Assembly: GCA_029260075.1 (NCBI GenBank) | Contig: JAJDDY010000092.1 | Location: 1 to 55,819 of the forward strand | Reading direction: 5' to 3' | Length of the DNA stretch: 55,819 nt | Origin: Phycisphaerae bacterium | Lineage (GTDB): Bacteria > Planctomycetota > Phycisphaerae > UBA1845 | Part shown: positions 1 through 55,819 of the stretch, one piece after another | Position numbering within the stretch: position 1 is the first letter of the stretch | Layout: each line of letters starts with the position of its first letter | Position numbers and translations under genes: made by a program | The notes under the pieces: generated by a model | Databases searched by the model: none | Told to the model about the DNA's origin: nothing | What the model saw: the letters and a program-made list of their open reading frames with translations, nothing else

Positions 1-349
1 CGTTGATCTGCTTGGACAACTCGACGGCCGCGATCCCTTTTTTGTCGTGGGCTTCGCAATACATGGCCCAGAACCATTTCCAAAGCGGCACTCGCGCTCC
101 GTGGAAAATCGTGCCGGCCGTAGGGGAAGTTTGATGATGGCAGTCATGGCATTCAACGAGTCGCCGCGTCGGAAGCCACCAGCCCTGATCGTGTCCACAG
201 CTTGAACAGACGAACTGCTCGAGGTTCGGTCCCCAGCGGATTTTCTTGAGGTGTTGAACGCAATCGTCGTGGCGGCCGTAACGTTGCATGAACGAAGCCA
301 CGTCAAGGACCGGAGGTCGAGGATGTTTGGGGCGATCTCGGTTAGGCAT
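1..349 (-). CDS. IS1595-type transposase, N-terminal part (runs off window)
   Basis: Reading the complement from an ATG at 349 gives an open frame of 116 codons that runs off the left edge. It starts MPNRDRPKHPRPPVLD. It contains a zinc-ribbon of the IS1595 type, with CSSCGHDQGWW followed by ECHDCHHQTSPTAGT, and then the segment around FHGARVPLWKWFWAMY that leads into the DDE catalytic domain, which lies outside the window. IS1595 transposases cut and paste DNA using this zinc ribbon plus a DDE/N nuclease core. A purine-rich ribosome site (AAGGAGA) lies 6 bases before the ATG, and a strong promoter lies upstream. Nothing seen in this part is broken, so the element could be intact; the catalytic residues cannot be judged. 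Confidence 0.85.
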   Translation of the reverse strand, partial: MPNRDRPKHPRPPVLDVASFMQRYGRHDDCVQHLKKIRWGPNLEQFVCSSCGHDQGWWLPTRRLVECHDCHHQTSPTAGTIFHGARVPLWKWFWAMYCEAHDKKGIAAVELSKQIN

Positions 350-388
350 GGCCGTCTCCTTCTGGAAGCGAAGAACCGTAAAGCCTAA

Positions 389-417
389 CATATACCGAAC
401 TTAGCCGCCGGAGTCAA
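389..417 (-). promoter_or_regulatory. Sigma70-type promoter for the IS1595 transposase
   Basis: On the minus strand TTGACT (412-417) and TATATG (389-394) are separated by exactly 17 bases. The -10 box ends about 40 bases before the transposase ATG. This is the only plausible promoter seen in the upstream 200 bases. Confidence 0.55.
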
Positions 418-938
418 GTAGAGACTCAGTTAGTGATGAAAGAACGGTGTGGTCAGCTCTCGCGTAGGGAGTCTCGATTCTGCCGCGCGCAGGTCGAACT
501 ATTTGGCTGTCAATAATCATGTCCGCACGTAGACCGGCGGTCTATTGCCTGAACATTTCCACATGGATGAGATTGCATCACCGCACTATTCACAAAAACA
601 TTCTGGACTTTCATGCGCGAGTCCCCACCAACCGAAATGCGTGCACGCCGGTGGCAAGGATGACCGATGGCCGTGCCTTATTCTGACTGATGGACCATCG
701 CTTAACTTCGTGATCCGAGACATACGCGATCAGTCTCGCGCGGTTCGACCCGAAGCGCACGCACAGAGAACGCCACCCAATGATTCCGAGTTTACCGTTG
801 CAGTCTCGCCCAAGTAGGTAGAGGATATCTATCTCAAATCGGCTGGCTTCTTGCTCTTCACGCTCGTTTCCTTGCAGGTTTCGTCGATGCCGCGATAATC
901 GTCCCGTTCGGCGGGCCGTTCGAAAACGAGATGCAAAC
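418..938. other. Intergenic region with no convincing gene
   Basis: About 520 bases between the divergently placed IS1595 transposase and the first kinase. Short overlapping frames exist on both strands (545-817 plus, 611-958 minus), but neither has a ribosome site or a recognisable domain. No hairpin terminator or clear promoter for the kinase was found by eye. Confidence 0.5.
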
Positions 939-3647
939 ATGGCATTGGAAGCAGGCACCAGGCTGGGTCCTTACGACATCCTTTCACCCCTCGGGGCGGG
1001 GGGCATGGGTGAGGTCTACCTTGCCTTCGATTCCAAGCTGGATCGAAACGTCGCGATTAAGGTTCTGCCCGAGACGATGACGCGTGACAAGGAGCGAGTC
1101 GCTCGCTTTGAGCGAGAGGCCAAACTTCTTGCGTCGCTCAACCATCCCAACATCGCCGCGATTCACGGCTTCGACGATTCAGAGGGAATCCGGTTTCTCA
1201 TCATGGAGTATGTCGAGGGTGAGACGCTTTCGCAGCGGCTCGATGGTGGTCCGTTCCCGGTCGAGGACGCGCTGGATGTGGCCAAGCAGATGGCTGAGGC
1301 GCTCGAAGCGGCCCATGAGAAAGGCGTGATTCATCGGGATCTGAAACCGGGAAACGTCATGGTCCGCCCGGACGGTACGGTCAAGGTTCTCGACTTCGGA
1401 CTGGCCAAGGCGATGGCCGAAGAGTCGTCCGGTCCGGTCGCGGCAGACGCACCCACCATCACGGTGAATCACACTCGGCCCGGCGTTATCCTCGGGACCG
1501 CAGCCTACATGTCTCCGGAGCAGGCACGAGGAAAGCCGCTCGACAAGCGCACCGACATCTGGTCGTTGGGATGCGTGCTTTACGAGTGTCTTACCGGAAA
1601 GCGCGCATTCGACGGAGGAACAGCCACTGATGTGATGTCACAGATCATCACGAGCGAACCCGACTTCACTCTGTTGCCCGACAAGGTGCCCGTTTCTGCC
1701 GAGCGACTTCTACGTCGCTGCTTCGACAAGGATTCCAAGAAGCGCTTGCGAGACGCTGGCGAGATACGCGTTCTTATTGATGAGTACCAAGTGGCGCCTT
1801 CCTCGGAGAAGGCTGACGTGTTTTCGAGACAGACGCACCGAAAGCGTTATCCAACGGCGCCGTGTGCTTGGGCGGTGGTAGCGCTGCTGGGGATCGCGTT
1901 GACATACTCGCAGTGGGGCCTTGACTCGCGTACTCTCCCTAGAAGAGTGTCACGTTGGAGTATCGCGCTTCCGCAAAAATCCCGCGTCGACACTATGGGT
2001 TACGGTGGCAAGTACGAATACTCGAAACTGCTAGCTGTCTCACCGGATGGCTTGCATGTGGCATTCACCGTACGGGATGAATGGGGCTATGTAGATTTGC
2101 GTGTTCGTGATGTTGATAAGTACTCGTCGCGACCGCTTCCGGGGACAACAAACGCACGCGCACCGTTCTTTTCCCCTGATGGGCATTGGGTGGGCTTTCT
2201 CGCAGATCGCATCATCAAGAGAGTGGCTCTCGGCGGCGGCTCCCCACAAGATGTCTGCGAGGTTGACTCCGCGAGTTTCGATGCGTCGTGGGCCGCGGAC
2301 GGCGAAACCATAGTCTATGCTACGGACGAAGGTCTCTGGCGTGTGGCCGCGTCTGGGGGTGTCGCGGATCGTCTGACTGCGCCGCAGGTTGATGATGGTG
2401 AGGTCGGCCACCACTTGCCGCGAATTACGCCGGACGGGCGACATGTGCTGTTTTCTGTGTCTACCACGCCAGTCGAGGATCTGGCGTTGCTATCGCTCGA
2501 CACGTTGAAGTGGAAGACCGTCGTTCGCGATGCATCTCAGGGGCAGCTCTTCCCTCCTGATCGCCTGGTGTTTGCACGGACAGGGGAATTGATGGGCGTT
2601 CGGTTTGATGTCGAGACAGGCGAGATGCTTGGCACTCCGGTATCTTTACTAGAGAGCGTTCACACCACGCCCGGTCTTGGCGGTGTCGTCGTCACGCACT
2701 TCGATGTTTCGGACACTGGGACGCTCGCCTATCTCCCTCAGAGTAATGAGGCGGTGGTCGATCAACTTCTTTGGGTCGGACAAGACGGCGAGGAGACGGT
2801 TATCACCAGCGGACCTGGTACGTGGGTGCATCCTCGTCTATCGCCAGATGGCCATCGCGTTTCGTTCGATGTTCATTCACTTGAGGGTATGCGCGACATC
2901 CACCTGTATGATCTGGAGCGCTGTCAGCGCCGCCAGTTTACGCGCGGTGGCTCGTCATGGGAATCGGTGTGGCGGCCCGATGGGGACTACATTTCGTACA
3001 TGTCAGGCCACCCATCGGCAGGCTGGAGCATTTGGTGGGCGCGAACTGATTACAGCACCGATTCCGCCGAGGTCCTGCATCCTAGCAGCCATGCGATTCC
3101 CATGAGCTGGACTCCCGATGGACAGTCTCTCCTATACTACGAACTTGCCGAAGGTGGCATCTGGACGCTGTCGCCGAACGGAGATAGTGAAGCCAAACTA
3201 CTCTTGAAGGGTTTATCGAACGAGCGTTTTCCGACATTGTCTTGGGACGGAAAATGGATTGCGTACGTCGCGGATGAATCCGATAGGCGGGAAGTATTCG
3301 TACAGTCCTTCCCTGGGCTTGGCCCAAAGCATCGAATCTCTAACAACGGTGGTGGTGAGCCTGTTTGGTCACGGGATGGTAGTAGGCTGTTCTTCCGCGA
3401 GGGGAACCAGATGCTTTCCGCGCAAGTGGAATACGAGCCATCGTTTAGGGCGAGCACGCCCGTGGTGTTGTTCAGCGGAGAATACGATGCCGCCCCACTC
3501 GGCCACCAACACTATGACATTTCGCTTGACGGGAAGAAGTTTCTTATGATCAAGCATGGCCAACCGTCTGGGCCAAGCGAATTGCGGGTAGTTCAAAATT
3601 GGTTCGAAGAACTCGAAATGAAGTTGGCGACTCAGGGTAACCGGTGA
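939..3647 (+). CDS. Eukaryotic-type Ser/Thr protein kinase with WD40-like/TolB propeller
   Basis: 902 residues. The N-terminal kinase domain (about 12-275) has a glycine loop (GAGGMGEVY), the ATP-anchoring Lys41 in VAIKVLP, the catalytic HRDLKPGNV loop (Asp134) and the DFGLAK magnesium site (Asp152), so it should be active. A single membrane helix at about 308-325 separates it from a C-terminal half (about 340-890) made of repeated SPDG/SWDG-type blades. These are typical of WD40-like (PD40/TolB) propellers and would sit outside the cytoplasmic membrane as a sensor or protein-binding surface. Kinases of this architecture are common in Planctomycetota and Acidobacteria. The gene ends inside the start of the next kinase (4-base overlap), so the two are probably translated together. 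No strong ribosome site precedes the ATG at 939. Confidence 0.93.
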   Translation: MALEAGTRLGPYDILSPLGAGGMGEVYLAFDSKLDRNVAIKVLPETMTRDKERVARFEREAKLLASLNHPNIAAIHGFDDSEGIRFLIMEYVEGETLSQRLDGGPFPVEDALDVAKQMAEALEAAHEKGVIHRDLKPGNVMVRPDGTVKVLDFGLAKAMAEESSGPVAADAPTITVNHTRPGVILGTAAYMSPEQARGKPLDKRTDIWSLGCVLYECLTGKRAFDGGTATDVMSQIITSEPDFTLLPDKVPVSAERLLRRCFDKDSKKRLRDAGEIRVLIDEYQVAPSSEKADVFSRQTHRKRYPTAPCAWAVVALLGIALTYSQWGLDSRTLPRRVSRWSIALPQKSRVDTMGYGGKYEYSKLLAVSPDGLHVAFTVRDEWGYVDLRVRDVDKYSSRPLPGTTNARAPFFSPDGHWVGFLADRIIKRVALGGGSPQDVCEVDSASFDASWAADGETIVYATDEGLWRVAASGGVADRLTAPQVDDGEVGHHLPRITPDGRHVLFSVSTTPVEDLALLSLDTLKWKTVVRDASQGQLFPPDRLVFARTGELMGVRFDVETGEMLGTPVSLLESVHTTPGLGGVVVTHFDVSDTGTLAYLPQSNEAVVDQLLWVGQDGEETVITSGPGTWVHPRLSPDGHRVSFDVHSLEGMRDIHLYDLERCQRRQFTRGGSSWESVWRPDGDYISYMSGHPSAGWSIWWARTDYSTDSAEVLHPSSHAIPMSWTPDGQSLLYYELAEGGIWTLSPNGDSEAKLLLKGLSNERFPTLSWDGKWIAYVADESDRREVFVQSFPGLGPKHRISNNGGGEPVWSRDGSRLFFREGNQMLSAQVEYEPSFRASTPVVLFSGEYDAAPLGHQHYDISLDGKKFLMIKHGQPSGPSELRVVQNWFEELEMKLATQGNR

Positions 3648-6600
3648 GCATTACTAACGGAACGAAACTAGGCCCTTACGAAATCCTCTCGCCCCTCGGC
3701 GCCGGAGGCATGGGCGAGGTCTATCGTGCCAAAGACACGACCCTCGGGCGCGAGGTGGCCATCAAGGTGCTGCCTTCCGACGTCGCGTCCAGTGCGGAGC
3801 GGTTGCAGCGGTTCGAGCGTGAAGCGAAGACCGTGGCTGCTCTTAACCATCCCAACATCGTCACGATCTTCGGTATCGAAAAACAGCAGCTTGACGCTGG
3901 TCCCACGCACTTCATCGCCATGGAACTGGTCGAGGGCGAGACGCTTGATCGCATGATCGCGCCGGGGGGCATGCCGCTCGCGAAGATTTTCGACATCGCC
4001 ATGCCGATGGCTGATGCCCTGGCGACCGCCCACGACAAGGGGATCGTTCATCGCGATCTTAAACCTGCAAACGTCATGGTGACCAAAGAGGGTCGCGTGA
4101 AGGTGCTGGACTTCGGGTTGGCGAAGCTGACCACGATCGACCCGGTCGGGGCGTCACCCGACGACGTCACCATGTCGGTCCCCCTTACGGGTCGCGGCGT
4201 GGTCATCGGCACTGTCCCCTACATGTCACCCGAGCAGCTCCAAGGGGAGAACCTGGACCACCACACCGATCTCTTTTCGCTCGGGGTGATGCTCTACGAA
4301 ATGGCGACCGGGCATCGTCCGTTCAAGGGGAAGAACTCGGCTACGATCACGTCGTCGATTCTTCGAGACGCCCCGCGATCGGTGCACGAACTAAACAGTG
4401 TGCTGCCGCGTCACTTAGGGCGGATCATCGAGCACTGCCTGGAGAAAGACCCGGAGCACCGATACCAATCAGCCAAGGACATCCGCAACGAGCTGCGGGC
4501 GCTCCGCAAGGAAGTCGACTCTGGTGGCGGTTTTTCAGAATCTCAATCAGTGACATCGCCAGCAGCCGTTGCTCCGCCGCCGCCCTCAGGGACGGGTTCT
4601 CAGTCGGGGTCGGGGACATCGCTGTCGGGATCCGCGCTGTCCGCTCCGACACGCCGCGGTGAGTATTGGATCGGTGTCGGTGTCCTGGCGGTTGTCATCG
4701 CCGTTTCGTCTTGGTGGGTTGGGCGTGGGGCGGACTCTCTGGACCGTACCACCGCAGTCAGCTCAACGGCACAGCCCACAACGCCGTCACCTGTTATCGC
4801 GGGGTCGGTGCGCTCGGTGGCCGTCATTCCGTTCGAGAGCGTTGGCGGCGATCCTAGTCAAGACTACTTTGTCGACGGTATTACGGGTGCCATCACCGAC
4901 GACCTAGCCAAGATCAGTGCGCTAAGGGTGACCAACGCGCGTACGATGATGCGCTACAAGGGTAGCGACTCACCGCTTCCCGAAATCGCCCGTGACGTGA
5001 GTGCGGACGCGTTCGTAATCGGAGACGCGGTGCAGGTCGGCGATCGGGTGCAGATCCGCGTGCGCCTGGTCAACGCTACCACACAGGAGCAAATCTGGTC
5101 GGATCACTTCGATCGCGACAAGGGCGATATCCTGAAGGTCTACAACGACGTTGCTAGGGCGGTGGCTGAGGGAGTCAGGATTGAACTGACCCCGTCCGAG
5201 CAGGAGCGCCTGACGGACGCTCCGACGGTCAACTGGAAGGCTTATGATCTCTACGCCCGCGGGAACGAACTTGCCCGGCGTACAACCAAGGAATCCTGTT
5301 TCGGGGCAATCAGGCTCTTCGACGCGGCGATAGCGATCGACCCGAAGTTCGCATTGGCCTACGCCGCGAAGGCGTTCGCCTATCGAACGCTCGCCAGCAA
5401 GCATCTTCCGCCGAGCGACACGATGCCAGAGATGGAACAGGCCGCGCGGGCCGCGCTGGCGCTGGACGACGGGTTGGTGGAAGCACACATAGCGCTCGGG
5501 GACTATCTCATGCAGTGGAAGTGGGACTGGTCCGGCGCGGGAAAGCAGTTCGCCCGCGCTGTCGAACTGAACCGGGGGAATGGCGCTGCCCGCGTGGCAC
5601 GCGCCGATTGGCTCGTCTGTATGAACCGTCCGGACGAGGCGTTGGCGCAGCTAGACTTGGCCGTCGAACTTGACCCAACAGCGAAGTACACGATCGACAG
5701 CTACCACTCCATCGCGTTCGGGGCCAGAAAGTTCAAGCGCTGTGTTCGTGAGGCCAACGAAGCATTGGAGGTGGATGTGGACTACTTGCCTGCGCACGAG
5801 TGGGGTGGGTTGGCCCACAGCCAGCTCGGCAACCACGATGACGCCATCCGTCATCTTCGCAGGGCCGTCGCAATAACCGGGAGTCCGCAGATGCGTGCGA
5901 TGTTGGGGGGCGTCCTGGCGGTGGCGAAGCACTCGACCGAGGCGAGGGCGATCAGGAAAGAACTAAAGGAACGCAATGATATTGAGTATGTATGCCCGTA
6001 CGAGGTCGCGACGATTTCGATCGGGCTGGAGGAGTACGACCAGGCGTTCGAAGAGATTAGCGAAGCATGTGACGATCGAGCGGAGTGCGTACCGTACCTC
6101 CGGGCCGACCCACGACTCGACCCCATCCGCGACGACCCGCGGTTTGACGACGTGCTCGAGCGCGTCGGGTTTGAACCAAAGGGATCGCGCCTTCGGGTCG
6201 TGGATGCGCCATCTGAGAAAAGCACCCTAGGCATCCTGCCGTTTGAAAACATTAGCAACGATTCCGATACCGACTATCTCAGCCACGAGATTCCCGCGAA
6301 CATCATCGACAAGCTGTCGGGGCTATCAGATTTGAGCGTAATCTCGCGCAGCGGGGCGTTTCGGTTTGATTCTGCGAAAGAAGATGCAAGCAGCTTTGGG
6401 AAGAGTCTCGGCGCGACAGTAGTACTGACTGGTCAACTCAACGCACGCGGCGACAGATTGACTATTCGCGCGGAGTTGGTTGACGTGGCCACGAACCAGA
6501 AACTCTGGCGCCATCGGTACAACCGTGAATTGACTGACATCATGGCGATGGAGGAAGACATCACGCAAAACATCTCGGAAGCGTTGCGACTTCAGCTTAC

Positions 6601-9040
6601 CCGAGAGGAAAGAACAAAACTTGCCAAGAACGACACGGAAAATCCGGAGGCGTACCGGGCGTACATCGAGGCTCGGTTTTGGTGGAATCGGCGGTCCGAA
6701 GACGGGTTTGATCGCGCCATCAGACTGTTCGACCGCGCCATTGCACTTGATCCCCAGTACGCACGAGCCTACGCGGGCAAAGCGGATTGTTACCTAATGC
6801 TTGCCCTTTATTACCGCCCATCCGGGAAACTTATACCGCTGGCGAAGCAAGCGATCAAAACAGCGCTTCATCTCGACGATTCCATGGCGGAAGCATACGC
6901 TTCATTCGGTTTCTTGACCGGCATGGCTGAGCATGAATGGGGCAAGGCCGAAGAAGCTCTTCAACGCGGCATTTCCCTAAACCCTCGTTATGCCACGCTC
7001 CATCACTGGCTCGGGGTGATTCTCTTTGCACAGAGCAGGTTTGACGAAGCGGCCATAGAGATGAAACGAGCGAACGAGATCGATCCGAATTCTCTGATCG
7101 TCCGGACGAGCCTGGCCTCTTTCATGTTGCACGCTGGTGATGTCCGCGAAGCGTTTACCCACAACGAGGCTACGCGGGAGATGGATCCAGATTTTTTTCC
7201 TGCGAAACGAGTTTACGCAACCATGCTTATGGCTAGCGGACAACCGCAGCGTGCGATACGGGTTCTCAAGAAACTTGCCGCATCGGAAGGACGCACTCCC
7301 TCGATAGCCGGAACGCTGGGAGTCGCCTACGCACAGGCCGGGCAGATCTCGGAGGCGCGGGACGAACTGCGCACTCTCACGCAGTTGGCGAAGCATGACT
7401 ATGTTCCTGCCTTGGCTTTCGCTTCCATCCACGCGAGCTTGGGAAACGTGGACGAAGCATTTCGTTGGCTGGATAAGTCGTACAAGAACCGCGAACTTTG
7501 GATTGTATTCTTGAATACAATTAATGCGTTCGACGTGATGCATGGCGACCCGCGCTACGACGAGTTGGTCCGTCGCATGGGGCTCGAACCAAGCTCCGTA
7601 TCGATTTCCACGGACGCAGATCAAAACAAAAAAATCATGCTGGCCGTCCTACCCTTTGCCAACCTCAGCGGCGATCCCGACCAGGAATACTTCAGCGACG
7701 GCATGACCGAGGAGATGATCACACGTCTTGGACGTCTGCGCCCCGAACTACTCGGCGTCATCGCCCGAACGTCGGCCATGCGGTTCAAGAAGACTGACAA
7801 ACTCATCGACCAAATTGGAAGAGAACTCGGCGTGGCCTACGTGATCGAAGGTGGCGTTCGCCGTGCGGGCAACCGTGTTCGCATTAACGCCCAACTCATT
7901 CAGGTCAGCGATCAAACGCAACTCTGGGGCGATAGTTACACGCGGGACATTTCCGATGTGTTTGCGGTTCAAGCTGAGGTGGCCGAAGCCATCGCCGAGG
8001 CACTGGCCGTGGAGTTACTGCCGGAGCAGAAAATCGCGGAATCGAAAGCGCCGACCGAAAGTTCCGCTGCATACGATGCCTACCTTCTTGGTCGAAGCTA
8101 TTGGGCCAAGCGAACGCCGGCGTCGCTGCACACCGCCATCAAACATTTCAAGCATGCAATCGAGCTTGACCCGAACTACGCACTCGCCTATTGCGGCCTC
8201 GCGGACTCATGGGGGGTGATGCCTTACTATGTCCCCGGTCCGTACAACAAGATCAACGCTGAGGGGAAAAAGGCTGCGGAAAAAGCACTCACGCTCGACG
8301 ACTCGCTCGCCGAAGCCCACGTCTCGATAGCTCGGCATCTCAAGGACGCAGGCGACTTCGCAACAGCCACCGAGCACTACCAAAAGGCCGTTGCGATCGA
8401 CCCTAACAACGCCACGGCCCACCAGTGGTACGGAACTACGCTCATCATCCAGGGACGCCACGACCGGGGCATCGCAGAATACGAAAAGGCGATCGCACTC
8501 GACCCACTTTCTGCCGTCCGGCACAACGAATACGGTCATGGTGCTGTGCTTGCGCGTCGCTTCGACAAGGCCATCGAGCAACTCAACGAAACGCTGCGCC
8601 TACAACCGGATTTCAAGATTGCGTACTTCAGTCTGACATGGTCGTACATCGGTAAGGAAGACCACAACGCGGCAGCTACGGCGTTCGAATCGCACCTGCG
8701 GGCCATCGATCGACCGGCTGAGTCTATCAAGGCGTTCCGCCGAACATACGACGCATCAGGCCTGCGGGCGGGTTTTCTCGAATGGCTGAATTCGTTAGGG
8801 AACGACTTTGATTCATGGGGCGCTGGACCAGCAAGGCGAGCGCCATTCTATGCGTGGTGCGACGAGAAAGACCGGGCCTTCGAGTCGCTTGATCGTGCCA
8901 TAGAGCGAGCAAGCCCATTGGTCAACATTGTTGCGACCTACTTCCCCTACGATAACCTGCGCGACGATCCGCGATACGCGGACCTGCTAGAACGTATCGC
9001 CGCGAAAAGTAGAACCGAGGAAGTGCAGCCGCATCCATGA
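3644..9040 (+). CDS. Giant Ser/Thr kinase with three tandem FlgO/TolB-N-like plus TPR modules
   Basis: 1798 residues from a GTG start whose last two bases form part of the stop codon of the preceding kinase. The kinase domain (about 12-280) is complete: Lys41, HRDLKPANV Asp138, DFGLAK Asp156. A Pro/Ser-rich linker leads to a membrane helix at about 342-358. The rest is three successive copies of one unit of about 470 residues, starting near residues 390, 860 and 1330. Each begins with a domain of the type found beside TPRs in adenylate cyclase-like regulators (VAVIPFESVGGDP, LGILPFENISND, LAVLPFANLSGDP), followed by a run of TPR helices. The third unit is the most typical (DQEYFSDGMTEEM). The extracytoplasmic half probably binds proteins or ligands and controls the kinase. 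The three copies are clearly diverged, so the duplications are old. Confidence 0.92.
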   Translation: MSITNGTKLGPYEILSPLGAGGMGEVYRAKDTTLGREVAIKVLPSDVASSAERLQRFEREAKTVAALNHPNIVTIFGIEKQQLDAGPTHFIAMELVEGETLDRMIAPGGMPLAKIFDIAMPMADALATAHDKGIVHRDLKPANVMVTKEGRVKVLDFGLAKLTTIDPVGASPDDVTMSVPLTGRGVVIGTVPYMSPEQLQGENLDHHTDLFSLGVMLYEMATGHRPFKGKNSATITSSILRDAPRSVHELNSVLPRHLGRIIEHCLEKDPEHRYQSAKDIRNELRALRKEVDSGGGFSESQSVTSPAAVAPPPPSGTGSQSGSGTSLSGSALSAPTRRGEYWIGVGVLAVVIAVSSWWVGRGADSLDRTTAVSSTAQPTTPSPVIAGSVRSVAVIPFESVGGDPSQDYFVDGITGAITDDLAKISALRVTNARTMMRYKGSDSPLPEIARDVSADAFVIGDAVQVGDRVQIRVRLVNATTQEQIWSDHFDRDKGDILKVYNDVARAVAEGVRIELTPSEQERLTDAPTVNWKAYDLYARGNELARRTTKESCFGAIRLFDAAIAIDPKFALAYAAKAFAYRTLASKHLPPSDTMPEMEQAARAALALDDGLVEAHIALGDYLMQWKWDWSGAGKQFARAVELNRGNGAARVARADWLVCMNRPDEALAQLDLAVELDPTAKYTIDSYHSIAFGARKFKRCVREANEALEVDVDYLPAHEWGGLAHSQLGNHDDAIRHLRRAVAITGSPQMRAMLGGVLAVAKHSTEARAIRKELKERNDIEYVCPYEVATISIGLEEYDQAFEEISEACDDRAECVPYLRADPRLDPIRDDPRFDDVLERVGFEPKGSRLRVVDAPSEKSTLGILPFENISNDSDTDYLSHEIPANIIDKLSGLSDLSVISRSGAFRFDSAKEDASSFGKSLGATVVLTGQLNARGDRLTIRAELVDVATNQKLWRHRYNRELTDIMAMEEDITQNISEALRLQLTREERTKLAKNDTENPEAYRAYIEARFWWNRRSEDGFDRAIRLFDRAIALDPQYARAYAGKADCYLMLALYYRPSGKLIPLAKQAIKTALHLDDSMAEAYASFGFLTGMAEHEWGKAEEALQRGISLNPRYATLHHWLGVILFAQSRFDEAAIEMKRANEIDPNSLIVRTSLASFMLHAGDVREAFTHNEATREMDPDFFPAKRVYATMLMASGQPQRAIRVLKKLAASEGRTPSIAGTLGVAYAQAGQISEARDELRTLTQLAKHDYVPALAFASIHASLGNVDEAFRWLDKSYKNRELWIVFLNTINAFDVMHGDPRYDELVRRMGLEPSSVSISTDADQNKKIMLAVLPFANLSGDPDQEYFSDGMTEEMITRLGRLRPELLGVIARTSAMRFKKTDKLIDQIGRELGVAYVIEGGVRRAGNRVRINAQLIQVSDQTQLWGDSYTRDISDVFAVQAEVAEAIAEALAVELLPEQKIAESKAPTESSAAYDAYLLGRSYWAKRTPASLHTAIKHFKHAIELDPNYALAYCGLADSWGVMPYYVPGPYNKINAEGKKAAEKALTLDDSLAEAHVSIARHLKDAGDFATATEHYQKAVAIDPNNATAHQWYGTTLIIQGRHDRGIAEYEKAIALDPLSAVRHNEYGHGAVLARRFDKAIEQLNETLRLQPDFKIAYFSLTWSYIGKEDHNAAATAFESHLRAIDRPAESIKAFRRTYDASGLRAGFLEWLNSLGNDFDSWGAGPARRAPFYAWCDEKDRAFESLDRAIERASPLVNIVATYFPYDNLRDDPRYADLLERIAAKSRTEEVQPHP

Positions 9041-9090
9041 CACTATCATCCCGCACAAAACTAGGCCTCTACGAAATCCGGTCGGCGTGA
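9037..9090 (+). pseudogene. 17-codon remnant of a third tandem Ser/Thr kinase gene
   Basis: An ATG overlapping the stop of the preceding kinase (ATGA) opens a frame reading MTLSSRTKLGLYEIRSA and then stops. It matches the first residues of both upstream kinases (GTKLGPYEILSPLGAGG) up to the point where the glycine loop should start, and then homology ends abruptly. Overlap spacing is the same as between the first two kinases. The rest of the gene appears to have been deleted; the following DNA contains a tmRNA-like scar. Confidence 0.7.
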
Positions 9091-9397
9091 TACATCTCGG
9101 TTTCTTTTCATATGCCAAAACCGACGTTCGGCTCGCAACCGACTTGGGACGTGTGGTTATTACGAGCGGGCTTCCGCACTCCGCGAATCACGGAGTCCCC
9201 AGTCAGTCCCCAGTAAATGCGCTCTACAAACGGCCGCAACGGTCAATAGTGGTCTTGTTGAGTCTGTTCGCAACCCTAGCATCTTGCGAAGGTTATGAGT
9301 TAAATCGTTGGCGATTCAGGACTTACGAAACAGGGGGACACGGAATTCGACTCCCCCGCCTCCATTTGTGGTTCTCCTCCAAAAAAGTTGTTGAGAT
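9091..9397. other. Junction DNA between kinase remnant and broken permease
   Basis: About 300 bases with no believable gene; the plus-strand frame from 9087 has no recognisable domain. It joins the sharp end of the kinase homology (9090) to the truncated 3' end of the phosphate permease (9398), so it is probably the product of an insertion or deletion. It contains the tmRNA-3'-end-like segment listed separately. Confidence 0.5.
9336..9364 (+). other. tmRNA/tRNA 3'-end-like segment, possible att-site scar
   Basis: The bases resemble the T-arm and acceptor 3' strand of a bacterial tmRNA: GGACACGG, then TTCGACTCCC, then CCGCCTCCA. A complete ssrA gene is absent, and the T-stem pairing is imperfect. 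Genomic islands and phages often insert at the 3' end of ssrA and carry a copy of it, so this could be an attachment-site remnant. It could also be chance, because only about 30 bases are involved. Confidence 0.35.
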
Positions 9398-9826
9398 TTA
9401 AGGCTTGAAACGAGTTGGACACCGGCTCTCCCGGAGTCGATCCAGATTCGCAGACGCATGACCCACGATCAGGGCAACCTCGGCGAGTGCGCCGGTGAGC
9501 GCGTCCGTCGTCGAAGTAGGCATACCCAAGAACGTTGCGAGCAGGATCGTGATCGCGCCGGCAGCCGCAACCAAAATCAAGAGTTCACCGCTTTGGGTAA
9601 GCTCCAGCGGAACAATCCCCTTACCTGTGAAGGACTTCGCCGGCGAGTCGGCAGGCAGGATCGACAGAACGCTGCCGGCTAGAGTGGCGAGTGTTGTCCA
9701 GGTCAGGGCCGTGCGGTAGCTAGCCGTTCCGCAACCATACAGTGTGGCCACGCTCTTGAAGCTGTCGTTGGCGCCGTTGCTTTAGACGAGCCAGAAAACA
9801 GTCAGGATGAGTATCGCGAACGTCAC
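9398..9826 (-). pseudogene. PiT-family phosphate permease, broken at both ends
   Basis: From a GTG at 9826 the complement encodes a start segment (VTFAILILTVFWLV), an in-frame TAA at 9782-9784, and then SNGANDSFKSVATLYG followed by CGTASYRTALTWTT. This is the conserved GANDxFK signature of PiT (PHO4) inorganic phosphate permeases. Reading continues through two hydrophobic segments to the PTSTTDALTGAL motif and stops at 9398. The family is usually 330-500 residues; only about 140 codons remain. The internal stop is TAA, so selenocysteine cannot rescue it. The fragment sits 16 bases downstream of the 4Fe-4S membrane protein gene, so it was probably the last gene of that cluster. Confidence 0.85.
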
Positions 9827-9842
9827 TGACTATCTGCTTTCG

Positions 9843-11234
9843 TTAATATGAGACCGTCCTGTTTCCTCGCGGCGATGATCCATTCTCCAGCTTGAGTACG
9901 CCACGGGGACAGACCGCCGCGCACACACCACAACCGACACAGGAGGCTCGCACAATATTCTCGCCGCGCTGAGCGTAGGCGCGAATGTCGATTCCCATCT
10001 CGCAGTAGGTGGAACAATTGCCACAACTCATGCACTGGTCGCCATTCGTGGTGATGCGAAAGCGTGAAATATTTCGCTGCAAGATGCCAAGTATCGCCGC
10101 CATGGGACAACCAAAACGGCACCACACACGGCTACCCATGAGCGGATAAAACCCGACGCCGATCACACCGGCGAACATGTTCACAATGACAAACCCATAG
10201 GTTTTGTACGCAATCCGTGAGAACGAACCGAACACGCCGCCGGAAAGCGAGTGATCTATCCACAAGAGCGCCGTGACGAGGACTACCGCAATCAGCACGG
10301 AGTAGATTGTGATGCGCTCGATGCGCCAGGCGCGATCAGACTTGTCCGAAAGCTGCCGCCATGGATCGCCCAACGTCTCCGCCAATCCGCCGCACCCGCA
10401 AACCCAAGAACAGTACCAGCGCTTGCCAAAAAAATAGGTGAGTATGGGGGTCGCGATGAACGTAGCGAAGATGCCAAATCCGATCATGGCCACGCCAATG
10501 GCGCCGCCTTTGTCGATGATTCCACCGATCGCACCCGCGTCACCCGGCCACAAGTATTTTGGCTGAAGCGGCCAAAAATACGAAAAATAGAACTCTGGCT
10601 GGTCGAGCCGGCGCAGAATGCCCGGGAGTACAAACGCAACGCCAAGCTGAAAGAAGGACACGGAAACGGTGCGAACGATGTGGTACCGATTGTGTCGGTA
10701 CTTCATAATCATACGCACACCAAAGACGAAGACAGCGAGCGTGTAGAGGAATCCGTAGAAGAAGTACTGGTCCGCTGCGGCACCTCGAAGCGCAAACGAG
10801 ATCGGATCGATCAAGCGGATCACGCCTTCAAACAGCGCGGGCATTCCGGCGACCTGCAATTCCTTGTACCAGTAGAAGACGACGTAGAACCCGGTAATCA
10901 GAACCGCCAAGCCCCACGCGATCCAGCCGCGGCGTTGGACTCTTCGGAACATGATGCCGTCATGCTTGATTCCAGGCGTCGTGCCATGAAAACGAAACCA
11001 AGGTAGCGCTGTGCCGCCAACGAGCAACAGGCCGAAGCTGGCTCCGATCGCCAACCACCCGCCTCGCCCAAATCCAGCTAGTCCGCAGAGCACCACGCCT
11101 AGTAAACCAACGGCGATCGTGCCGACGGCGAAACGTTCGCCAATACTCATAGTTGGCGCGGGCATTCCTTCCGGTTCCTGGAAGCCAAACTGCTCTTCGT
11201 CGTAATCGTAGTTGAGAATTGGTAATTCGATCAT
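9843..11234 (-). CDS. Polytopic membrane 4Fe-4S electron-transfer protein (NapH/NosR-type)
   Basis: 463 residues with a soluble N-terminus, about seven membrane helices, and a C-terminal double [4Fe-4S] ferredoxin module: CMSCGNCSTYC then CVGCGVCAAVC. Between helices lie the two Cys motifs typical of NapH/NosR/RdxA-type quinol or electron-transfer proteins. The second is standard (WCRFGCP); the first reads CSWVCGCGG, without the usual proline. The protein should pass electrons across or along the cytoplasmic membrane. Its start overlaps the 3' end of the flavoprotein gene upstream by 4 bases (11231-11234), so the two are coupled. Together with the neighbouring flavoprotein and ferredoxin-NADP reductase-like protein it suggests an NAD(P)H-to-membrane electron chain; the terminal acceptor is not evident. 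Confidence 0.85.
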   Translation of the reverse strand: MIELPILNYDYDEEQFGFQEPEGMPAPTMSIGERFAVGTIAVGLLGVVLCGLAGFGRGGWLAIGASFGLLLVGGTALPWFRFHGTTPGIKHDGIMFRRVQRRGWIAWGLAVLITGFYVVFYWYKELQVAGMPALFEGVIRLIDPISFALRGAAADQYFFYGFLYTLAVFVFGVRMIMKYRHNRYHIVRTVSVSFFQLGVAFVLPGILRRLDQPEFYFSYFWPLQPKYLWPGDAGAIGGIIDKGGAIGVAMIGFGIFATFIATPILTYFFGKRWYCSWVCGCGGLAETLGDPWRQLSDKSDRAWRIERITIYSVLIAVVLVTALLWIDHSLSGGVFGSFSRIAYKTYGFVIVNMFAGVIGVGFYPLMGSRVWCRFGCPMAAILGILQRNISRFRITTNGDQCMSCGNCSTYCEMGIDIRAYAQRGENIVRASCVGCGVCAAVCPRGVLKLENGSSPRGNRTVSY

Positions 11235-12511
11235 GGCATTTGGCTCCGAAGCGCCCGAACTATTTCTCCCTCGTGGCGGTCGGAGAATTCAGTTTCAAAC
11301 CTTGCGTCTTCGAGATGATCGAGGACGTAGTCGATGGATCGTTTTTCCCGTATCCAGCTCTCGCAGACCTTGTGCCGTGCGCGCATACCCATAATATTCA
11401 TTGCTACGAACTCGCCTGATTCGGCATAGATCAGGCGTAAACCCTTGCGGTCGCTCGAATGTTCCCACCATAAGTTGATCTGCCCCGGCTGAGGTCTGTT
11501 CGCAACGAATCCGTACGTCTGGTATTCGAGGTCGAGGAACTTGGCCGAGTTGTACCATATGCCCGGGTCGTAACGGACGGTGCGCCCGGCCATCGCTTCC
11601 GCCGCGATTTCCCCCTGCATCTTGCCCGTGTACCAGACCTGCTGCATCAGGTTGCGGCTATCGCCTTCGTTGACAATCTCAGCACAATCTCCCGCCGCGA
11701 ATACGTTTGGTACGTTGGTTCGCAAGCCCCAATCCACAAGGATTCCTCGATTTGTTTCGATCTTGGACTCGCGAACCAAGTCGATGTTGGGCGAGACTCC
11801 CGCCGTCAGCCCCACGAGCTGCGCTTCGATACGTTCACCGCGACCAGTGACGACCGCACAAGCTGCGCCGGACCCATCGTCAACGATCTCCTTAAGTTCT
11901 GTTTCGAGGTGTAGTTGGAATCCGGCTTCTTGGATAACGCGCGTGACCATAGCGGATTCCTCGGCGGGCAATACATTGTCCCAGTAGCTTTTCTCTCGAA
12001 CGACGAAGGTGACAGGGATGTGGCATGAATGAAGCATCTCCCCGAACTCAATGCCGATCAATCCACCGCCCACGATGACCGCATGCTGCGTGCCCTTCAC
12101 GTTTTCGTATAGTTGATGAAGGTCCATCAGATCGTATAGGCCTTGAACTCGCCTCAAGTCCTGCCCGGGCCAGCCGAATTTGTTTGATTTCGACCCCGTG
12201 GCCAACAAGAGCTTGTCGTATGGGAGGGTCCCACCTTTGTGCAGCTTCAGCGTAGCAGCGTCGGTGTCGATCTCCGTCACCCAATCTCGCACTAGATCTA
12301 TGCGCTCCTCTTCCCAGATATGATCTTCAAACGGTTTCGTGTCGGCGTAGCGCATGTGCCCCATGAAAATGTACATCAGCGCCGGGCGCGAGAAATGGTA
12401 CTTCGACTCTCCAGAAATAACGGTGATGCGCCACTGCGGTTCGATCGACCGCAAGTGACGAGCGGCCGTGATGCCTGCGGCGCCGTTGCCGATGATGATC
12501 GCGTGTTCCAT
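11231..12511 (-). CDS. FAD-dependent pyridine nucleotide-disulfide-type oxidoreductase
   Basis: The start chosen is the ATG at 12511 (MEHAIIIGNGAAG), because the FAD-binding GxGxxG motif begins at once and AAAGGCG lies upstream; a longer frame reaches 12559. The 426-residue product has the N-terminal FAD site, a second Rossmann motif (AVIVGGGLIGIEFG) for NAD(P)H, and the NVFAAGDCAE motif that closes over the flavin. No redox-active CxxxxC was found in the N-terminal domain, so it resembles NADH:acceptor or rubredoxin/nitrite reductase-type flavoproteins more than a disulfide reductase. Its stop overlaps the start of the 4Fe-4S membrane protein. The likely role is handing NAD(P)H electrons to that protein; the partner is inferred from position only. 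Confidence 0.85.
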   Translation of the reverse strand: MEHAIIIGNGAAGITAARHLRSIEPQWRITVISGESKYHFSRPALMYIFMGHMRYADTKPFEDHIWEEERIDLVRDWVTEIDTDAATLKLHKGGTLPYDKLLLATGSKSNKFGWPGQDLRRVQGLYDLMDLHQLYENVKGTQHAVIVGGGLIGIEFGEMLHSCHIPVTFVVREKSYWDNVLPAEESAMVTRVIQEAGFQLHLETELKEIVDDGSGAACAVVTGRGERIEAQLVGLTAGVSPNIDLVRESKIETNRGILVDWGLRTNVPNVFAAGDCAEIVNEGDSRNLMQQVWYTGKMQGEIAAEAMAGRTVRYDPGIWYNSAKFLDLEYQTYGFVANRPQPGQINLWWEHSSDRKGLRLIYAESGEFVAMNIMGMRARHKVCESWIREKRSIDYVLDHLEDARFETEFSDRHEGEIVRALRSQMP

Positions 12512-12583
12512 ATTCACTACGCCTTTCATGCTACATGCGTATGGGTCGTCATTCCACACCGACCGTTTCCCAACATCATGAAC

Positions 12584-12816
12584 TCAGAATTCATGCAGGA
12601 AGACGAAATCGTTCGCGCGGGCACCACCATGGCACGCAGCACAGGCCGCGACCCTACCCTCGACTACGATCTGCCCTTCCAGTGTCACGTCGGCGCAGAA
12701 CCAACCCTTGTTGTCGGATCGAAGCCCGCCACCTTCCGCATCACCGCGAGCGCCGCAGCGGTTGCCAAACGTCCGATCGCTTCGTGAAAAAGATTACCTT
12801 GTTGCTGGCGTTCCAT
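12584..12816 (-). pseudogene. Short cytochrome c-like gene (CAACH) with a frameshift
   Basis: A clear ribosome site (AAGGAG) 6 bases before an ATG at 12816 opens a frame reading MERQQQGNLFHEAIG and on to VMRKVAGFDPTT. It then runs to an early TGA. In another frame, starting at about the same point, the text continues NKGWFCADVTLEG, then GRVAACAACHGGARAND, ending FVFLHEF at 12584. The CxxCH haem-binding motif near the C-terminus followed by NDFVF is typical of small P460-like or c-type cytochromes. One base gained or lost near 12720 would join the halves into about 78 codons. A signal peptide is missing, so the N-terminus is also truncated. It sits between the FNR-like and flavoprotein genes of the redox cluster. 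Confidence 0.65.
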
Positions 12817-12905
12817 GATCGACTCCTTGGATCGCCGAGTCGCGAACTCAGGACTCTACTATCTTGCTTTTCGGTTCCTGCGCGCTCCGGACAACCGATG
12901 TCACA

Positions 12906-13736
12906 TCACCAGTATCGTTCAATGTGCAAGGTGCCCGGCGAGCGTGTACTGTGGACGGCGAAGCCTCGATCCTTGAACTCGGCCTCCATGTCTTCAACCA
13001 TCTCAGGATTGCCGGAAATGAAGACATGCGTCGTCTTCGGCGAGAAGGCGCCGCCCAGCGCGTTTTCCAGAGTGCCGTCCGCGACTACAGATTGCACGCG
13101 CCCGATGTGACCGGCCCAAAGCGAGCCTTCCCTCGGTCGGCTGACCGTCGGCACGTAGACCATGGTCCTGCACTCGCGATGAAGAGCCTCCAACTCGTCC
13201 TTGTAGCCGAGGTCTTGCTCATAACGAGCCCCGTGGACGACCACGAATCGGCGACCAATGTTACACTGGTGATAAGCTCGAATCATCGAGATATAGGGCG
13301 CCAGACCGGTCCCCGTTCCGATCAAGACAACATCGCGATCCGCCGGGACGTCCTCCAATATGAACAGTCCCTTGGCCTTTGGCCCGAGCCAAAGCCGGTC
13401 GCCGCGTTGCAGCATCCATAGCCTTGGCGTCAGAGATCCGGATTTTACGAGCGTGACGTAGAGTTCAACGTACTTGCGAGCCTTCGATGACGAAGCGATG
13501 GAGTACGCTCTGACTATCCGTTTCCGGGGATTGCCGTTCGCATTCTCATCCGGCTCAGCGCCGTCAATTCGTGCGGAGTCGGTCGGAAGCCCGATCGTCG
13601 TGTACTGCCCGGCCAAGAACTCGAACAACGGAGCGTCCGCTTCGATCCTGAAGATCGCGGAATCCCCCGTGAGATCCTTCCGGGCGATCAGTGTGGCATT
13701 GTCCCATCCCTGCATGGTTGTGTTTTGCTTTGCCAA
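12906..13736 (-). CDS. Ferredoxin/flavodoxin-NADP+ reductase
   Basis: The start proposed is a TTG at 13736, because GGGAGG lies 5 bases before it; alternatives are an ATG at 13715 and an upstream start at 13778. The 276-residue product has the FNR fold: a flavin-binding beta-barrel with GQYTTIGLP and RAYSIASSS (binding FAD isoalloxazine and phosphates), then the NADP domain with GTGTGLAPYISMIR, the VVVHGAR strand and VFISGNPEMVEDM. The C-terminus HIERYW is characteristic of bacterial Fpr proteins, where the terminal aromatic residue stacks on FAD. It moves electrons between NADPH and a ferredoxin or flavodoxin. It is the first gene of the minus-strand redox cluster. Confidence 0.9.
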   Translation of the reverse strand: MAKQNTTMQGWDNATLIARKDLTGDSAIFRIEADAPLFEFLAGQYTTIGLPTDSARIDGAEPDENANGNPRKRIVRAYSIASSSKARKYVELYVTLVKSGSLTPRLWMLQRGDRLWLGPKAKGLFILEDVPADRDVVLIGTGTGLAPYISMIRAYHQCNIGRRFVVVHGARYEQDLGYKDELEALHRECRTMVYVPTVSRPREGSLWAGHIGRVQSVVADGTLENALGGAFSPKTTHVFISGNPEMVEDMEAEFKDRGFAVHSTRSPGTLHIERYW

Positions 13737-14046
13737 AGTTACCTCCCAACTTTGTAATGCCGGTGAGTGCGCGGTCAAACGGCCCGGTCAGCTATGGCCC
13801 TCGCGGGGTGATGACGAACGACCGAACCCCTTGCCTTTGGCTGACGGGTTCTTGAGCGCCGCGCGGACGAGCCTGCTAGCCTGATCGACATGATTGATCC
13901 ACGGACCGTTCCGCTGCTGACTTACCCAGGGTTCCGTTTTCGTTGTCCGCCATCGCCGAACCCGCAACCACCAGGAGTACACCGATGGCGATACTATGAG
14001 GCCAGTTTTGTGAATTCGCCGTTGTCAGAACCTCCCATCTCGCGCG
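13737..14046. other. Intergenic region
   Basis: About 310 bases between the membrane-protein gene and the FNR gene, both on the minus strand. No gene, strong promoter or long hairpin was recognised; short frames here lack any domain or ribosome site. Confidence 0.5.
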
Positions 14047-14757
14047 CTATCCGGCATATCCAATTGACGTATCGATTCTCGCTGGATCCAGTTCCGCCCT
14101 TGGTGTCGTTGCAAGTAACCAGCCTTTGTCGCGCACCCAGCGGCGACACAGGATGCCCAGAATGAGACCGTACGCAAGGTGGGCGACGGCAACCGTAAGC
14201 GGCATCTTAGGCATCTCAATGCCCATGAACCCGATCCCCAACGCCTTGACTGCGGGGCTTAGCAGGAAGCCGACCCCGATCAGTTGGGCATAGACCAGCG
14301 CCCAGAAGAATGACCTGCGCCCGAACGCGACAGCAAAGATAATCCCGAAACACACGCCATTCCAGAAATGATAGGTCCAACCCAGTATGTCCGACACTAG
14401 CGACGGTCCAACCATAAAGCGATCAGTCAGCAAAACGCCCAATAACCGTGGCATATCACCAGGCATACCTTCAAACACATGAAAACTGGTGGCGCGTATG
14501 GCTTCCAAGCCGAGCGTCGCAAGGAACCCTGCTAGTCCACCCCAAACGAGTCGGTTTATGAGCCGACGTTGCCCCCTCCAAGCCGCAACTCCGACAACGA
14601 CCACGAGCAACACGACTGACGGCGCCAGCAACCACACGCCCAATACGTGCAACTTGGCCAACCCGGCCTGCGCGGCGGGGAAGAGGTTGGGAGCCACCGC
14701 CGCCGATATGAGCGCGATAGCGGATAGGATCACTTCTTCGCTGAAAATGCGTCGCAT
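14047..14757 (-). CDS. Multi-pass membrane protein of unknown function
   Basis: 236 residues with six or so hydrophobic helices from near the N-terminus (ILSAIALISAAVAP) to about residue 205, and a short polar tail. A loop at about 110-135 (MPGDMPRLLGVLLTD then MVGPSLVSDILGW) and the helix after it (YHFWNGVCFGIIF) recall small uncharacterised membrane proteins of the DUF6789 type, but this is a weak match from memory. GGGGAGA lies 5 bases before the ATG. The gene lies 60 bases downstream of the DUF302 gene and could be co-transcribed with it. Confidence 0.75.
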   Translation of the reverse strand: MRRIFSEEVILSAIALISAAVAPNLFPAAQAGLAKLHVLGVWLLAPSVVLLVVVVGVAAWRGQRRLINRLVWGGLAGFLATLGLEAIRATSFHVFEGMPGDMPRLLGVLLTDRFMVGPSLVSDILGWTYHFWNGVCFGIIFAVAFGRRSFFWALVYAQLIGVGFLLSPAVKALGIGFMGIEMPKMPLTVAVAHLAYGLILGILCRRWVRDKGWLLATTPRAELDPARIDTSIGYAG

Positions 14758-14817
14758 AGGAATCTCCCCGGATGCGACCGCCCACAGTGGACGGCCGCAC
14801 CACTCCCGAGAACGAAA

Positions 14818-15318
14818 TTACTTGGGCAGCATCGACACCATGTGCTGAAGCTTGCCATCCAGCATTTTGCAGACCTTGTCAACCATGGGGTTGCCGAATC
14901 CATGGAGCTGCTTTGTGGGCGGGATATAGCGCACCACCGTTTTTCCGTTCGCGCCCTTGTAAATGTTGACGCGAATAGGTACCGCCACGCCAGCACCAGG
15001 CTCGGCAGAGAACAGTTTCTTGCCCACCGTGGGGTTGCCGACAAAGATTGTCTCAGACTCAACTTTTAGTCCTGTCATAGCCAGGACCTTGCCCTGGTGA
15101 AGCTCGCCCATGACCATCATCCCGTTGCCGGCCACCATCTTTGTGAGTCGATCAACGGTTTGCGATACCGAACCCCGGACCGCAACAGACACTCCAGGGC
15201 CCGTACTCGCGTCCGGGTACTGCGCTGCGGCCCGCTGCACAAGGACAGCGAGCGCCAACACGGCGAACATGCCGCCCCCAACCAACGCCCAATGAAACAC
15301 ACCAGTTCGTTTTTGCAT
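14818..15318 (-). CDS. Secreted DUF302-domain protein
   Basis: 166 residues. An N-terminal membrane or signal segment (ALVGGGMFAVLALAVLVQ) is followed from about residue 50 by a DUF302-type domain: TVDRLTKMVAGNGMMVM, the ESETIFVGNPTVGKKLF segment with conserved GNP, then GVAVPIRVNIYKG. DUF302 proteins are small and often linked to redox or stress clusters; their biochemical role is unknown. A ribosome site (AAAGGA) precedes the ATG. Position in the minus-strand run behind an ECF sigma factor suggests stress control, which is inference. Confidence 0.8.
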   Translation of the reverse strand: MQKRTGVFHWALVGGGMFAVLALAVLVQRAAAQYPDASTGPGVSVAVRGSVSQTVDRLTKMVAGNGMMVMGELHQGKVLAMTGLKVESETIFVGNPTVGKKLFSAEPGAGVAVPIRVNIYKGANGKTVVRYIPPTKQLHGFGNPMVDKVCKMLDGKLQHMVSMLPK

Positions 15319-15455
15319 CTCACAATTCCTTTCTTTGATGAGCCTTCGGGCTCGCAGATTTGCGCCTCGCTACACCGCGGGCATCTCCGTTCCCGAAAGA
15401 AACATCGCGATGGATCTTGTCCATCTCTACAGCGTCACACGCTGTCATTAGTGAT

Positions 15456-16094
15456 TCACTTCGTTTTTCGGTGCGTACGGTGGTCCTCGAACGCGGCAAG
15501 GAAGCTCCGAACACGTTCCGGAACGCGCTCGCCGGGCCACTTCGCGAGGGCCTCGTGGAGCTCGGTAAACGGTGCACCACACCGGTGTTTCTTGATCACC
15601 GCCTCGTGAGAGCAGTCCGCCGCTTCGCGCAAGGCGTTGAACTCGACCACCGTCCAGTCAACATCATGTCGCTCGACCGCACCGTCCTCCGACACTAGAA
15701 CGATCTGCGGACCGCGAAGGCGAATCCGCCTCGTCTCGTGCGGCGTCTGGACTTCAACAACGGTATGAGTCCCCGTCACGCGATTGACGGCTTGGTCTGT
15801 GCTCACGTCCACCTTCTCGCGATCCAGCGCCGACAGCACCATGAATCCCGGCTGATCTTCAGTCATCCCCACGGCCAGGAAGCCGCCGGCAAGGTTGCGC
15901 GTGAACTCAACGACCTCGGCATTGGCCGTCGTTCCGACCCGTTGGAACGCCGCGTACGCGCCGGCGAACACGATGGACGCGATCACAGTCTTCGCGATCG
16001 GGCTGGTGCGTCGGCGTCGCTTCACGTCATGCGAATTCACGACGGCTCCGACCGTGCCGTAATGCGTTTCGATCGTCGGGGTAGGTTGGCTCAC
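15456..16094 (-). CDS. Hypothetical single-pass membrane protein
   Basis: 212 residues from a GTG start 8 bases after GGAG. A basic segment (VKRRRRTSPIAK) precedes one membrane helix at about 33-50, so the bulk of the protein would lie outside the cytoplasm. No family was recognised. The C-terminal part is rich in charged residues and His/Cys (CSHEAVIKKHRCG). The gene follows the sigma/anti-sigma pair on the same strand after 183 bases and may be one of its targets. Confidence 0.65.
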   Translation of the reverse strand: MSQPTPTIETHYGTVGAVVNSHDVKRRRRTSPIAKTVIASIVFAGAYAAFQRVGTTANAEVVEFTRNLAGGFLAVGMTEDQPGFMVLSALDREKVDVSTDQAVNRVTGTHTVVEVQTPHETRRIRLRGPQIVLVSEDGAVERHDVDWTVVEFNALREAADCSHEAVIKKHRCGAPFTELHEALAKWPGERVPERVRSFLAAFEDHRTHRKTK

Positions 16095-16277
16095 TAAGTC
16101 GTCTCCGTTGGAAGCGTGCCGGTTCGCCGAACGAACACACGCTTTGGAGGGTGAGGGCTTAGGGCGGATTCTGCAAAAGGCGCAGCCCGCCGGAACGCGG
16201 CTGACCCGGCGTCCGTTCTGTAGGTGAGTCGTTCGGGATGTGACGAACCTTACAAGGCGCTCCGGAAAGTCCGGTTC

Positions 16278-16541
16278 CTAGCTGGAACGAGAGCGATCCG
16301 TGCGGAGCGATCCCTTAATTCTTTCCAGAGCATCGCTAGAAAGATCGTTGCAATCTTTGACGGCTTCGTCGTCCCGATAATGATCGGAAACGACCGTGTT
16401 CAAAGATTCGATTTGACGCCTGTACGCCGAGCAGCCCTTACACATCATGACATGCAGCCGCAAACCAATCCGTCTCCAGAGTGATAGATCACGATCCAGG
16501 TTCTCCGAGACCAGTCTTGTGACATCTTTGCACGACAGCAT
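16278..16541 (-). CDS. Putative zinc-finger anti-sigma factor (soluble, short)
   Basis: 87 residues from the ATG at 16541 (MLSCKDVTRLVSEN), which overlaps the TGA of the sigma gene by one base (TGATG). A longer frame from 16574 would start inside the sigma gene. It has the zinc-binding HxxxCxxC motif of anti-sigma factors (HVMMCKGCSAYRR) with an upstream Cys4. There is no membrane helix, so it would be cytoplasmic and sense directly, perhaps through Zn/thiol oxidation. The paired ECF sigma factor is encoded immediately upstream. Confidence 0.8.
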   Translation of the reverse strand: MLSCKDVTRLVSENLDRDLSLWRRIGLRLHVMMCKGCSAYRRQIESLNTVVSDHYRDDEAVKDCNDLSSDALERIKGSLRTDRSRSS

Positions 16542-17191
16542 CAGGGCTTCTCTCCGCAGTTCAGATTGAACCACTTGGTTTCAAGGCACGCGCGGAGACG
16601 CGCCCGCGCGCGGTGCAGCAGCACCCATAAGTTAGTCGAAGAGATCGACAAGACCTTACAAACCTCTGTCGATTCCACGTCATCCATCACCCGCAACGAG
16701 AAGGCCTCTGCCTGAAGCTCCGGTAATGTCTCGAGGCAGCCCTCGAAGATCACCCAAAAATCGGCACGCTCCTGGAGTGCCACAGGGTCGAGGTCTTCGG
16801 GGGCCTTGATCCATCGTCCCTTGCTGTCAAACCACGCATCAATCGTCGGATCGCTTACGTCTAGTGATTCAGTTTCCTTCTTTCGATCAATTCTCCGGAA
16901 GAGGTCCATGATCTTGTGGCGAAGAATCCCGATCAGCCATGTGCGCGGGCTCGATTTCCAGCGAAAGGATTCCAAGGCCTTCATCGCCGCAAGAAAGGTC
17001 TCCTGCACAATTTCCTCCGCCGCGTGATGATCTCGGACGCGAGGAATCGCATAACGAAAAAGGTAGCCAGCGTGTTCGTCCACCCACGATTCGAGAATCT
17101 CGCTGGGCGCGGACCGGTCAGCGCCCTTCAGCTCGCCCTGTGAAGCACCATCTTTGATCCCTGTGGTCTTACTTGTGGGTCGTTTGGCCAT
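16541..17191 (-). CDS. ECF-subfamily RNA polymerase sigma factor
   Basis: 216 residues. The Sigma-70 region 2 core is at about 45-110 (AEEIVQETFLAAMKAL, then SPRTWLIGILRHKIMDLFRR). Region 4 is at about 150-205 (LQAEAFSLRVMDDVES, then LLHRARARLRACLE). The longer spacer between them (DPTIDAWFDSKGRWIKAP) is seen in some ECF groups. It directs RNA polymerase to stress promoters and is held by the coupled anti-sigma factor encoded just downstream. AGGA lies 5 bases before the ATG. It heads a minus-strand run that includes the DUF302 and membrane-protein genes. Confidence 0.92.
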   Translation of the reverse strand: MAKRPTSKTTGIKDGASQGELKGADRSAPSEILESWVDEHAGYLFRYAIPRVRDHHAAEEIVQETFLAAMKALESFRWKSSPRTWLIGILRHKIMDLFRRIDRKKETESLDVSDPTIDAWFDSKGRWIKAPEDLDPVALQERADFWVIFEGCLETLPELQAEAFSLRVMDDVESTEVCKVLSISSTNLWVLLHRARARLRACLETKWFNLNCGEKP

Positions 17192-17546
17192 GCTGTCCTA
17201 GCCTACTTGAAACTGAGCGTCGGGCATCGCGGCACGTTTTTCTCGCCTCAAGGAGCGCATCGTACATGCGCGGGCGTGCCGCGCCCATGCTGGCGCGGCT
17301 CGATCGCGGTATTTCCCGGGGCAATCGCAAACGCGATTTTTCCGACGTTGGCGGTGCCTGTCCTTCCCAAAAACCTTATCCGTGCGGAATTGCAGAATCA
17401 TAATCCGTCGTCGACCCACGTTCGCGCCTTATCGAAGCCAAGATTTGGACGTTTGGCAGAACGTGCTAACGAAAAACAGACAGGATGGATCATCTGTGCA
17501 GAATCATGGCACAGTCAATCAGAATCGCGCGAGAACTGAAAACGAT
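17192..17546. other. Intergenic region
   Basis: About 350 bases between the ECF sigma gene and the end of the IS3-like pseudogene. No convincing coding frame or terminator was seen. A GC-rich imperfect hairpin lies near 17265-17300. Part of this DNA is probably the right end of the insertion element, but no inverted repeat could be assigned. Confidence 0.4.
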
Positions 17547-18551
17547 TCAGGCGGCTCGGCGGTACCGATGATGCAAGCCGCCGACTTGCGGAATCGCTAT
17601 GACTCGCCCGTTGCACGGCGGTTCCACTTCTCGTGGGACAGGCGAGTTGCAATTCAGCGAAAGGTGAGTCCTCTATTTGTGGTAGTAATCAAAGTAATCG
17701 CACAGATTCCTCGTAGATGTCGCTCGGTGAGTACAACGACGTGATTGAGGCGCTCGCGTCTGATTGAGCCATGAATCTTCTCTACACGGGCGTTTTGCCA
17801 TGGAGATCGAGGCGCCGTGACGACTTCTTCGATGCCCATGTTCTTGATTCGGTGGCAGAAAGTTTCACCGTAGATCGAATCTTGATCACGAATCAAAAAC
17901 CGAGGCGCCGTGTTATCGGGAAACGCTTCGATCATCTGTTGAGCCGTCCATGCAGCCGTTGGATTTGTCGTGACGCTGAAGTCGACGACCTTGCGGCGGT
18001 CGTGTTGGAGTACGATGAATACGAACAAGATGCGAAACGTACCCGTTGGCACGGTCAAGAAATCGATCGCGACAATGTCGGTAAAGTGATTATCCAAAAA
18101 CCCCCGCCAGGTTTGTGATGGCGGTTTGTGTGTCTGGACCTTGTACTTATCGATGGTTGCTTTGGCCACAACGTAGCCAAGGAGCGCCAATTCGGATTGA
18201 ATGCGCGGCGTTCCACAGGGCGGGTTCTCGCGGGACATGCGGCGAATCAACACGCGAATCTTGGCATCAATCTTGGGTCGCCCCGACTTACGTCGCGATT
18301 TCCACCGCCAGGACAGCTTGAAGCCGCGTTGATGCCACCGAACCACGGTTTCTGGCTGACGGATGATCAGAACAGATCGCCAGTTCGGCCATATTCGTTT
18401 GAGCAAAACCCAGAAGACCCGATCACGCTTCCGCAATCGCGGACGCTTGGACTTGTGCTCCAGGACGGCAAGCTGTTGCCGCAGTGCGAGGTTCCGAGCG
18501 AGTCCGGATGAACGCGCAGAACAAAGACACAACGATGCGGAATAAGCTCAT
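17547..18551 (-). pseudogene. IS3-like integrase-core transposase with frameshifts and a stop
   Basis: The best open frame covers 17654-18532, but the homology is longer. An ATG at 18551 gives MSLFRIVVSLFCAFIRTR in one frame. Near 18505 the text shifts to LARNLALRQQLAVLEHK and continues through the RNase H-like DDE core (DIVAIDFLTVPTG, then NDR-type FLIRDQDSIYG, then SPWQNARVEKIHGSIRRE). Near 17690 it shifts again to DYFDYYHK, a TAG, RTHLSLNCNSPVPREVEPP, ending at a TGA at 17547. So there are two frameshifts and one stop codon, and the transposase is dead. It belongs to the large integrase-core (rve) group related to IS3/IS481. The element separates the two sigma-factor loci. Confidence 0.85.
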
Positions 18552-18808
18552 TTTACCCGCCAGTAAGTCTCAAAACTGGTAGGATCTCCGTGTGGGGTTA
18601 CGATGTTTAGGAGTGCATACGTCCTTTGTTTACAAGGCGTACGGAATAAACGGGAGGGACAGCGAACACTTAGCACGCGGTTCAAGGTGTGACGGTCGGC
18701 TGAAAAAACCGGGTAAGGCGTGTCGGGAATTCGGGTGCCATCAAGGACGGCGTCGCCCGAGACTCCAATCAACAGCGCGAAGAGTAGGCTCGGATCGAAC
18801 AGCGGCAT
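18548..18808 (-). pseudogene. Truncated third gene of the sigma/anti-sigma operon
   Basis: An 86-codon frame starts 12 bases after the anti-sigma gene. Its first 20 or so residues look like a signal or membrane segment (MPLFDPSLLFALLIGVSGD). The frame then runs into the insertion element and ends 3 bases into the transposase start. It is probably the 5' end of a gene cut by the IS3-like insertion; only the first part is native. The exact insertion point is not visible. Confidence 0.35.
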
Positions 18809-18820
18809 AAGCCCCGTGGA

Positions 18821-19573
18821 CTACCCGCCAAGTCGCTCGAATCGGTCCTTGTTCTTGTTCCACCACTCGCGCCACTCGGCCTGCGGGTTCGAACACGATG
18901 CGGCCTGTGCAATCGTTGGCCCAGGTAACTCGACTCGCCGGCGCCCCGTCAGTCGAACCAGTGAAGCCTCAGTCAGCGCTCGAATCTTGGGCGAGGTATC
19001 GCCAAGCATGTCGATCAGCGTCGGGATCTGCGATGCATCCGCAAGGTCACAAAGCATGCGAGCCGCTCCGAGCCGCCGCTCGTCGTTAGCCGCACCCTCC
19101 CATGTTTGTACAGCATCTGCCAGCGGTGCCGCACATGCGGATCCCAACGATCGAAGACGCAACTCGATTTCGCGCTGCGAGTGGCTCTGCTTCCATTCGT
19201 CTACCAGGGCACGTACGTTTTCGTCCTCGTCGCTTCCGATCGAACCGATCCACGTGCGCGGCCCGAACAGGAGAAACGCCAGGGCGAACCCGGCTGCGGC
19301 GGCCGACGCCCATCTCAAGTGATCCCACCGGCGCGACGGCGACGGCGCCTTCGCAAACCACGCTTCCAGCACCTGGTCCGCGATCGTAGATGCCGCGCGT
19401 TGCCGAGCGCCGAAAGTGCGCGCCAGTTCGCGATCGACACGCTCCAGCTCGTTCGCAGCCGCACGACAGCTCGCACATTCGCCCAAATGTGCCGACAAGC
19501 GATGCTCGTCGTCAGGCAGAAGCTCACCGTCCATGCGGGCATTGATCAGTGACAACCAGAGTTCACACTTCAT
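18821..19573 (-). CDS. Membrane anti-sigma factor with HEAT-like extracytoplasmic domain
   Basis: 250 residues. The N-terminal zinc anti-sigma domain has H-x3-C-x2-C (HLGECASCRAAANE). A membrane helix lies at about 87-103 (ASAAAAGFALAFLLFGP). The outer part contains HEAT/armadillo-like helices with RRLGAARMLCDLADA and PTLIDMLGDTSPKIRALTE, and ends in a Trp/Lys-rich tail. It should hold the ECF sigma factor encoded 3 bases upstream and release it on a signal sensed by the outer HEAT-like part. The combination of anti-sigma zinc finger and HEAT-type sensor fits planctomycete regulators. Confidence 0.85.
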   Translation of the reverse strand: MKCELWLSLINARMDGELLPDDEHRLSAHLGECASCRAAANELERVDRELARTFGARQRAASTIADQVLEAWFAKAPSPSRRWDHLRWASAAAAGFALAFLLFGPRTWIGSIGSDEDENVRALVDEWKQSHSQREIELRLRSLGSACAAPLADAVQTWEGAANDERRLGAARMLCDLADASQIPTLIDMLGDTSPKIRALTEASLVRLTGRRRVELPGPTIAQAASCSNPQAEWREWWNKNKDRFERLGG

Positions 19574-19576
19574 CGT

Positions 19577-20119
19577 TCAACTCCCAGCCCCGGACAACCG
19601 GTGCCGCAGCAACTTACGTGCCTTGGTCAGCCTGGCGTTGACCGTTGCGGCCGATACCTCCAACATGTCCGCCAGTTCCTGGTACGTTGAGTCGCTGTAG
19701 TAGTACAACATAAGCACCTCGCGACACTCGGCGGGGAGTTTTTCAATCTCTTGACTCAGCAGATCCCAGGAATCGTCGACGGTTTCTGCATGCGACGTAT
19801 TCTCGCGGGTCTGCGCTTCCAAATGATCGATCGATACTTCGGTTCGCTGCTTGGACTTGAGCCAGTCGAGACAGATCCGTGTCGCAATCCCGCAGATCCA
19901 AGATCCGAAGCGCTCCGGTTCGCGGATCGAACTCAGCGCGCGTAGGGCCCGCAATAGGGTTTCCTGCGCCAGATCTTCTGCCGTGGAAGCGTTTCCAACC
20001 CGCCCATGGCAGACCGCCAGCACGCGCGCACTCCATCTGTGCACCAACAGCGCGTATGCACCGGTACGCCCGGAAAGCGCCTCTCGAACGAGATCGGCGT
20101 CCGATTTTCCATTCCCCAC
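19577..20119 (-). CDS. ECF-subfamily RNA polymerase sigma factor
   Basis: 180 residues from a GTG start 8 bases after GGAG. Region 2 is at about 22-90 (AEDLAQETLLRALRAL, then RFGSWICGIATRICLDWL), and region 4 at about 120-175 (LPAECREVLMLYYYSD, YQELADMLEVSAATVNARL). This is a compact RpoE-like ECF factor, 3 bases upstream of its anti-sigma gene. The second sigma locus lies only 2.4 kb away, on the far side of the IS3-like pseudogene; the two sigma factors are clearly different in sequence. Confidence 0.93.
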   Translation of the reverse strand: MGNGKSDADLVREALSGRTGAYALLVHRWSARVLAVCHGRVGNASTAEDLAQETLLRALRALSSIREPERFGSWICGIATRICLDWLKSKQRTEVSIDHLEAQTRENTSHAETVDDSWDLLSQEIEKLPAECREVLMLYYYSDSTYQELADMLEVSAATVNARLTKARKLLRHRLSGAGS

Positions 20120-20325
20120 TGAGCTACTCCGAAACCGCTCGGGACGGTCCTATCCTATTAGTAGACTGGAGGTGCCAACCTAATACTGACGAATCCAAAA
20201 AACTCGCCTACGTCGACCGCGTCGCCCGATGGCGTATCAATGGTACACAAGTCTCGTTTCGTTCACATATTTTGAGCCCGTCCCGGCCACCAGGTGACAT
20301 GGAGGCCGCGTTAGATTGCACGTCG

Positions 20326-20970
20326 CTACCGCTCCGAAACTATCGCCTCGATCGCCGCGTTGAGGTTCAGGTAATCCTGATTGAGGTTGCTCTCTTCGGG
20401 ATCATTCGTGGGGCCAAACGCCGGTCCAGGGTGCACGTAACGGATGACCCCCATTTCGTCGAGCAGGAAACATACACTTGTGCTGCGCCGTTCGTCGGTG
20501 CCCAGATACACGCGCTGAAGGATCTTCCATTGTAGATCGGTCGCCACCCACCCTGTATATCCGAGCGCCTTCGCCATTCGCACCACATCATGCGCGGCCA
20601 CGTCGCGAGGCGGTTTGGGATGATATACGGCCAGTGTCTGCAGCCCTCTCGTCGCAAATTGCTCCCGTTGTCGTTCAATGGCGGGCAGGGACATCGCGCA
20701 TGACGGGCACGTGTCCGTCCACCAGCGAACCAGCGTCACCTTGCCCGCCAGTTTGACGGGCTTGTTATCCGGGGTATTCAGCCAATCAAGTTCGTCCAAC
20801 ACGAGATTTTTGCCCAGCAGATCTGCGCCTTCGGATGGCATCGGCACGCCGCCGGCTAGGCTGGGCACAGGATCCTCAGATTCTCTTTTCGTGGGCTGGT
20901 CCGTGCGCTGGTCGCAAGATGCTACGAAAAATGCGGTCGTTATTACGACACCCGCGAATACGTATTGCAT
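20326..20970 (-). CDS. TlpA-like thioredoxin-fold lipoprotein
   Basis: 214 residues. A signal peptide with lipobox (FFVASC, Cys19) anchors it outside the cytoplasmic membrane. The thioredoxin-like domain (about 50-190) carries the active-site WWTDTCPSC (Cys88, Cys91) after a beta strand (KVTLVRWW), and a typical strand QTLAVYHPK. It likely acts as a thiol-disulfide reductase or a redox carrier. Unlike the redoxin at 37609-39069, both active-site positions are ordinary Cys. The segment VCFLLDEMGVIRYVHPG is the usual cis-Pro side of TlpA/ResA proteins in shape, although the cis-Pro itself is not obvious. It is transcribed divergently from the vWA gene. Confidence 0.88.
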   Translation of the reverse strand: MQYVFAGVVITTAFFVASCDQRTDQPTKRESEDPVPSLAGGVPMPSEGADLLGKNLVLDELDWLNTPDNKPVKLAGKVTLVRWWTDTCPSCAMSLPAIERQREQFATRGLQTLAVYHPKPPRDVAAHDVVRMAKALGYTGWVATDLQWKILQRVYLGTDERRSTSVCFLLDEMGVIRYVHPGPAFGPTNDPEESNLNQDYLNLNAAIEAIVSER

Positions 20971-21165
20971 TGGCGCGTTGCTCTCTCTAACAGGATCCCA
21001 AACCGAACCGGGCAGCGAGATTCTACGGTGTCTATCGCGCCCCGCCCGTCACACGCCCGTAACGATGGCCCTCTCTTGTCAAGAACCGCTCAACAGGGCT
21101 ATTAGCGCGTCCCACTCACTCTACTACGACGTAGTGAAACCTCCACTCAAACGAAAGGACGTCTT

Positions 21166-22929
21166 ATGACTCGCTCAATGTTGCTGTTCGCCCTCGCGGC
21201 GCTTTCCGTATCTCCAACTGTTGGCGCCGCACCCGCGCCGCAAGGTCGGTCTGAAAACCGCGCCATCGACCTGGCCATCTGTTTGGACATCTCCGGCAGT
21301 ATGTCAAACCTCCTCGATTCCGTGCGCGGGCGCGTCTGGGACATCGTTACCGATCTGTCCCGCGCGACGCCAACGCCCAGTCTGCGCGTGGCCTTGATTA
21401 CGTTCGGAGGTGAGGGGCCGGCGGAAGATGGCTACATCGTGCGGCACGTCGACTTCACGAGCGATCTCGACACGGTCTACGGCAAGCTCATGGCGCTCAA
21501 TACGAATGGCGGCGAAGAGTATGTCGGCTGGGCCATCGAACGTGCTGTCGGGGCATTGGATTGGTCAACCGGTCCAGATGCACTACGTATTATTTTCCTG
21601 GCTGGCAACGAATCCGCCGACCAGCTCGCCGCCGAACATGACTTCCGCGCCGCCGCGCGCGCCGCGACCGACATGGATATCATCATCAACAGCGTGTACG
21701 CCGGCGATCGAGAACAGGGCGTCGCCGAAAAATGGGATCGCGTTGCGCAAGTGGGTAAGGGCACCTTCACCGCAATTGACGTAGTATCCGGAACCATTCA
21801 GATCAACACGCCATTCGACGCGACACTTGCTGAACTCAACGCCGAACTCAATCGAACTTACATTCCGTTCGGCAAGCACGGCGATACCGGGCTCGCTAAT
21901 CAGATCGCGCAGGACAAAAATGCCGCCAAGATGGGTGCCCAATCGTGCGGTAGTCGTGTGGTCGCCAAGGGTTGCTCTCTGTACAACGCCGCCACTTGGG
22001 ATCTCGTCGATGCGATACAGAAAAAGGACTTTCGGCTTGCTGCTATCGAGTCGAATGAACTGCCAGGCTTCATGAGATCCATGACGCCTGATCAGCGAAG
22101 GGCGTATGTCGTTGGAATGCAAAGTGTTCGAAACGCGATTCGTGCTGAAATAGCAGAAACAGATCAACAGCGCCGCGCCTATATTCGAGGGAAGCAAGCT
22201 CAGGATCGTAGATCTCGACCCAGCTTCGATGATGCATTACTAACAAGCCTTCGCGCCCAGGCGGTTGCCAAGGGCTTCACCTATCCGGCGCCCGCACCGC
22301 TAGCGACGGTTGCGGTGGCCACAGAATTCGAGGGGCCTCAGATTCCCCTCCGGATTTTGAAAACACCCGTGAAAGCCAACGTGGATGCGCTCGTCGCGGC
22401 GATTCCGGCTCTGGAATATGGCGTGGTCGACTATCGTTCGCGGCGCCTCGTCTTTGCAAAACGCCTTGCCGACAGTGTCGGTACTCCAGTTCGCATGTTC
22501 GTGGGTGATCGAGAATTCGCTTCCGCGACTTTGGCGAACGAGGCGCTTCTCGATCTTCTACACGTAAGAGTCGGCGAGCTGCGGTCCATTCGCGTCATTA
22601 GCGCGACACCGGTACCGTTTGTATACGCCGCATCATCCGGTGCGACGGCGCCGGCCAAAGACGGCGTCAAGTGCTTCCGAATCGGTGGCATCGATTTCGC
22701 GGATAGAACGATCGCCGAGCGCGTCCGCGACGACATTCAAAACGCCCTCAAACCGTATGCGCAAGTGCAGGTCAAGGAGGGGCAGCCCGGCGTATCCACG
22801 CGACTTGTTTCCTCGAAGAAGAGCGATCCGTTGGCGCTACATCGATCGATCGAACTCTGCCGTGAACAGATCAAGATCATCGCCGAAACGACGGGCTGGT
22901 CCTACATGACGCTTGTCGATGGCTGTTGA
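21166..22929 (+). CDS. Secreted von Willebrand factor A-domain protein
   Basis: 587 residues. AAAGGACG lies a few bases before the ATG. A signal peptide ends near AAPAPQG (about 22). The vWA domain (about 33-215) has a complete MIDAS motif DISGSMS (Asp41, Ser43, Ser45), with TNGGEEYVGWAIE (Thr) and FLAGNESADQ supplying the remaining metal ligands. It therefore should bind Mg2+ and a protein ligand. The C-terminal 300 residues contain an alpha-helical Arg/Gln-rich segment and a conserved-looking tail, but no family was recognised. Planctomycetes carry many secreted vWA proteins of this sort; the partner is unknown. Confidence 0.88.
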   Translation: MTRSMLLFALAALSVSPTVGAAPAPQGRSENRAIDLAICLDISGSMSNLLDSVRGRVWDIVTDLSRATPTPSLRVALITFGGEGPAEDGYIVRHVDFTSDLDTVYGKLMALNTNGGEEYVGWAIERAVGALDWSTGPDALRIIFLAGNESADQLAAEHDFRAAARAATDMDIIINSVYAGDREQGVAEKWDRVAQVGKGTFTAIDVVSGTIQINTPFDATLAELNAELNRTYIPFGKHGDTGLANQIAQDKNAAKMGAQSCGSRVVAKGCSLYNAATWDLVDAIQKKDFRLAAIESNELPGFMRSMTPDQRRAYVVGMQSVRNAIRAEIAETDQQRRAYIRGKQAQDRRSRPSFDDALLTSLRAQAVAKGFTYPAPAPLATVAVATEFEGPQIPLRILKTPVKANVDALVAAIPALEYGVVDYRSRRLVFAKRLADSVGTPVRMFVGDREFASATLANEALLDLLHVRVGELRSIRVISATPVPFVYAASSGATAPAKDGVKCFRIGGIDFADRTIAERVRDDIQNALKPYAQVQVKEGQPGVSTRLVSSKKSDPLALHRSIELCREQIKIIAETTGWSYMTLVDGC

Positions 22930-23127
22930 TTAACATCGCTTCGCCTGTTGATACGATGTGTGTCTCAATCCTTCGATCCAGGCGACGCAACTGAGAGGCT
23001 CACTCGCGACGGTGCCGGGAAACCCGACGCGCTTCAGGGCAGGGCAAGGGCGTCCGTTTTGGCTCTAATCGAGGAGGATGTCGAGATATCATGGCCCCCT
23101 GGCTGCTGGTATCTGGGAAATGCCGGC

Positions 23128-23222
23128 TATCGGAGTCGTCGCGAGCCGTAATCTGCGAAATGTTCACGACCGTATTGACGCCTTCATCTCTGGCGGCGAC
23201 GGCAACATTCGTTGTGGGCTCC
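23128..23222 (-). pseudogene. Degenerate patch of an NmrA-like NAD(P)-binding protein
   Basis: One minus-strand frame reads EPTTNVAVAARDEGV then NTVVNISQITARDDSDS. This is the AAREAGVxxVVNxSQxxAR signature found after the active-site region of NmrA-type atypical short-chain dehydrogenases. Homology is lost on both sides, with no matching continuation in the other frames. It is best read as a short relic; the match is by eye over about 32 residues. Confidence 0.3.
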
Positions 23223-23473
23223 ACGAGGCGGTCGCGGTATCGATGTCTCAAGTGGATCGGACGAGGTCGCGGAGGCTATGATCATATCTTCGCTGGGTTC
23301 GATCGCTGGAAATTATGCCTTAATCATGACGATGTTCGTTTTTGAAAAAATCACCAACAGAGATGGCAACACGCAAGTCCTACGGTGAGGAGCTCGAATC
23401 AAAAGCAAGGAGGGATGTTCTGGCAAGAACCCGCGCACCAAAGTGCAGAATGTGTTGGCTGACAGCACGGCTG

Positions 23474-23689
23474 TCATTCGCGGGCAATCGCGTGGCGTTG
23501 TCGATGATTATGCTTGATCCCGGCCCGTGTGTGTTCATGGTGAGATCGGTAGTGGTGACGTCGAATCGCCTTGTGCTCGCCCCAGCGCCGCAGCCGTTCT
23601 GTCATCCAGAAGGATGCCAAAACAAGAAGAAGACCGGCGCATGAACCGAGGATGATCCATAGGTCAAGATGGTATGAATCCTCGTTCAA
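23474..23689 (-). CDS. Possible small single-helix membrane protein
   Basis: 71 codons from a TTG start about 8 bases after GGAG. One good hydrophobic helix (LWIILGSCAGLLLVLASFW, about residues 10-28) is followed by a very basic His/Arg-rich tail, giving N-out/C-in topology by the positive-inside rule. It has no recognised family and sits in decayed DNA, so it may be a chance frame. Confidence 0.35.
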   Translation of the reverse strand: MNEDSYHLDLWIILGSCAGLLLVLASFWMTERLRRWGEHKAIRRHHYRSHHEHTRAGIKHNHRQRHAIARE

Positions 23690-24028
23690 GTGTGTGACTC
23701 CGGGAGAGCGTACGATGATTCCTTCGCGGCGCAGGAAGCGTCAGCGATCGCCGTCGTGTACAACGATCGTACGAATTGAGTGTGTTCGGGAGCGCAAGGT
23801 GATGTGTTGTCAGCAGACATCGGGCCTCCTGCGTTCCGCAGCCTTCTGCGACGCTCTCTCGGCCCACGTAGAGCTCATCGGCAGCTAGGGAGGGGCGCTT
23901 TTGTCTCGTTGGCAATTTGGGAGGTCGGCGTGGGTATCCGTCTTGGGTATAGCCCCGACACACGATTCGTGAATTGAACCGTAGCAGCCGCTCCAGTCTA
24001 TCGCGTTGTTCTCGCTGAACCTAATTGC

Positions 24029-25870
24029 CTATGACTCAACTGCTTGAGCGAGCGTGGCTTGCACGGTTTTCAGAAAGAGTGTGATCGGCACCGGCGTCTT
24101 CAGGATGGTGTGCGGGCGGGCTTGCCACGGTGAGTCGCCCAGTTTATTCTCGCCCTTCGCACACACCACGATGAGTGGAAGGATTCCACAACCGGCCTTC
24201 GTCTCGCTGCCTTCGTATTGGGCGAACAGCTCCACCGCCTCTCGCGCGTCGCGTAAGTAGAGGAAACCGAGGTTTGGGGTGTCGGCCTCGTCGCGTTCGC
24301 CCACGCGATCAAGGACTAGTCTGAGGGCGTTAGTGGCAGGCTCACTGCTGACACAAAGCGGGCGAACTGTCGTGTCGAGCCGGGCACGGATCATGTCCGC
24401 GAAATCCGGCCAAATGTCCGCATTGGAATGCGCAAGCATCGTAAATTTCAGGTCTCGGGTTTCGTCTGGGATGGTCGCAATAACTCCTTCGATCACGGAC
24501 GCCGGAACGCCGAGTGATTCGACGAGGTCGTCCAGCGGATAGATCATCTCGTTTCCGCTGCAACCGAGCAACAGCGCATGCGCAATCCGATTTGCCAGTG
24601 CGACAATCATCGCGGCCTGCGCATGTTCGGGGCCGAGCCGTTTGAGGCGCTGGACAGGTTGGTGGTGATTCACGACAGGAATAGTAAAGGCCCTAGGAAA
24701 CTGCCAGTGATCCAGTGCCTGTCCGAGGATTTCGCTGTGATCAAGAAGTAATAGTTTCGGCTCGACAGCCTCCAGGGGGAGTACCAGTTCCTCAGCCGCA
24801 TTGCAAACGCGATCATACTCATCGGGGACGTGGTCGAGCAGAATCAGGCGGCCGACATCGTGTATGGTACCCCAAAGGAAACAGTCGTCGATGCCTTCGA
24901 ATTGACACTCCCTAGCGACAGCGGCGGCGATAAGCCCGCAAGCGATCGAGTGTTCCCAGAACAGCCGGATGTCGATCCGTGTTGACCGGCTCCCGACATA
25001 CTGATCCAACACGCCCAGCGTCATGACCAGCTTTCGGACTTCCTGGATCCCGAGTCGCTGCACTGCTGTCTGGACGCTGTCCACAGGATGGCCGCGCGAA
25101 TAGGCGGAGCTATTGGCCAGTTTCAGGAGTCGGATGCACAATGCCTGGTCGTTCTTCACCGCCTTGGCCACATCGGCTGCGCTGCAACCACTGCTGCCGG
25201 TAACCGCCATGACGTTGTCAACCGTTGCGGCAAGCGGCTTTAGCTTCAATCCATCATTGACCAGCTTAGTGAGTTGTGCCTTTGTTATAATGGGTGCCAA
25301 GTCGTGCAGCGACTTGACCGGTCTATTTGATACGGTGGGGCCGACGGACGTTCGGTCAAGATCAGGAACTGCATGTGCCCCTTTTTCCGCGGCCGGGCGG
25401 GGAGCCGTAAGCGTTGCCGTTGTCCCCTTTGCGCGGTTTGCCGAGGATGCTCCTGTCTGTCCGCTGTCTTGTTGCCCCATAACAACGGCCCGCTCTTGGC
25501 CACCTCTGCTGACACATGCTTCAACACGTGCCAAGAGGACGTCGAGGGAGAAGTTCGACTTGAGTAGGTAACCTTGAATTCCGCACTTTGCGGCCTGGCC
25601 CACAGTGTCCTGCTCTGCGCGATCCGTAAGTAGAATGACAGGAATCCCTTTGAGATCCGGGTTTCGGCGTATGATCTTCAGTACGGTCAGGCCATCCGGA
25701 TCGGGCATACTGACGTCGAGAAGAACGAGGTCAGGTCTTCGCTCTCGAAGTAGATCTAGCGCCTCCGCACCGCCGCCGGCGCAGCTGACGTCGTGGCCAT
25801 GATGCCGAAGGGCATCGGCTATTGGTTCTCGACACATTGCCATGTCGTCTACGACCAGAATTGTGCTCAT
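24029..25870 (-). CDS. Response regulator with HDOD domain (REC-HDOD)
   Basis: 613 residues. The N-terminal receiver domain (1-125) has the acidic pair Asp8/Asp9, phospho-acceptor Asp52 in VLLDVSMPD and a Lys in GYLLKSNF. A linker follows, then an HDOD domain (about 205-420) with LPPL-like and paired LKLANSSAYSRG and TAVQRLGIQEVRKLV segments. HDOD domains resemble HD phosphohydrolases but are usually not catalytic and act in signalling. The C-terminal 100 residues end in a degenerate receiver-like stretch (HTILKTPVPITLFLKTV). It is the last gene of the operon, 23 bases after the REC-HD-GYP gene, and probably receives phosphate from the hybrid kinase. Confidence 0.9.
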   Translation of the reverse strand: MSTILVVDDMAMCREPIADALRHHGHDVSCAGGGAEALDLLRERRPDLVLLDVSMPDPDGLTVLKIIRRNPDLKGIPVILLTDRAEQDTVGQAAKCGIQGYLLKSNFSLDVLLARVEACVSRGGQERAVVMGQQDSGQTGASSANRAKGTTATLTAPRPAAEKGAHAVPDLDRTSVGPTVSNRPVKSLHDLAPIITKAQLTKLVNDGLKLKPLAATVDNVMAVTGSSGCSAADVAKAVKNDQALCIRLLKLANSSAYSRGHPVDSVQTAVQRLGIQEVRKLVMTLGVLDQYVGSRSTRIDIRLFWEHSIACGLIAAAVARECQFEGIDDCFLWGTIHDVGRLILLDHVPDEYDRVCNAAEELVLPLEAVEPKLLLLDHSEILGQALDHWQFPRAFTIPVVNHHQPVQRLKRLGPEHAQAAMIVALANRIAHALLLGCSGNEMIYPLDDLVESLGVPASVIEGVIATIPDETRDLKFTMLAHSNADIWPDFADMIRARLDTTVRPLCVSSEPATNALRLVLDRVGERDEADTPNLGFLYLRDAREAVELFAQYEGSETKAGCGILPLIVVCAKGENKLGDSPWQARPHTILKTPVPITLFLKTVQATLAQAVES

Positions 25871-25893
25871 GTCACAAGTCTCTCTTCGGATTG

Positions 25894-26934
<1,041 letters not shown>

Positions 26935-26949
26935 GGACGGGACTCCACG

Positions 26950-29900
26950 TCAGTGGTTCGAATCAACCGTGTTATGGTCAGCGCCAACCGCAGTCGGCGA
27001 GTGCCCAAGGCACCGACCCAACTCAAAACGTAATTCCGCCAGACATTCGTCCGCGCCGCTTAGGGATCCGGCGCGACCCATCTCCTCTAATCGGGCGGCG
27101 GACTTCCGAAATCGTTCGGCGCCACAGTACGCAGCGGCTCCTTTCAGGCCATGTGCCAAGCGAGTCGTCTCGCCAACATCTCCATCGGTAACAAGCTGCG
27201 TAAGTTGGTCGAGTTCCGACGGCGCGGCAGCGAGAAACTTATCGACCAACTTCTGTACGAAGTCCCGGTCACCGCCCCAGCGTTTCAGCACTGTGTCCAT
27301 ATCGAACGGGGACGGCGTGTCAACGGCGCAACTGCCGGGCTGGGCGTCTGAAGTTAGATCGTCGCCTACTGGGCCACTCGATTCTGAATCCGAGGAAGTC
27401 ATTTCTTTTTTCTCCGTGATTACGAGATGAGATTCTATAGCTTCGATCAATTGGCCTGGATCGAACGGCTTGGCGATATGGTCGTCCATCCCCGCGCCAA
27501 TACACTGCTCACGATCGCCTTTCAGCGCGTTGGCCGTGAGCGCAAGGATCGGAGTCCTCAGTGAGGCTGGTGCATCTTTCTCGTTTTCTTGTTCGATGCG
27601 CCGAATCTCGCGCGCGGCCTCGAAACCGTCCATCTCCGGCATCTGGCAGTCCATAAGAATTAGATCGAAATCTCCGTTGCGCCACGAATCGACAGCGTCC
27701 CGACCGTTCGCCACAATCTCGTGGGAATAGCCCGCTTGAGAAAGAACTTGCCGAAGCACCTCCTGACCGATTTCGTTATCCTCCGCGGCGAGGATTTTGG
27801 AACCGGTCGTCCGAGGTCGCAGAGTAGAGCACTGGTTCGAATCCGTGGTCTCATCGAGTTCGTGGCTCGCGTCGACTCGAGCACACGCCAAGCCGTGCGA
27901 AACGGCATCCAACAATTGAGATTGTCTGATCGGTTTGGACAGCCAAGCCGAAAAACCAAGGGCATTCATCTCCTTCTCGTCACCAATTATCCCCGCGGAC
28001 GTCAGCAGCAGCAGAACGGTGTCTCTGATTTTCGGATCGCTCTTGACGGCCCGCGCGACTTGTTCGCCATCCATGCCCGGCATCTGAAGATCGATGATAG
28101 CCATTGCGAACGGATACTTGGACTCGGCCGCTCTGCGCAACGCTGCGAGCGCGTGCTCCCCGTCTGGAGCAAGCTCGTGTGCGATCCCGAAACAGGCCAA
28201 CTGTTCGTCCAGAATCTCACGGTTGGTGGCGTTGTCGTCGACACCAAGTATCCGCACATGGCGAAAATCACTCGGGATCAGCAACGGACTAGCAGTCCGT
28301 AGCCCTTTCTGTAACTTCACGGAGAACCAGAACGTCGATCCAGGCTCCGTTCCGCTAATCGCACCAATTTCACCGCCCATCATCTCGACAAGCTGTTTGG
28401 AGATGGCTAAGCCAAGTCCTGTACCGCCAAATCGGCGCGAGTGCGAGGCATCGAGCTGGGAAAAGCTCTGAAAGAGCGACTCCTGCTTGTCCGCCGGAAT
28501 ACCAATTCCCGTGTCCGTAACAGAAACTCGAACTATTGCACTCGATTCATTCTCATCGTCCACAACAGCTCGAATAACGATCTGACCATGTTCGGTGAAC
28601 TTGATAGCATTCGAGACGAGGTTCGTCAGGACTTGCTGAATGCGGCCCGGATCACCACGTACCGCAGTAGGAACTGCAGGATTCACACCGACCGTCAGCT
28701 CCAAGCCCTTCTGTTCGGCTTGCGGTCCGAGGAGCGTCGCAACGCATTCTACGCTGTCGCGGAGATCAAAGTCGGTGACCTCGAGTTCGAGTTTTCCGGC
28801 TTCGATTTTTGAAAAATCCAAAATGTCGTTAATGAGGCGGAGCAGAATATCGCCCGATGCCTTAACGAGGCCTGCCTGTTTCTTTTGTTCGGGCGTTAGT
28901 CCTGATCCGAGCAAGAGCTCGGTCATCCCAATGATGCCGTTGAGCGGCGTTCGCAGCTCATGGCTCATCGTGGCCAGGAAGTCTCCCTTGGCGCTGCTGG
29001 CCGCTTCCGCCACTCTCTCTGCCTCGCGCCGTTCTTCCACTTCGTGAACTAGGGTGTCATTGGTCCTCGCCAGATCGGTGGTGCGCTCGCCGACCAACTC
29101 TTCCAGGTTGTCACGGTGTTTCCGAAGCTCCGATTCAGTCTTTCGGAGCGACTCTTCTGCTTTCTTGCGTTCAGTAATGTCTTGTTTCACCGCAAGGAAG
29201 TGCGTAATTGAGCCCTCCGAGTCTCGAATAGGACAGATGGAAGATTCCTCCCAATACAGCTCACCGCTTTTCTTCTTGTTTTCGAACGCCCCGGTCCATA
29301 TTCTGCCGGCGAGGATTGTATCCCAGAGCTTCTTGTATGATGCCTTCGGCCTGTTGCCGCCTTTGAGTATTCGCGGATTCTGACCGATGGCTTCCTCGGC
29401 AGTGTAGCCTGTGACAACGGTGAATCTGGGGTTGACGTACTCGATTGTTCCCTTCGTATCTGTGATTACGACCGATGCGGGGCTTTGTTCCACGGCAACG
29501 GACAGCTTTCGAAGCCTCGCCTCCGCGCTCTTACGCATGGTGACGTCTCGCAGCATTCCAATGGCATGCCACCGCCCCTTGACCTCCACGGCAGATAGGG
29601 AGACTTCTACAGGGAATTCTTCGCCGCTCTTCCTCATCGCAAGGAGTTCGGTTGTCTTGCCTACGACGGTACCGCGCCCGCACTGTTGAAACTCGGGCCA
29701 TGCCCGGTAGTGCGCCGCGCGAAACCGCTCGGGGACGATTAATCCGGCTGAGTGGAGCTGTTTCCCGATGACCTCTTCTCGCTGATATCCAAATATCACC
29801 GTAGCGGCATCATTCCAGTATGAAATGTTACCGTCTCCATCCATCATAATGATCGCATCTTGGGCGGTAGCACTGATGCTTCTGAACTTCTCTTCGCTCT

Positions 29901-30948
29901 CGCGCAGTGATTCCTCTGCCTGTTTCTGCTTGGTGATGTCCTGGGCAACGCATACGATCGCTCGAATTGTGCCGTCACTGTCACTCATGACGGACCCTGA
30001 CATCAGCACGGGAATCTTGTCGCCACCCTTGGCGAGGAGTGGTTTCTCGATGTTTCTGATAAAGCCGTCCTTCACGAGTCGGCGGAGTACGGTCCGAGTG
30101 AACGGTAGGGCTTCTTGGGATACGATAAGGTGAGTGGTGTCTTCTCCTTCTCCTTCTCCTTCTCCTTCTCCTTCTCCTTCTCCTTCGGAGAATACCAATC
30201 CTGCCGAGTGTCCGATCAACTCTTCTTCTCGATAACCCAGTAGTCTACAGGTTGCCTCATTGACCGTGACGATCTTGCCATCCGGTGCAACGACGATCAG
30301 CATGTCGATCATTGAATGGATGATGTTGTCGGTGTAGTCCTTCGCTCCTCGCAGCGCCTCCCGCGTCGCTTCCGCCCCCTTTCGGGCTTGCTCGGCATCC
30401 TCGATCATGCCCATGGCGACGCGGCGGCTCCTCTCCAGCTCGATCGTCTGTTGCTCGAGTTCGGCGGTACGGGCCGCCGACGCCTCCTCCGCCCGGACGC
30501 GCTTGGCGATCTCCGATTCCAGGTTGAGGGCGTACTCGCGCTGTCGCATCCAGAGTTGTAAGACGCGTTCGCCAGCCCGCACGCGCGCGAGCAAGACTGT
30601 GGGGTGAACGGGTTTGACCAGATAGTCGTTGGCGCCTGCATCCAGCCCGGCCGCAATCTCGTCCGGTTCGGCGTTACCTGTTATCAGGATCGAATGGACG
30701 TCATCGCCAAGTTCTGAGTCGCGGATCTTTCGGCAGAGCTCAGGGCCCGTGATGCCCGGCATGTCCCAATCGGCCAGGAGGATCACGGGTTTGTGGCGCT
30801 GAACCAGGATCAGAGCTTCGTCGCCATCTACGCACGTGATGACTTTGAACCCGGACCTCGTGAGGCGCGCTTCCAGCAACCTCAACGTGGAGGCATCGTC
30901 GTCGGCCACAACAACAGGGAATTCCTTCATGAATCGTGCCTTCATCAC
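26950..30948 (-). CDS. Hybrid sensor histidine kinase: REC-PAS-PAS-PAS-HisKA-HATPase-REC-REC-HPt
   Basis: 1332 residues. In order: a receiver with Asp60 (LLADWDMPG); three PAS/PAC domains (about 205-620); HisKA with phospho-His663 in [15 protein letters not shown]; an ATPase with DTGIGIP and [12 protein letters not shown] boxes; two more receivers ([13 protein letters not shown], then [16 protein letters not shown]); and a C-terminal HPt domain ([15 protein letters not shown]). It has no membrane helix, so it senses in the cytoplasm, probably taking input both through PAS ligands and through its own N-terminal receiver. The BarA/TorS-style relay would pass phosphate to the two response regulators encoded downstream. 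A second start (MKEF at 30930) is also possible. The first PAS domain carries an acidic (Gly-Glu) repeat encoded by a hexanucleotide repeat. Confidence 0.95.
30141..30186. repeat. Hexanucleotide microsatellite (CTTCTC) x 7.7 within the hybrid kinase gene
   Basis: Perfect tandem copies of CTTCTC over 46 bases, encoding an alternating Gly-Glu run in a surface loop of the first PAS domain. Because the unit is six bases, copy-number change would add or remove two residues without changing the frame. Confidence 0.95.
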
Positions 30949-31020
30949 GGCCTTGACCAGGCTGCTCCGATAATACTCCGAGGACCGCTTCGATTCTCAC
31001 GTCGCGAGCCCGCGTGCGGC

Positions 31021-31158
31021 TTACACATGCTCGTAGCTACGCGCCCGGCCCAACACGGCCAGCAAGTCGTTGACGTCCCGCTTCATCTCAAGGACAGGGT
31101 CCTCGCGGCCCATCATCAGTGCATTCACGATATCGGCGTAACTGGCCGGCGCGTTTCG
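31021..31158 (-). pseudogene. 3' end of a deleted regulatory gene upstream of the hybrid kinase
   Basis: A minus-strand frame between a TAG at 31159-31161 and a TAA at 31021 reads NAPASYADIVNALMMG, then REDPVLEMKRDVNDLLAVLGR, then ARSYEHV. The pattern of MGREDxVLEMKxxVNxLLxxLGRxxxY is a conserved C-terminal tail that I associate with sensor or PAS-containing proteins of signalling clusters, though I cannot name the family. Only 45 codons remain, lying upstream of and in the same direction as the signalling operon. The rest was probably removed when the IS630 region at 31406 arrived. Confidence 0.5.
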
Positions 31159-31405
31159 CTAAGGATCTGAAATGAGCATCCCCGCGATAGTCAAGGTCTT
31201 AGAGCATTATCAATCCAGTCGTAGCGCGTTAGAGCAGTACCAGTCCGTTCGTGGCGTCCTGTCTAGCGGAACGCCCGCTGAAGACGCACCTTCGTCCGCT
31301 ACAATTGGATAGGGCTTGCTCTAGGCTCCTGTTCGATTTGCGCGATCGGGGTGGTGTATGTAGGTTTCTCGCTGGTCCAATGGATGGGCCGGGAAGGAGC
31401 CTTGG

Positions 31406-32069
31406 ATGGGCGTTGCGTACGGACAAGATCTCCGGGATCGAGTGCTTGCGGCGTACGACCGTGGGATGAAAACCAAACAAATCGCAGAGCTTGTTGAAGT
31501 GAGTTCGTCGTGGGCGCGTCGGGTCAAGCAGCGTCGGCGTGAGACCGGCGAGACGGCGCCGAGGCCACGCGGTGGCGCGACGATCATCAAGATCGACCTC
31601 GATCGGCTCGGAGCGTTGGTCAAGCGGCGACCGGACGCCACGATGAAAAGAACGTCATGGCCTGCTCGGCGTCGATTGCGTGGAGTCGGCGGTGGGTATG
31701 GCCCTCAATCGCCTGGGGTTGTCTTTCAAAAAAACGATCCATGCAGCGGAACAAGACCGCCCGGACGTAGCCCGACGCCGGGCCGCATGGAATCGAATCC
31801 AGCCGAAAATCAACGCCAAACGTTTGGTTTTCATCGACGAAACTTGGAGCAAGACGAACATGACACGTCTGCGTGGCCGGTCGCCGCGCGGGCAGCGTCT
31901 GATCGACAAAACACCGCACGGCCATTGGAAGACCACGACCCTGATCGCCGCGCTGGGCATCGGTGGGATGCGTTGTTCGACCGTCGTGGACGGCGCCGTC
32001 AACGGGGACGTGTTCGAGGCATTCGTCGAACAGGTTCTCGTTCCCGAACTTCAGTCCGGCGATGTGGTG
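31406..32069 (+). pseudogene. IS630-family transposase, frameshifted and 3'-truncated
   Basis: GGAAGGAG precedes the ATG at 31406. The first frame gives the helix-turn-helix DNA-binding part (MGVAYGQDLRDRVLAAYD, then ELVEVSSSWARRVKQRR). At an AAAA run (31646-31649) the homology shifts frame by one base to KERHGLLGVDCVESAVGM and on to ALNRLGLSFKKTIHAAEQ, the first catalytic Asp in LVFIDETWSKT, and GHWKTTTLIAALG. Homology stops abruptly after QSGDVV (about 32069), just before the second catalytic Asp and the final Glu, so the transposase is inactive. The shift at AAAA could be a mutation or an ancestral programmed frameshift. About 230 bases follow with no recognisable content. Confidence 0.85.
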
Positions 32070-32300
32070 AACGCGCGCGCACGCCTGCCGAGACCCTATT
32101 CAGAGGAGTTGATATGTTCTCAATCGTTCGCTGCGTCCCGTCCTAGTATTTGCCGGCCGAGGCTATAGTGCTCGACGGTCGCGCCGCGTCGAGTTTCTTG
32201 TCCGCGTGATTGAGCGACAACGCTACTTCCTATTTTGGGAACATATCACTGCGAACTCCGGTTCTGGGTTATACGTCATTTGCTCGCTGTCGATGATTCC

Positions 32301-34256
32301 CTACGGCTGCGTATTCGCCGTCGTCCCCATCGTCGGCAGCACACCCACGCGAAGTTGCGTGGCGTGTTCCGGGCTACTGTAGATACGTTGCGTGGCCTTA
32401 ACGAAGTCTTCTTCGTTGGCCAGGAAGATGTTGTCCACGAACGTTTGCGGGTTGCGGTCCACGAGGGGGAACCAGGTGCTTTGTATTTGCACCATGATTC
32501 GATGGCCCTTTCGGAACGTGTGTAGCACGTCTAACAATTCAAGGTTGATGTTCGTTGGTTCGTTGGGTGTGAACGGTTTGGGGTGAACGTTGCTGTCACG
32601 GAAGCGCCCGCGGATCACCTCGCTGCGCACCATCATCTGATAGTTCCCCATGTGCATGCGTTTGGGAATATCGTCATAGTCTTCCGCGTCAGGCGGTAGC
32701 ACATCGATAAGCTTCACGACCCAGTCAGAATCGCTTCCGGAGGTAGACACCCAGAGGTCCGCCACAATCGGTCCCGCCAGCGTGGTGTCCTCGTCGAGCA
32801 CTTCAGTTTGATAGACCAGCACGTCGGGTCGTCGTCCGGCGAATCGTTGATCGTCGGTCATGTACGCTCGCGTCATACCGATTGCGACAGCCTCCGTGAA
32901 CGGCACGGGGTTGGCCGGGTCGCTGACGTATTCGTCGTACGCCGGTTGGTCGTTCGATGGTGGGTCGAAATCCAATCCTCCTCCTCCGTGCAGAAATAAG
33001 CTCTTGGATTCAAGCTCGACCGGAGGCCAATGGTCGAAGGTTCGCCATCGGTTCGCACCCGTTTCAAAGACATAGGCTTCGGGAAGATTCGCCGTACCTT
33101 CGTCTTTGAGAAACTGTTTGAAGAAGGGCAGTTCGATGTGCTCTTGATAGAACTCCGACGCGTTGGATCCGAAGTAGGCATGGCCGAGATGGTCACCCTT
33201 GCCGCGTGCCCACCCGCCGTGCGCCCATGGGCCGATTACGAGTGTGTTGACGACGTCTGGGTTTCTTGCCTCTACGCTGTGATAGATCTTGAACGTTCCG
33301 TAGAGGTCTTCGGCGTCGAACCAACCGCCAACGGTCATGACCGCCGGCGCCACGTTGTTGAGGTGCGGCAAAATGTCTCGCCGTTGCCAAAACGCATCAC
33401 GGTTATGATGTTCGACGTGGTTGTTCCACATGGCTATCTCGTCGTGGAAATATCGTTCGTTGGCGTTGCCCAGCGGACCGAGGTCCATGAAGAATTGATA
33501 GCCGTCGGGCGTGCCGTGCTTGAACCGCTCGCCCCACTCGGTCGTCGGTTCCGGCCGGGCTTGGCCGAAGGTCGCCATGAAGTTGAACGCGTGCGGTAGG
33601 AAGAAAGCTCCGTGGTGATGGAAATCATCGAACCACCAGTCGGCGATCGGCGCCTGTGGCGATACGGCTTTGAGGGCCGGATGGGCGTCGATCATGCTCG
33701 AAGCCGCATAAAAACCGGGATAGGAGATGCCCCACATCCCGACGCGACCGTTGTGACGTTCTACGTGGTTTAGTAGCCACTCGATCGAGTCGTACGCGTC
33801 TGACGATTCGTCGACTTGTGATTGGCTTTCCTTGTTGTCTATATGCGGCGTCATGTTCTTGAACGTTCCCTCAGAGAGGAATCGTCCGCGAACATCTTGA
33901 TAGACGAAGATGAAGCCTTCCTTGGTGAAGTGCATGCCGGAGCCAAGCGTGTTGCGGTATTCGTCTTCGCCGTACGGTCGACAACTGTAGGGCGTGCGAA
34001 ACATGATCATGGGGTAGGTTTTTGACCGATCCTTCGGCGTGTAGACAGCCGTGAACAATTTCACGCCGTCGCGCATCGGGATGTTGTATTCGCGTTTGAC
34101 GTAGTGCTTGCGCACGTAGGCCGCGTTTGCGGCCCTACGGTGTTGGGCGTCTGTCTTGATCGCGCCGGTCGACGCGCACCCGGTCAGGTGAGACGTGGCG
34201 CACAACGCGAGGATCCACACCGTCGTACGCCTATTGGTCCATTTGCTCGGCTGCAT
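32301..34256 (-). CDS. CocE/NonD-family hydrolase (X-Pro dipeptidyl-peptidase-like) lipoprotein
   Basis: The start chosen is the ATG at 34256, which has AAGGAG 8 bases upstream and begins a lipoprotein signal (ILALCATSHLTGC, Cys27); an open frame extends further up but without support. The 651-residue product has the S15/CocE alpha/beta-hydrolase domain: DGVKLFTAVYTPKD, the oxyanion region YQDVRGRFLSEG, nucleophile Ser178 in GISYPGF, an acidic GGWFDAEDLYG and the His in GPWAHGGW. The C-terminal jelly-roll is present (ADLWVSTSGSDSDWVVKLIDV). Members cleave esters, cocaine-like substrates, glutaryl-acylated drugs or X-Pro peptides; the substrate here is unknown. It acts outside the cytoplasmic membrane. 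Confidence 0.92.
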   Translation of the reverse strand: MQPSKWTNRRTTVWILALCATSHLTGCASTGAIKTDAQHRRAANAAYVRKHYVKREYNIPMRDGVKLFTAVYTPKDRSKTYPMIMFRTPYSCRPYGEDEYRNTLGSGMHFTKEGFIFVYQDVRGRFLSEGTFKNMTPHIDNKESQSQVDESSDAYDSIEWLLNHVERHNGRVGMWGISYPGFYAASSMIDAHPALKAVSPQAPIADWWFDDFHHHGAFFLPHAFNFMATFGQARPEPTTEWGERFKHGTPDGYQFFMDLGPLGNANERYFHDEIAMWNNHVEHHNRDAFWQRRDILPHLNNVAPAVMTVGGWFDAEDLYGTFKIYHSVEARNPDVVNTLVIGPWAHGGWARGKGDHLGHAYFGSNASEFYQEHIELPFFKQFLKDEGTANLPEAYVFETGANRWRTFDHWPPVELESKSLFLHGGGGLDFDPPSNDQPAYDEYVSDPANPVPFTEAVAIGMTRAYMTDDQRFAGRRPDVLVYQTEVLDEDTTLAGPIVADLWVSTSGSDSDWVVKLIDVLPPDAEDYDDIPKRMHMGNYQMMVRSEVIRGRFRDSNVHPKPFTPNEPTNINLELLDVLHTFRKGHRIMVQIQSTWFPLVDRNPQTFVDNIFLANEEDFVKATQRIYSSPEHATQLRVGVLPTMGTTANTQP

Positions 34257-35190
34257 GTCTCGAACTCCTTGGTTTGTGTGGCGATGGGCGTCCGGCGGCC
34301 CGCGTGTCGGAAGCGCCGGCGCGGCGCGATTCAGTTCGCATCCTGCAGGGGATGATGGGCTATGGCGCACCATCGGTGGCTGGATTCGAATGGACGCATC
34401 CTGCTCTACGGGCCGCGTCGCGTCAATGGAGCGGGGCGACGGAATGTTGGACTGGTCATCTTCGGGGCGAGAAGTGCGGCGCCGCCACGTGTTACGCTGA
34501 AACGACGTCGGTCTTGTGTCGGGACTCAGGGCACTCGGGCGATGGGTCTTGAAGGAGTTCCAATCCGAAGCGGGTTTGTAGGCTGGGCGCGAACGCCGTT
34601 GCACTTGCACCGGTGAGGAATATCGGGCTTTCTGGGACGGAAGGTTTTCTTGTGGAAGGAATCATTCAGTCCGGCGCGTTCGGAGACGACTGCGATCCAC
34701 GGAGCGCGGACTTTCCTCTACCGACTTCTTCTCCTCGCGGTTAACAGCCTGTTGAACAAGCGTGGCACCGCCTTCCAGTCGGTGATCCATTAGCGACTTC
34801 CGCCTCTTAACGACCACAAACCGCGTCGTCACGGGCGGGTTCGCGGCGACGTGACTGAATACCAGCCTTGTTCAGCGGACTGTTCACGCAGCATTGCAGC
34901 GGACGATAATCCAGTCGGCGTCAATATGGCGAAATGCACATCTGCGATCGGGAGCGACCGTGCAATCGTGGCTGTCGGACTGGGTTCGTCGATCGCTGGG
35001 TTACCGGACGACTGGGCATCCCTGTCTGAGGTTTGCATGTGCGAAGCCCGTATCTTACTTCTTACATAGGCGTACTTGTTGTTGTTCCGGGTCTGCGTGA
35101 GCGCACGCCGGCGCGGGCGACGTTGCGCATAGCGGCTTCCGGTTCAGCGTCAATGTCGCTGACTGTGATCGAGAAGGAACGACGTAGTCC
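34257..35190. other. Intergenic region containing repeat copy 1
   Basis: About 930 bases between the divergently transcribed hydrolase and GGDEF genes. Several short frames exist but none has a recognisable product. The only structured content seen is the 119-base direct repeat at 34754-34872. No clear promoter was identified by eye. Confidence 0.5.
34754..34872 (+). repeat. 119-bp direct repeat, copy 1
   Basis: It starts GAACAAGCGTGGCACCG and ends CCAGCCTTGTT. It aligns without gaps to 37357-37475 at about 77 percent identity by eye. The 20 central bases GGGCGGGTTCGCGGCGACGT are identical. Its first part forms an imperfect hairpin (CACCG...CGGTG) also found at 49648. Confidence 0.8.
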
Positions 35191-37347
35191 ATGTGTAGTT
35201 TTCGTAATCGGTTCATTCTTTGCAGCGTAGTTCTGCTCGTTCTGTCCGGCGGATTGCTGGCGCTACAGGAAGTGGCGTGCAGCAGCGGTTCCGGTGGGCA
35301 TCCCTACGGCGCGACGGTTACTCCTCCCGATGTTTCTGCAGACTGGGATCATTGGCTTCCGGTCGTCGACGGCGTTGTGCGACGCGGATTATCGCTCTCG
35401 CTACTAAGTGGGATCGCGGTGACGCTCGGTTACATGTTCCTTCTCGTGCGAAGCCTGTGCGCAGAAATCGTCCTGCTTGCGGGACACGTTCGGCAGCTCC
35501 GGTCCGATGAGCGGCGTATCGATCCGTCCGATTTTGGTTTTGAGGAATCAACTGCGTGCGCCGTCGAGTTGTCGAGTATTGGTCGTTGGCTTTGCAATGA
35601 GCAGGGGCGGTTGACCGACGACGCCTCGCGCGATCCGTTGACCGGCCTGCCGAATCGTCGCGTGCTTATGGAAACGCTCAAGCGTGAGACGTCCGCCGCT
35701 GTTCGTACGCGGTGGCCCCTTTCCGTCATCATGGTCGACCTTGATCACTTCAAACGCTTTAACGATACGTATGGACACCAAGCAGGCGACTATGTGCTTA
35801 AGCGGGCCGGTGAACGCATGGCCAGTTTGGTTCGGCAGATGGACATGGTGGCGCGATTCGGCGGCGAGGAATTCGCCGTCGTGCTTCCCAGAGCGAGCAT
35901 CGAACAGGCCATGCAAATCGCGTGGCAACTTTGCAACGCGCTGGAATGCGACCCGATCATATTCGAAGATCAGACGCTTAAGGTAACCGCAAGCTTCGGT
36001 GTGGCCGAGTTGCAAGTGTGCGGCGATACAGATGCGGATTCACTGGTCAAGTCTGCTGATGCCGCCCTCTATCTCGCAAAGGAGGGTGGACGTAATACTG
36101 TAGTGGCTGCGCTCAAGGCGGCCGACCGTGAATCTGCGGAACCAGACGCCGTAGATGCAGACAGCACAGCCGAATCGTCCGCGCCGACTGCCGGAGCGTC
36201 GCCCATAATCGACGCCGACACGATGGCCCTCATGGGTTCCACTTATTCCATTCTCCAAGTCATTCCGGAGACGCAGCGTGTGGCCACCGACATGCTCCAG
36301 CAGGTGGCGGCTACGCTCAATTGTGATCGCGTAGCACTATATGGCACGGACCAGCCGGGTAACGCCTTGGGCCCGGTAGCGTCTGTGGGCGTTCCGACGT
36401 ATCAGATGGAAAGCTATCCCTTGGTGACGCCCGAGCTCATCGACTGGTTCGAGCAGCAGCGGAAGTCTATTGGAACCGCGCAAGAGCGGTCCGTGGAGTT
36501 GCTCACCGTGGCGACGTCGTCCGGCGATGCATCTACACAATGCCTTAGGATTCCGTTGGTCGCGGCTGAGTCGCTCGTTGGTTTGGTCGAAGTGCCTGAT
36601 CTTTCCGTCGACTTCGCGATCACGCCTCGCCAACGCAGTCTATTGACAGCCGTGTGCTTGATCGGCGTTCGCGCCTTGCAGATTTCCGAGAACTTCATGA
36701 CCCAAGAGGACGCATGGAGCGGGCTTGTATCTACCCTTTGTCGCGTCTTGCACACGGAGCGACCTTACAAGTCTGACCACGCAGTTCGGGTCAGTCGCTT
36801 GGCCGCGGAAATCGGTGGTCAGCTCGGCATTCCTGAGGGCGATGAGTTACGACAAATCCGCATTGCGGCGATGATCGTCGATATTGGAGAGATCAACGTG
36901 CCCAAGCGCGTTCGTGACAAGAAGGGCAAGCTGCGGACGCACGAGCGCAGTCAGGTGGAGCACCACAGCGAAGACGGCTCGCAAATGATTGCCGAGGCGG
37001 CCAACATGGTACGTCTAGCAAGAATCGTTAGACACCACCACGAACACCACGACGGCGGTGGCTATCCCGATCGGTTGGCTGGTGAGCAGATACCCTTGGA
37101 GAGTCGAATCATCGCCGTCGCCGATGCGTTTGTGGCCATGACTTCCGATCGACCGTACCGCTCGCGGCTCACGCCGGTGGAAGCGGAGCGGCGAATCCTG
37201 GATGGCTTGGGGAGTCAGTTTGATCCTGCTGTGGTGAACGCGTTCCTTCAGTACCGCATGGCCGACGCGAAGCGGCTCGGCTCGACGGACGACATAGCTA
37301 GACCGCCCGAGATTGCGAATAGCGACTTCGCTGGAGTTCGAACATAG
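35191..37347 (+). CDS. Diguanylate cyclase with GAF and degenerate HD-GYP domain
   Basis: 718 residues. Two membrane helices (about 8-25 and 68-87) bound a short outer loop. The GGDEF domain (about 145-310) is intact: DPLTGLPNRR, DLDHFKRFNDTYGHQAGD and the catalytic FGGEEFAVVLPR, so it should make c-di-GMP. A GAF-like sensor lies at about 350-500. The C-terminal HD-GYP domain (about 525-700) keeps HHHEHHDGGGYPDRL and VADAFVAMTSDRPYR, but the expected HD-I-GK motif reads IVDIGEINVP, so the His metal ligand and the Lys are replaced. The phosphodiesterase half is therefore probably inactive or altered. The gene lies between two copies of a 119-base repeat. Confidence 0.92.
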   Translation: MCSFRNRFILCSVVLLVLSGGLLALQEVACSSGSGGHPYGATVTPPDVSADWDHWLPVVDGVVRRGLSLSLLSGIAVTLGYMFLLVRSLCAEIVLLAGHVRQLRSDERRIDPSDFGFEESTACAVELSSIGRWLCNEQGRLTDDASRDPLTGLPNRRVLMETLKRETSAAVRTRWPLSVIMVDLDHFKRFNDTYGHQAGDYVLKRAGERMASLVRQMDMVARFGGEEFAVVLPRASIEQAMQIAWQLCNALECDPIIFEDQTLKVTASFGVAELQVCGDTDADSLVKSADAALYLAKEGGRNTVVAALKAADRESAEPDAVDADSTAESSAPTAGASPIIDADTMALMGSTYSILQVIPETQRVATDMLQQVAATLNCDRVALYGTDQPGNALGPVASVGVPTYQMESYPLVTPELIDWFEQQRKSIGTAQERSVELLTVATSSGDASTQCLRIPLVAAESLVGLVEVPDLSVDFAITPRQRSLLTAVCLIGVRALQISENFMTQEDAWSGLVSTLCRVLHTERPYKSDHAVRVSRLAAEIGGQLGIPEGDELRQIRIAAMIVDIGEINVPKRVRDKKGKLRTHERSQVEHHSEDGSQMIAEAANMVRLARIVRHHHEHHDGGGYPDRLAGEQIPLESRIIAVADAFVAMTSDRPYRSRLTPVEAERRILDGLGSQFDPAVVNAFLQYRMADAKRLGSTDDIARPPEIANSDFAGVRT

Positions 37348-37356
37348 CGTCCTATG

Positions 37357-37475
37357 GAATAAGTGTGGCGCCGGCTTCCAGCCGGTGATCCATCAACGAT
37401 TTCCCCGTCATGACGTGGACCCAGTCCGTGGTCGCGGGCGGGTTCGCGGCGACGTACTTGAATACCAGACTTGTG
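37357..37475 (+). repeat. 119-bp direct repeat, copy 2
   Basis: It begins 9 bases after the GGDEF gene stop, with GAATAAGTGTGGCGCCGG and the palindrome ACCGGCT-like arm, here GCCGGCTTCCAGCCGGT, and ends CCAGACTTGTG. It is in the same direction and the same length as copy 1 at 34754. A shorter degenerate relative (GGGACCGGCGTTCCATCCGG) follows at about 37519-37538. Confidence 0.8.
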
Positions 37476-37608
37476 CAACAGTCTGATAGTCGTCTGTTCA
37501 GGACACGGGGCTATTGTGGGACCGGCGTTCCATCCGGTAGTCGCAAGGGCAAGACTTCGACGTCGCATACACTTGATGAAACGCCAAGTATCGATGCTCG
37601 CGTCGCGA

Positions 37609-39069
37609 TCATTTGAGTGTGACCGCATCGTCTTCGACTACAATGGTGATTGAGAAATCCTTTCGGCGATATCGGCACTTGCCGTGCTTGTTTTCGCAGA
37701 CGTAGTACAGTGCGTACGCAGGAACCTCGATAATTCCCCAATTCCCGCCCCGTTCCACCGTAACCTCAAACTCAATAACGCGTAGCTCTTGTGATTCCGG
37801 TTTCTTCGGATTCGGATACGTCAGGGAACCTTCACCGAGGGTGAAGCCCTTCGGCAGGTTGACCCACACGGACAGGTCTTCGACTTCATTGTTCCACCAG
37901 GGCGCCGAGAGCGGACTAGGCCTGAACTCGAGACGAACACGTCCGCCATGTCCGGGGCGAATGCTTCCTGGTGTGACCATGCTGGTGACACTAATCATAT
38001 TCCGATCTTGGATAATTCGGCCTTCCGGGTCCCGATTGGTATTGGTCGCAACGGGATAGGCGTTCGCAGCGGCGGACGTGGATACGATTTCGGATCCGGT
38101 GGGAGGTATGTCCAATTCGATCGGTTGGCCGCCGCGTTTCTTGATGTCGGCCTGCGCGGTCTTCACCCACGTATAAAAATCGTACGGTTTGTCCAGACGC
38201 GGTCCGTATTGCTGAAGTCGTCGTCGCCAGATGTATTGGTTCGGGTCAGCCGCCAGTGCTTTGCACCAATGATCGATGGCTGACTGCGCGTCACCAGCAA
38301 ACCGCCCTCGCGACTCGTGGCGTCTCCAGAGGGCGACGCCCAGTCGAAACTCTGACCTCCCGTCATGCGTGCCCAGGTCGACAGCATGTTGGTAAGCCTT
38401 GACCGATAGGTTGAGCGCCTCGCTCTTGCCGTGAAGAAAATACGCGTCCCCCGCGCGGCGCCACAACGAGACGTTGTTAATCTTCTTGGCGGACGACATC
38501 AGTCTCTTAAGTTGCGGTTGCTTCACGCGGCCCGTAGAGCGCGGAATATGACCAGTGGAATATTGTTGACCCACGAACACCTTGTTCAGCCGGTCGACGG
38601 TGAGGTCCGTGTGTCGAACCACGCCGGCTTCGTCGAGCGCGAAAATGCGGGGTACCACGCGGGCATCCAGGAGATTGAGTGAATCGACGAAAACAGGCCA
38701 ACCGATTTCCCGCCACTGCGCATAGAGCGCCGCGCGGCGCGGATGCTGCTCCTGCACCACGCCAACAACTTTGAGTTGGCCTGAGTCAATGAATGGCTGA
38801 ACGGCTTGCTGCCACACGGGCAGGACACGGCGACACCCCGCTCACCACGAAGCGAACTGGACGAGCAACACTTTCGTGCCACGATAGTCCGACAGCCGTC
38901 CGAACTTGCCATCCAAGTCGGGAAGCAGGAAATCGGGATACAAGTCTCCGACCTTCTTCCCCACAGAGGGGAGCGAGTTTGCGCGTTGGGCGCTGGCCGC
39001 GTCGACCCCACAGAGTGTAGACATCACCGTCACAGCCAAACACCACGTCGAAGCTCGTTGTCTAAGCAC
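37609..39069 (-). CDS. Secreted redoxin-fold protein, candidate selenoprotein (in-frame TGA = Sec76)
   Basis: From a GTG at 39069, 7 bases after AAGGAG, one reading frame runs to 37609 with a single interruption: TGA at 38842-38844. The 486-residue reading has a signal peptide (about 1-28), then a redoxin/AhpC-TSA-like start (VGDLYPDFLLPDLDGK, KVLLVQFASW). The TGA falls exactly where the first active-site Cys of a thioredoxin CxxC belongs, giving W-U76-A-G-C79-RRVLP. The frame then continues with intact redoxin text (LKVVGVVQEQHPRRA, WPVFVDSLNLLDARVVP), an alpha-helical middle (about 175-295) and a beta-rich C-terminal domain (about 330-486). A short hairpin lies 18 bases after the TGA. Redoxin-type selenoproteins with UxxC are known in planctomycetes. 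The alternative is a recent nonsense mutation; the downstream frame has its own GTG at 38817, but that start lacks a ribosome site. Confidence 0.75.
38809..38823 (-). promoter_or_regulatory. Candidate bacterial SECIS hairpin
   Basis: On the coding strand CTGCC-CGTGT-GGCAG forms a perfect 5-bp stem with a 5-base loop that has G then U at loop positions 2-3. It starts 18 bases after the TGA, so the loop is 23 bases away, within the range known for bacterial SECIS elements. The stem is short, and no longer lower stem was clear by eye. Confidence 0.5.
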
Positions 39070-39279
39070 GAAGAATCTCCTTACGCGAACGATCTATTCT
39101 GCCACTTGGTATACGGTGAAAGCTTCCAATCGACATTGCGACAGCGATCGATCAATCGATATCGATTCAACGGGATTCGATCATCAGGCGCTCGCGCCAG
39201 TGTAATGACTGCGCGGTCGAGCGTCCAGAGATTGCGAATCCAGATGCGTTAGCGACCGGGCCACCGCAACCCAAACGGC

Positions 39280-40233
39280 ATGCCCCAGCCGACGGCCTGC
39301 GGGCGGCCACAACCCCCGAGGAACACTCGCGGATCGCATGTTCTTCTCGTTATGCCAAGAAAAAGCGCAGATCGGGAATATTCTGCGGCGGACGCTTGTT
39401 TGGAGGTAGGCCGGGGTTGTGTGGCGCCACAAATCACGCACCGCGCCGGCTTCGGAGGAATCGGGAACGCTTCACTTTACTTTCGCCGGAGAGAATCTCA
39501 TGAGGCACATGCACAAGCGAAGAGCGTGTACACGACGGACCGTTACGAACCGAGCCGCGACCGTGAGGGAGTGTTTTTTCCGAACTGCGACCGTGAGCAC
39601 CGTTACAAACCGAGCCGCGACCGTAAGGGAGCGTTCTTTCTCCTCGCCGCTGCACCGCTTCCTTACCGGCGCGGTTCGGAAGGAATCGCTAAGGGTAGTG
39701 GCCGTCGTGGTATCGATCGGTCTGGGTTCGTGGGGGGGGGAGCGGTGCGCTCTGAGCCCACAATAAGCTGCACCATGTGTGGCTGTACGGATTGTAACGG
39801 CAACGGCGTGGACGATCGCTGCGACGTATCCTGCTCAAACAGCGGGATTTACTGCACGGGGTTCCCACCACTGGCCGTGTCGGACGTCTGCAACGCGAAC
39901 CAGTTTCCCACCTGCAACATCAGCGCCGACTGCTTGGCCGCCGCGTTCGAAACCTGCACTGGCGGAATCTGTGACAGCAGTACGGTCATCACGGACCTCG
40001 ACGGCAACGCGCGAGTGGCCCTCTCAACGGCCGACATCGGGGCGTACGAATCGACGGTTTTTCCCAACTGCGGGAACGCGACCTGCGACGTGGGTGAAAC
40101 CGCCTGCAGTTGCCCGGCCGATTGTTCAGATACGGTCGAGACTGGACCCCCAGGGAACACGTGCGCGGACGGCGTCGACAACGACTGCGACGGATGTACT
40201 GACATCAATGATTCGGATTGCGTAAGGGAGTGA
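39280..40233 (+). CDS. Surface-protein C-terminal fragment behind repeat DNA
   Basis: The open frame is 317 codons, but only about the last 155 look like protein. They read CTDCNGNGVDDRCDV, a calcium-binding DCNxNGxxDxCD loop typical of planctomycete surface proteins; then STADIGAYE, a motif near the end of choice-of-anchor Q beta-helix proteins; then GNATCDVGETACSCPADC and DGVDNDCDGCTD, Cys-rich loops. The N-terminal half is the translation of dispersed repeat DNA (39539-39690) and has no signal peptide. This is probably the 3' end of a larger secreted protein whose 5' part was lost. Just after it come two HAF/IPTL-CTERM surface genes. Confidence 0.5.
   Translation: MPQPTACGRPQPPRNTRGSHVLLVMPRKSADREYSAADACLEVGRGCVAPQITHRAGFGGIGNASLYFRRRESHEAHAQAKSVYTTDRYEPSRDREGVFFPNCDREHRYKPSRDRKGAFFLLAAAPLPYRRGSEGIAKGSGRRGIDRSGFVGGGAVRSEPTISCTMCGCTDCNGNGVDDRCDVSCSNSGIYCTGFPPLAVSDVCNANQFPTCNISADCLAAAFETCTGGICDSSTVITDLDGNARVALSTADIGAYESTVFPNCGNATCDVGETACSCPADCSDTVETGPPGNTCADGVDNDCDGCTDINDSDCVRE
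39539..39690 (+). repeat. Dispersed planctomycete-type repeat, element A
   Basis: Two direct copies, 60 bases apart, begin ACCGAGCCGCGACCGT (39550 and 39610), followed by the inverted core TTACCGGCGCGGTTCGG at 39663-39679. The core GAGCCGCG(A/C)CCGT(G/A)AGG recurs in elements B (43088) and C (53170). Confidence 0.7.
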
Positions 40234-40319
40234 GCGACGCTGCGGGAATCGCGTAGCGAGCCGAGAACGCACCGGTCCTGATAGCCGTCAGCGTTGCTCC
40301 TTATTGTTAGGAGGCCCAA

Positions 40320-41669
40320 ATGACAGTTACCCATCGAGTCCGCATTGACCGATGCACGACAACGATCGTGTCGGTCGTTGTCGTATTGTTCAGCAGCGCA
40401 CGCGTTCCGGCCCAGACAGGTCCGATCTTTCAAAACTTGGGAACAGTTCCCGAGCCCTCGTTTGCTCGGATCGCGGCTCCGTTCGGGATTTCGGCAAACG
40501 GATTGGTCGTCGTTGGTTTGGTGGATACCGCCGCTGCGTTGAATGGCGAGCCATTTCGCTGGACCACGGAAACCGGCATGGTTGGTCTTGGCCTTCCGGA
40601 ACTAGCTACCTACGGCGAAGCTTGGGGGACGTCCGCCGACGGGTCGGTCGTTGTGGGCCAGGTAAAGATGAACACTGGGATGCGACGGGCCTTTCGCTGG
40701 ACGGTGTCCGAGGGCATGGTGTTTCTTGGTAATCTTCCCGGAGGCGGCGATGACAGCTCGGCGCTCGGCGTCTCGGCGGACGGGTCGGTGATCGTTGGGT
40801 GGTCCGAGAGTGTGCGCGGGTCCGAGGCGTTCCGCTGGACCGAGTCGGGCGGCATGGTCGGCCTGGGCGACCTGCCCGGACCTGCTTTCAACAGCATAGC
40901 GCTTGCCGTTTCCGCGGACGGGTCGGTCGTGGTCGGCGCTGGCGACAGGAGCTTGAGTTCGGGTGAGCCGTTCCGCTGGACGCAGGCCGGCGGAATGGTC
41001 GGGCTCGGGCTTCTGCCTGGCGGGAGTTCCGGCGGCGAAGCTACCGCCGCCTCGGCGGACGGATCGGTAGTCGTCGGCTACGCATTCAACAGCCAAGATG
41101 CCTTTGAGGCGTTCCGGTGGACGGTGGCGGACGGAATGGTCGGGTTGGGCGACGTACCCGGCGGGCAGTTCAGAAGTATGGCCCGAGATGTTTCTGCGGA
41201 CGGTAACGTGATCGTGGGAACGGGCGATTCACTGGAGACGTTTATCTGGGATCCGGTCAACGGAATGCGCAACCTTGAGGCCGTATTGAGAGACGAAATC
41301 GGTTTGGACCTGACAGGTTGGTGGCACCTTGACTTCGCGATGGGCGTTTCCGATGATGGGCGAGTGATCGCGGGTTCCGGGTCCGGCCCAACTATGGGTT
41401 CTGAAGTGTGGCGGGCCATACTCAACGAGTGCGGTACGAACGCTGATTGCAGTGACGGGTTGTTCTGCAATGGCGTCGAGACGTGCGTCGCCAACGTGTG
41501 CGTGCCCGGCGTCGACGTCTGCCCGGCCGGTGATCCCTGCATCGAGGCCTCGCACCTCTGCGCCAGCGACATCCCCACCCTATCCCAATGGGGCCTAGTC
41601 GCCCTGACCCTACTACTACTCACCGCCGCAACCTTCATACTAAAACAACGCGCGGTGACGGAGAGGTGA
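40320..41669 (+). CDS. HAF-repeat surface protein with IPTL-CTERM sorting signal
   Basis: 449 residues; AGGAGG lies 5 bases before the ATG. A signal peptide (TIVSVVVVLFSSARVPAQ) leads to about seven HAF-type repeats of roughly 50 residues, each with a core like SADGSVVVG and EAFRWT..GGMVGLGDLPG (about 55-345). These are read as beta-propeller or beta-solenoid blades. A Cys-rich segment follows (CGTNADCSDGLFCNGVETC), then the IPTL-CTERM tail: the DIPTLSQWG motif, a membrane helix (VALTLLLLTAATFIL) and basic residues KQR. Such tails are cut or processed by an exosortase/archaeosortase-like or rhombosortase-type system and sort proteins to the outer surface or matrix. Its close paralogue follows 57 bases later. 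Confidence 0.92.
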   Translation: MTVTHRVRIDRCTTTIVSVVVVLFSSARVPAQTGPIFQNLGTVPEPSFARIAAPFGISANGLVVVGLVDTAAALNGEPFRWTTETGMVGLGLPELATYGEAWGTSADGSVVVGQVKMNTGMRRAFRWTVSEGMVFLGNLPGGGDDSSALGVSADGSVIVGWSESVRGSEAFRWTESGGMVGLGDLPGPAFNSIALAVSADGSVVVGAGDRSLSSGEPFRWTQAGGMVGLGLLPGGSSGGEATAASADGSVVVGYAFNSQDAFEAFRWTVADGMVGLGDVPGGQFRSMARDVSADGNVIVGTGDSLETFIWDPVNGMRNLEAVLRDEIGLDLTGWWHLDFAMGVSDDGRVIAGSGSGPTMGSEVWRAILNECGTNADCSDGLFCNGVETCVANVCVPGVDVCPAGDPCIEASHLCASDIPTLSQWGLVALTLLLLTAATFILKQRAVTER

Positions 41670-41726
41670 ACAGCAAGCGTCTACGCGCACGGCGACGTGA
41701 ACAGCCGCGACGATAAGGAAATCGGT

Positions 41727-43088
41727 ATGAGTCGGAACAATCAAGAGCATTTTTCGCGGTTGGTCGGAACGGTTTTCTTAGGCGTCGTGTTCTTCGCCGC
41801 CGCGCCAACGCTCGCCCAACGAGGCCCTAGTTTTCAGGGGTTGGGGCTGGTTCCCGCACCTGGCTTTGATGCCTTTACTTCTTCCGACGGCCTTTCGGCG
41901 GACGGATTGGTCGCGATTGGTCACGGACTTCTGCTTGTAGGAGATCAGGAGCCGTTTCGCTGGACGGAGGCAACGGGGTTTATGATTCTGCCCGGCGTGC
42001 CCGGAGCTATCTACAGCTCACCGCACGCCACGTCGGGCGATGGGTCGGTCGTCGTGGGTACGTCCAGAATGGGCACAGGGCTCGTTCGCGCTTTTCGATG
42101 GACCCTCTCGCGAGGGACAGTGTTCATCGGCGACCTTCCCGGCGGTGATGTAAACAGCGCCGCGCTAGGTGTATCCGCAGATGCCTCGGTGATCGTTGGG
42201 GGTTCAGAGACTGGGTCGGGAACTGAGGCCTTCCGGTGGACGCAGTCGGGCGGCATGGTCGGTCTTGGATTCCTACCGGGATTGACTTTCGCAAGCAGCG
42301 CGACCGACGTCTCCGGCGACGGTACCGTGATCGTCGGGTCTTCGTCCGCCAACTTTGGGGCCGATCCGGCGTCGGAGGCGTTTCGTTGGACTGCTAGCGA
42401 GGGTATGGTTGGACTTGGTGACCTGCTTGGCGGAAGTTTCCAGAGTCGTGCCACCGCTGTTTCTTCGGACGGGTCGGTGGTTGTCGGCAGCGCGGTCAGC
42501 GGCGGAGGTAGTCTTGAGGCATTCCGCTGGACGGCGGCGGGGGGCATGGTCGGTCTGGGTGACCTGCCCGGAGGATTCTTCAGCAGTGTGGCTCTTGACG
42601 TCTCTGCAGACGGAAGTGTCGTCGTGGGGTTGGGCAACGCTGCCGACCAGGAGGCGTTCATCTGGGATCCCGTCAACGGGATGCGCAAGCTGCAGGACGT
42701 GCTCGAAAACGAACTCGGCCTTGACCTGCAGGGCTGGTTCAATCTTGGCTCCGCCGATGGGATTTCCGCAGATGGAAGAGTGATCACCGGCACGGGTAGG
42801 AATCCCGACAGTCGTCTTGAATCTTGGATCGCCGTTCTCAACGAATGCGGTCGTGACGCTGATTGCAGTGACGGGTTGTTCTGCAACGGGGTGGAGACGT
42901 GCGTCGCCAACGTGTGTGTGCCCGGCGTCGACGTCTGCCCGGCCGGTGATCCATGCATCGAGGCGTCGCACCTCTGCGCCAGCGACATCCCCACCCTATC
43001 CCAATGGGGCCTCGTCGCCCTGACCCTGCTACTACTCACCGCCGCAACGTCCATACTAAACCAACGCACGTCGCGTGCGATGCCCTAG
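41727..43088 (+). CDS. HAF-repeat surface protein with IPTL-CTERM sorting signal (paralogue)
   Basis: The start chosen is the ATG at 41727, with AAGGAA 6 bases upstream; an open GTG at 41697 lacks support. The 453-residue product has a signal peptide ending near FFAAAPTLAQ, HAF-type repeats (SADGSVVVG / EAFRWT / GGMVGLGDLPGG), the Cys-rich segment, DIPTLSQWG, a helix and a short basic tail. Over the repeats it has diverged from the first paralogue, but the last 71 codons are about 95 percent identical at the DNA level. It is probably co-transcribed with 40320-41669. The repeat element B begins at its stop codon. The function of HAF proteins is unknown beyond surface or secreted location. Confidence 0.92.
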   Translation: MSRNNQEHFSRLVGTVFLGVVFFAAAPTLAQRGPSFQGLGLVPAPGFDAFTSSDGLSADGLVAIGHGLLLVGDQEPFRWTEATGFMILPGVPGAIYSSPHATSGDGSVVVGTSRMGTGLVRAFRWTLSRGTVFIGDLPGGDVNSAALGVSADASVIVGGSETGSGTEAFRWTQSGGMVGLGFLPGLTFASSATDVSGDGTVIVGSSSANFGADPASEAFRWTASEGMVGLGDLLGGSFQSRATAVSSDGSVVVGSAVSGGGSLEAFRWTAAGGMVGLGDLPGGFFSSVALDVSADGSVVVGLGNAADQEAFIWDPVNGMRKLQDVLENELGLDLQGWFNLGSADGISADGRVITGTGRNPDSRLESWIAVLNECGRDADCSDGLFCNGVETCVANVCVPGVDVCPAGDPCIEASHLCASDIPTLSQWGLVALTLLLLTAATSILNQRTSRAMP

Positions 43089-43219
43089 GATGTGTGTGAG
43101 CAGACGTATTAGACGGTTCGCGATGAACCGAGCCGCGCCCGTGAGGAAGCGGTTTTCGCCATCGCGCCAGGATCGCTTTCTCACGGGCGCGGCTCGGAAA
43201 GACGCTTCTCACGCACGTC
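43088..43219 (+). repeat. MITE-like dispersed repeat, element B
   Basis: An element of about 130 bases with nested inverted repeats. The outer arms are GTGTGTGAGCAG (near 43092) and CTTCTCACGCAC (near 43206). The inner arms are CCGAGCCGCGCCCGTGAG (43128-43145) and CTCACGGGCGCGGCTCGG (43180-43197), 18 of 18 complementary. The same element occurs reversed at 53170-53302. Confidence 0.85.
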
Positions 43220-43380
43220 CTCTTTTGGGTCTTGGGATTGGCTCGTGGGTTCGTGCCGCCTCAGAGCCGCGGGCGCTGGCCCACGGACCGGTCCCGCCGC
43301 TAGTGCGGTGGGCTCTGTCCCGCGCCCCTGGCCCCGGTCGTGCCGGCGCGACAACGCGAAGATTAAGGTGTGACACTGGA

Positions 43381-44160
43381 TTAGAATCTCCCGAACAATG
43401 GGATGGCGGTGACGGCGATGTGTCCGTTGCGGATGGCGTTGTAGTCGCTTGGGCCTTCTGTCTCGCGCTGCCAATAAGACGCGCCGTACGCGTAGGCTGT
43501 CTTGCCGTCATTGCACGCGGTTTTTTCGAAGCTCATTGGCATCGGTTGGCTGGCGACCGGAACGCGCCGAATGTGTTCGAGTGCGTCGGGTGGAATGGGC
43601 GCCGGGAGGTTGACACTCCAGAATCCCGGGCCGGGTAGACGTTCGTCGATCAAGATGCGGATCAGCTTGCCGGCAACCTTGGCGGTCGTGTCCCAATCAG
43701 TGTCGACGTCGTTGCGGATGGCCTGCGATATGGCGATGGCGGGCAGGCCGAGAATGGCGGCCTCGCGCGCACCAGCCACCGTCCCCGAGTAATACGTGTC
43801 CACGCCAGCGTTGGCCCCACGATTGATGCCGGAAACGACCAAATCAATAGGGGGGCACGGTGGTTCGGAAACCGACGCATGCTCGTTATCCGCATCCCCA
43901 GACGGTGCGGCGAACAGCTCAGCCACCGCCAATCGGACACAGTCAGCCGGGCTACCGTCGATAACGTGAAGTGACTCGTACGGTCCGTCGGTTCGTTGCT
44001 GTGCGACGATTGGTCGACGCAGCGTAATCGCGTGGCTACACGCCGATCGTTCGTGCAGCGGGGCGACGACATGCACGTTGCCGAGCAGCGCGATCGCCCT
44101 GTGGGCGGCGCTAAGGCCCACGGCGTCGTACCCGTCGTCATTGGTCAGCACGATCTGCAT
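43381..44160 (-). CDS. surE: 5'-nucleotidase/polyphosphatase SurE
   Basis: 259 residues. The N-terminus MQIVLTNDDGYDAVGL carries the metal-binding Asp8/Asp9 pair that defines SurE. HERSACSHAITL supplies the conserved Ser, and LVVSGINRGANAG the conserved Asn metal ligand, followed by YYSGTVAGAREAA, the family signature. SurE removes phosphate from nucleoside 5'- and 3'-monophosphates in stress and stationary phase. It is full length (usual 250-265). A short acidic insertion (APSGDADNEHASVSEPP) precedes the VVSGIN strand. It is transcribed alone on the minus strand, between repeat element B and a 450-base gap. Confidence 0.95.
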   Translation of the reverse strand: MQIVLTNDDGYDAVGLSAAHRAIALLGNVHVVAPLHERSACSHAITLRRPIVAQQRTDGPYESLHVIDGSPADCVRLAVAELFAAPSGDADNEHASVSEPPCPPIDLVVSGINRGANAGVDTYYSGTVAGAREAAILGLPAIAISQAIRNDVDTDWDTTAKVAGKLIRILIDERLPGPGFWSVNLPAPIPPDALEHIRRVPVASQPMPMSFEKTACNDGKTAYAYGASYWQRETEGPSDYNAIRNGHIAVTAIPLFGRF

Positions 44161-44609
44161 GAATCCTCATTCCCATCCGCGCCACAGGTTATCGGCGGCA
44201 AAAGTGTTTTCGATTCTTCCGCCTGCATGACGTTCGAATCGTAGAATTTAGGTTGATAGATAACGCAAACTACCCAGGTCGTACAGGTCTGACCTTGCGA
44301 CAACGATAACGAAACGTCGCGCTACGACTTGGGGCTAGGTGGGCATGGACTATGGGACGTGGCCGTCGACATGATCTACGGCGCGGTGCGACGCACCGGT
44401 ACGGTGCACGATGTGTGGGGATGTGCGGAGCAGATGAAGCGGCAGCTGGTCGGACTGGCTGACGGTTGCGTGTGGTGTTGGTCCGGCGTTGGCGGCCGTT
44501 CCATCACGGAGTACACGCGAAACTTCTCCAACGGATTGACAGGGGACGCCGTTGTGTTTCAGGTCCAACGCGTGGGGCTGATGGCGTTGCGACACGGGTG
44601 AGGGGGCAG
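44161..44609. other. Intergenic region between surE and the FHA gene
   Basis: About 450 bases upstream of both divergent genes. A frame at 44329-44601 has no recognisable domain. A perfect 6-bp hairpin (GCACCG-GTA-CGGTGC, 44394-44408) lies in the middle; its role is unknown. Confidence 0.4.
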
Positions 44610-45926
44610 ATGGCCGCAGTTTCTACCATATCTACATCGTTAGCGCCGCATGGTCGGGAAGTCGTTTTGCCCGATGATGCGCCGCGCGTGCGCGTCACCG
44701 CCGGTCCGGGTTCGGCGACGCAAAAAACATGGAATCTTCGACGTCCATGTACGTTGATCGGTTCGCGCCGTCCGGCGCACATCCTCCTTCATGGTCGCGA
44801 CATGAGCGCGGCGCACTGCGTCATCGTGAACACCGGACGTGAGGTATTACTCAAGGATCTTCATACGAGTGCGGGGACGCTTTGCAACTCCGTACGAATC
44901 GGTCTGACCGTGCTCAGCGACGGCGATGTGATCACCGTTGGTGACACGAAAATCCAAGTGGCGATCAAAGCCCCCAACGCGGATGCGGATGATTCCGGGT
45001 GTGGAGAAGCGTACTCGGACCCGACGACGTTTCGCAATCCCATCTCCCTGTCGTTCGTACACGCCGAGAAGACGTGGCGAATCTACGACGCGGTGTCGTT
45101 GATTGGTCGCCACCGCTCGGCGTTTCTACAGCTCGACCACGAGCATATTTCCAGCCGGCAGGCCGTGTTGTTCCGCTTTGACAGCGACCTCGCATTCTTC
45201 GACCTCGGCGGGCGCGAGGGAATTCTGCTCAACGGGCAACCGACGTCGATGGCCAAGCTTCGCCGGGGCGATCGGATACGTCTCGGACCTTTTTCGTTAT
45301 GTGTCGGGGGCGGCGATGCGGCGGGGACTCCGAAGTCGGATGCCGCGGCGTCGGGCATGGGATCGGATGAGGCGAACTCGGGGCAAGTTGCCTCGGGGCG
45401 ACTCGATTTTGACGCCGACAGAAACGGCAACGGCACGGGTGTTCTCGGTAAGGGTGACACGTCAGGTGACTTAGCCGCTGATGCCGTGGCGATCAGTTCT
45501 GAACTAGACTCCTTAAGATTGGGTATCACGGAGGCCTGGCACCGTTTGAATATTCCCACAACCGAGCCCACAAGTGCGGACCGGGAATCCACGCCAGTCG
45601 ATGCCGAAGTGGAGAAGGAACTTGATTCACGCGACGCGGCGTTGCGCGGGCATTTGCACGAGCTGACCGTATTGCAAGAGCGATTGCACGATCGCGAGCA
45701 CGAGGTCACAGCTCTGACCGTCCGCCTGGAAACCGAAAAGGCCAGGGTGGCTCGCGAGCAGCGCGCCGCGAGCCGACGCGAGAAGGACTTGCAAAAGCAG
45801 ACGGAGGACCTAAGCCGTCGCGAGCACGTCTTTGCCCAACGCTGGGCCAAAATGAAACAGGCCAAGTGCCCGCACTGCGGCGAATCCATCGGTGGACCGA
45901 GCAATGGTACGCCGCCGGGATCGTAG
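44610..45926 (+). CDS. Double FHA-domain protein with coiled coil and C-terminal zinc motif
   Basis: The start chosen is the ATG at 44610, just after GAGGGGG; a longer frame to 44466 looks non-coding. The 438-residue product has two FHA domains. The first (about 35-115) has LIGSRRPAHILLHG and AAHCVIV; the second (about 155-235) has LIGRHRSAFLQLDH, HISSRQAVLFRF and GILLNGQPT. FHA domains bind phosphothreonine, so this is a plausible reader of the Ser/Thr kinases encoded earlier in the window, though that link is inference. A long charged coiled coil (about 330-415: LTVLQERLHDREHEVTAL and following) precedes a Zn-binding-like CPHCGESIGG at the C-terminus with only two Cys. Confidence 0.88.
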   Translation: MAAVSTISTSLAPHGREVVLPDDAPRVRVTAGPGSATQKTWNLRRPCTLIGSRRPAHILLHGRDMSAAHCVIVNTGREVLLKDLHTSAGTLCNSVRIGLTVLSDGDVITVGDTKIQVAIKAPNADADDSGCGEAYSDPTTFRNPISLSFVHAEKTWRIYDAVSLIGRHRSAFLQLDHEHISSRQAVLFRFDSDLAFFDLGGREGILLNGQPTSMAKLRRGDRIRLGPFSLCVGGGDAAGTPKSDAAASGMGSDEANSGQVASGRLDFDADRNGNGTGVLGKGDTSGDLAADAVAISSELDSLRLGITEAWHRLNIPTTEPTSADRESTPVDAEVEKELDSRDAALRGHLHELTVLQERLHDREHEVTALTVRLETEKARVAREQRAASRREKDLQKQTEDLSRREHVFAQRWAKMKQAKCPHCGESIGGPSNGTPPGS

Positions 45927-45929
45927 CCG

Positions 45930-45963
45930 TTGCGAAAAATCGCTAGCTTGGCAATAATATTGC
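45930..45963 (+). promoter_or_regulatory. Promoter with 13-bp dyad overlapping the repressor start
   Basis: TTGCGA (45930-45935) and TAATAT (45955-45960) are spaced by 19 bases. The perfect dyad GCAATA-A-TATTGC (45951-45963) overlaps the -10 box and ends one base before the ATG of the XRE-S24 regulator. It fits an autoregulatory operator. The ATG lies so close to the -10 box that the transcript would be leaderless if this promoter is used. Confidence 0.5.
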
Positions 45964-45964
45964 T

Positions 45965-46627
45965 ATGCAACGTTCGCAGCCAATCATTTCGGAACGGGCC
46001 GTGGAGTCGGTGGGCGCCCGCATTCGGCGCCGGCGACGTGAGCTCGACAAGACTCAGAAGCAGCTCGCCGAGGAGTCCGGTGTCAATCAGGGATTCATCT
46101 CATCGATCGAGCGGGACCAAGCCAGGCCCCGACCGCGCACCATCGACGCCCTCGCGATAGCCCTGAACATGCCGCAGGGCGTGCTCATCGGCGGCGGCGT
46201 CGATCATGATTCCCCTCAACCGCTGGAAACGCGCGAGCTTCCTCTCTTGGGTTCGATTCCCGCTGGTCCACCGGCCGAGTCGCAAGAGCAGCTCGAAATG
46301 TTCCCCGTTCTACGCCACCAATGGTCGTCCGACTATTATTGCCTACGCCTCGCCTACGACAGCATGGAACCGACGCTGAAACCTGGGGATATCGTGTTGG
46401 TTCACTACAGGCCCGACGTCGAGCCGGAATTGGTTCAGGGTCGTGTCTGCGCGTGCTTGCTCGACAGTCTGCCGACCCTGAAACGAGTCACCGTCGAGTG
46501 GCGCGACGGCAAGCGGATGATCATACTTCGAGGTGACAACCCGCGAACCGTGCCCATGCTCGTCGACGAGTCACGCGAATTCTCCGTCCAGGGCATCGTG
46601 ATCCGCTTGGTTTGCCGCGATTTGTAA
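45965..46627 (+). CDS. XRE-family repressor with LexA-like S24 self-cleavage domain
   Basis: 220 residues. The N-terminal helix-turn-helix (about 15-72) has the XRE core RRRRRELDKTQKQLAEE and GVNQGFISSIERDQ. The C-terminal domain (about 90-220) is S24/LexA-like: LGSIPAGPP at the cleavage-loop region, catalytic Ser133 in YDSMEPTLKPGDIVLV and Lys173 in TLKRVTVEW. Such repressors are cut on RecA activation or sense damage through the S24 fold, as in phage CI and ImmR-like regulators. No phage genes follow, so it may control itself and perhaps the next gene. No ribosome site precedes the ATG, in line with a leaderless start. The dyad at 45951-45963 is a likely own operator. Confidence 0.9.
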   Translation: MQRSQPIISERAVESVGARIRRRRRELDKTQKQLAEESGVNQGFISSIERDQARPRPRTIDALAIALNMPQGVLIGGGVDHDSPQPLETRELPLLGSIPAGPPAESQEQLEMFPVLRHQWSSDYYCLRLAYDSMEPTLKPGDIVLVHYRPDVEPELVQGRVCACLLDSLPTLKRVTVEWRDGKRMIILRGDNPRTVPMLVDESREFSVQGIVIRLVCRDL

Positions 46628-46803
46628 CCGGCCACGCCGCCCCTCCACGCGACCGTCTGATCGGCTCGCGCGTAAGTCCTTCCTCGCACGAACGTCTCCG
46701 CGCCGCGCCCTCCGGTTGATGAATTCTTGGCGAATGGCTGATATACTGCGTGCTGGGGTGGCGTCGTCGTCTTCCCTTGTGCGGTTCAAGTTGAGGTCGG
46801 CAT

Positions 46804-48165
46804 ATGTTGATACGCTTCGTTGATGTGTTCGGAATCGCGGGTCAAGTACGACGAGGCGCGATGGTTCTCGCTTTCGCGGCCGTGGTCGTCTCGGGTTCGA
46901 CGGTCCGTGCGCTCCAAGATCTCACGCCACCCCGCCCCGACTGCCAAGCACCTGTCGACTACGTGGCTTGGCTCAACGCGACCGCGGCGAAAGGTGCGGC
47001 GGACAATGCGTATCCGTTGTATCTCGCGGCGTACAAGAAGATCGAAGTCGTCGAAGGGGCATGGCCCACGGACGCCTCGGTGGTCGACGCTTGGCTGCGA
47101 CGCAACGAGGAAGCCCTAACGCTATTCGAGCAAGCTACGCAGCACGCGGACTACGCTTTCACTTGGAATACTACCGACACAACGGGCGATCCGCGTGTCG
47201 ATCGCCTTGTGGCGACCACGAGCATCTTCTGGCTTCAACCGCATCGCGATTCGGTCATGGGCATGTTGGCCAAAGCCAACCGCGCCGCGCAGTCCGGTGA
47301 TGAACAGTCGGCGTCTCGCTATTTCGTGGCTGCCCTTCGTGCCAGTCAACATCTCTACGGAAGTTACCTTCTGTTGCCCCGCGTCCATGCAATCAGACTG
47401 GCGGACCTTACGTACAACGCCATGCTTGCGGCGCTGGCCAAATCGAAGGATCCGGACCGGTTCGCTGCCGATCTTGTGTCACTATTACCGACGGCCGATC
47501 CGCCAATTCCATCGTTCCTGCCGAATATCGTTGTCGAACAGCTGTCCGCGTGGGATTTTATTCAGCGGTTGTTCCTGCCCGGAACGCAAGGTCGCAAATC
47601 GGACCTGCACCATCCGTTGATGGAATGGGTGCTCAAGATCGGCGGCCCGCTGATCACACCGGGGATGCAGGCCGCGCTCATCGCCATGGGTTTCGACAGC
47701 ACGGTGCGCGACATCGACGCATACTTCGACGGTCTCGCGAAATGGTGGGCCATACCTTATTACAAACTGCCGGTGGCCGAGCGCGAAAAAACCCAAAAGG
47801 AGATGTTCGGACACATTCGCGAAGACGCTAAGAACCCGCTGGTGAAGATGTTTCTTGCGCCGCTGGAGTACCCCCGGCGGATGCACGAACAACTCGTCGC
47901 CACACGCCGGGCCGTGCATCTGATTGTGCATCTGCTCGATCACCATCGACGCACCAAGTCGTTTCCCAAGTCGCTGGACGAACTGCCCGTAGCCGGGTTA
48001 CGACAACTTCGACTCGACCCCTTCAGCGGGAAAGATCTTGTCTACGGCCGGCAGGGTCAGACTTTCCGGCTCTACTGCCGATCCCACGACCTCGTCGACG
48101 ACGGCGGCAAGGCGGCGGATTGGGACGACGACGGCGACTACGTGTTCTGGCCGTTCGCGCCGTAG
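46804..48165 (+). CDS. Secreted hypothetical protein
   Basis: 453 residues with a signal segment (AMVLAFAAVVVSGSTVRA, about 19-36). The remaining protein is largely alpha-helical and rich in Trp/Tyr, with no recognised family. The last 90 residues (SLDELPVAGLRQLRLDPFSGKDL, then VYGRQGQTFRLYCR, ending DWDDDGDYVFWPFAP) have a shape common to planctomycete secreted proteins in which a short domain ends in YxWPxP-like text. The start could also be at the internal Met20. The preceding gap is 176 bases with no clear promoter. No function is proposed. Confidence 0.8.
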   Translation: MLIRFVDVFGIAGQVRRGAMVLAFAAVVVSGSTVRALQDLTPPRPDCQAPVDYVAWLNATAAKGAADNAYPLYLAAYKKIEVVEGAWPTDASVVDAWLRRNEEALTLFEQATQHADYAFTWNTTDTTGDPRVDRLVATTSIFWLQPHRDSVMGMLAKANRAAQSGDEQSASRYFVAALRASQHLYGSYLLLPRVHAIRLADLTYNAMLAALAKSKDPDRFAADLVSLLPTADPPIPSFLPNIVVEQLSAWDFIQRLFLPGTQGRKSDLHHPLMEWVLKIGGPLITPGMQAALIAMGFDSTVRDIDAYFDGLAKWWAIPYYKLPVAEREKTQKEMFGHIREDAKNPLVKMFLAPLEYPRRMHEQLVATRRAVHLIVHLLDHHRRTKSFPKSLDELPVAGLRQLRLDPFSGKDLVYGRQGQTFRLYCRSHDLVDDGGKAADWDDDGDYVFWPFAP

Positions 48166-48498
48166 TGCAACGTTTCCGGGTGTAGACTTCGGCTGGGTTG
48201 CGCTTTCGGGATACTGTCGTCGCTCGCCGCGTGGGTGCAATACGCTTGTTGCGGTCTGCGGTTCGGTCTTACTAATGTTCCGTTGGTGTCATCATGGAGG
48301 CACTCTGTTGTGTCTGGGTGGCCCATTGATTCAGAGGTGGGGGGCGTCGCATCCGATATCGATTCGACTCCCCCACGGCTAAAGCCATGGGCCACCCGAC
48401 GCGCTGCGATGAGCCATGGCACTTGATCGACACAGCACCCGAATCGAAGTCTTTCCTATGTGGGCCCTGATCCATGCCTACGTGAAGAGACGACGAAC
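48166..48498. other. Intergenic region with inverted-repeat element
   Basis: About 330 bases before the sarcosine oxidase gene. The only structure recognised is the inverted-repeat element at 48316-48397. The rest has no gene; the ribosome site GAAGAGA of the oxidase lies at its right end. Confidence 0.5.
48316..48397. repeat. Small inverted-repeat element
   Basis: GGGTGGCCCA (48316-48325) pairs perfectly with TGGGCCACCC (48388-48397). Inside these, GTGGGGG (48337-48343) pairs with CCCCCAC (48370-48376). It is about 82 bases with no coding capacity, MITE-like. Confidence 0.75.
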
Positions 48499-49638
48499 AT
48501 GAGTACGCATGACGCGATTGTCATTGGTCTGGGTGGCATGGGTAGCGCCGCGCTCGCACACTTGTCCGGGCGCGGGCTCGATGTGCTCGGTCTGGAACAG
48601 TTCCAAACAGGGCACGACCGTGGCAGTTCGCACGGTGAAACAAGAATCATCCGAAGAGCCTACTTCGAGCATCCCGACTATGTCCCGCTTGTGGAACGAT
48701 CTTACGCTCTGTGGGACGACTTGGAGTCAGCCACGGAAACCAAGCTCGTTAACCGAACAGGGCTTGCGCTCTTCGGTGGGCCGAGCGGTGAGGTCGTCCC
48801 CGGTGTGCGTCGCGCCGCCGCTGCGCACGGGTTGGATATTTGGGACGTCGATCGAGCGGACGTGCTGAGCCGCTTTCCCGGATTCGCACCTTCGGCGGAC
48901 ATGGACGTGTTGTACGAACCCGACGCCGGAATTCTCGCCGTTGAAGCGTGCGTTCAAGCCCACCTGCAACAGGCCGTGAGGTGCAGCGCGCACATCGTCG
49001 AGCGTGAAGCCGTTGTGTCCTGGCGCTCGACGGGAATCGAAGTCGAAGTGCGGACCGAAGGCGCGTGCCACAAGGCGAGCCATCTTGTCATCTGCGCTGG
49101 GGCGTGGACGTCGACCTTGTTACGCGATTGGTGTGTCTCGATGCAGGTCCGCAGGCAGGTCGTATCCTGGTTCGGCACGCGCGGTCGAAGATACCGAGTG
49201 GAGGAAGGCTGCCCGGTGTTCTGCTTCGACACGGACGACGGTTTCTTTTATGGCTTCCCCGTGCTCGACGAGCGCGGCATCAAGATCGCGCGACACGACC
49301 GAGGTGAGATCGTCGAAGATCCGGGGGCCATCGACCGATCGAAGCAATCCATAGACCGAGCGTCGGTTGAACGGTTCATCGATCGCTACCTCCCCGATGT
49401 GGTCCCCACGGCTATGCACCATTCCGTGTGCATGTACACCATGACGCCCGACAGCCACTTCATCATCGATCGACATCGTGACTATCCGAACGTCGTGATT
49501 GCCGCCGGGTTCAGCGGGCACGGATTCAAGTTTGCACCCGTGGTCGGATCCATCCTCGCCGACCTCGTGACCACCGGGAAAACCGCGGAGCCAATCGACT
49601 TCCTACGCGCGTCGCGACCAGCGATCGTGGCCGGCTAG
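48499..49638 (+). CDS. Monomeric sarcosine oxidase / N-methyl amino acid oxidase
   Basis: The start chosen is the ATG at 48499 (MSTHDAIVIGLGGMG), where the FAD site starts at once; the frame extends to 48460 without support. The 379-residue product matches monomeric sarcosine oxidase and N-methyltryptophan oxidase in length (about 372-390). The dinucleotide motif IGLGGMGSAA is followed by LEQFQTGHDRGSSHGETRIIRR, the MSOX signature. Cys311 in VCMYTMTPD corresponds to the Cys that holds FAD covalently. The C-terminus has VIAAGFSGHGFKFAP. It oxidises N-methyl groups of sarcosine or related amines to formaldehyde with release of H2O2. The precise substrate is not predictable. It stands alone, flanked by small repeat elements. 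Confidence 0.9.
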   Translation: MSTHDAIVIGLGGMGSAALAHLSGRGLDVLGLEQFQTGHDRGSSHGETRIIRRAYFEHPDYVPLVERSYALWDDLESATETKLVNRTGLALFGGPSGEVVPGVRRAAAAHGLDIWDVDRADVLSRFPGFAPSADMDVLYEPDAGILAVEACVQAHLQQAVRCSAHIVEREAVVSWRSTGIEVEVRTEGACHKASHLVICAGAWTSTLLRDWCVSMQVRRQVVSWFGTRGRRYRVEEGCPVFCFDTDDGFFYGFPVLDERGIKIARHDRGEIVEDPGAIDRSKQSIDRASVERFIDRYLPDVVPTAMHHSVCMYTMTPDSHFIIDRHRDYPNVVIAAGFSGHGFKFAPVVGSILADLVTTGKTAEPIDFLRASRPAIVAG

Positions 49639-49647
49639 CCGCTTGTT

Positions 49648-49700
49648 GAAGAAGTGTGGCACCGGCCTCCAGAGGGTGATCCATTGCCGATTTCCACTTC
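49648..49700 (+). repeat. Partial third copy of the 119-bp repeat
   Basis: GAAGAAGTGTGGCACCGG... through GGTGATCCATTGCCGATTTCC matches the first 48 or so bases of the copies at 34754 and 37357. The remainder is missing. It lies 10 bases after the oxidase stop codon, as copy 2 lies 9 bases after the GGDEF stop. Confidence 0.75.
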
Positions 49701-49718
49701 TTGATTGGTACGCAGCGG

Positions 49719-49855
49719 GTGCCCCATTCTTCGTGGTAGGCGAAGGGTGGGGGACGGATAGTACACGAGAAGACCAGCAGTCCCCCACCCTTCGCATCAC
49801 AGGACACTTGTACTTCCATGTGGTGCGTTACACGGTGGCGCGAAGAATGGGGCAC
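49719..49855. repeat. Nested perfect inverted-repeat element
   Basis: The outer arms GTGCCCCATTCTTCG (49719-49733) and CGAAGAATGGGGCAC (49841-49855) match 15/15. The inner arms CGAAGGGTGGGGGAC (49741-49755) and GTCCCCCACCCTTCG (49780-49794) also match 15/15. The element is non-coding, of MITE or hairpin type, and 137 bases long. Confidence 0.9.
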
Positions 49856-50123
49856 GCGCCACCCAACTCGTCAATGGACCGCTGACAGACCCCTATTGCC
49901 GAGTTGGGTTCGAGCGTCCATCACTCGGTCGCGTCGGTGGATCAAGCGTCATGGCAATAGTCCTTTCGTTCGGTTGCGCCCACGCTTGCGCCATTCCGAC
50001 GAGGCGCGAGGGATGAAGCCCGCCGGCGTTGGAGGCTGGCGTAGCGCCGGCGGGCTTGGGGTGGGAGGAATCGGGACGGTGCGCTTCCGCGATGAACGTC
50101 ATAGCAGGTATTGCGTGCATGGG

Positions 50124-51512
50124 TTATGGCCGCTTCCACAAGTAGTAGACTGGTCGAAGTCCGATGATCCCGCGAAACGTTTGGGCGAGGAACTCTGGCG
50201 ATTGTCGCTGTACACGTGCTTTCCCGTTGACCGTGGTGGCGGCGTACCAGTTGTACACGAGGCCGGCCACGATTTCGCGAACGCGACGGCGGCGGCAAAC
50301 CTGCATGACGAACGCATGACCGTTGGGGTCGACGTCCATGTTTCGAAGTTGTTCGAGTGCATCGAGCTGGGCGCGTGAGTGTCTATATTGACCGACGCGT
50401 CGCATGCCGGCCTTCTCGAAGACCGGATTGATTTCGCCCATCGCCGCCAGGCATTCCACGTATTCGGTCCCGACGAGCGGAAGCGTCTTGCGCACCAGGT
50501 GTTGTCCAAGCCCGCAACCGCGCAGGTCGGGATGAATCACGAGGCGGCGAAGGATACGAAGCGATCGATTCACGCGCGAGGCGTTGCGTGAAAACTTCCC
50601 GTCGGTGGCGCGATTCCGCATGGAGAGTTCCAACGCCGCGTACGAATAGACGACAATACCGACCAACTCGTCACCGTCGCGCATCACAAACACCTTGTCG
50701 ACGAACCCGAGCTCATCGGTCGCGCGATAGTGCATGGCCGCGAACGCTTCGTAATCTTTCTTCTTTCCGGGTTCGATACGCATGCGCCGGCGCAGACTGA
50801 ACGCTCGACGTGGAATGGTGTCGCGCTCTGTCACTTCGCACCGCCCGCCACCCAAAAGACGAACGAGGGCATGTGGTTGCAGGTCGACAGCCACGTCGTC
50901 GTGACTGCACGCCACCACGACGGACAATCCGCGGCGTGCCACCGCCTTGTGTAGGCTGTAACTGATCGCCCGCGCCACGCGGCGATGGAGCATCGAACAG
51001 AATTCGTCACAGAGCAGCGGGGCCGCCAACCCGCTACGGCTGTGCAGTGCGATCGCCCGCGCGAGGCGTGCGCGAAACTGCTCGCCCTCCGAGAGCGCAT
51101 CGCACGGTCGAAGCCACAACGGCGCCGCCCCCAACCCGCAACCGGCCAGTAGCGCCAGCGTCTCGCTCAACGACGCCCACGGGGCGACGGAGTCCACCAA
51201 CGCGGCGTCACCTCGGAGTTGGACGCGATCGACCGAACAACTACCGGAGAATTGCTTATCGATTTGTTGGATCGCCGTGGATTTTCCTGACCCGGAGGGG
51301 CCGACGAGGAGCACGAGACGCCCCGGACCGAGCGTCACGCGACAAGATTCGAGCACCGTCGTGGTCTTCGGCGCGTGCGTTGGGATGCCGAACTGTAGCG
51401 CCACACGTGCCGTCCGAGCCGACAATCGTCCCATCCGCGAAGAGCGGAGACACTTCAGGTCTACGCGCCGACCCTTCCATGCCGTCTCTTTCTGCCCTGA
51501 AACTGTTCCCAT
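50124..51512 (-). CDS. ABC-type ATPase fused to GNAT acetyltransferase
   Basis: 462 residues. The N-terminal ATPase (about 45-230) has Walker A GPSGSGKST (71-79), a Q-loop-like region, an ABC signature LSEGEQFRARLARAI (about 138) and Walker B LLCDEF (about 165), plus a switch His in ACSHDD. There is no membrane domain. The C-terminal half (about 245-440) is a GNAT fold with RRLVIHPDLRGCGLGQHLV, the acetyl-CoA pyrophosphate loop (RGCGLG). Such single-chain ABC/GNAT proteins are found in phages and scattered bacteria; their substrate is unknown. Start choice is uncertain (Met27 is an alternative). A strong promoter lies about 95 bases upstream. Confidence 0.85.
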   Translation of the reverse strand: MGTVSGQKETAWKGRRVDLKCLRSSRMGRLSARTARVALQFGIPTHAPKTTTVLESCRVTLGPGRLVLLVGPSGSGKSTAIQQIDKQFSGSCSVDRVQLRGDAALVDSVAPWASLSETLALLAGCGLGAAPLWLRPCDALSEGEQFRARLARAIALHSRSGLAAPLLCDEFCSMLHRRVARAISYSLHKAVARRGLSVVVACSHDDVAVDLQPHALVRLLGGGRCEVTERDTIPRRAFSLRRRMRIEPGKKKDYEAFAAMHYRATDELGFVDKVFVMRDGDELVGIVVYSYAALELSMRNRATDGKFSRNASRVNRSLRILRRLVIHPDLRGCGLGQHLVRKTLPLVGTEYVECLAAMGEINPVFEKAGMRRVGQYRHSRAQLDALEQLRNMDVDPNGHAFVMQVCRRRRVREIVAGLVYNWYAATTVNGKARVQRQSPEFLAQTFRGIIGLRPVYYLWKRP

Positions 51513-51855
51513 GCTGCTTCCCTTCCTCCGCCGCTTCTGGTTCGTGCCATGTACCGTTTTCTGGGACGATGAGCCCGCCTATGCACTGGCACCCTAACAG
51601 ACAACGAACAATACAATAAGAAATATGCTTTGTCAATGTTAAAACAATAAAATATTGCACAACATCTGCCAGGCGTGCGCCTTGGCCATGCTCATTATGA
51701 AGCGGTAGCCACCTCGGTGCTACGCTTGGGCATCGCGTCTGTCGCGCGTCCGGTCGGTTCGGAGCCTTGTGGAAGGGAACCAGTACATGCGTGGGGGCGC
51801 GAAGAGCTTCACGCACCAACGCCCGCAGACGCAAGGACTACCGAGCGTCGCTGGG
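51513..51855. other. Intergenic region with AT-rich promoter stretch
   Basis: About 340 bases between the BaiN-like gene end and the ABC/GNAT gene start, both on the minus strand. An AT-rich block at 51600-51660 stands out from the GC-rich surroundings and contains the promoter listed separately. No gene was recognised. Confidence 0.6.
51608..51636 (-). promoter_or_regulatory. Consensus sigma70-type promoter for the ABC/GNAT gene
   Basis: On the minus strand TTGACA (51631-51636) and TATTGT (51608-51613) are separated by 17 bases, within the only strongly AT-rich stretch of this part of the window. It would give a leader of about 90 bases before the start at 51512. Confidence 0.65.
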
Positions 51856-53106
51856 CTATTCGGTTTTGGTGGCCCGTGCCAATGCCGTGGCGACGACCCA
51901 AGCGCTCGCCCAAGCCCACTGGAAGTTGAACCCGCCGATGCGCCCGTCCACGTCCAGAATTTCTCCGGGCAGGTAAAGACCGGGGCATATCTTTGATCCG
52001 AGCGTGCGTGCGTGGACCTCTGTGAAGGGTATGCCGCCGGCGGTTACTTCGGCGTGCGCATAACCGCGGCTGTCCAGCACGGGGAGTGGCCAGCGGACCA
52101 GCGCCTTGACGATCTTGAGGCGGACATCCTTCGAAAGATGAGCCATGGCGGTCGTCCCGGAAACCTGCAACTCGGCCAACATGGCGTCGGCGAGACGCGC
52201 GGGGAACAGTTGTGCTAAGGCGTTGCTGAGTTGAATTCTTGGCTTCGCCGAAGCGATGTCCAGCAGTTCGCCGTCAAGGGTCGTGACATCCTTGCCGCCA
52301 ATGAGGTTGGCGAACACCGCAACGTCGCCGTGTTCGAGACGTGCCCGGTGCCAGTGGCGTGACACGTCGAGCGTAGCCGGTCCACTAATGCCGAAGTGCG
52401 TCCACAGCAACACGCCACGGACACGAACCGGTTTCATTCCCGCGGCCTCCACCGTTAGCTCAACATCGTGCGAAACGCCGGACAGCGGCTGGTGAAACTC
52501 GCCGTCGAGAACCAACGCCACAAGGGCCGGTGTTAGCGGAACGAGCGTGTGGCCGAGCGCCTCGGCCAGCCTATAGCCCGAGCCGTCGCTGCCGGTCTTC
52601 GGCAACGATCGCCCGCCGGTGGCCAAGACGACATTGTCAGCGGACACGGTCGTCGCGTCCGTTGCAACGTGGAACGCCGTCTCATCACGCCGAATGCTGA
52701 CGACTCTATGTTCAAGGAACGTGCGTACGCCGAGGCGGGTAGCTTCTCGTAGCAACGCCTCGAGAACCGTGCGTGCGCGGTTTGTCTTGGGAAAGAGCTT
52801 GCCGTGTTCCTCTTCGCATAGCTCGACGCCAATTCCCTGAAAGAACGCCACCGTCCGATCAACCGGCAGAGCCGCAAGGACTCGCTTGATGATGTTCGGG
52901 TTGCCGCCGGAGAAGTCGGATGGGGTAACGACGCGGTTGGTGACGTTGCACCGACCACCGCCGGAGACGAGAATCTTCGCGCCGAGCTTCGCGGCCCCGT
53001 CGAACACGACCACGGTGCGCGACGGCATCAATCTCGCGGCGAAAATCGCCGTCGCCACTCCGGCGGCTCCGCCTCCTATTATGGCCACGTCTACGTCGCT
53101 GGTCAT
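51856..53106 (-). CDS. BaiN-like (HI0933 family) NAD(P)/FAD-dependent oxidoreductase
   Basis: The start chosen is the ATG at 53106 (MTSDVDVAIIGGGAAG), close to the FAD motif; the frame extends to 53145. The 416-residue product has the family signatures: GAKILVSGGGRCNVTN near residue 50, the insert HGKLFPKTNRARTV, VVLATGGRSLPKTGSDGSGY, and the C-terminal VTAGGIPFTEV, then GLYLPGEILDVDGRIGGFNFQWAWASA. This flavoprotein family includes the bile-acid 3-dehydro-reductase BaiN, but most members have unknown substrates. It is full length. No operon partner is evident: PFK lies on the same strand 285 bases upstream, across repeat element C. Confidence 0.92.
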   Translation of the reverse strand: MTSDVDVAIIGGGAAGVATAIFAARLMPSRTVVVFDGAAKLGAKILVSGGGRCNVTNRVVTPSDFSGGNPNIIKRVLAALPVDRTVAFFQGIGVELCEEEHGKLFPKTNRARTVLEALLREATRLGVRTFLEHRVVSIRRDETAFHVATDATTVSADNVVLATGGRSLPKTGSDGSGYRLAEALGHTLVPLTPALVALVLDGEFHQPLSGVSHDVELTVEAAGMKPVRVRGVLLWTHFGISGPATLDVSRHWHRARLEHGDVAVFANLIGGKDVTTLDGELLDIASAKPRIQLSNALAQLFPARLADAMLAELQVSGTTAMAHLSKDVRLKIVKALVRWPLPVLDSRGYAHAEVTAGGIPFTEVHARTLGSKICPGLYLPGEILDVDGRIGGFNFQWAWASAWVVATALARATKTE

Positions 53107-53169
53107 GGCACACCCATCGGAGAAGCGATCGTATCGTGAATCCACCGACTATCTTCTCCGACGGTCTGA

Positions 53170-53302
53170 GAACGTGCGCGAGAAGTCTCTTGCCGAGCCG
53201 CGCCCGCGAGAAAGCGATCCGGGCGCGCCGGTGAACACCGCTTCCTCACGGGCGCGGCTCGGTTCGTCGCAAACCATCTGATGCATCTTCTCACACGCGT
53301 TC
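53170..53302 (-). repeat. MITE-like dispersed repeat, element C
   Basis: The same element of about 130 bases as B (43088-43219), in reverse orientation. The inner arms are GCCGAGCCGCGCCCGCGAG and CTCACGGGCGCGGCTCGG; the outer arms are ACGTGCGCGAGAAG and CTTCTCACACGCGT. It lies between the PFK and BaiN-like genes. Confidence 0.85.
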
Positions 53303-53390
53303 TTAGGAAGTCACGCCGTCAACGATGGATGACTTGACTGCAGCACAACGTATCGTTCGACCTTGGTTCGTGCGATTGTCGTGCAACGGA

Positions 53391-54497
53391 TCAATCGCCG
53401 AACGACACACCGATGGCACGGCAGGCCTGCAGCAGAGGGTGGTCTATAGTAACGAGTCGTTGTTGGTCAGCCACTTCGGATATGGGTATAGACTCCATCC
53501 GGCCGTTCTGCATGCAGACCATCTGATTGAATTCGCGATTGTCAATCAGTTGGACGGCGCGATGGCCGAACTGTGTGGCCAATACACGGTCGCGGGCGGT
53601 GGGTGTGCCGCCGCGTTGCACGTGTCCGAGTATGGTGGCCCGTCCTTCCAACCCGGTCTGTTCGGATATTTCGCCGCACAGCACCTCGCTCACTCCGCCG
53701 AGTCGGATGGGGTCGGGGGACTCGTGGACGACGTGATCGACCACGACTTCTCCGCCACGTGGCCTCGCACCTTCTGCGATTGCGATCAGCGTATACGCCT
53801 TGCCCGATCGGCTGCGCTTCAGGCATGTGTCGCAGACCTTGTCGAGGTCGTATTCGATCTCGGGGATCAGGATGATGTCGGCGCCGCTGGCGGCTCCGGC
53901 GTGAAGCGTGATCCATCCGGCGTTTCGGCCCATCATTTCGACGAGCATGACGCGGTGGTGGCTCGACGCGGTCGTCCTGATTTTGTCCAGCGAGTCGGTG
54001 GCGGTCGTGACGGCGGTGTCGAATCCGAAGGTGACGTCGGTGTGCATCAAGTCGTTATCGATGGTCTTGGGAACGCCGATGACGGGCAACCCGCGCTTGA
54101 TCACGCCGGACGCGGCGGACATCGTGCCGTCGCCGCCGATGCAGACCAGCACGTCCAACCCAGCCGCGCGGGCGTTGTTGACGACGAGTTCGGAGACGTC
54201 TTCGAAAATCGGGTGGCCTTTCCCGTCGTGGCTCGTGCAATACTTGCTGGGGTTGGCTTTGTTCGATGTGCCGAGAATGGTGCCGCCGCGATCCAAGATG
54301 TTCGACACGCTGGAGAATGTCAGCGCGTGGATGTGGTTCTCGATCAGACCGAGGAATCCGTCCTCGACGCCGAAGACCTCGAGGTCGTGATCGACGAGGG
54401 CTGCCTTCGTGACGGCGCGAATGACCGCGTTGAGCCCCGGGCAATCGCCTCCGCCGGTGAGGATGCCGATACGTTTGATGCGATTGGATTGTGTCAT
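53391..54497 (-). CDS. 6-phosphofructokinase, G104/K124 type
   Basis: 368 residues. It has the PfkA fold: GILTGGGDCPGLNAVIR at the nucleotide site, CIGGDGTMSAA, the catalytic loop PKTIDNDL with its Asp, MVEMMGRNAGW for fructose-6-phosphate, and LGHVQRGGTPTARDR. The residues used to tell donors apart are Gly in GGDG (as in ATP enzymes; PPi enzymes have Asp) and Lys in PKTIDND (as in PPi enzymes; classic ATP enzymes have Gly). The G/K pair is typical of ATP-dependent actinobacterial-type (group III) enzymes, so ATP is the likelier donor. It catalyses the committing step of glycolysis. A tRNA-Ser gene lies 350 bases upstream, on the other strand. Confidence 0.93.
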   Translation of the reverse strand: MTQSNRIKRIGILTGGGDCPGLNAVIRAVTKAALVDHDLEVFGVEDGFLGLIENHIHALTFSSVSNILDRGGTILGTSNKANPSKYCTSHDGKGHPIFEDVSELVVNNARAAGLDVLVCIGGDGTMSAASGVIKRGLPVIGVPKTIDNDLMHTDVTFGFDTAVTTATDSLDKIRTTASSHHRVMLVEMMGRNAGWITLHAGAASGADIILIPEIEYDLDKVCDTCLKRSRSGKAYTLIAIAEGARPRGGEVVVDHVVHESPDPIRLGGVSEVLCGEISEQTGLEGRATILGHVQRGGTPTARDRVLATQFGHRAVQLIDNREFNQMVCMQNGRMESIPISEVADQQRLVTIDHPLLQACRAIGVSFGD

Positions 54498-54849
54498 AGT
54501 GCCCCGAATACCCGAAAACCGGCATGGTTGTCCAGTGTTGAGGAAGAGTAAGTTCTATTCGAGTGTAGGGTCCGATCGCGGTTTTCATCCGGGAAGTCAT
54601 CGTGGTTCGCCGCGTCGTTCGGACTGAGAACGCCATAGGGCGGGTCTATTGAGCGAATCCGGCGGGGTGCGGTAGGTTCCGTGCGTCATCTCGGGCAATC
54701 GCACCGGGCTCTTGCGTGAACACGGTCGGTGCCGGTACACTCCGTCGCCCGCGACTCCACTGGTGGGGTTGGCAACGGTCCCAGGTATAGGCCTTCGCCA
54801 ATTGAGTCACCGACGGCGGATTGCGGTGCTGGTCTCCGTCTCAAGAGTT
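54498..54849. other. Intergenic region upstream of PFK and tRNA-Ser
   Basis: About 350 bases separating the divergent PFK and tRNA-Ser genes. No gene was recognised, and no promoter boxes stand out clearly by eye. Confidence 0.5.
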
Positions 54850-54936
54850 GGAGAGGTGCCCGAGCGGCTGAAGGGGCTGGTTTCGAAAACCAGTGTACGG
54901 GAAACTGTACCGGGGGTTCGAATCCCCCCCTCTCCG
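54850..54936 (+). tRNA. tRNA-Ser (anticodon CGA)
   Basis: 87 bases fold as a class II tRNA. Acceptor strands GGAGAGG and CCTCTCC pair 7/7, with G as discriminator. The anticodon arm is CTGGT-TTCGAAA-ACCAG with CGA at 54884-54886. A long variable arm (TACGGGAAACTGTA) and the T-arm GGGGG-TTCGAAT-CCCCC complete it. The D-loop is CGAGCGGCTGAAG, normal for Ser. No CCA is encoded. Confidence 0.97.
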
Positions 54937-55245
54937 GTTTCTTGGGGCGTAGGACCGGTCGTGACACCATGTGACTCGTTGTGTCCTACGACCTTGTCAC
55001 ACAACGGCTTATGTTCGTTCCTGCGCCAAGCTCATCACGACGTTCCATCAGGTTTCTTTTCCATCGTCCCCTCTTTTTCTCGCGTTGTTTACCAAGTGCG
55101 GCTTGCTCCCGAATGGTGGTCTGGAAACCTTCTACTTCCTCTTGGCTCATTGCTCCGCTTACCGCTCGAGAGCACGTAACGGACAACTCTAGCGCCCTGT
55201 GAGTTCTTAGGGTATGGGCGTGCGCCGGTCGGGAAGCGTTGTTAC
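54937..55245. other. Region between tRNA-Ser and IS630 fragment
   Basis: About 310 bases just 3' of a tRNA gene. It holds only short overlapping frames with no recognisable domain. No integrase and no repeat of the tRNA 3' end was seen here. Confidence 0.5.
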
Positions 55246-55482
55246 AATGCAACGTCGCACGGTCATTGGGAAACGACGACCATGCTCAGTGCCATTCGTT
55301 CTACTGGCGTGGTCCAAGACGCTTCGATCGTCTTCGACGGCCCGACCGATGCGCTCGTCTTTCGCGGCTGCGCCGAGCAATGTTTGGCGCCCTCGTTGCG
55401 ACCAGGCGACATCGTGGTAATGGGCAATCTATCCAGCTACAAGCGAATGCCTCGCCTACTTCAGAAGCTGCGGGTACGATAG
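55246..55482 (+). pseudogene. IS630-family transposase, internal fragment
   Basis: The frame reads NATSHGHWETTTMLSAIRSTG, then VVQDASIVFDGPTDALVFRG, and RPGDIVVMGNLSSYKRMPR, stopping at 55482. This is the middle of an IS630 transposase, corresponding to GHWKTTTLIAALG...GDVV at 31920-32069 and extending just past it. The second catalytic Asp, normally in VVMDNLSSHK, is here Gly. Both ends are missing, so it is a dead fragment of a different copy or subtype than the one at 31406. Confidence 0.8.
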
Positions 55483-55741
55483 ACTCGACCGTTAGGTGCT
55501 CTAACGTCGGTCGTCGAGCGAATGAAGTCCAGTCGACCAGGCTGGAAGTCGTTGACACAAGTTTCACGCGCTCGGGAGCAGTTTCCCAACCGCAGCGGCT
55601 GACTACGAATGTTATGGCCGTCCGGTCAATGCGGTGTAGGTGTTCCTTCGCCCACGTAACTCTTCAGCCACGTGCAATGAATCGAGATTGTCCCGTTCGT
55701 AGTTGAAGTTTGAAGGGTTCTCCTTCGCAGTTGTAATCACA

Positions 55742-55819
55742 CTACGCGGCTTGCTCTACTGCGGCAAGCTTCGCTTTGTCGTGGTCGGCGGCCTTGTCGA
55801 CGTCGAGAGCAGCGAGCAG
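55742..55819 (-). CDS. C-terminal end of an unidentified gene (runs off window)
   Basis: From the right edge the complement is open for 25 codons and ends in TAG at 55742. It reads LLAALDVDKAADHDKAKLAAVEQAA, an Ala/Lys/Asp-rich helical tail. Its composition fits a real protein end, but 25 codons do not identify it. The 260 bases before it (55483-55741) show nothing. Confidence 0.35.
   Translation of the reverse strand: MLAALDVDKAADHDKAKLAAVEQAA

Follow-up and report, generated by a model that had tools for sequence, protein, structure and literature searches.

Results

A redoxin gene interrupted by a single TGA codon

The gene described here occupies 37609..39069 on the minus strand of the window, by which we mean the whole 55,819-nucleotide stretch of the Phycisphaerae contig JAJDDY010000092.1 that was analysed, and it comprises 486 codons from a GTG start at 39069 to a terminal TGA at 37611-37609. 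The sole internal stop of this frame, as a first-pass annotation of the same DNA had reported, is a TGA at 38842..38844 (minus strand; 38844-38842 in reading direction), which is codon 76. It takes the place of the first Cys in a thioredoxin motif (UxxC), which reads FASW-U-A-G-C79 with U76 at the TGA, and the Pfam AhpC-TSA and Redoxin matches span the codon. This assignment rests on the reading of the frame and on conservation among homologues.

A ribosome-binding site, AAGGAG (39077..39082, minus strand; 39082-39077 as read), was found by direct reading 7 nt 5′ of the GTG start, and residues 1-29 (38983..39069, minus strand) resemble a signal peptide by eye, with a helix at residues 6-29 in the structural model described below. 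Both features belong to the part upstream of the TGA, in agreement with the earlier description. The downstream part does contain the GTG attributed to it, at 38817, and this codon opens an ORF of 402 aa. It lies inside the loop of the hairpin described below, where loop counts give GGG instead in 43 of 81 sequences, and is thus not conserved.

Identity to six relatives at codon positions 1, 2 and 3 was 0.59, 0.72 and 0.39 before the TGA (383 codon pairs) and 0.60, 0.70 and 0.36 after it (2446 codon pairs). Because these patterns are alike on either side of the TGA, both sides appear to evolve as protein under purifying selection. Homologues also keep both sides, so the claim that the codons before and after the TGA are coding stands.

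The TGA codon in related genomes

We read the codon in three samples. The first consisted of 60 related genomes with 17 family loci, omitting L033, a short C-terminal fragment, and the weaker redoxin matches from L035 on. TGA was present at the same codon in 12 of the 17 loci including the window gene (11 of 16 without it), and the five non-TGA loci read CEAS (L027), SKEC (L030), HAQS (L031), HAAS (L032) and HAAS (L034). The second sample (L050-L129) was obtained by a contig scan with a 12-member alignment, from which the best 80 of 183 relatives were taken; a first scan with a single protein as query had given 17 pattern matches with no relatives among them. The scan patterns included FASWCAGC and RRR[IL]QQYGP, so Cys forms were detectable. 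TGA occupied the corresponding codon in all 80 of these best loci, whose titles name 11 phyla, and the alignment proposed as a check thus yielded TGA at this codon with conservation on both sides. In one of the 80, L085, the frame also contains a TAG, two codons past the motif Cys.

For the third, 392 genomes were drawn evenly from the window's phylum and scored for a family match at E <= 1e-30. Such a match was found in 43 genomes, the window's own included, and the redoxin-covering match contained TGA in 43/43, with stops only being counted; an extra stop besides the TGA occurred in 4 of the 43. No CxxC form was seen among the best 80 of 183 relatives, the 17 loci of 60 genomes or the 43 matching genomes of 392, three counts that are not independent because several L050-L129 loci apparently overlap with the other two samples.

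A tree of L050-L129, leaving out L064 and L085, was largely ordered by phylum, with 14 label changes against a possible minimum of 10 and a mean of 40.1 in shuffles. Because of this phylum order, the family looks old. As sampled here, it appears to be a widespread family in which only selenocysteine is used at this site.

Two signs that had been named as speaking against a selenoprotein, loss of the downstream domain and TGC at the codon, do each occur in one relative without Sec (L031 and L027, respectively). They leave the reading intact, because both relatives belong to a single genome family and have motifs that are degraded in other respects.

Selenium machinery in the genome and in its relatives

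The window's genome (G000; 4.9 Mb, 96.9% complete) holds all four genes that the first-pass annotation had suggested looking for, and the absence of selC or selB that would have counted against it was not seen. selC scored 69.4 bits (cut-off 47) and was called by ARAGORN as tRNA-Sec with anticodon tca; selB scored 337.7 bits (cut-off 242), selA, which adjoins selB on contig C4, 570 bits (cut-off 268), and selD 370 bits (cut-off 125). The selD gene (L048, contig C36:12227-13150, minus strand) has an in-frame TGA of its own near the start, CAGUAGK, which we take to resemble the Sec form of SelD and which accords with the reading of some TGA codons as Sec in this genome. The same genome holds a second candidate Sec redoxin (L163, contig C86, about 285598-285957, plus strand), which is ResA-like, has a lipobox-like start and reads WALGUAPC.

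Within the phylum sample, selA (E <= 1e-30) was present in 39 of the 43 family-bearing genomes and in 207 of the 349 genomes without the family (Fisher p = 2e-5, odds ratio 6.7); no selA match was found in the other 4 of the 43. We also examined the genomes that carry 50 of the 80 loci (50 genomes, mostly of other phyla) and found selA in 45, selC in 40 and at least one of the two in 49, the genome of L073 being the sole case with neither. An 80-genome set did not discriminate, with selA over the cut-off in 32 of 38 genomes with the TGA form versus 38 of 42 without it. Of the six TGA-form genomes below the cut-off, five had no convincing selA. Draft genomes may account for these gaps, though G323 and G141 are 91 and 92% complete, respectively.

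A conserved hairpin downstream of the TGA

A hairpin with a 5-bp stem (CTGCC/GGCAG) and a 5-nt loop (CGTGT, with G second) occupies 15 nt at 38809..38823 on the minus strand (38823-38809 as read), 18 nt 3′ of the TGA, exactly where it had been placed by the earlier annotation. It is paired in 81/81 sequences (405/405 cells), and slid versions of the hairpin pair in 20 to 73% of cells. Both sides had changed in 19 cells; shuffling gave 3.3, and none of 500 shuffles reached the observed value. By a weaker measure, the number of pairs with a double change was 2, matched by 43 of 500 shuffles, and 3 of the 5 pairs are invariant. Stem variants are GTGCC/GGCAC, ATACC/GGTAT (L063) and GTACC/GGTAC (L100). 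The rows of this covariation count are sequences, not events; on the tree, the commonest double change is one deep split, and L063 and L100 are further separate cases. RNAalifold recovered the identical five pairs unaided.

Loop position 2 is G in 81/81 sequences and is followed by G or U. The bSECIS model, as given in the relevant passage of PMC13188914, specifies a loop of 3-9 nt, a stem of 4-16 bp, a G in the first two loop positions, 16-37 nt from the UGA to the loop and a minimum free energy <= -7.5 kcal/mol. Loop, stem (in 81/81 sequences), loop G and the UGA-to-loop distance of 23 nt all fit this model. In its 30-nt context, the window hairpin has an energy of -8.4 kcal/mol and a probability of 0.99, and 75 of the 81 sequences pass -7.5; the bare 15-nt hairpin has -6.0 kcal/mol (range -6.8 to -2.5 over the 81 sequences), and 0/81 reach that value. 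Over a 53-nt stretch, the minimum fold in the window is another structure (z = -1.08) and the hairpin has a probability of 0.007, versus more than 0.5 in 48 of the 81 sequences. Because a ribosome would cover part of this longer stretch, covariation was weighed above energy. Comparison across the family identifies the hairpin as the predicted SECIS element of this gene.

Three parts follow the signal peptide

To model the protein, we used AlphaFold2 with an alignment of 67 family members, consisting of the window protein and 66 of the 80 loci. Five loci were dropped as truncated or with extra stops (L064, L079, L082, L085, L100) and nine to limit the size of the alignment (L075, L084, L094, L096, L106, L108, L111, L112, L123). 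The model has a pLDDT of 92.4 and a pTM of 0.90, with a thioredoxin part at about 36-173 and a beta domain at 359-478. Ahead of the thioredoxin part there is a single long helix, that of the signal peptide, and neither the model nor Pfam gave a membrane domain.

A ResA/TlpA-like redoxin domain spans residues 39-170 (38560..38955, minus strand; Pfam AhpC-TSA 9.4e-11, Redoxin 1.4e-8) and matches ResA and Etrx2 in the PDB by both sequence and structure. PF08534 is matched by 65 of the 67 members, and Pro140, presumably the cis-Pro of the thioredoxin fold by analogy, is present in 30/30 aligned sequences. Matches in a viral structure library were weak (thioredoxin or glutathione peroxidase-like, others, and some without a name) and were set aside. 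The window contains a second redoxin at 20326-20970 (minus strand), which has an ordinary Cys pair (TCPSC).

A TPR-like helical segment (residues 187-311; 38137..38511, minus strand), absent from the earlier description, separates the redoxin from the beta-rich domain. It is supported by the alignment, by PDB and Pfam matches to TPR proteins and by the AlphaFold2 model, and carries the nearly invariant motif YIWRRR-x-QQYGP (279-290).

The fused beta-rich C-terminal domain that the first-pass annotation had pointed out is real, and profile-profile comparison newly assigns it as similar to DsbD_N, the alpha domain of DsbD (residues 358-473; 37651..37998, minus strand). Using hhalign, we compared it with 30 DsbD_N domains taken from within the phylum and obtained a probability of 97.7 and a score of 74.3 over 112 columns, with Cys458 (37698-37696, minus strand) and Cys465 (37677-37675, minus strand) aligned on the DsbD_N Cys pair. 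Twelve column shuffles and a reversal scored <=12.8 versus 74.3, masking of all Cys left 62.8, and the DsbD_N profile, run against the whole protein, selected the C-terminal domain.

Pfam DsbD_N (PF11412; cut-off 25 bits) had no match in the window protein at E 1 and weak matches in 5 of the 50 members of a C-terminal alignment (A4; 49 of the 80 loci and the window), the best with E 0.0055, and other weak Pfam matches to this domain included NPCBM_assoc in 11 of the 50. The C-terminal profile found two PDB sequences, both at chance level, and the domain modelled alone, with no alignment, reached a pLDDT of 46. DsbD does not appear among the structure matches shown, which the thioredoxin domain fills. 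Overall, the C-terminal domain is very probably DsbD-like, as judged from the profile comparison.

Redox residues and their joint loss

No variation was found in the 67/67 aligned Sec members at C79, C458, C465 or position 76, where Sec was treated as Cys for the comparison. Of the five relatives without Sec, L031 has no C-terminal domain; in the four others, where it is retained, neither Cys458 nor Cys465 is present. Residues 76 and 79 of the five are C/S, S/C, H/S, H/S and H/S. Separate roles would explain this joint loss less well than one redox chain. All five relatives belong to a single genome family (f8), one member of which keeps the Sec form (L026), so the losses of the Cys pair possibly represent few events only.

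Flanking genes

No conserved partner gene was found in flanks of up to 3 kb around L050-L129 (ORFs of at least 110 aa), the largest shared cluster covering 4 of the 80 loci. A separate DsbD_N protein is encoded on contig C64 of the window's genome.

Elsewhere in the window, three consecutive redox genes at 9843-13778 (minus strand) encode a 4Fe-4S protein with hydrophobic stretches (by eye), a pyridine nucleotide-disulphide oxidoreductase and an FAD/NAD reductase. An ORF at 9398-9751 (minus strand) matches positions 10-105 of the 350 of the PHO4 phosphate transporter family and is apparently a fragment. At 40320-43088 (plus strand), two adjoining similar proteins have repeated VSADGSVVVG-like stretches; the first has an IPTL-CTERM motif and the second ends alike.

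Discussion

The proposal that this gene encodes a selenoprotein is supported by the selA, selB, selC and selD genes of its genome, by TGA-bearing homologues and by a covarying hairpin, and the TGA at codon 76 is almost certainly read as selenocysteine. The protein has known relatives in parts. Like ResA, TlpA and Etrx2, it has a thioredoxin-like fold with a CxxC-type motif; unlike them, it has Sec for the first Cys and fused TPR-like and DsbD_N-like parts. The NCBIfam entry NF041054 (ResA-like WAxxUGC motif-containing protein) matches residues 44-298 and 67/67 aligned members, but its motif is UGC rather than UxxC, its model has 354 positions compared with 486 residues here, and its match stops before the C-terminal domain. 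The window protein scores 66 bits against a cut-off of 300, and because its own genome yields no NF041054 match over the cut-off, the gene does not fall under that entry. In profile comparison, the C-terminal domain resembles the N-terminal domain of DsbD, Cys pair included; DsbD likewise has a thioredoxin domain in the same chain. In DsbD, the thioredoxin part is not first, the reverse of the order seen here, and the present protein differs further in having no membrane domain and in having Sec in its thioredoxin part.

We propose that ribosomes start at the GTG at 39069 and that SelB and tRNA-Sec would insert Sec at UGA 76, directed by the hairpin 18 nt downstream. The product would be one protein of 486 residues, with export suggested by the signal peptide, that consists after this peptide of a ResA/TlpA-type thioredoxin (Sec76-x-x-Cys79), a TPR-like spacer and a DsbD-alpha-like domain (Cys458-x6-Cys465). 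Its role would most likely be that of a soluble periplasmic thiol-disulfide reductase, in which electrons would pass between Cys458/Cys465 and Sec76/Cys79 while the TPR-like part holds or docks them. A membrane protein of the DsbD/CcdA type could serve as donor, for example the DsbD_N protein encoded on contig C64. An exported reductase whose two pairs exchange electrons is, taken as a whole, a probable explanation of the gene; for the electron relay as such, the residue patterns tip us slightly in favour. We infer the direction of electron flow, the partner and the substrate.

Two readings would take the TGA out of selenocysteine decoding altogether, and we reject both. If it were a true stop, the locus would hold two separate proteins or a decaying pseudogene; the GTG start in the downstream half, the in-frame TAG of L085 and the extra stops in 4 of the 43 phylum matches could be read in that sense. 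Such a stop would break the redoxin domain within its active site, and it is contradicted by the TGA found in 80/80 loci, the like codon patterns on both sides, the covarying hairpin and the lack of conservation of the downstream GTG, so that we regard it as very improbable. A changed genetic code in which TGA encodes an ordinary amino acid has next to no likelihood: no point in its support was found, TGA ends 11 of 28 long, hand-picked ORFs of the window as well as the gene itself, and the genome encodes a full Sec system. Given a Sec redoxin, the internal relay is less settled. The DsbD-like domain and its Cys pair could instead be structural or bind a substrate or partner, with a separate thioredoxin or DsbD reducing Sec76/Cys79. 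A redoxin domain that is complete on its own, a TPR-like segment that suggests protein binding and a contact of the two Cys pairs that is not evident from sequence alone all agree with this arrangement, which we consider a serious but less probable option in view of a Cys pair that is invariant in the aligned Sec members, aligns with the DsbD_N pair and is missing in 4/4 testable non-Sec relatives.

The remaining alternative concerns novelty. A 2026 review counts 119 selenoprotein families or subfamilies (PMC13188914), and its catalogue passages include "Redoxin family protein (PF08534, UxxC)", "Prx-like thiol:disulfide oxidoreductase (PF00578, UxxC)", "UGC-containing TlpA" and "rhodanese/DsbD fusion-like TsoB". 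These families resemble ours in having Sec in a thioredoxin-like or DsbD-related protein; compared by description, none is said in these passages to have a TPR and DsbD_N architecture or a Sec-only distribution. Our family might nonetheless already be the first of these entries, a poorly described known selenoprotein. PF08534 is indeed matched by nearly all members, an entry of this kind stands in Table 1 of PMC13188914 and in PMC9312934, with one differing accession each, and the part of PMC4807772 concerned reports selenoproteins of two Planctomycetes. Numerous Cys relatives surround many of the known bacterial selenoprotein families (PMC2398784), and the presumed source row in that paper, Prx-like 3, which we equate with the redoxin entry on domain and motif only, counts 68 homologues with Sec and 2,608 with Cys; by contrast, no CxxC homologue appeared among the sequences read here. 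The catalogue passages also leave a TPR or DsbD-like part unmentioned, and we think it rather doubtful that the family has been catalogued. A search of the open-licence literature, with subscription papers, preprints and supplementary tables outside its scope, found neither the motif (SWUAGC, ASWUAG, WUAGCR) nor the architecture named. The family is widespread and little described, and the assignment of its C-terminal domain as DsbD_N-like with an invariant Cys pair is newly made here.

More tentatively, we suggest that this Sec-only family, a soluble exported fusion of a Sec-thioredoxin, a TPR-like part and a DsbD-alpha-like domain, might be a single-chain selenium-thiol relay that replaces the periplasmic halves of DsbD without the membrane domain, and that after loss of Sec the whole chain would decay with no reversion to CxxC. 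Gene callers that treat TGA as a stop only would split the gene, so the family may hide in many environmental genomes. With a Sec-only distribution, the question of why selenium is needed would become testable in one protein, for which the internal Cys pair is a likely partner.
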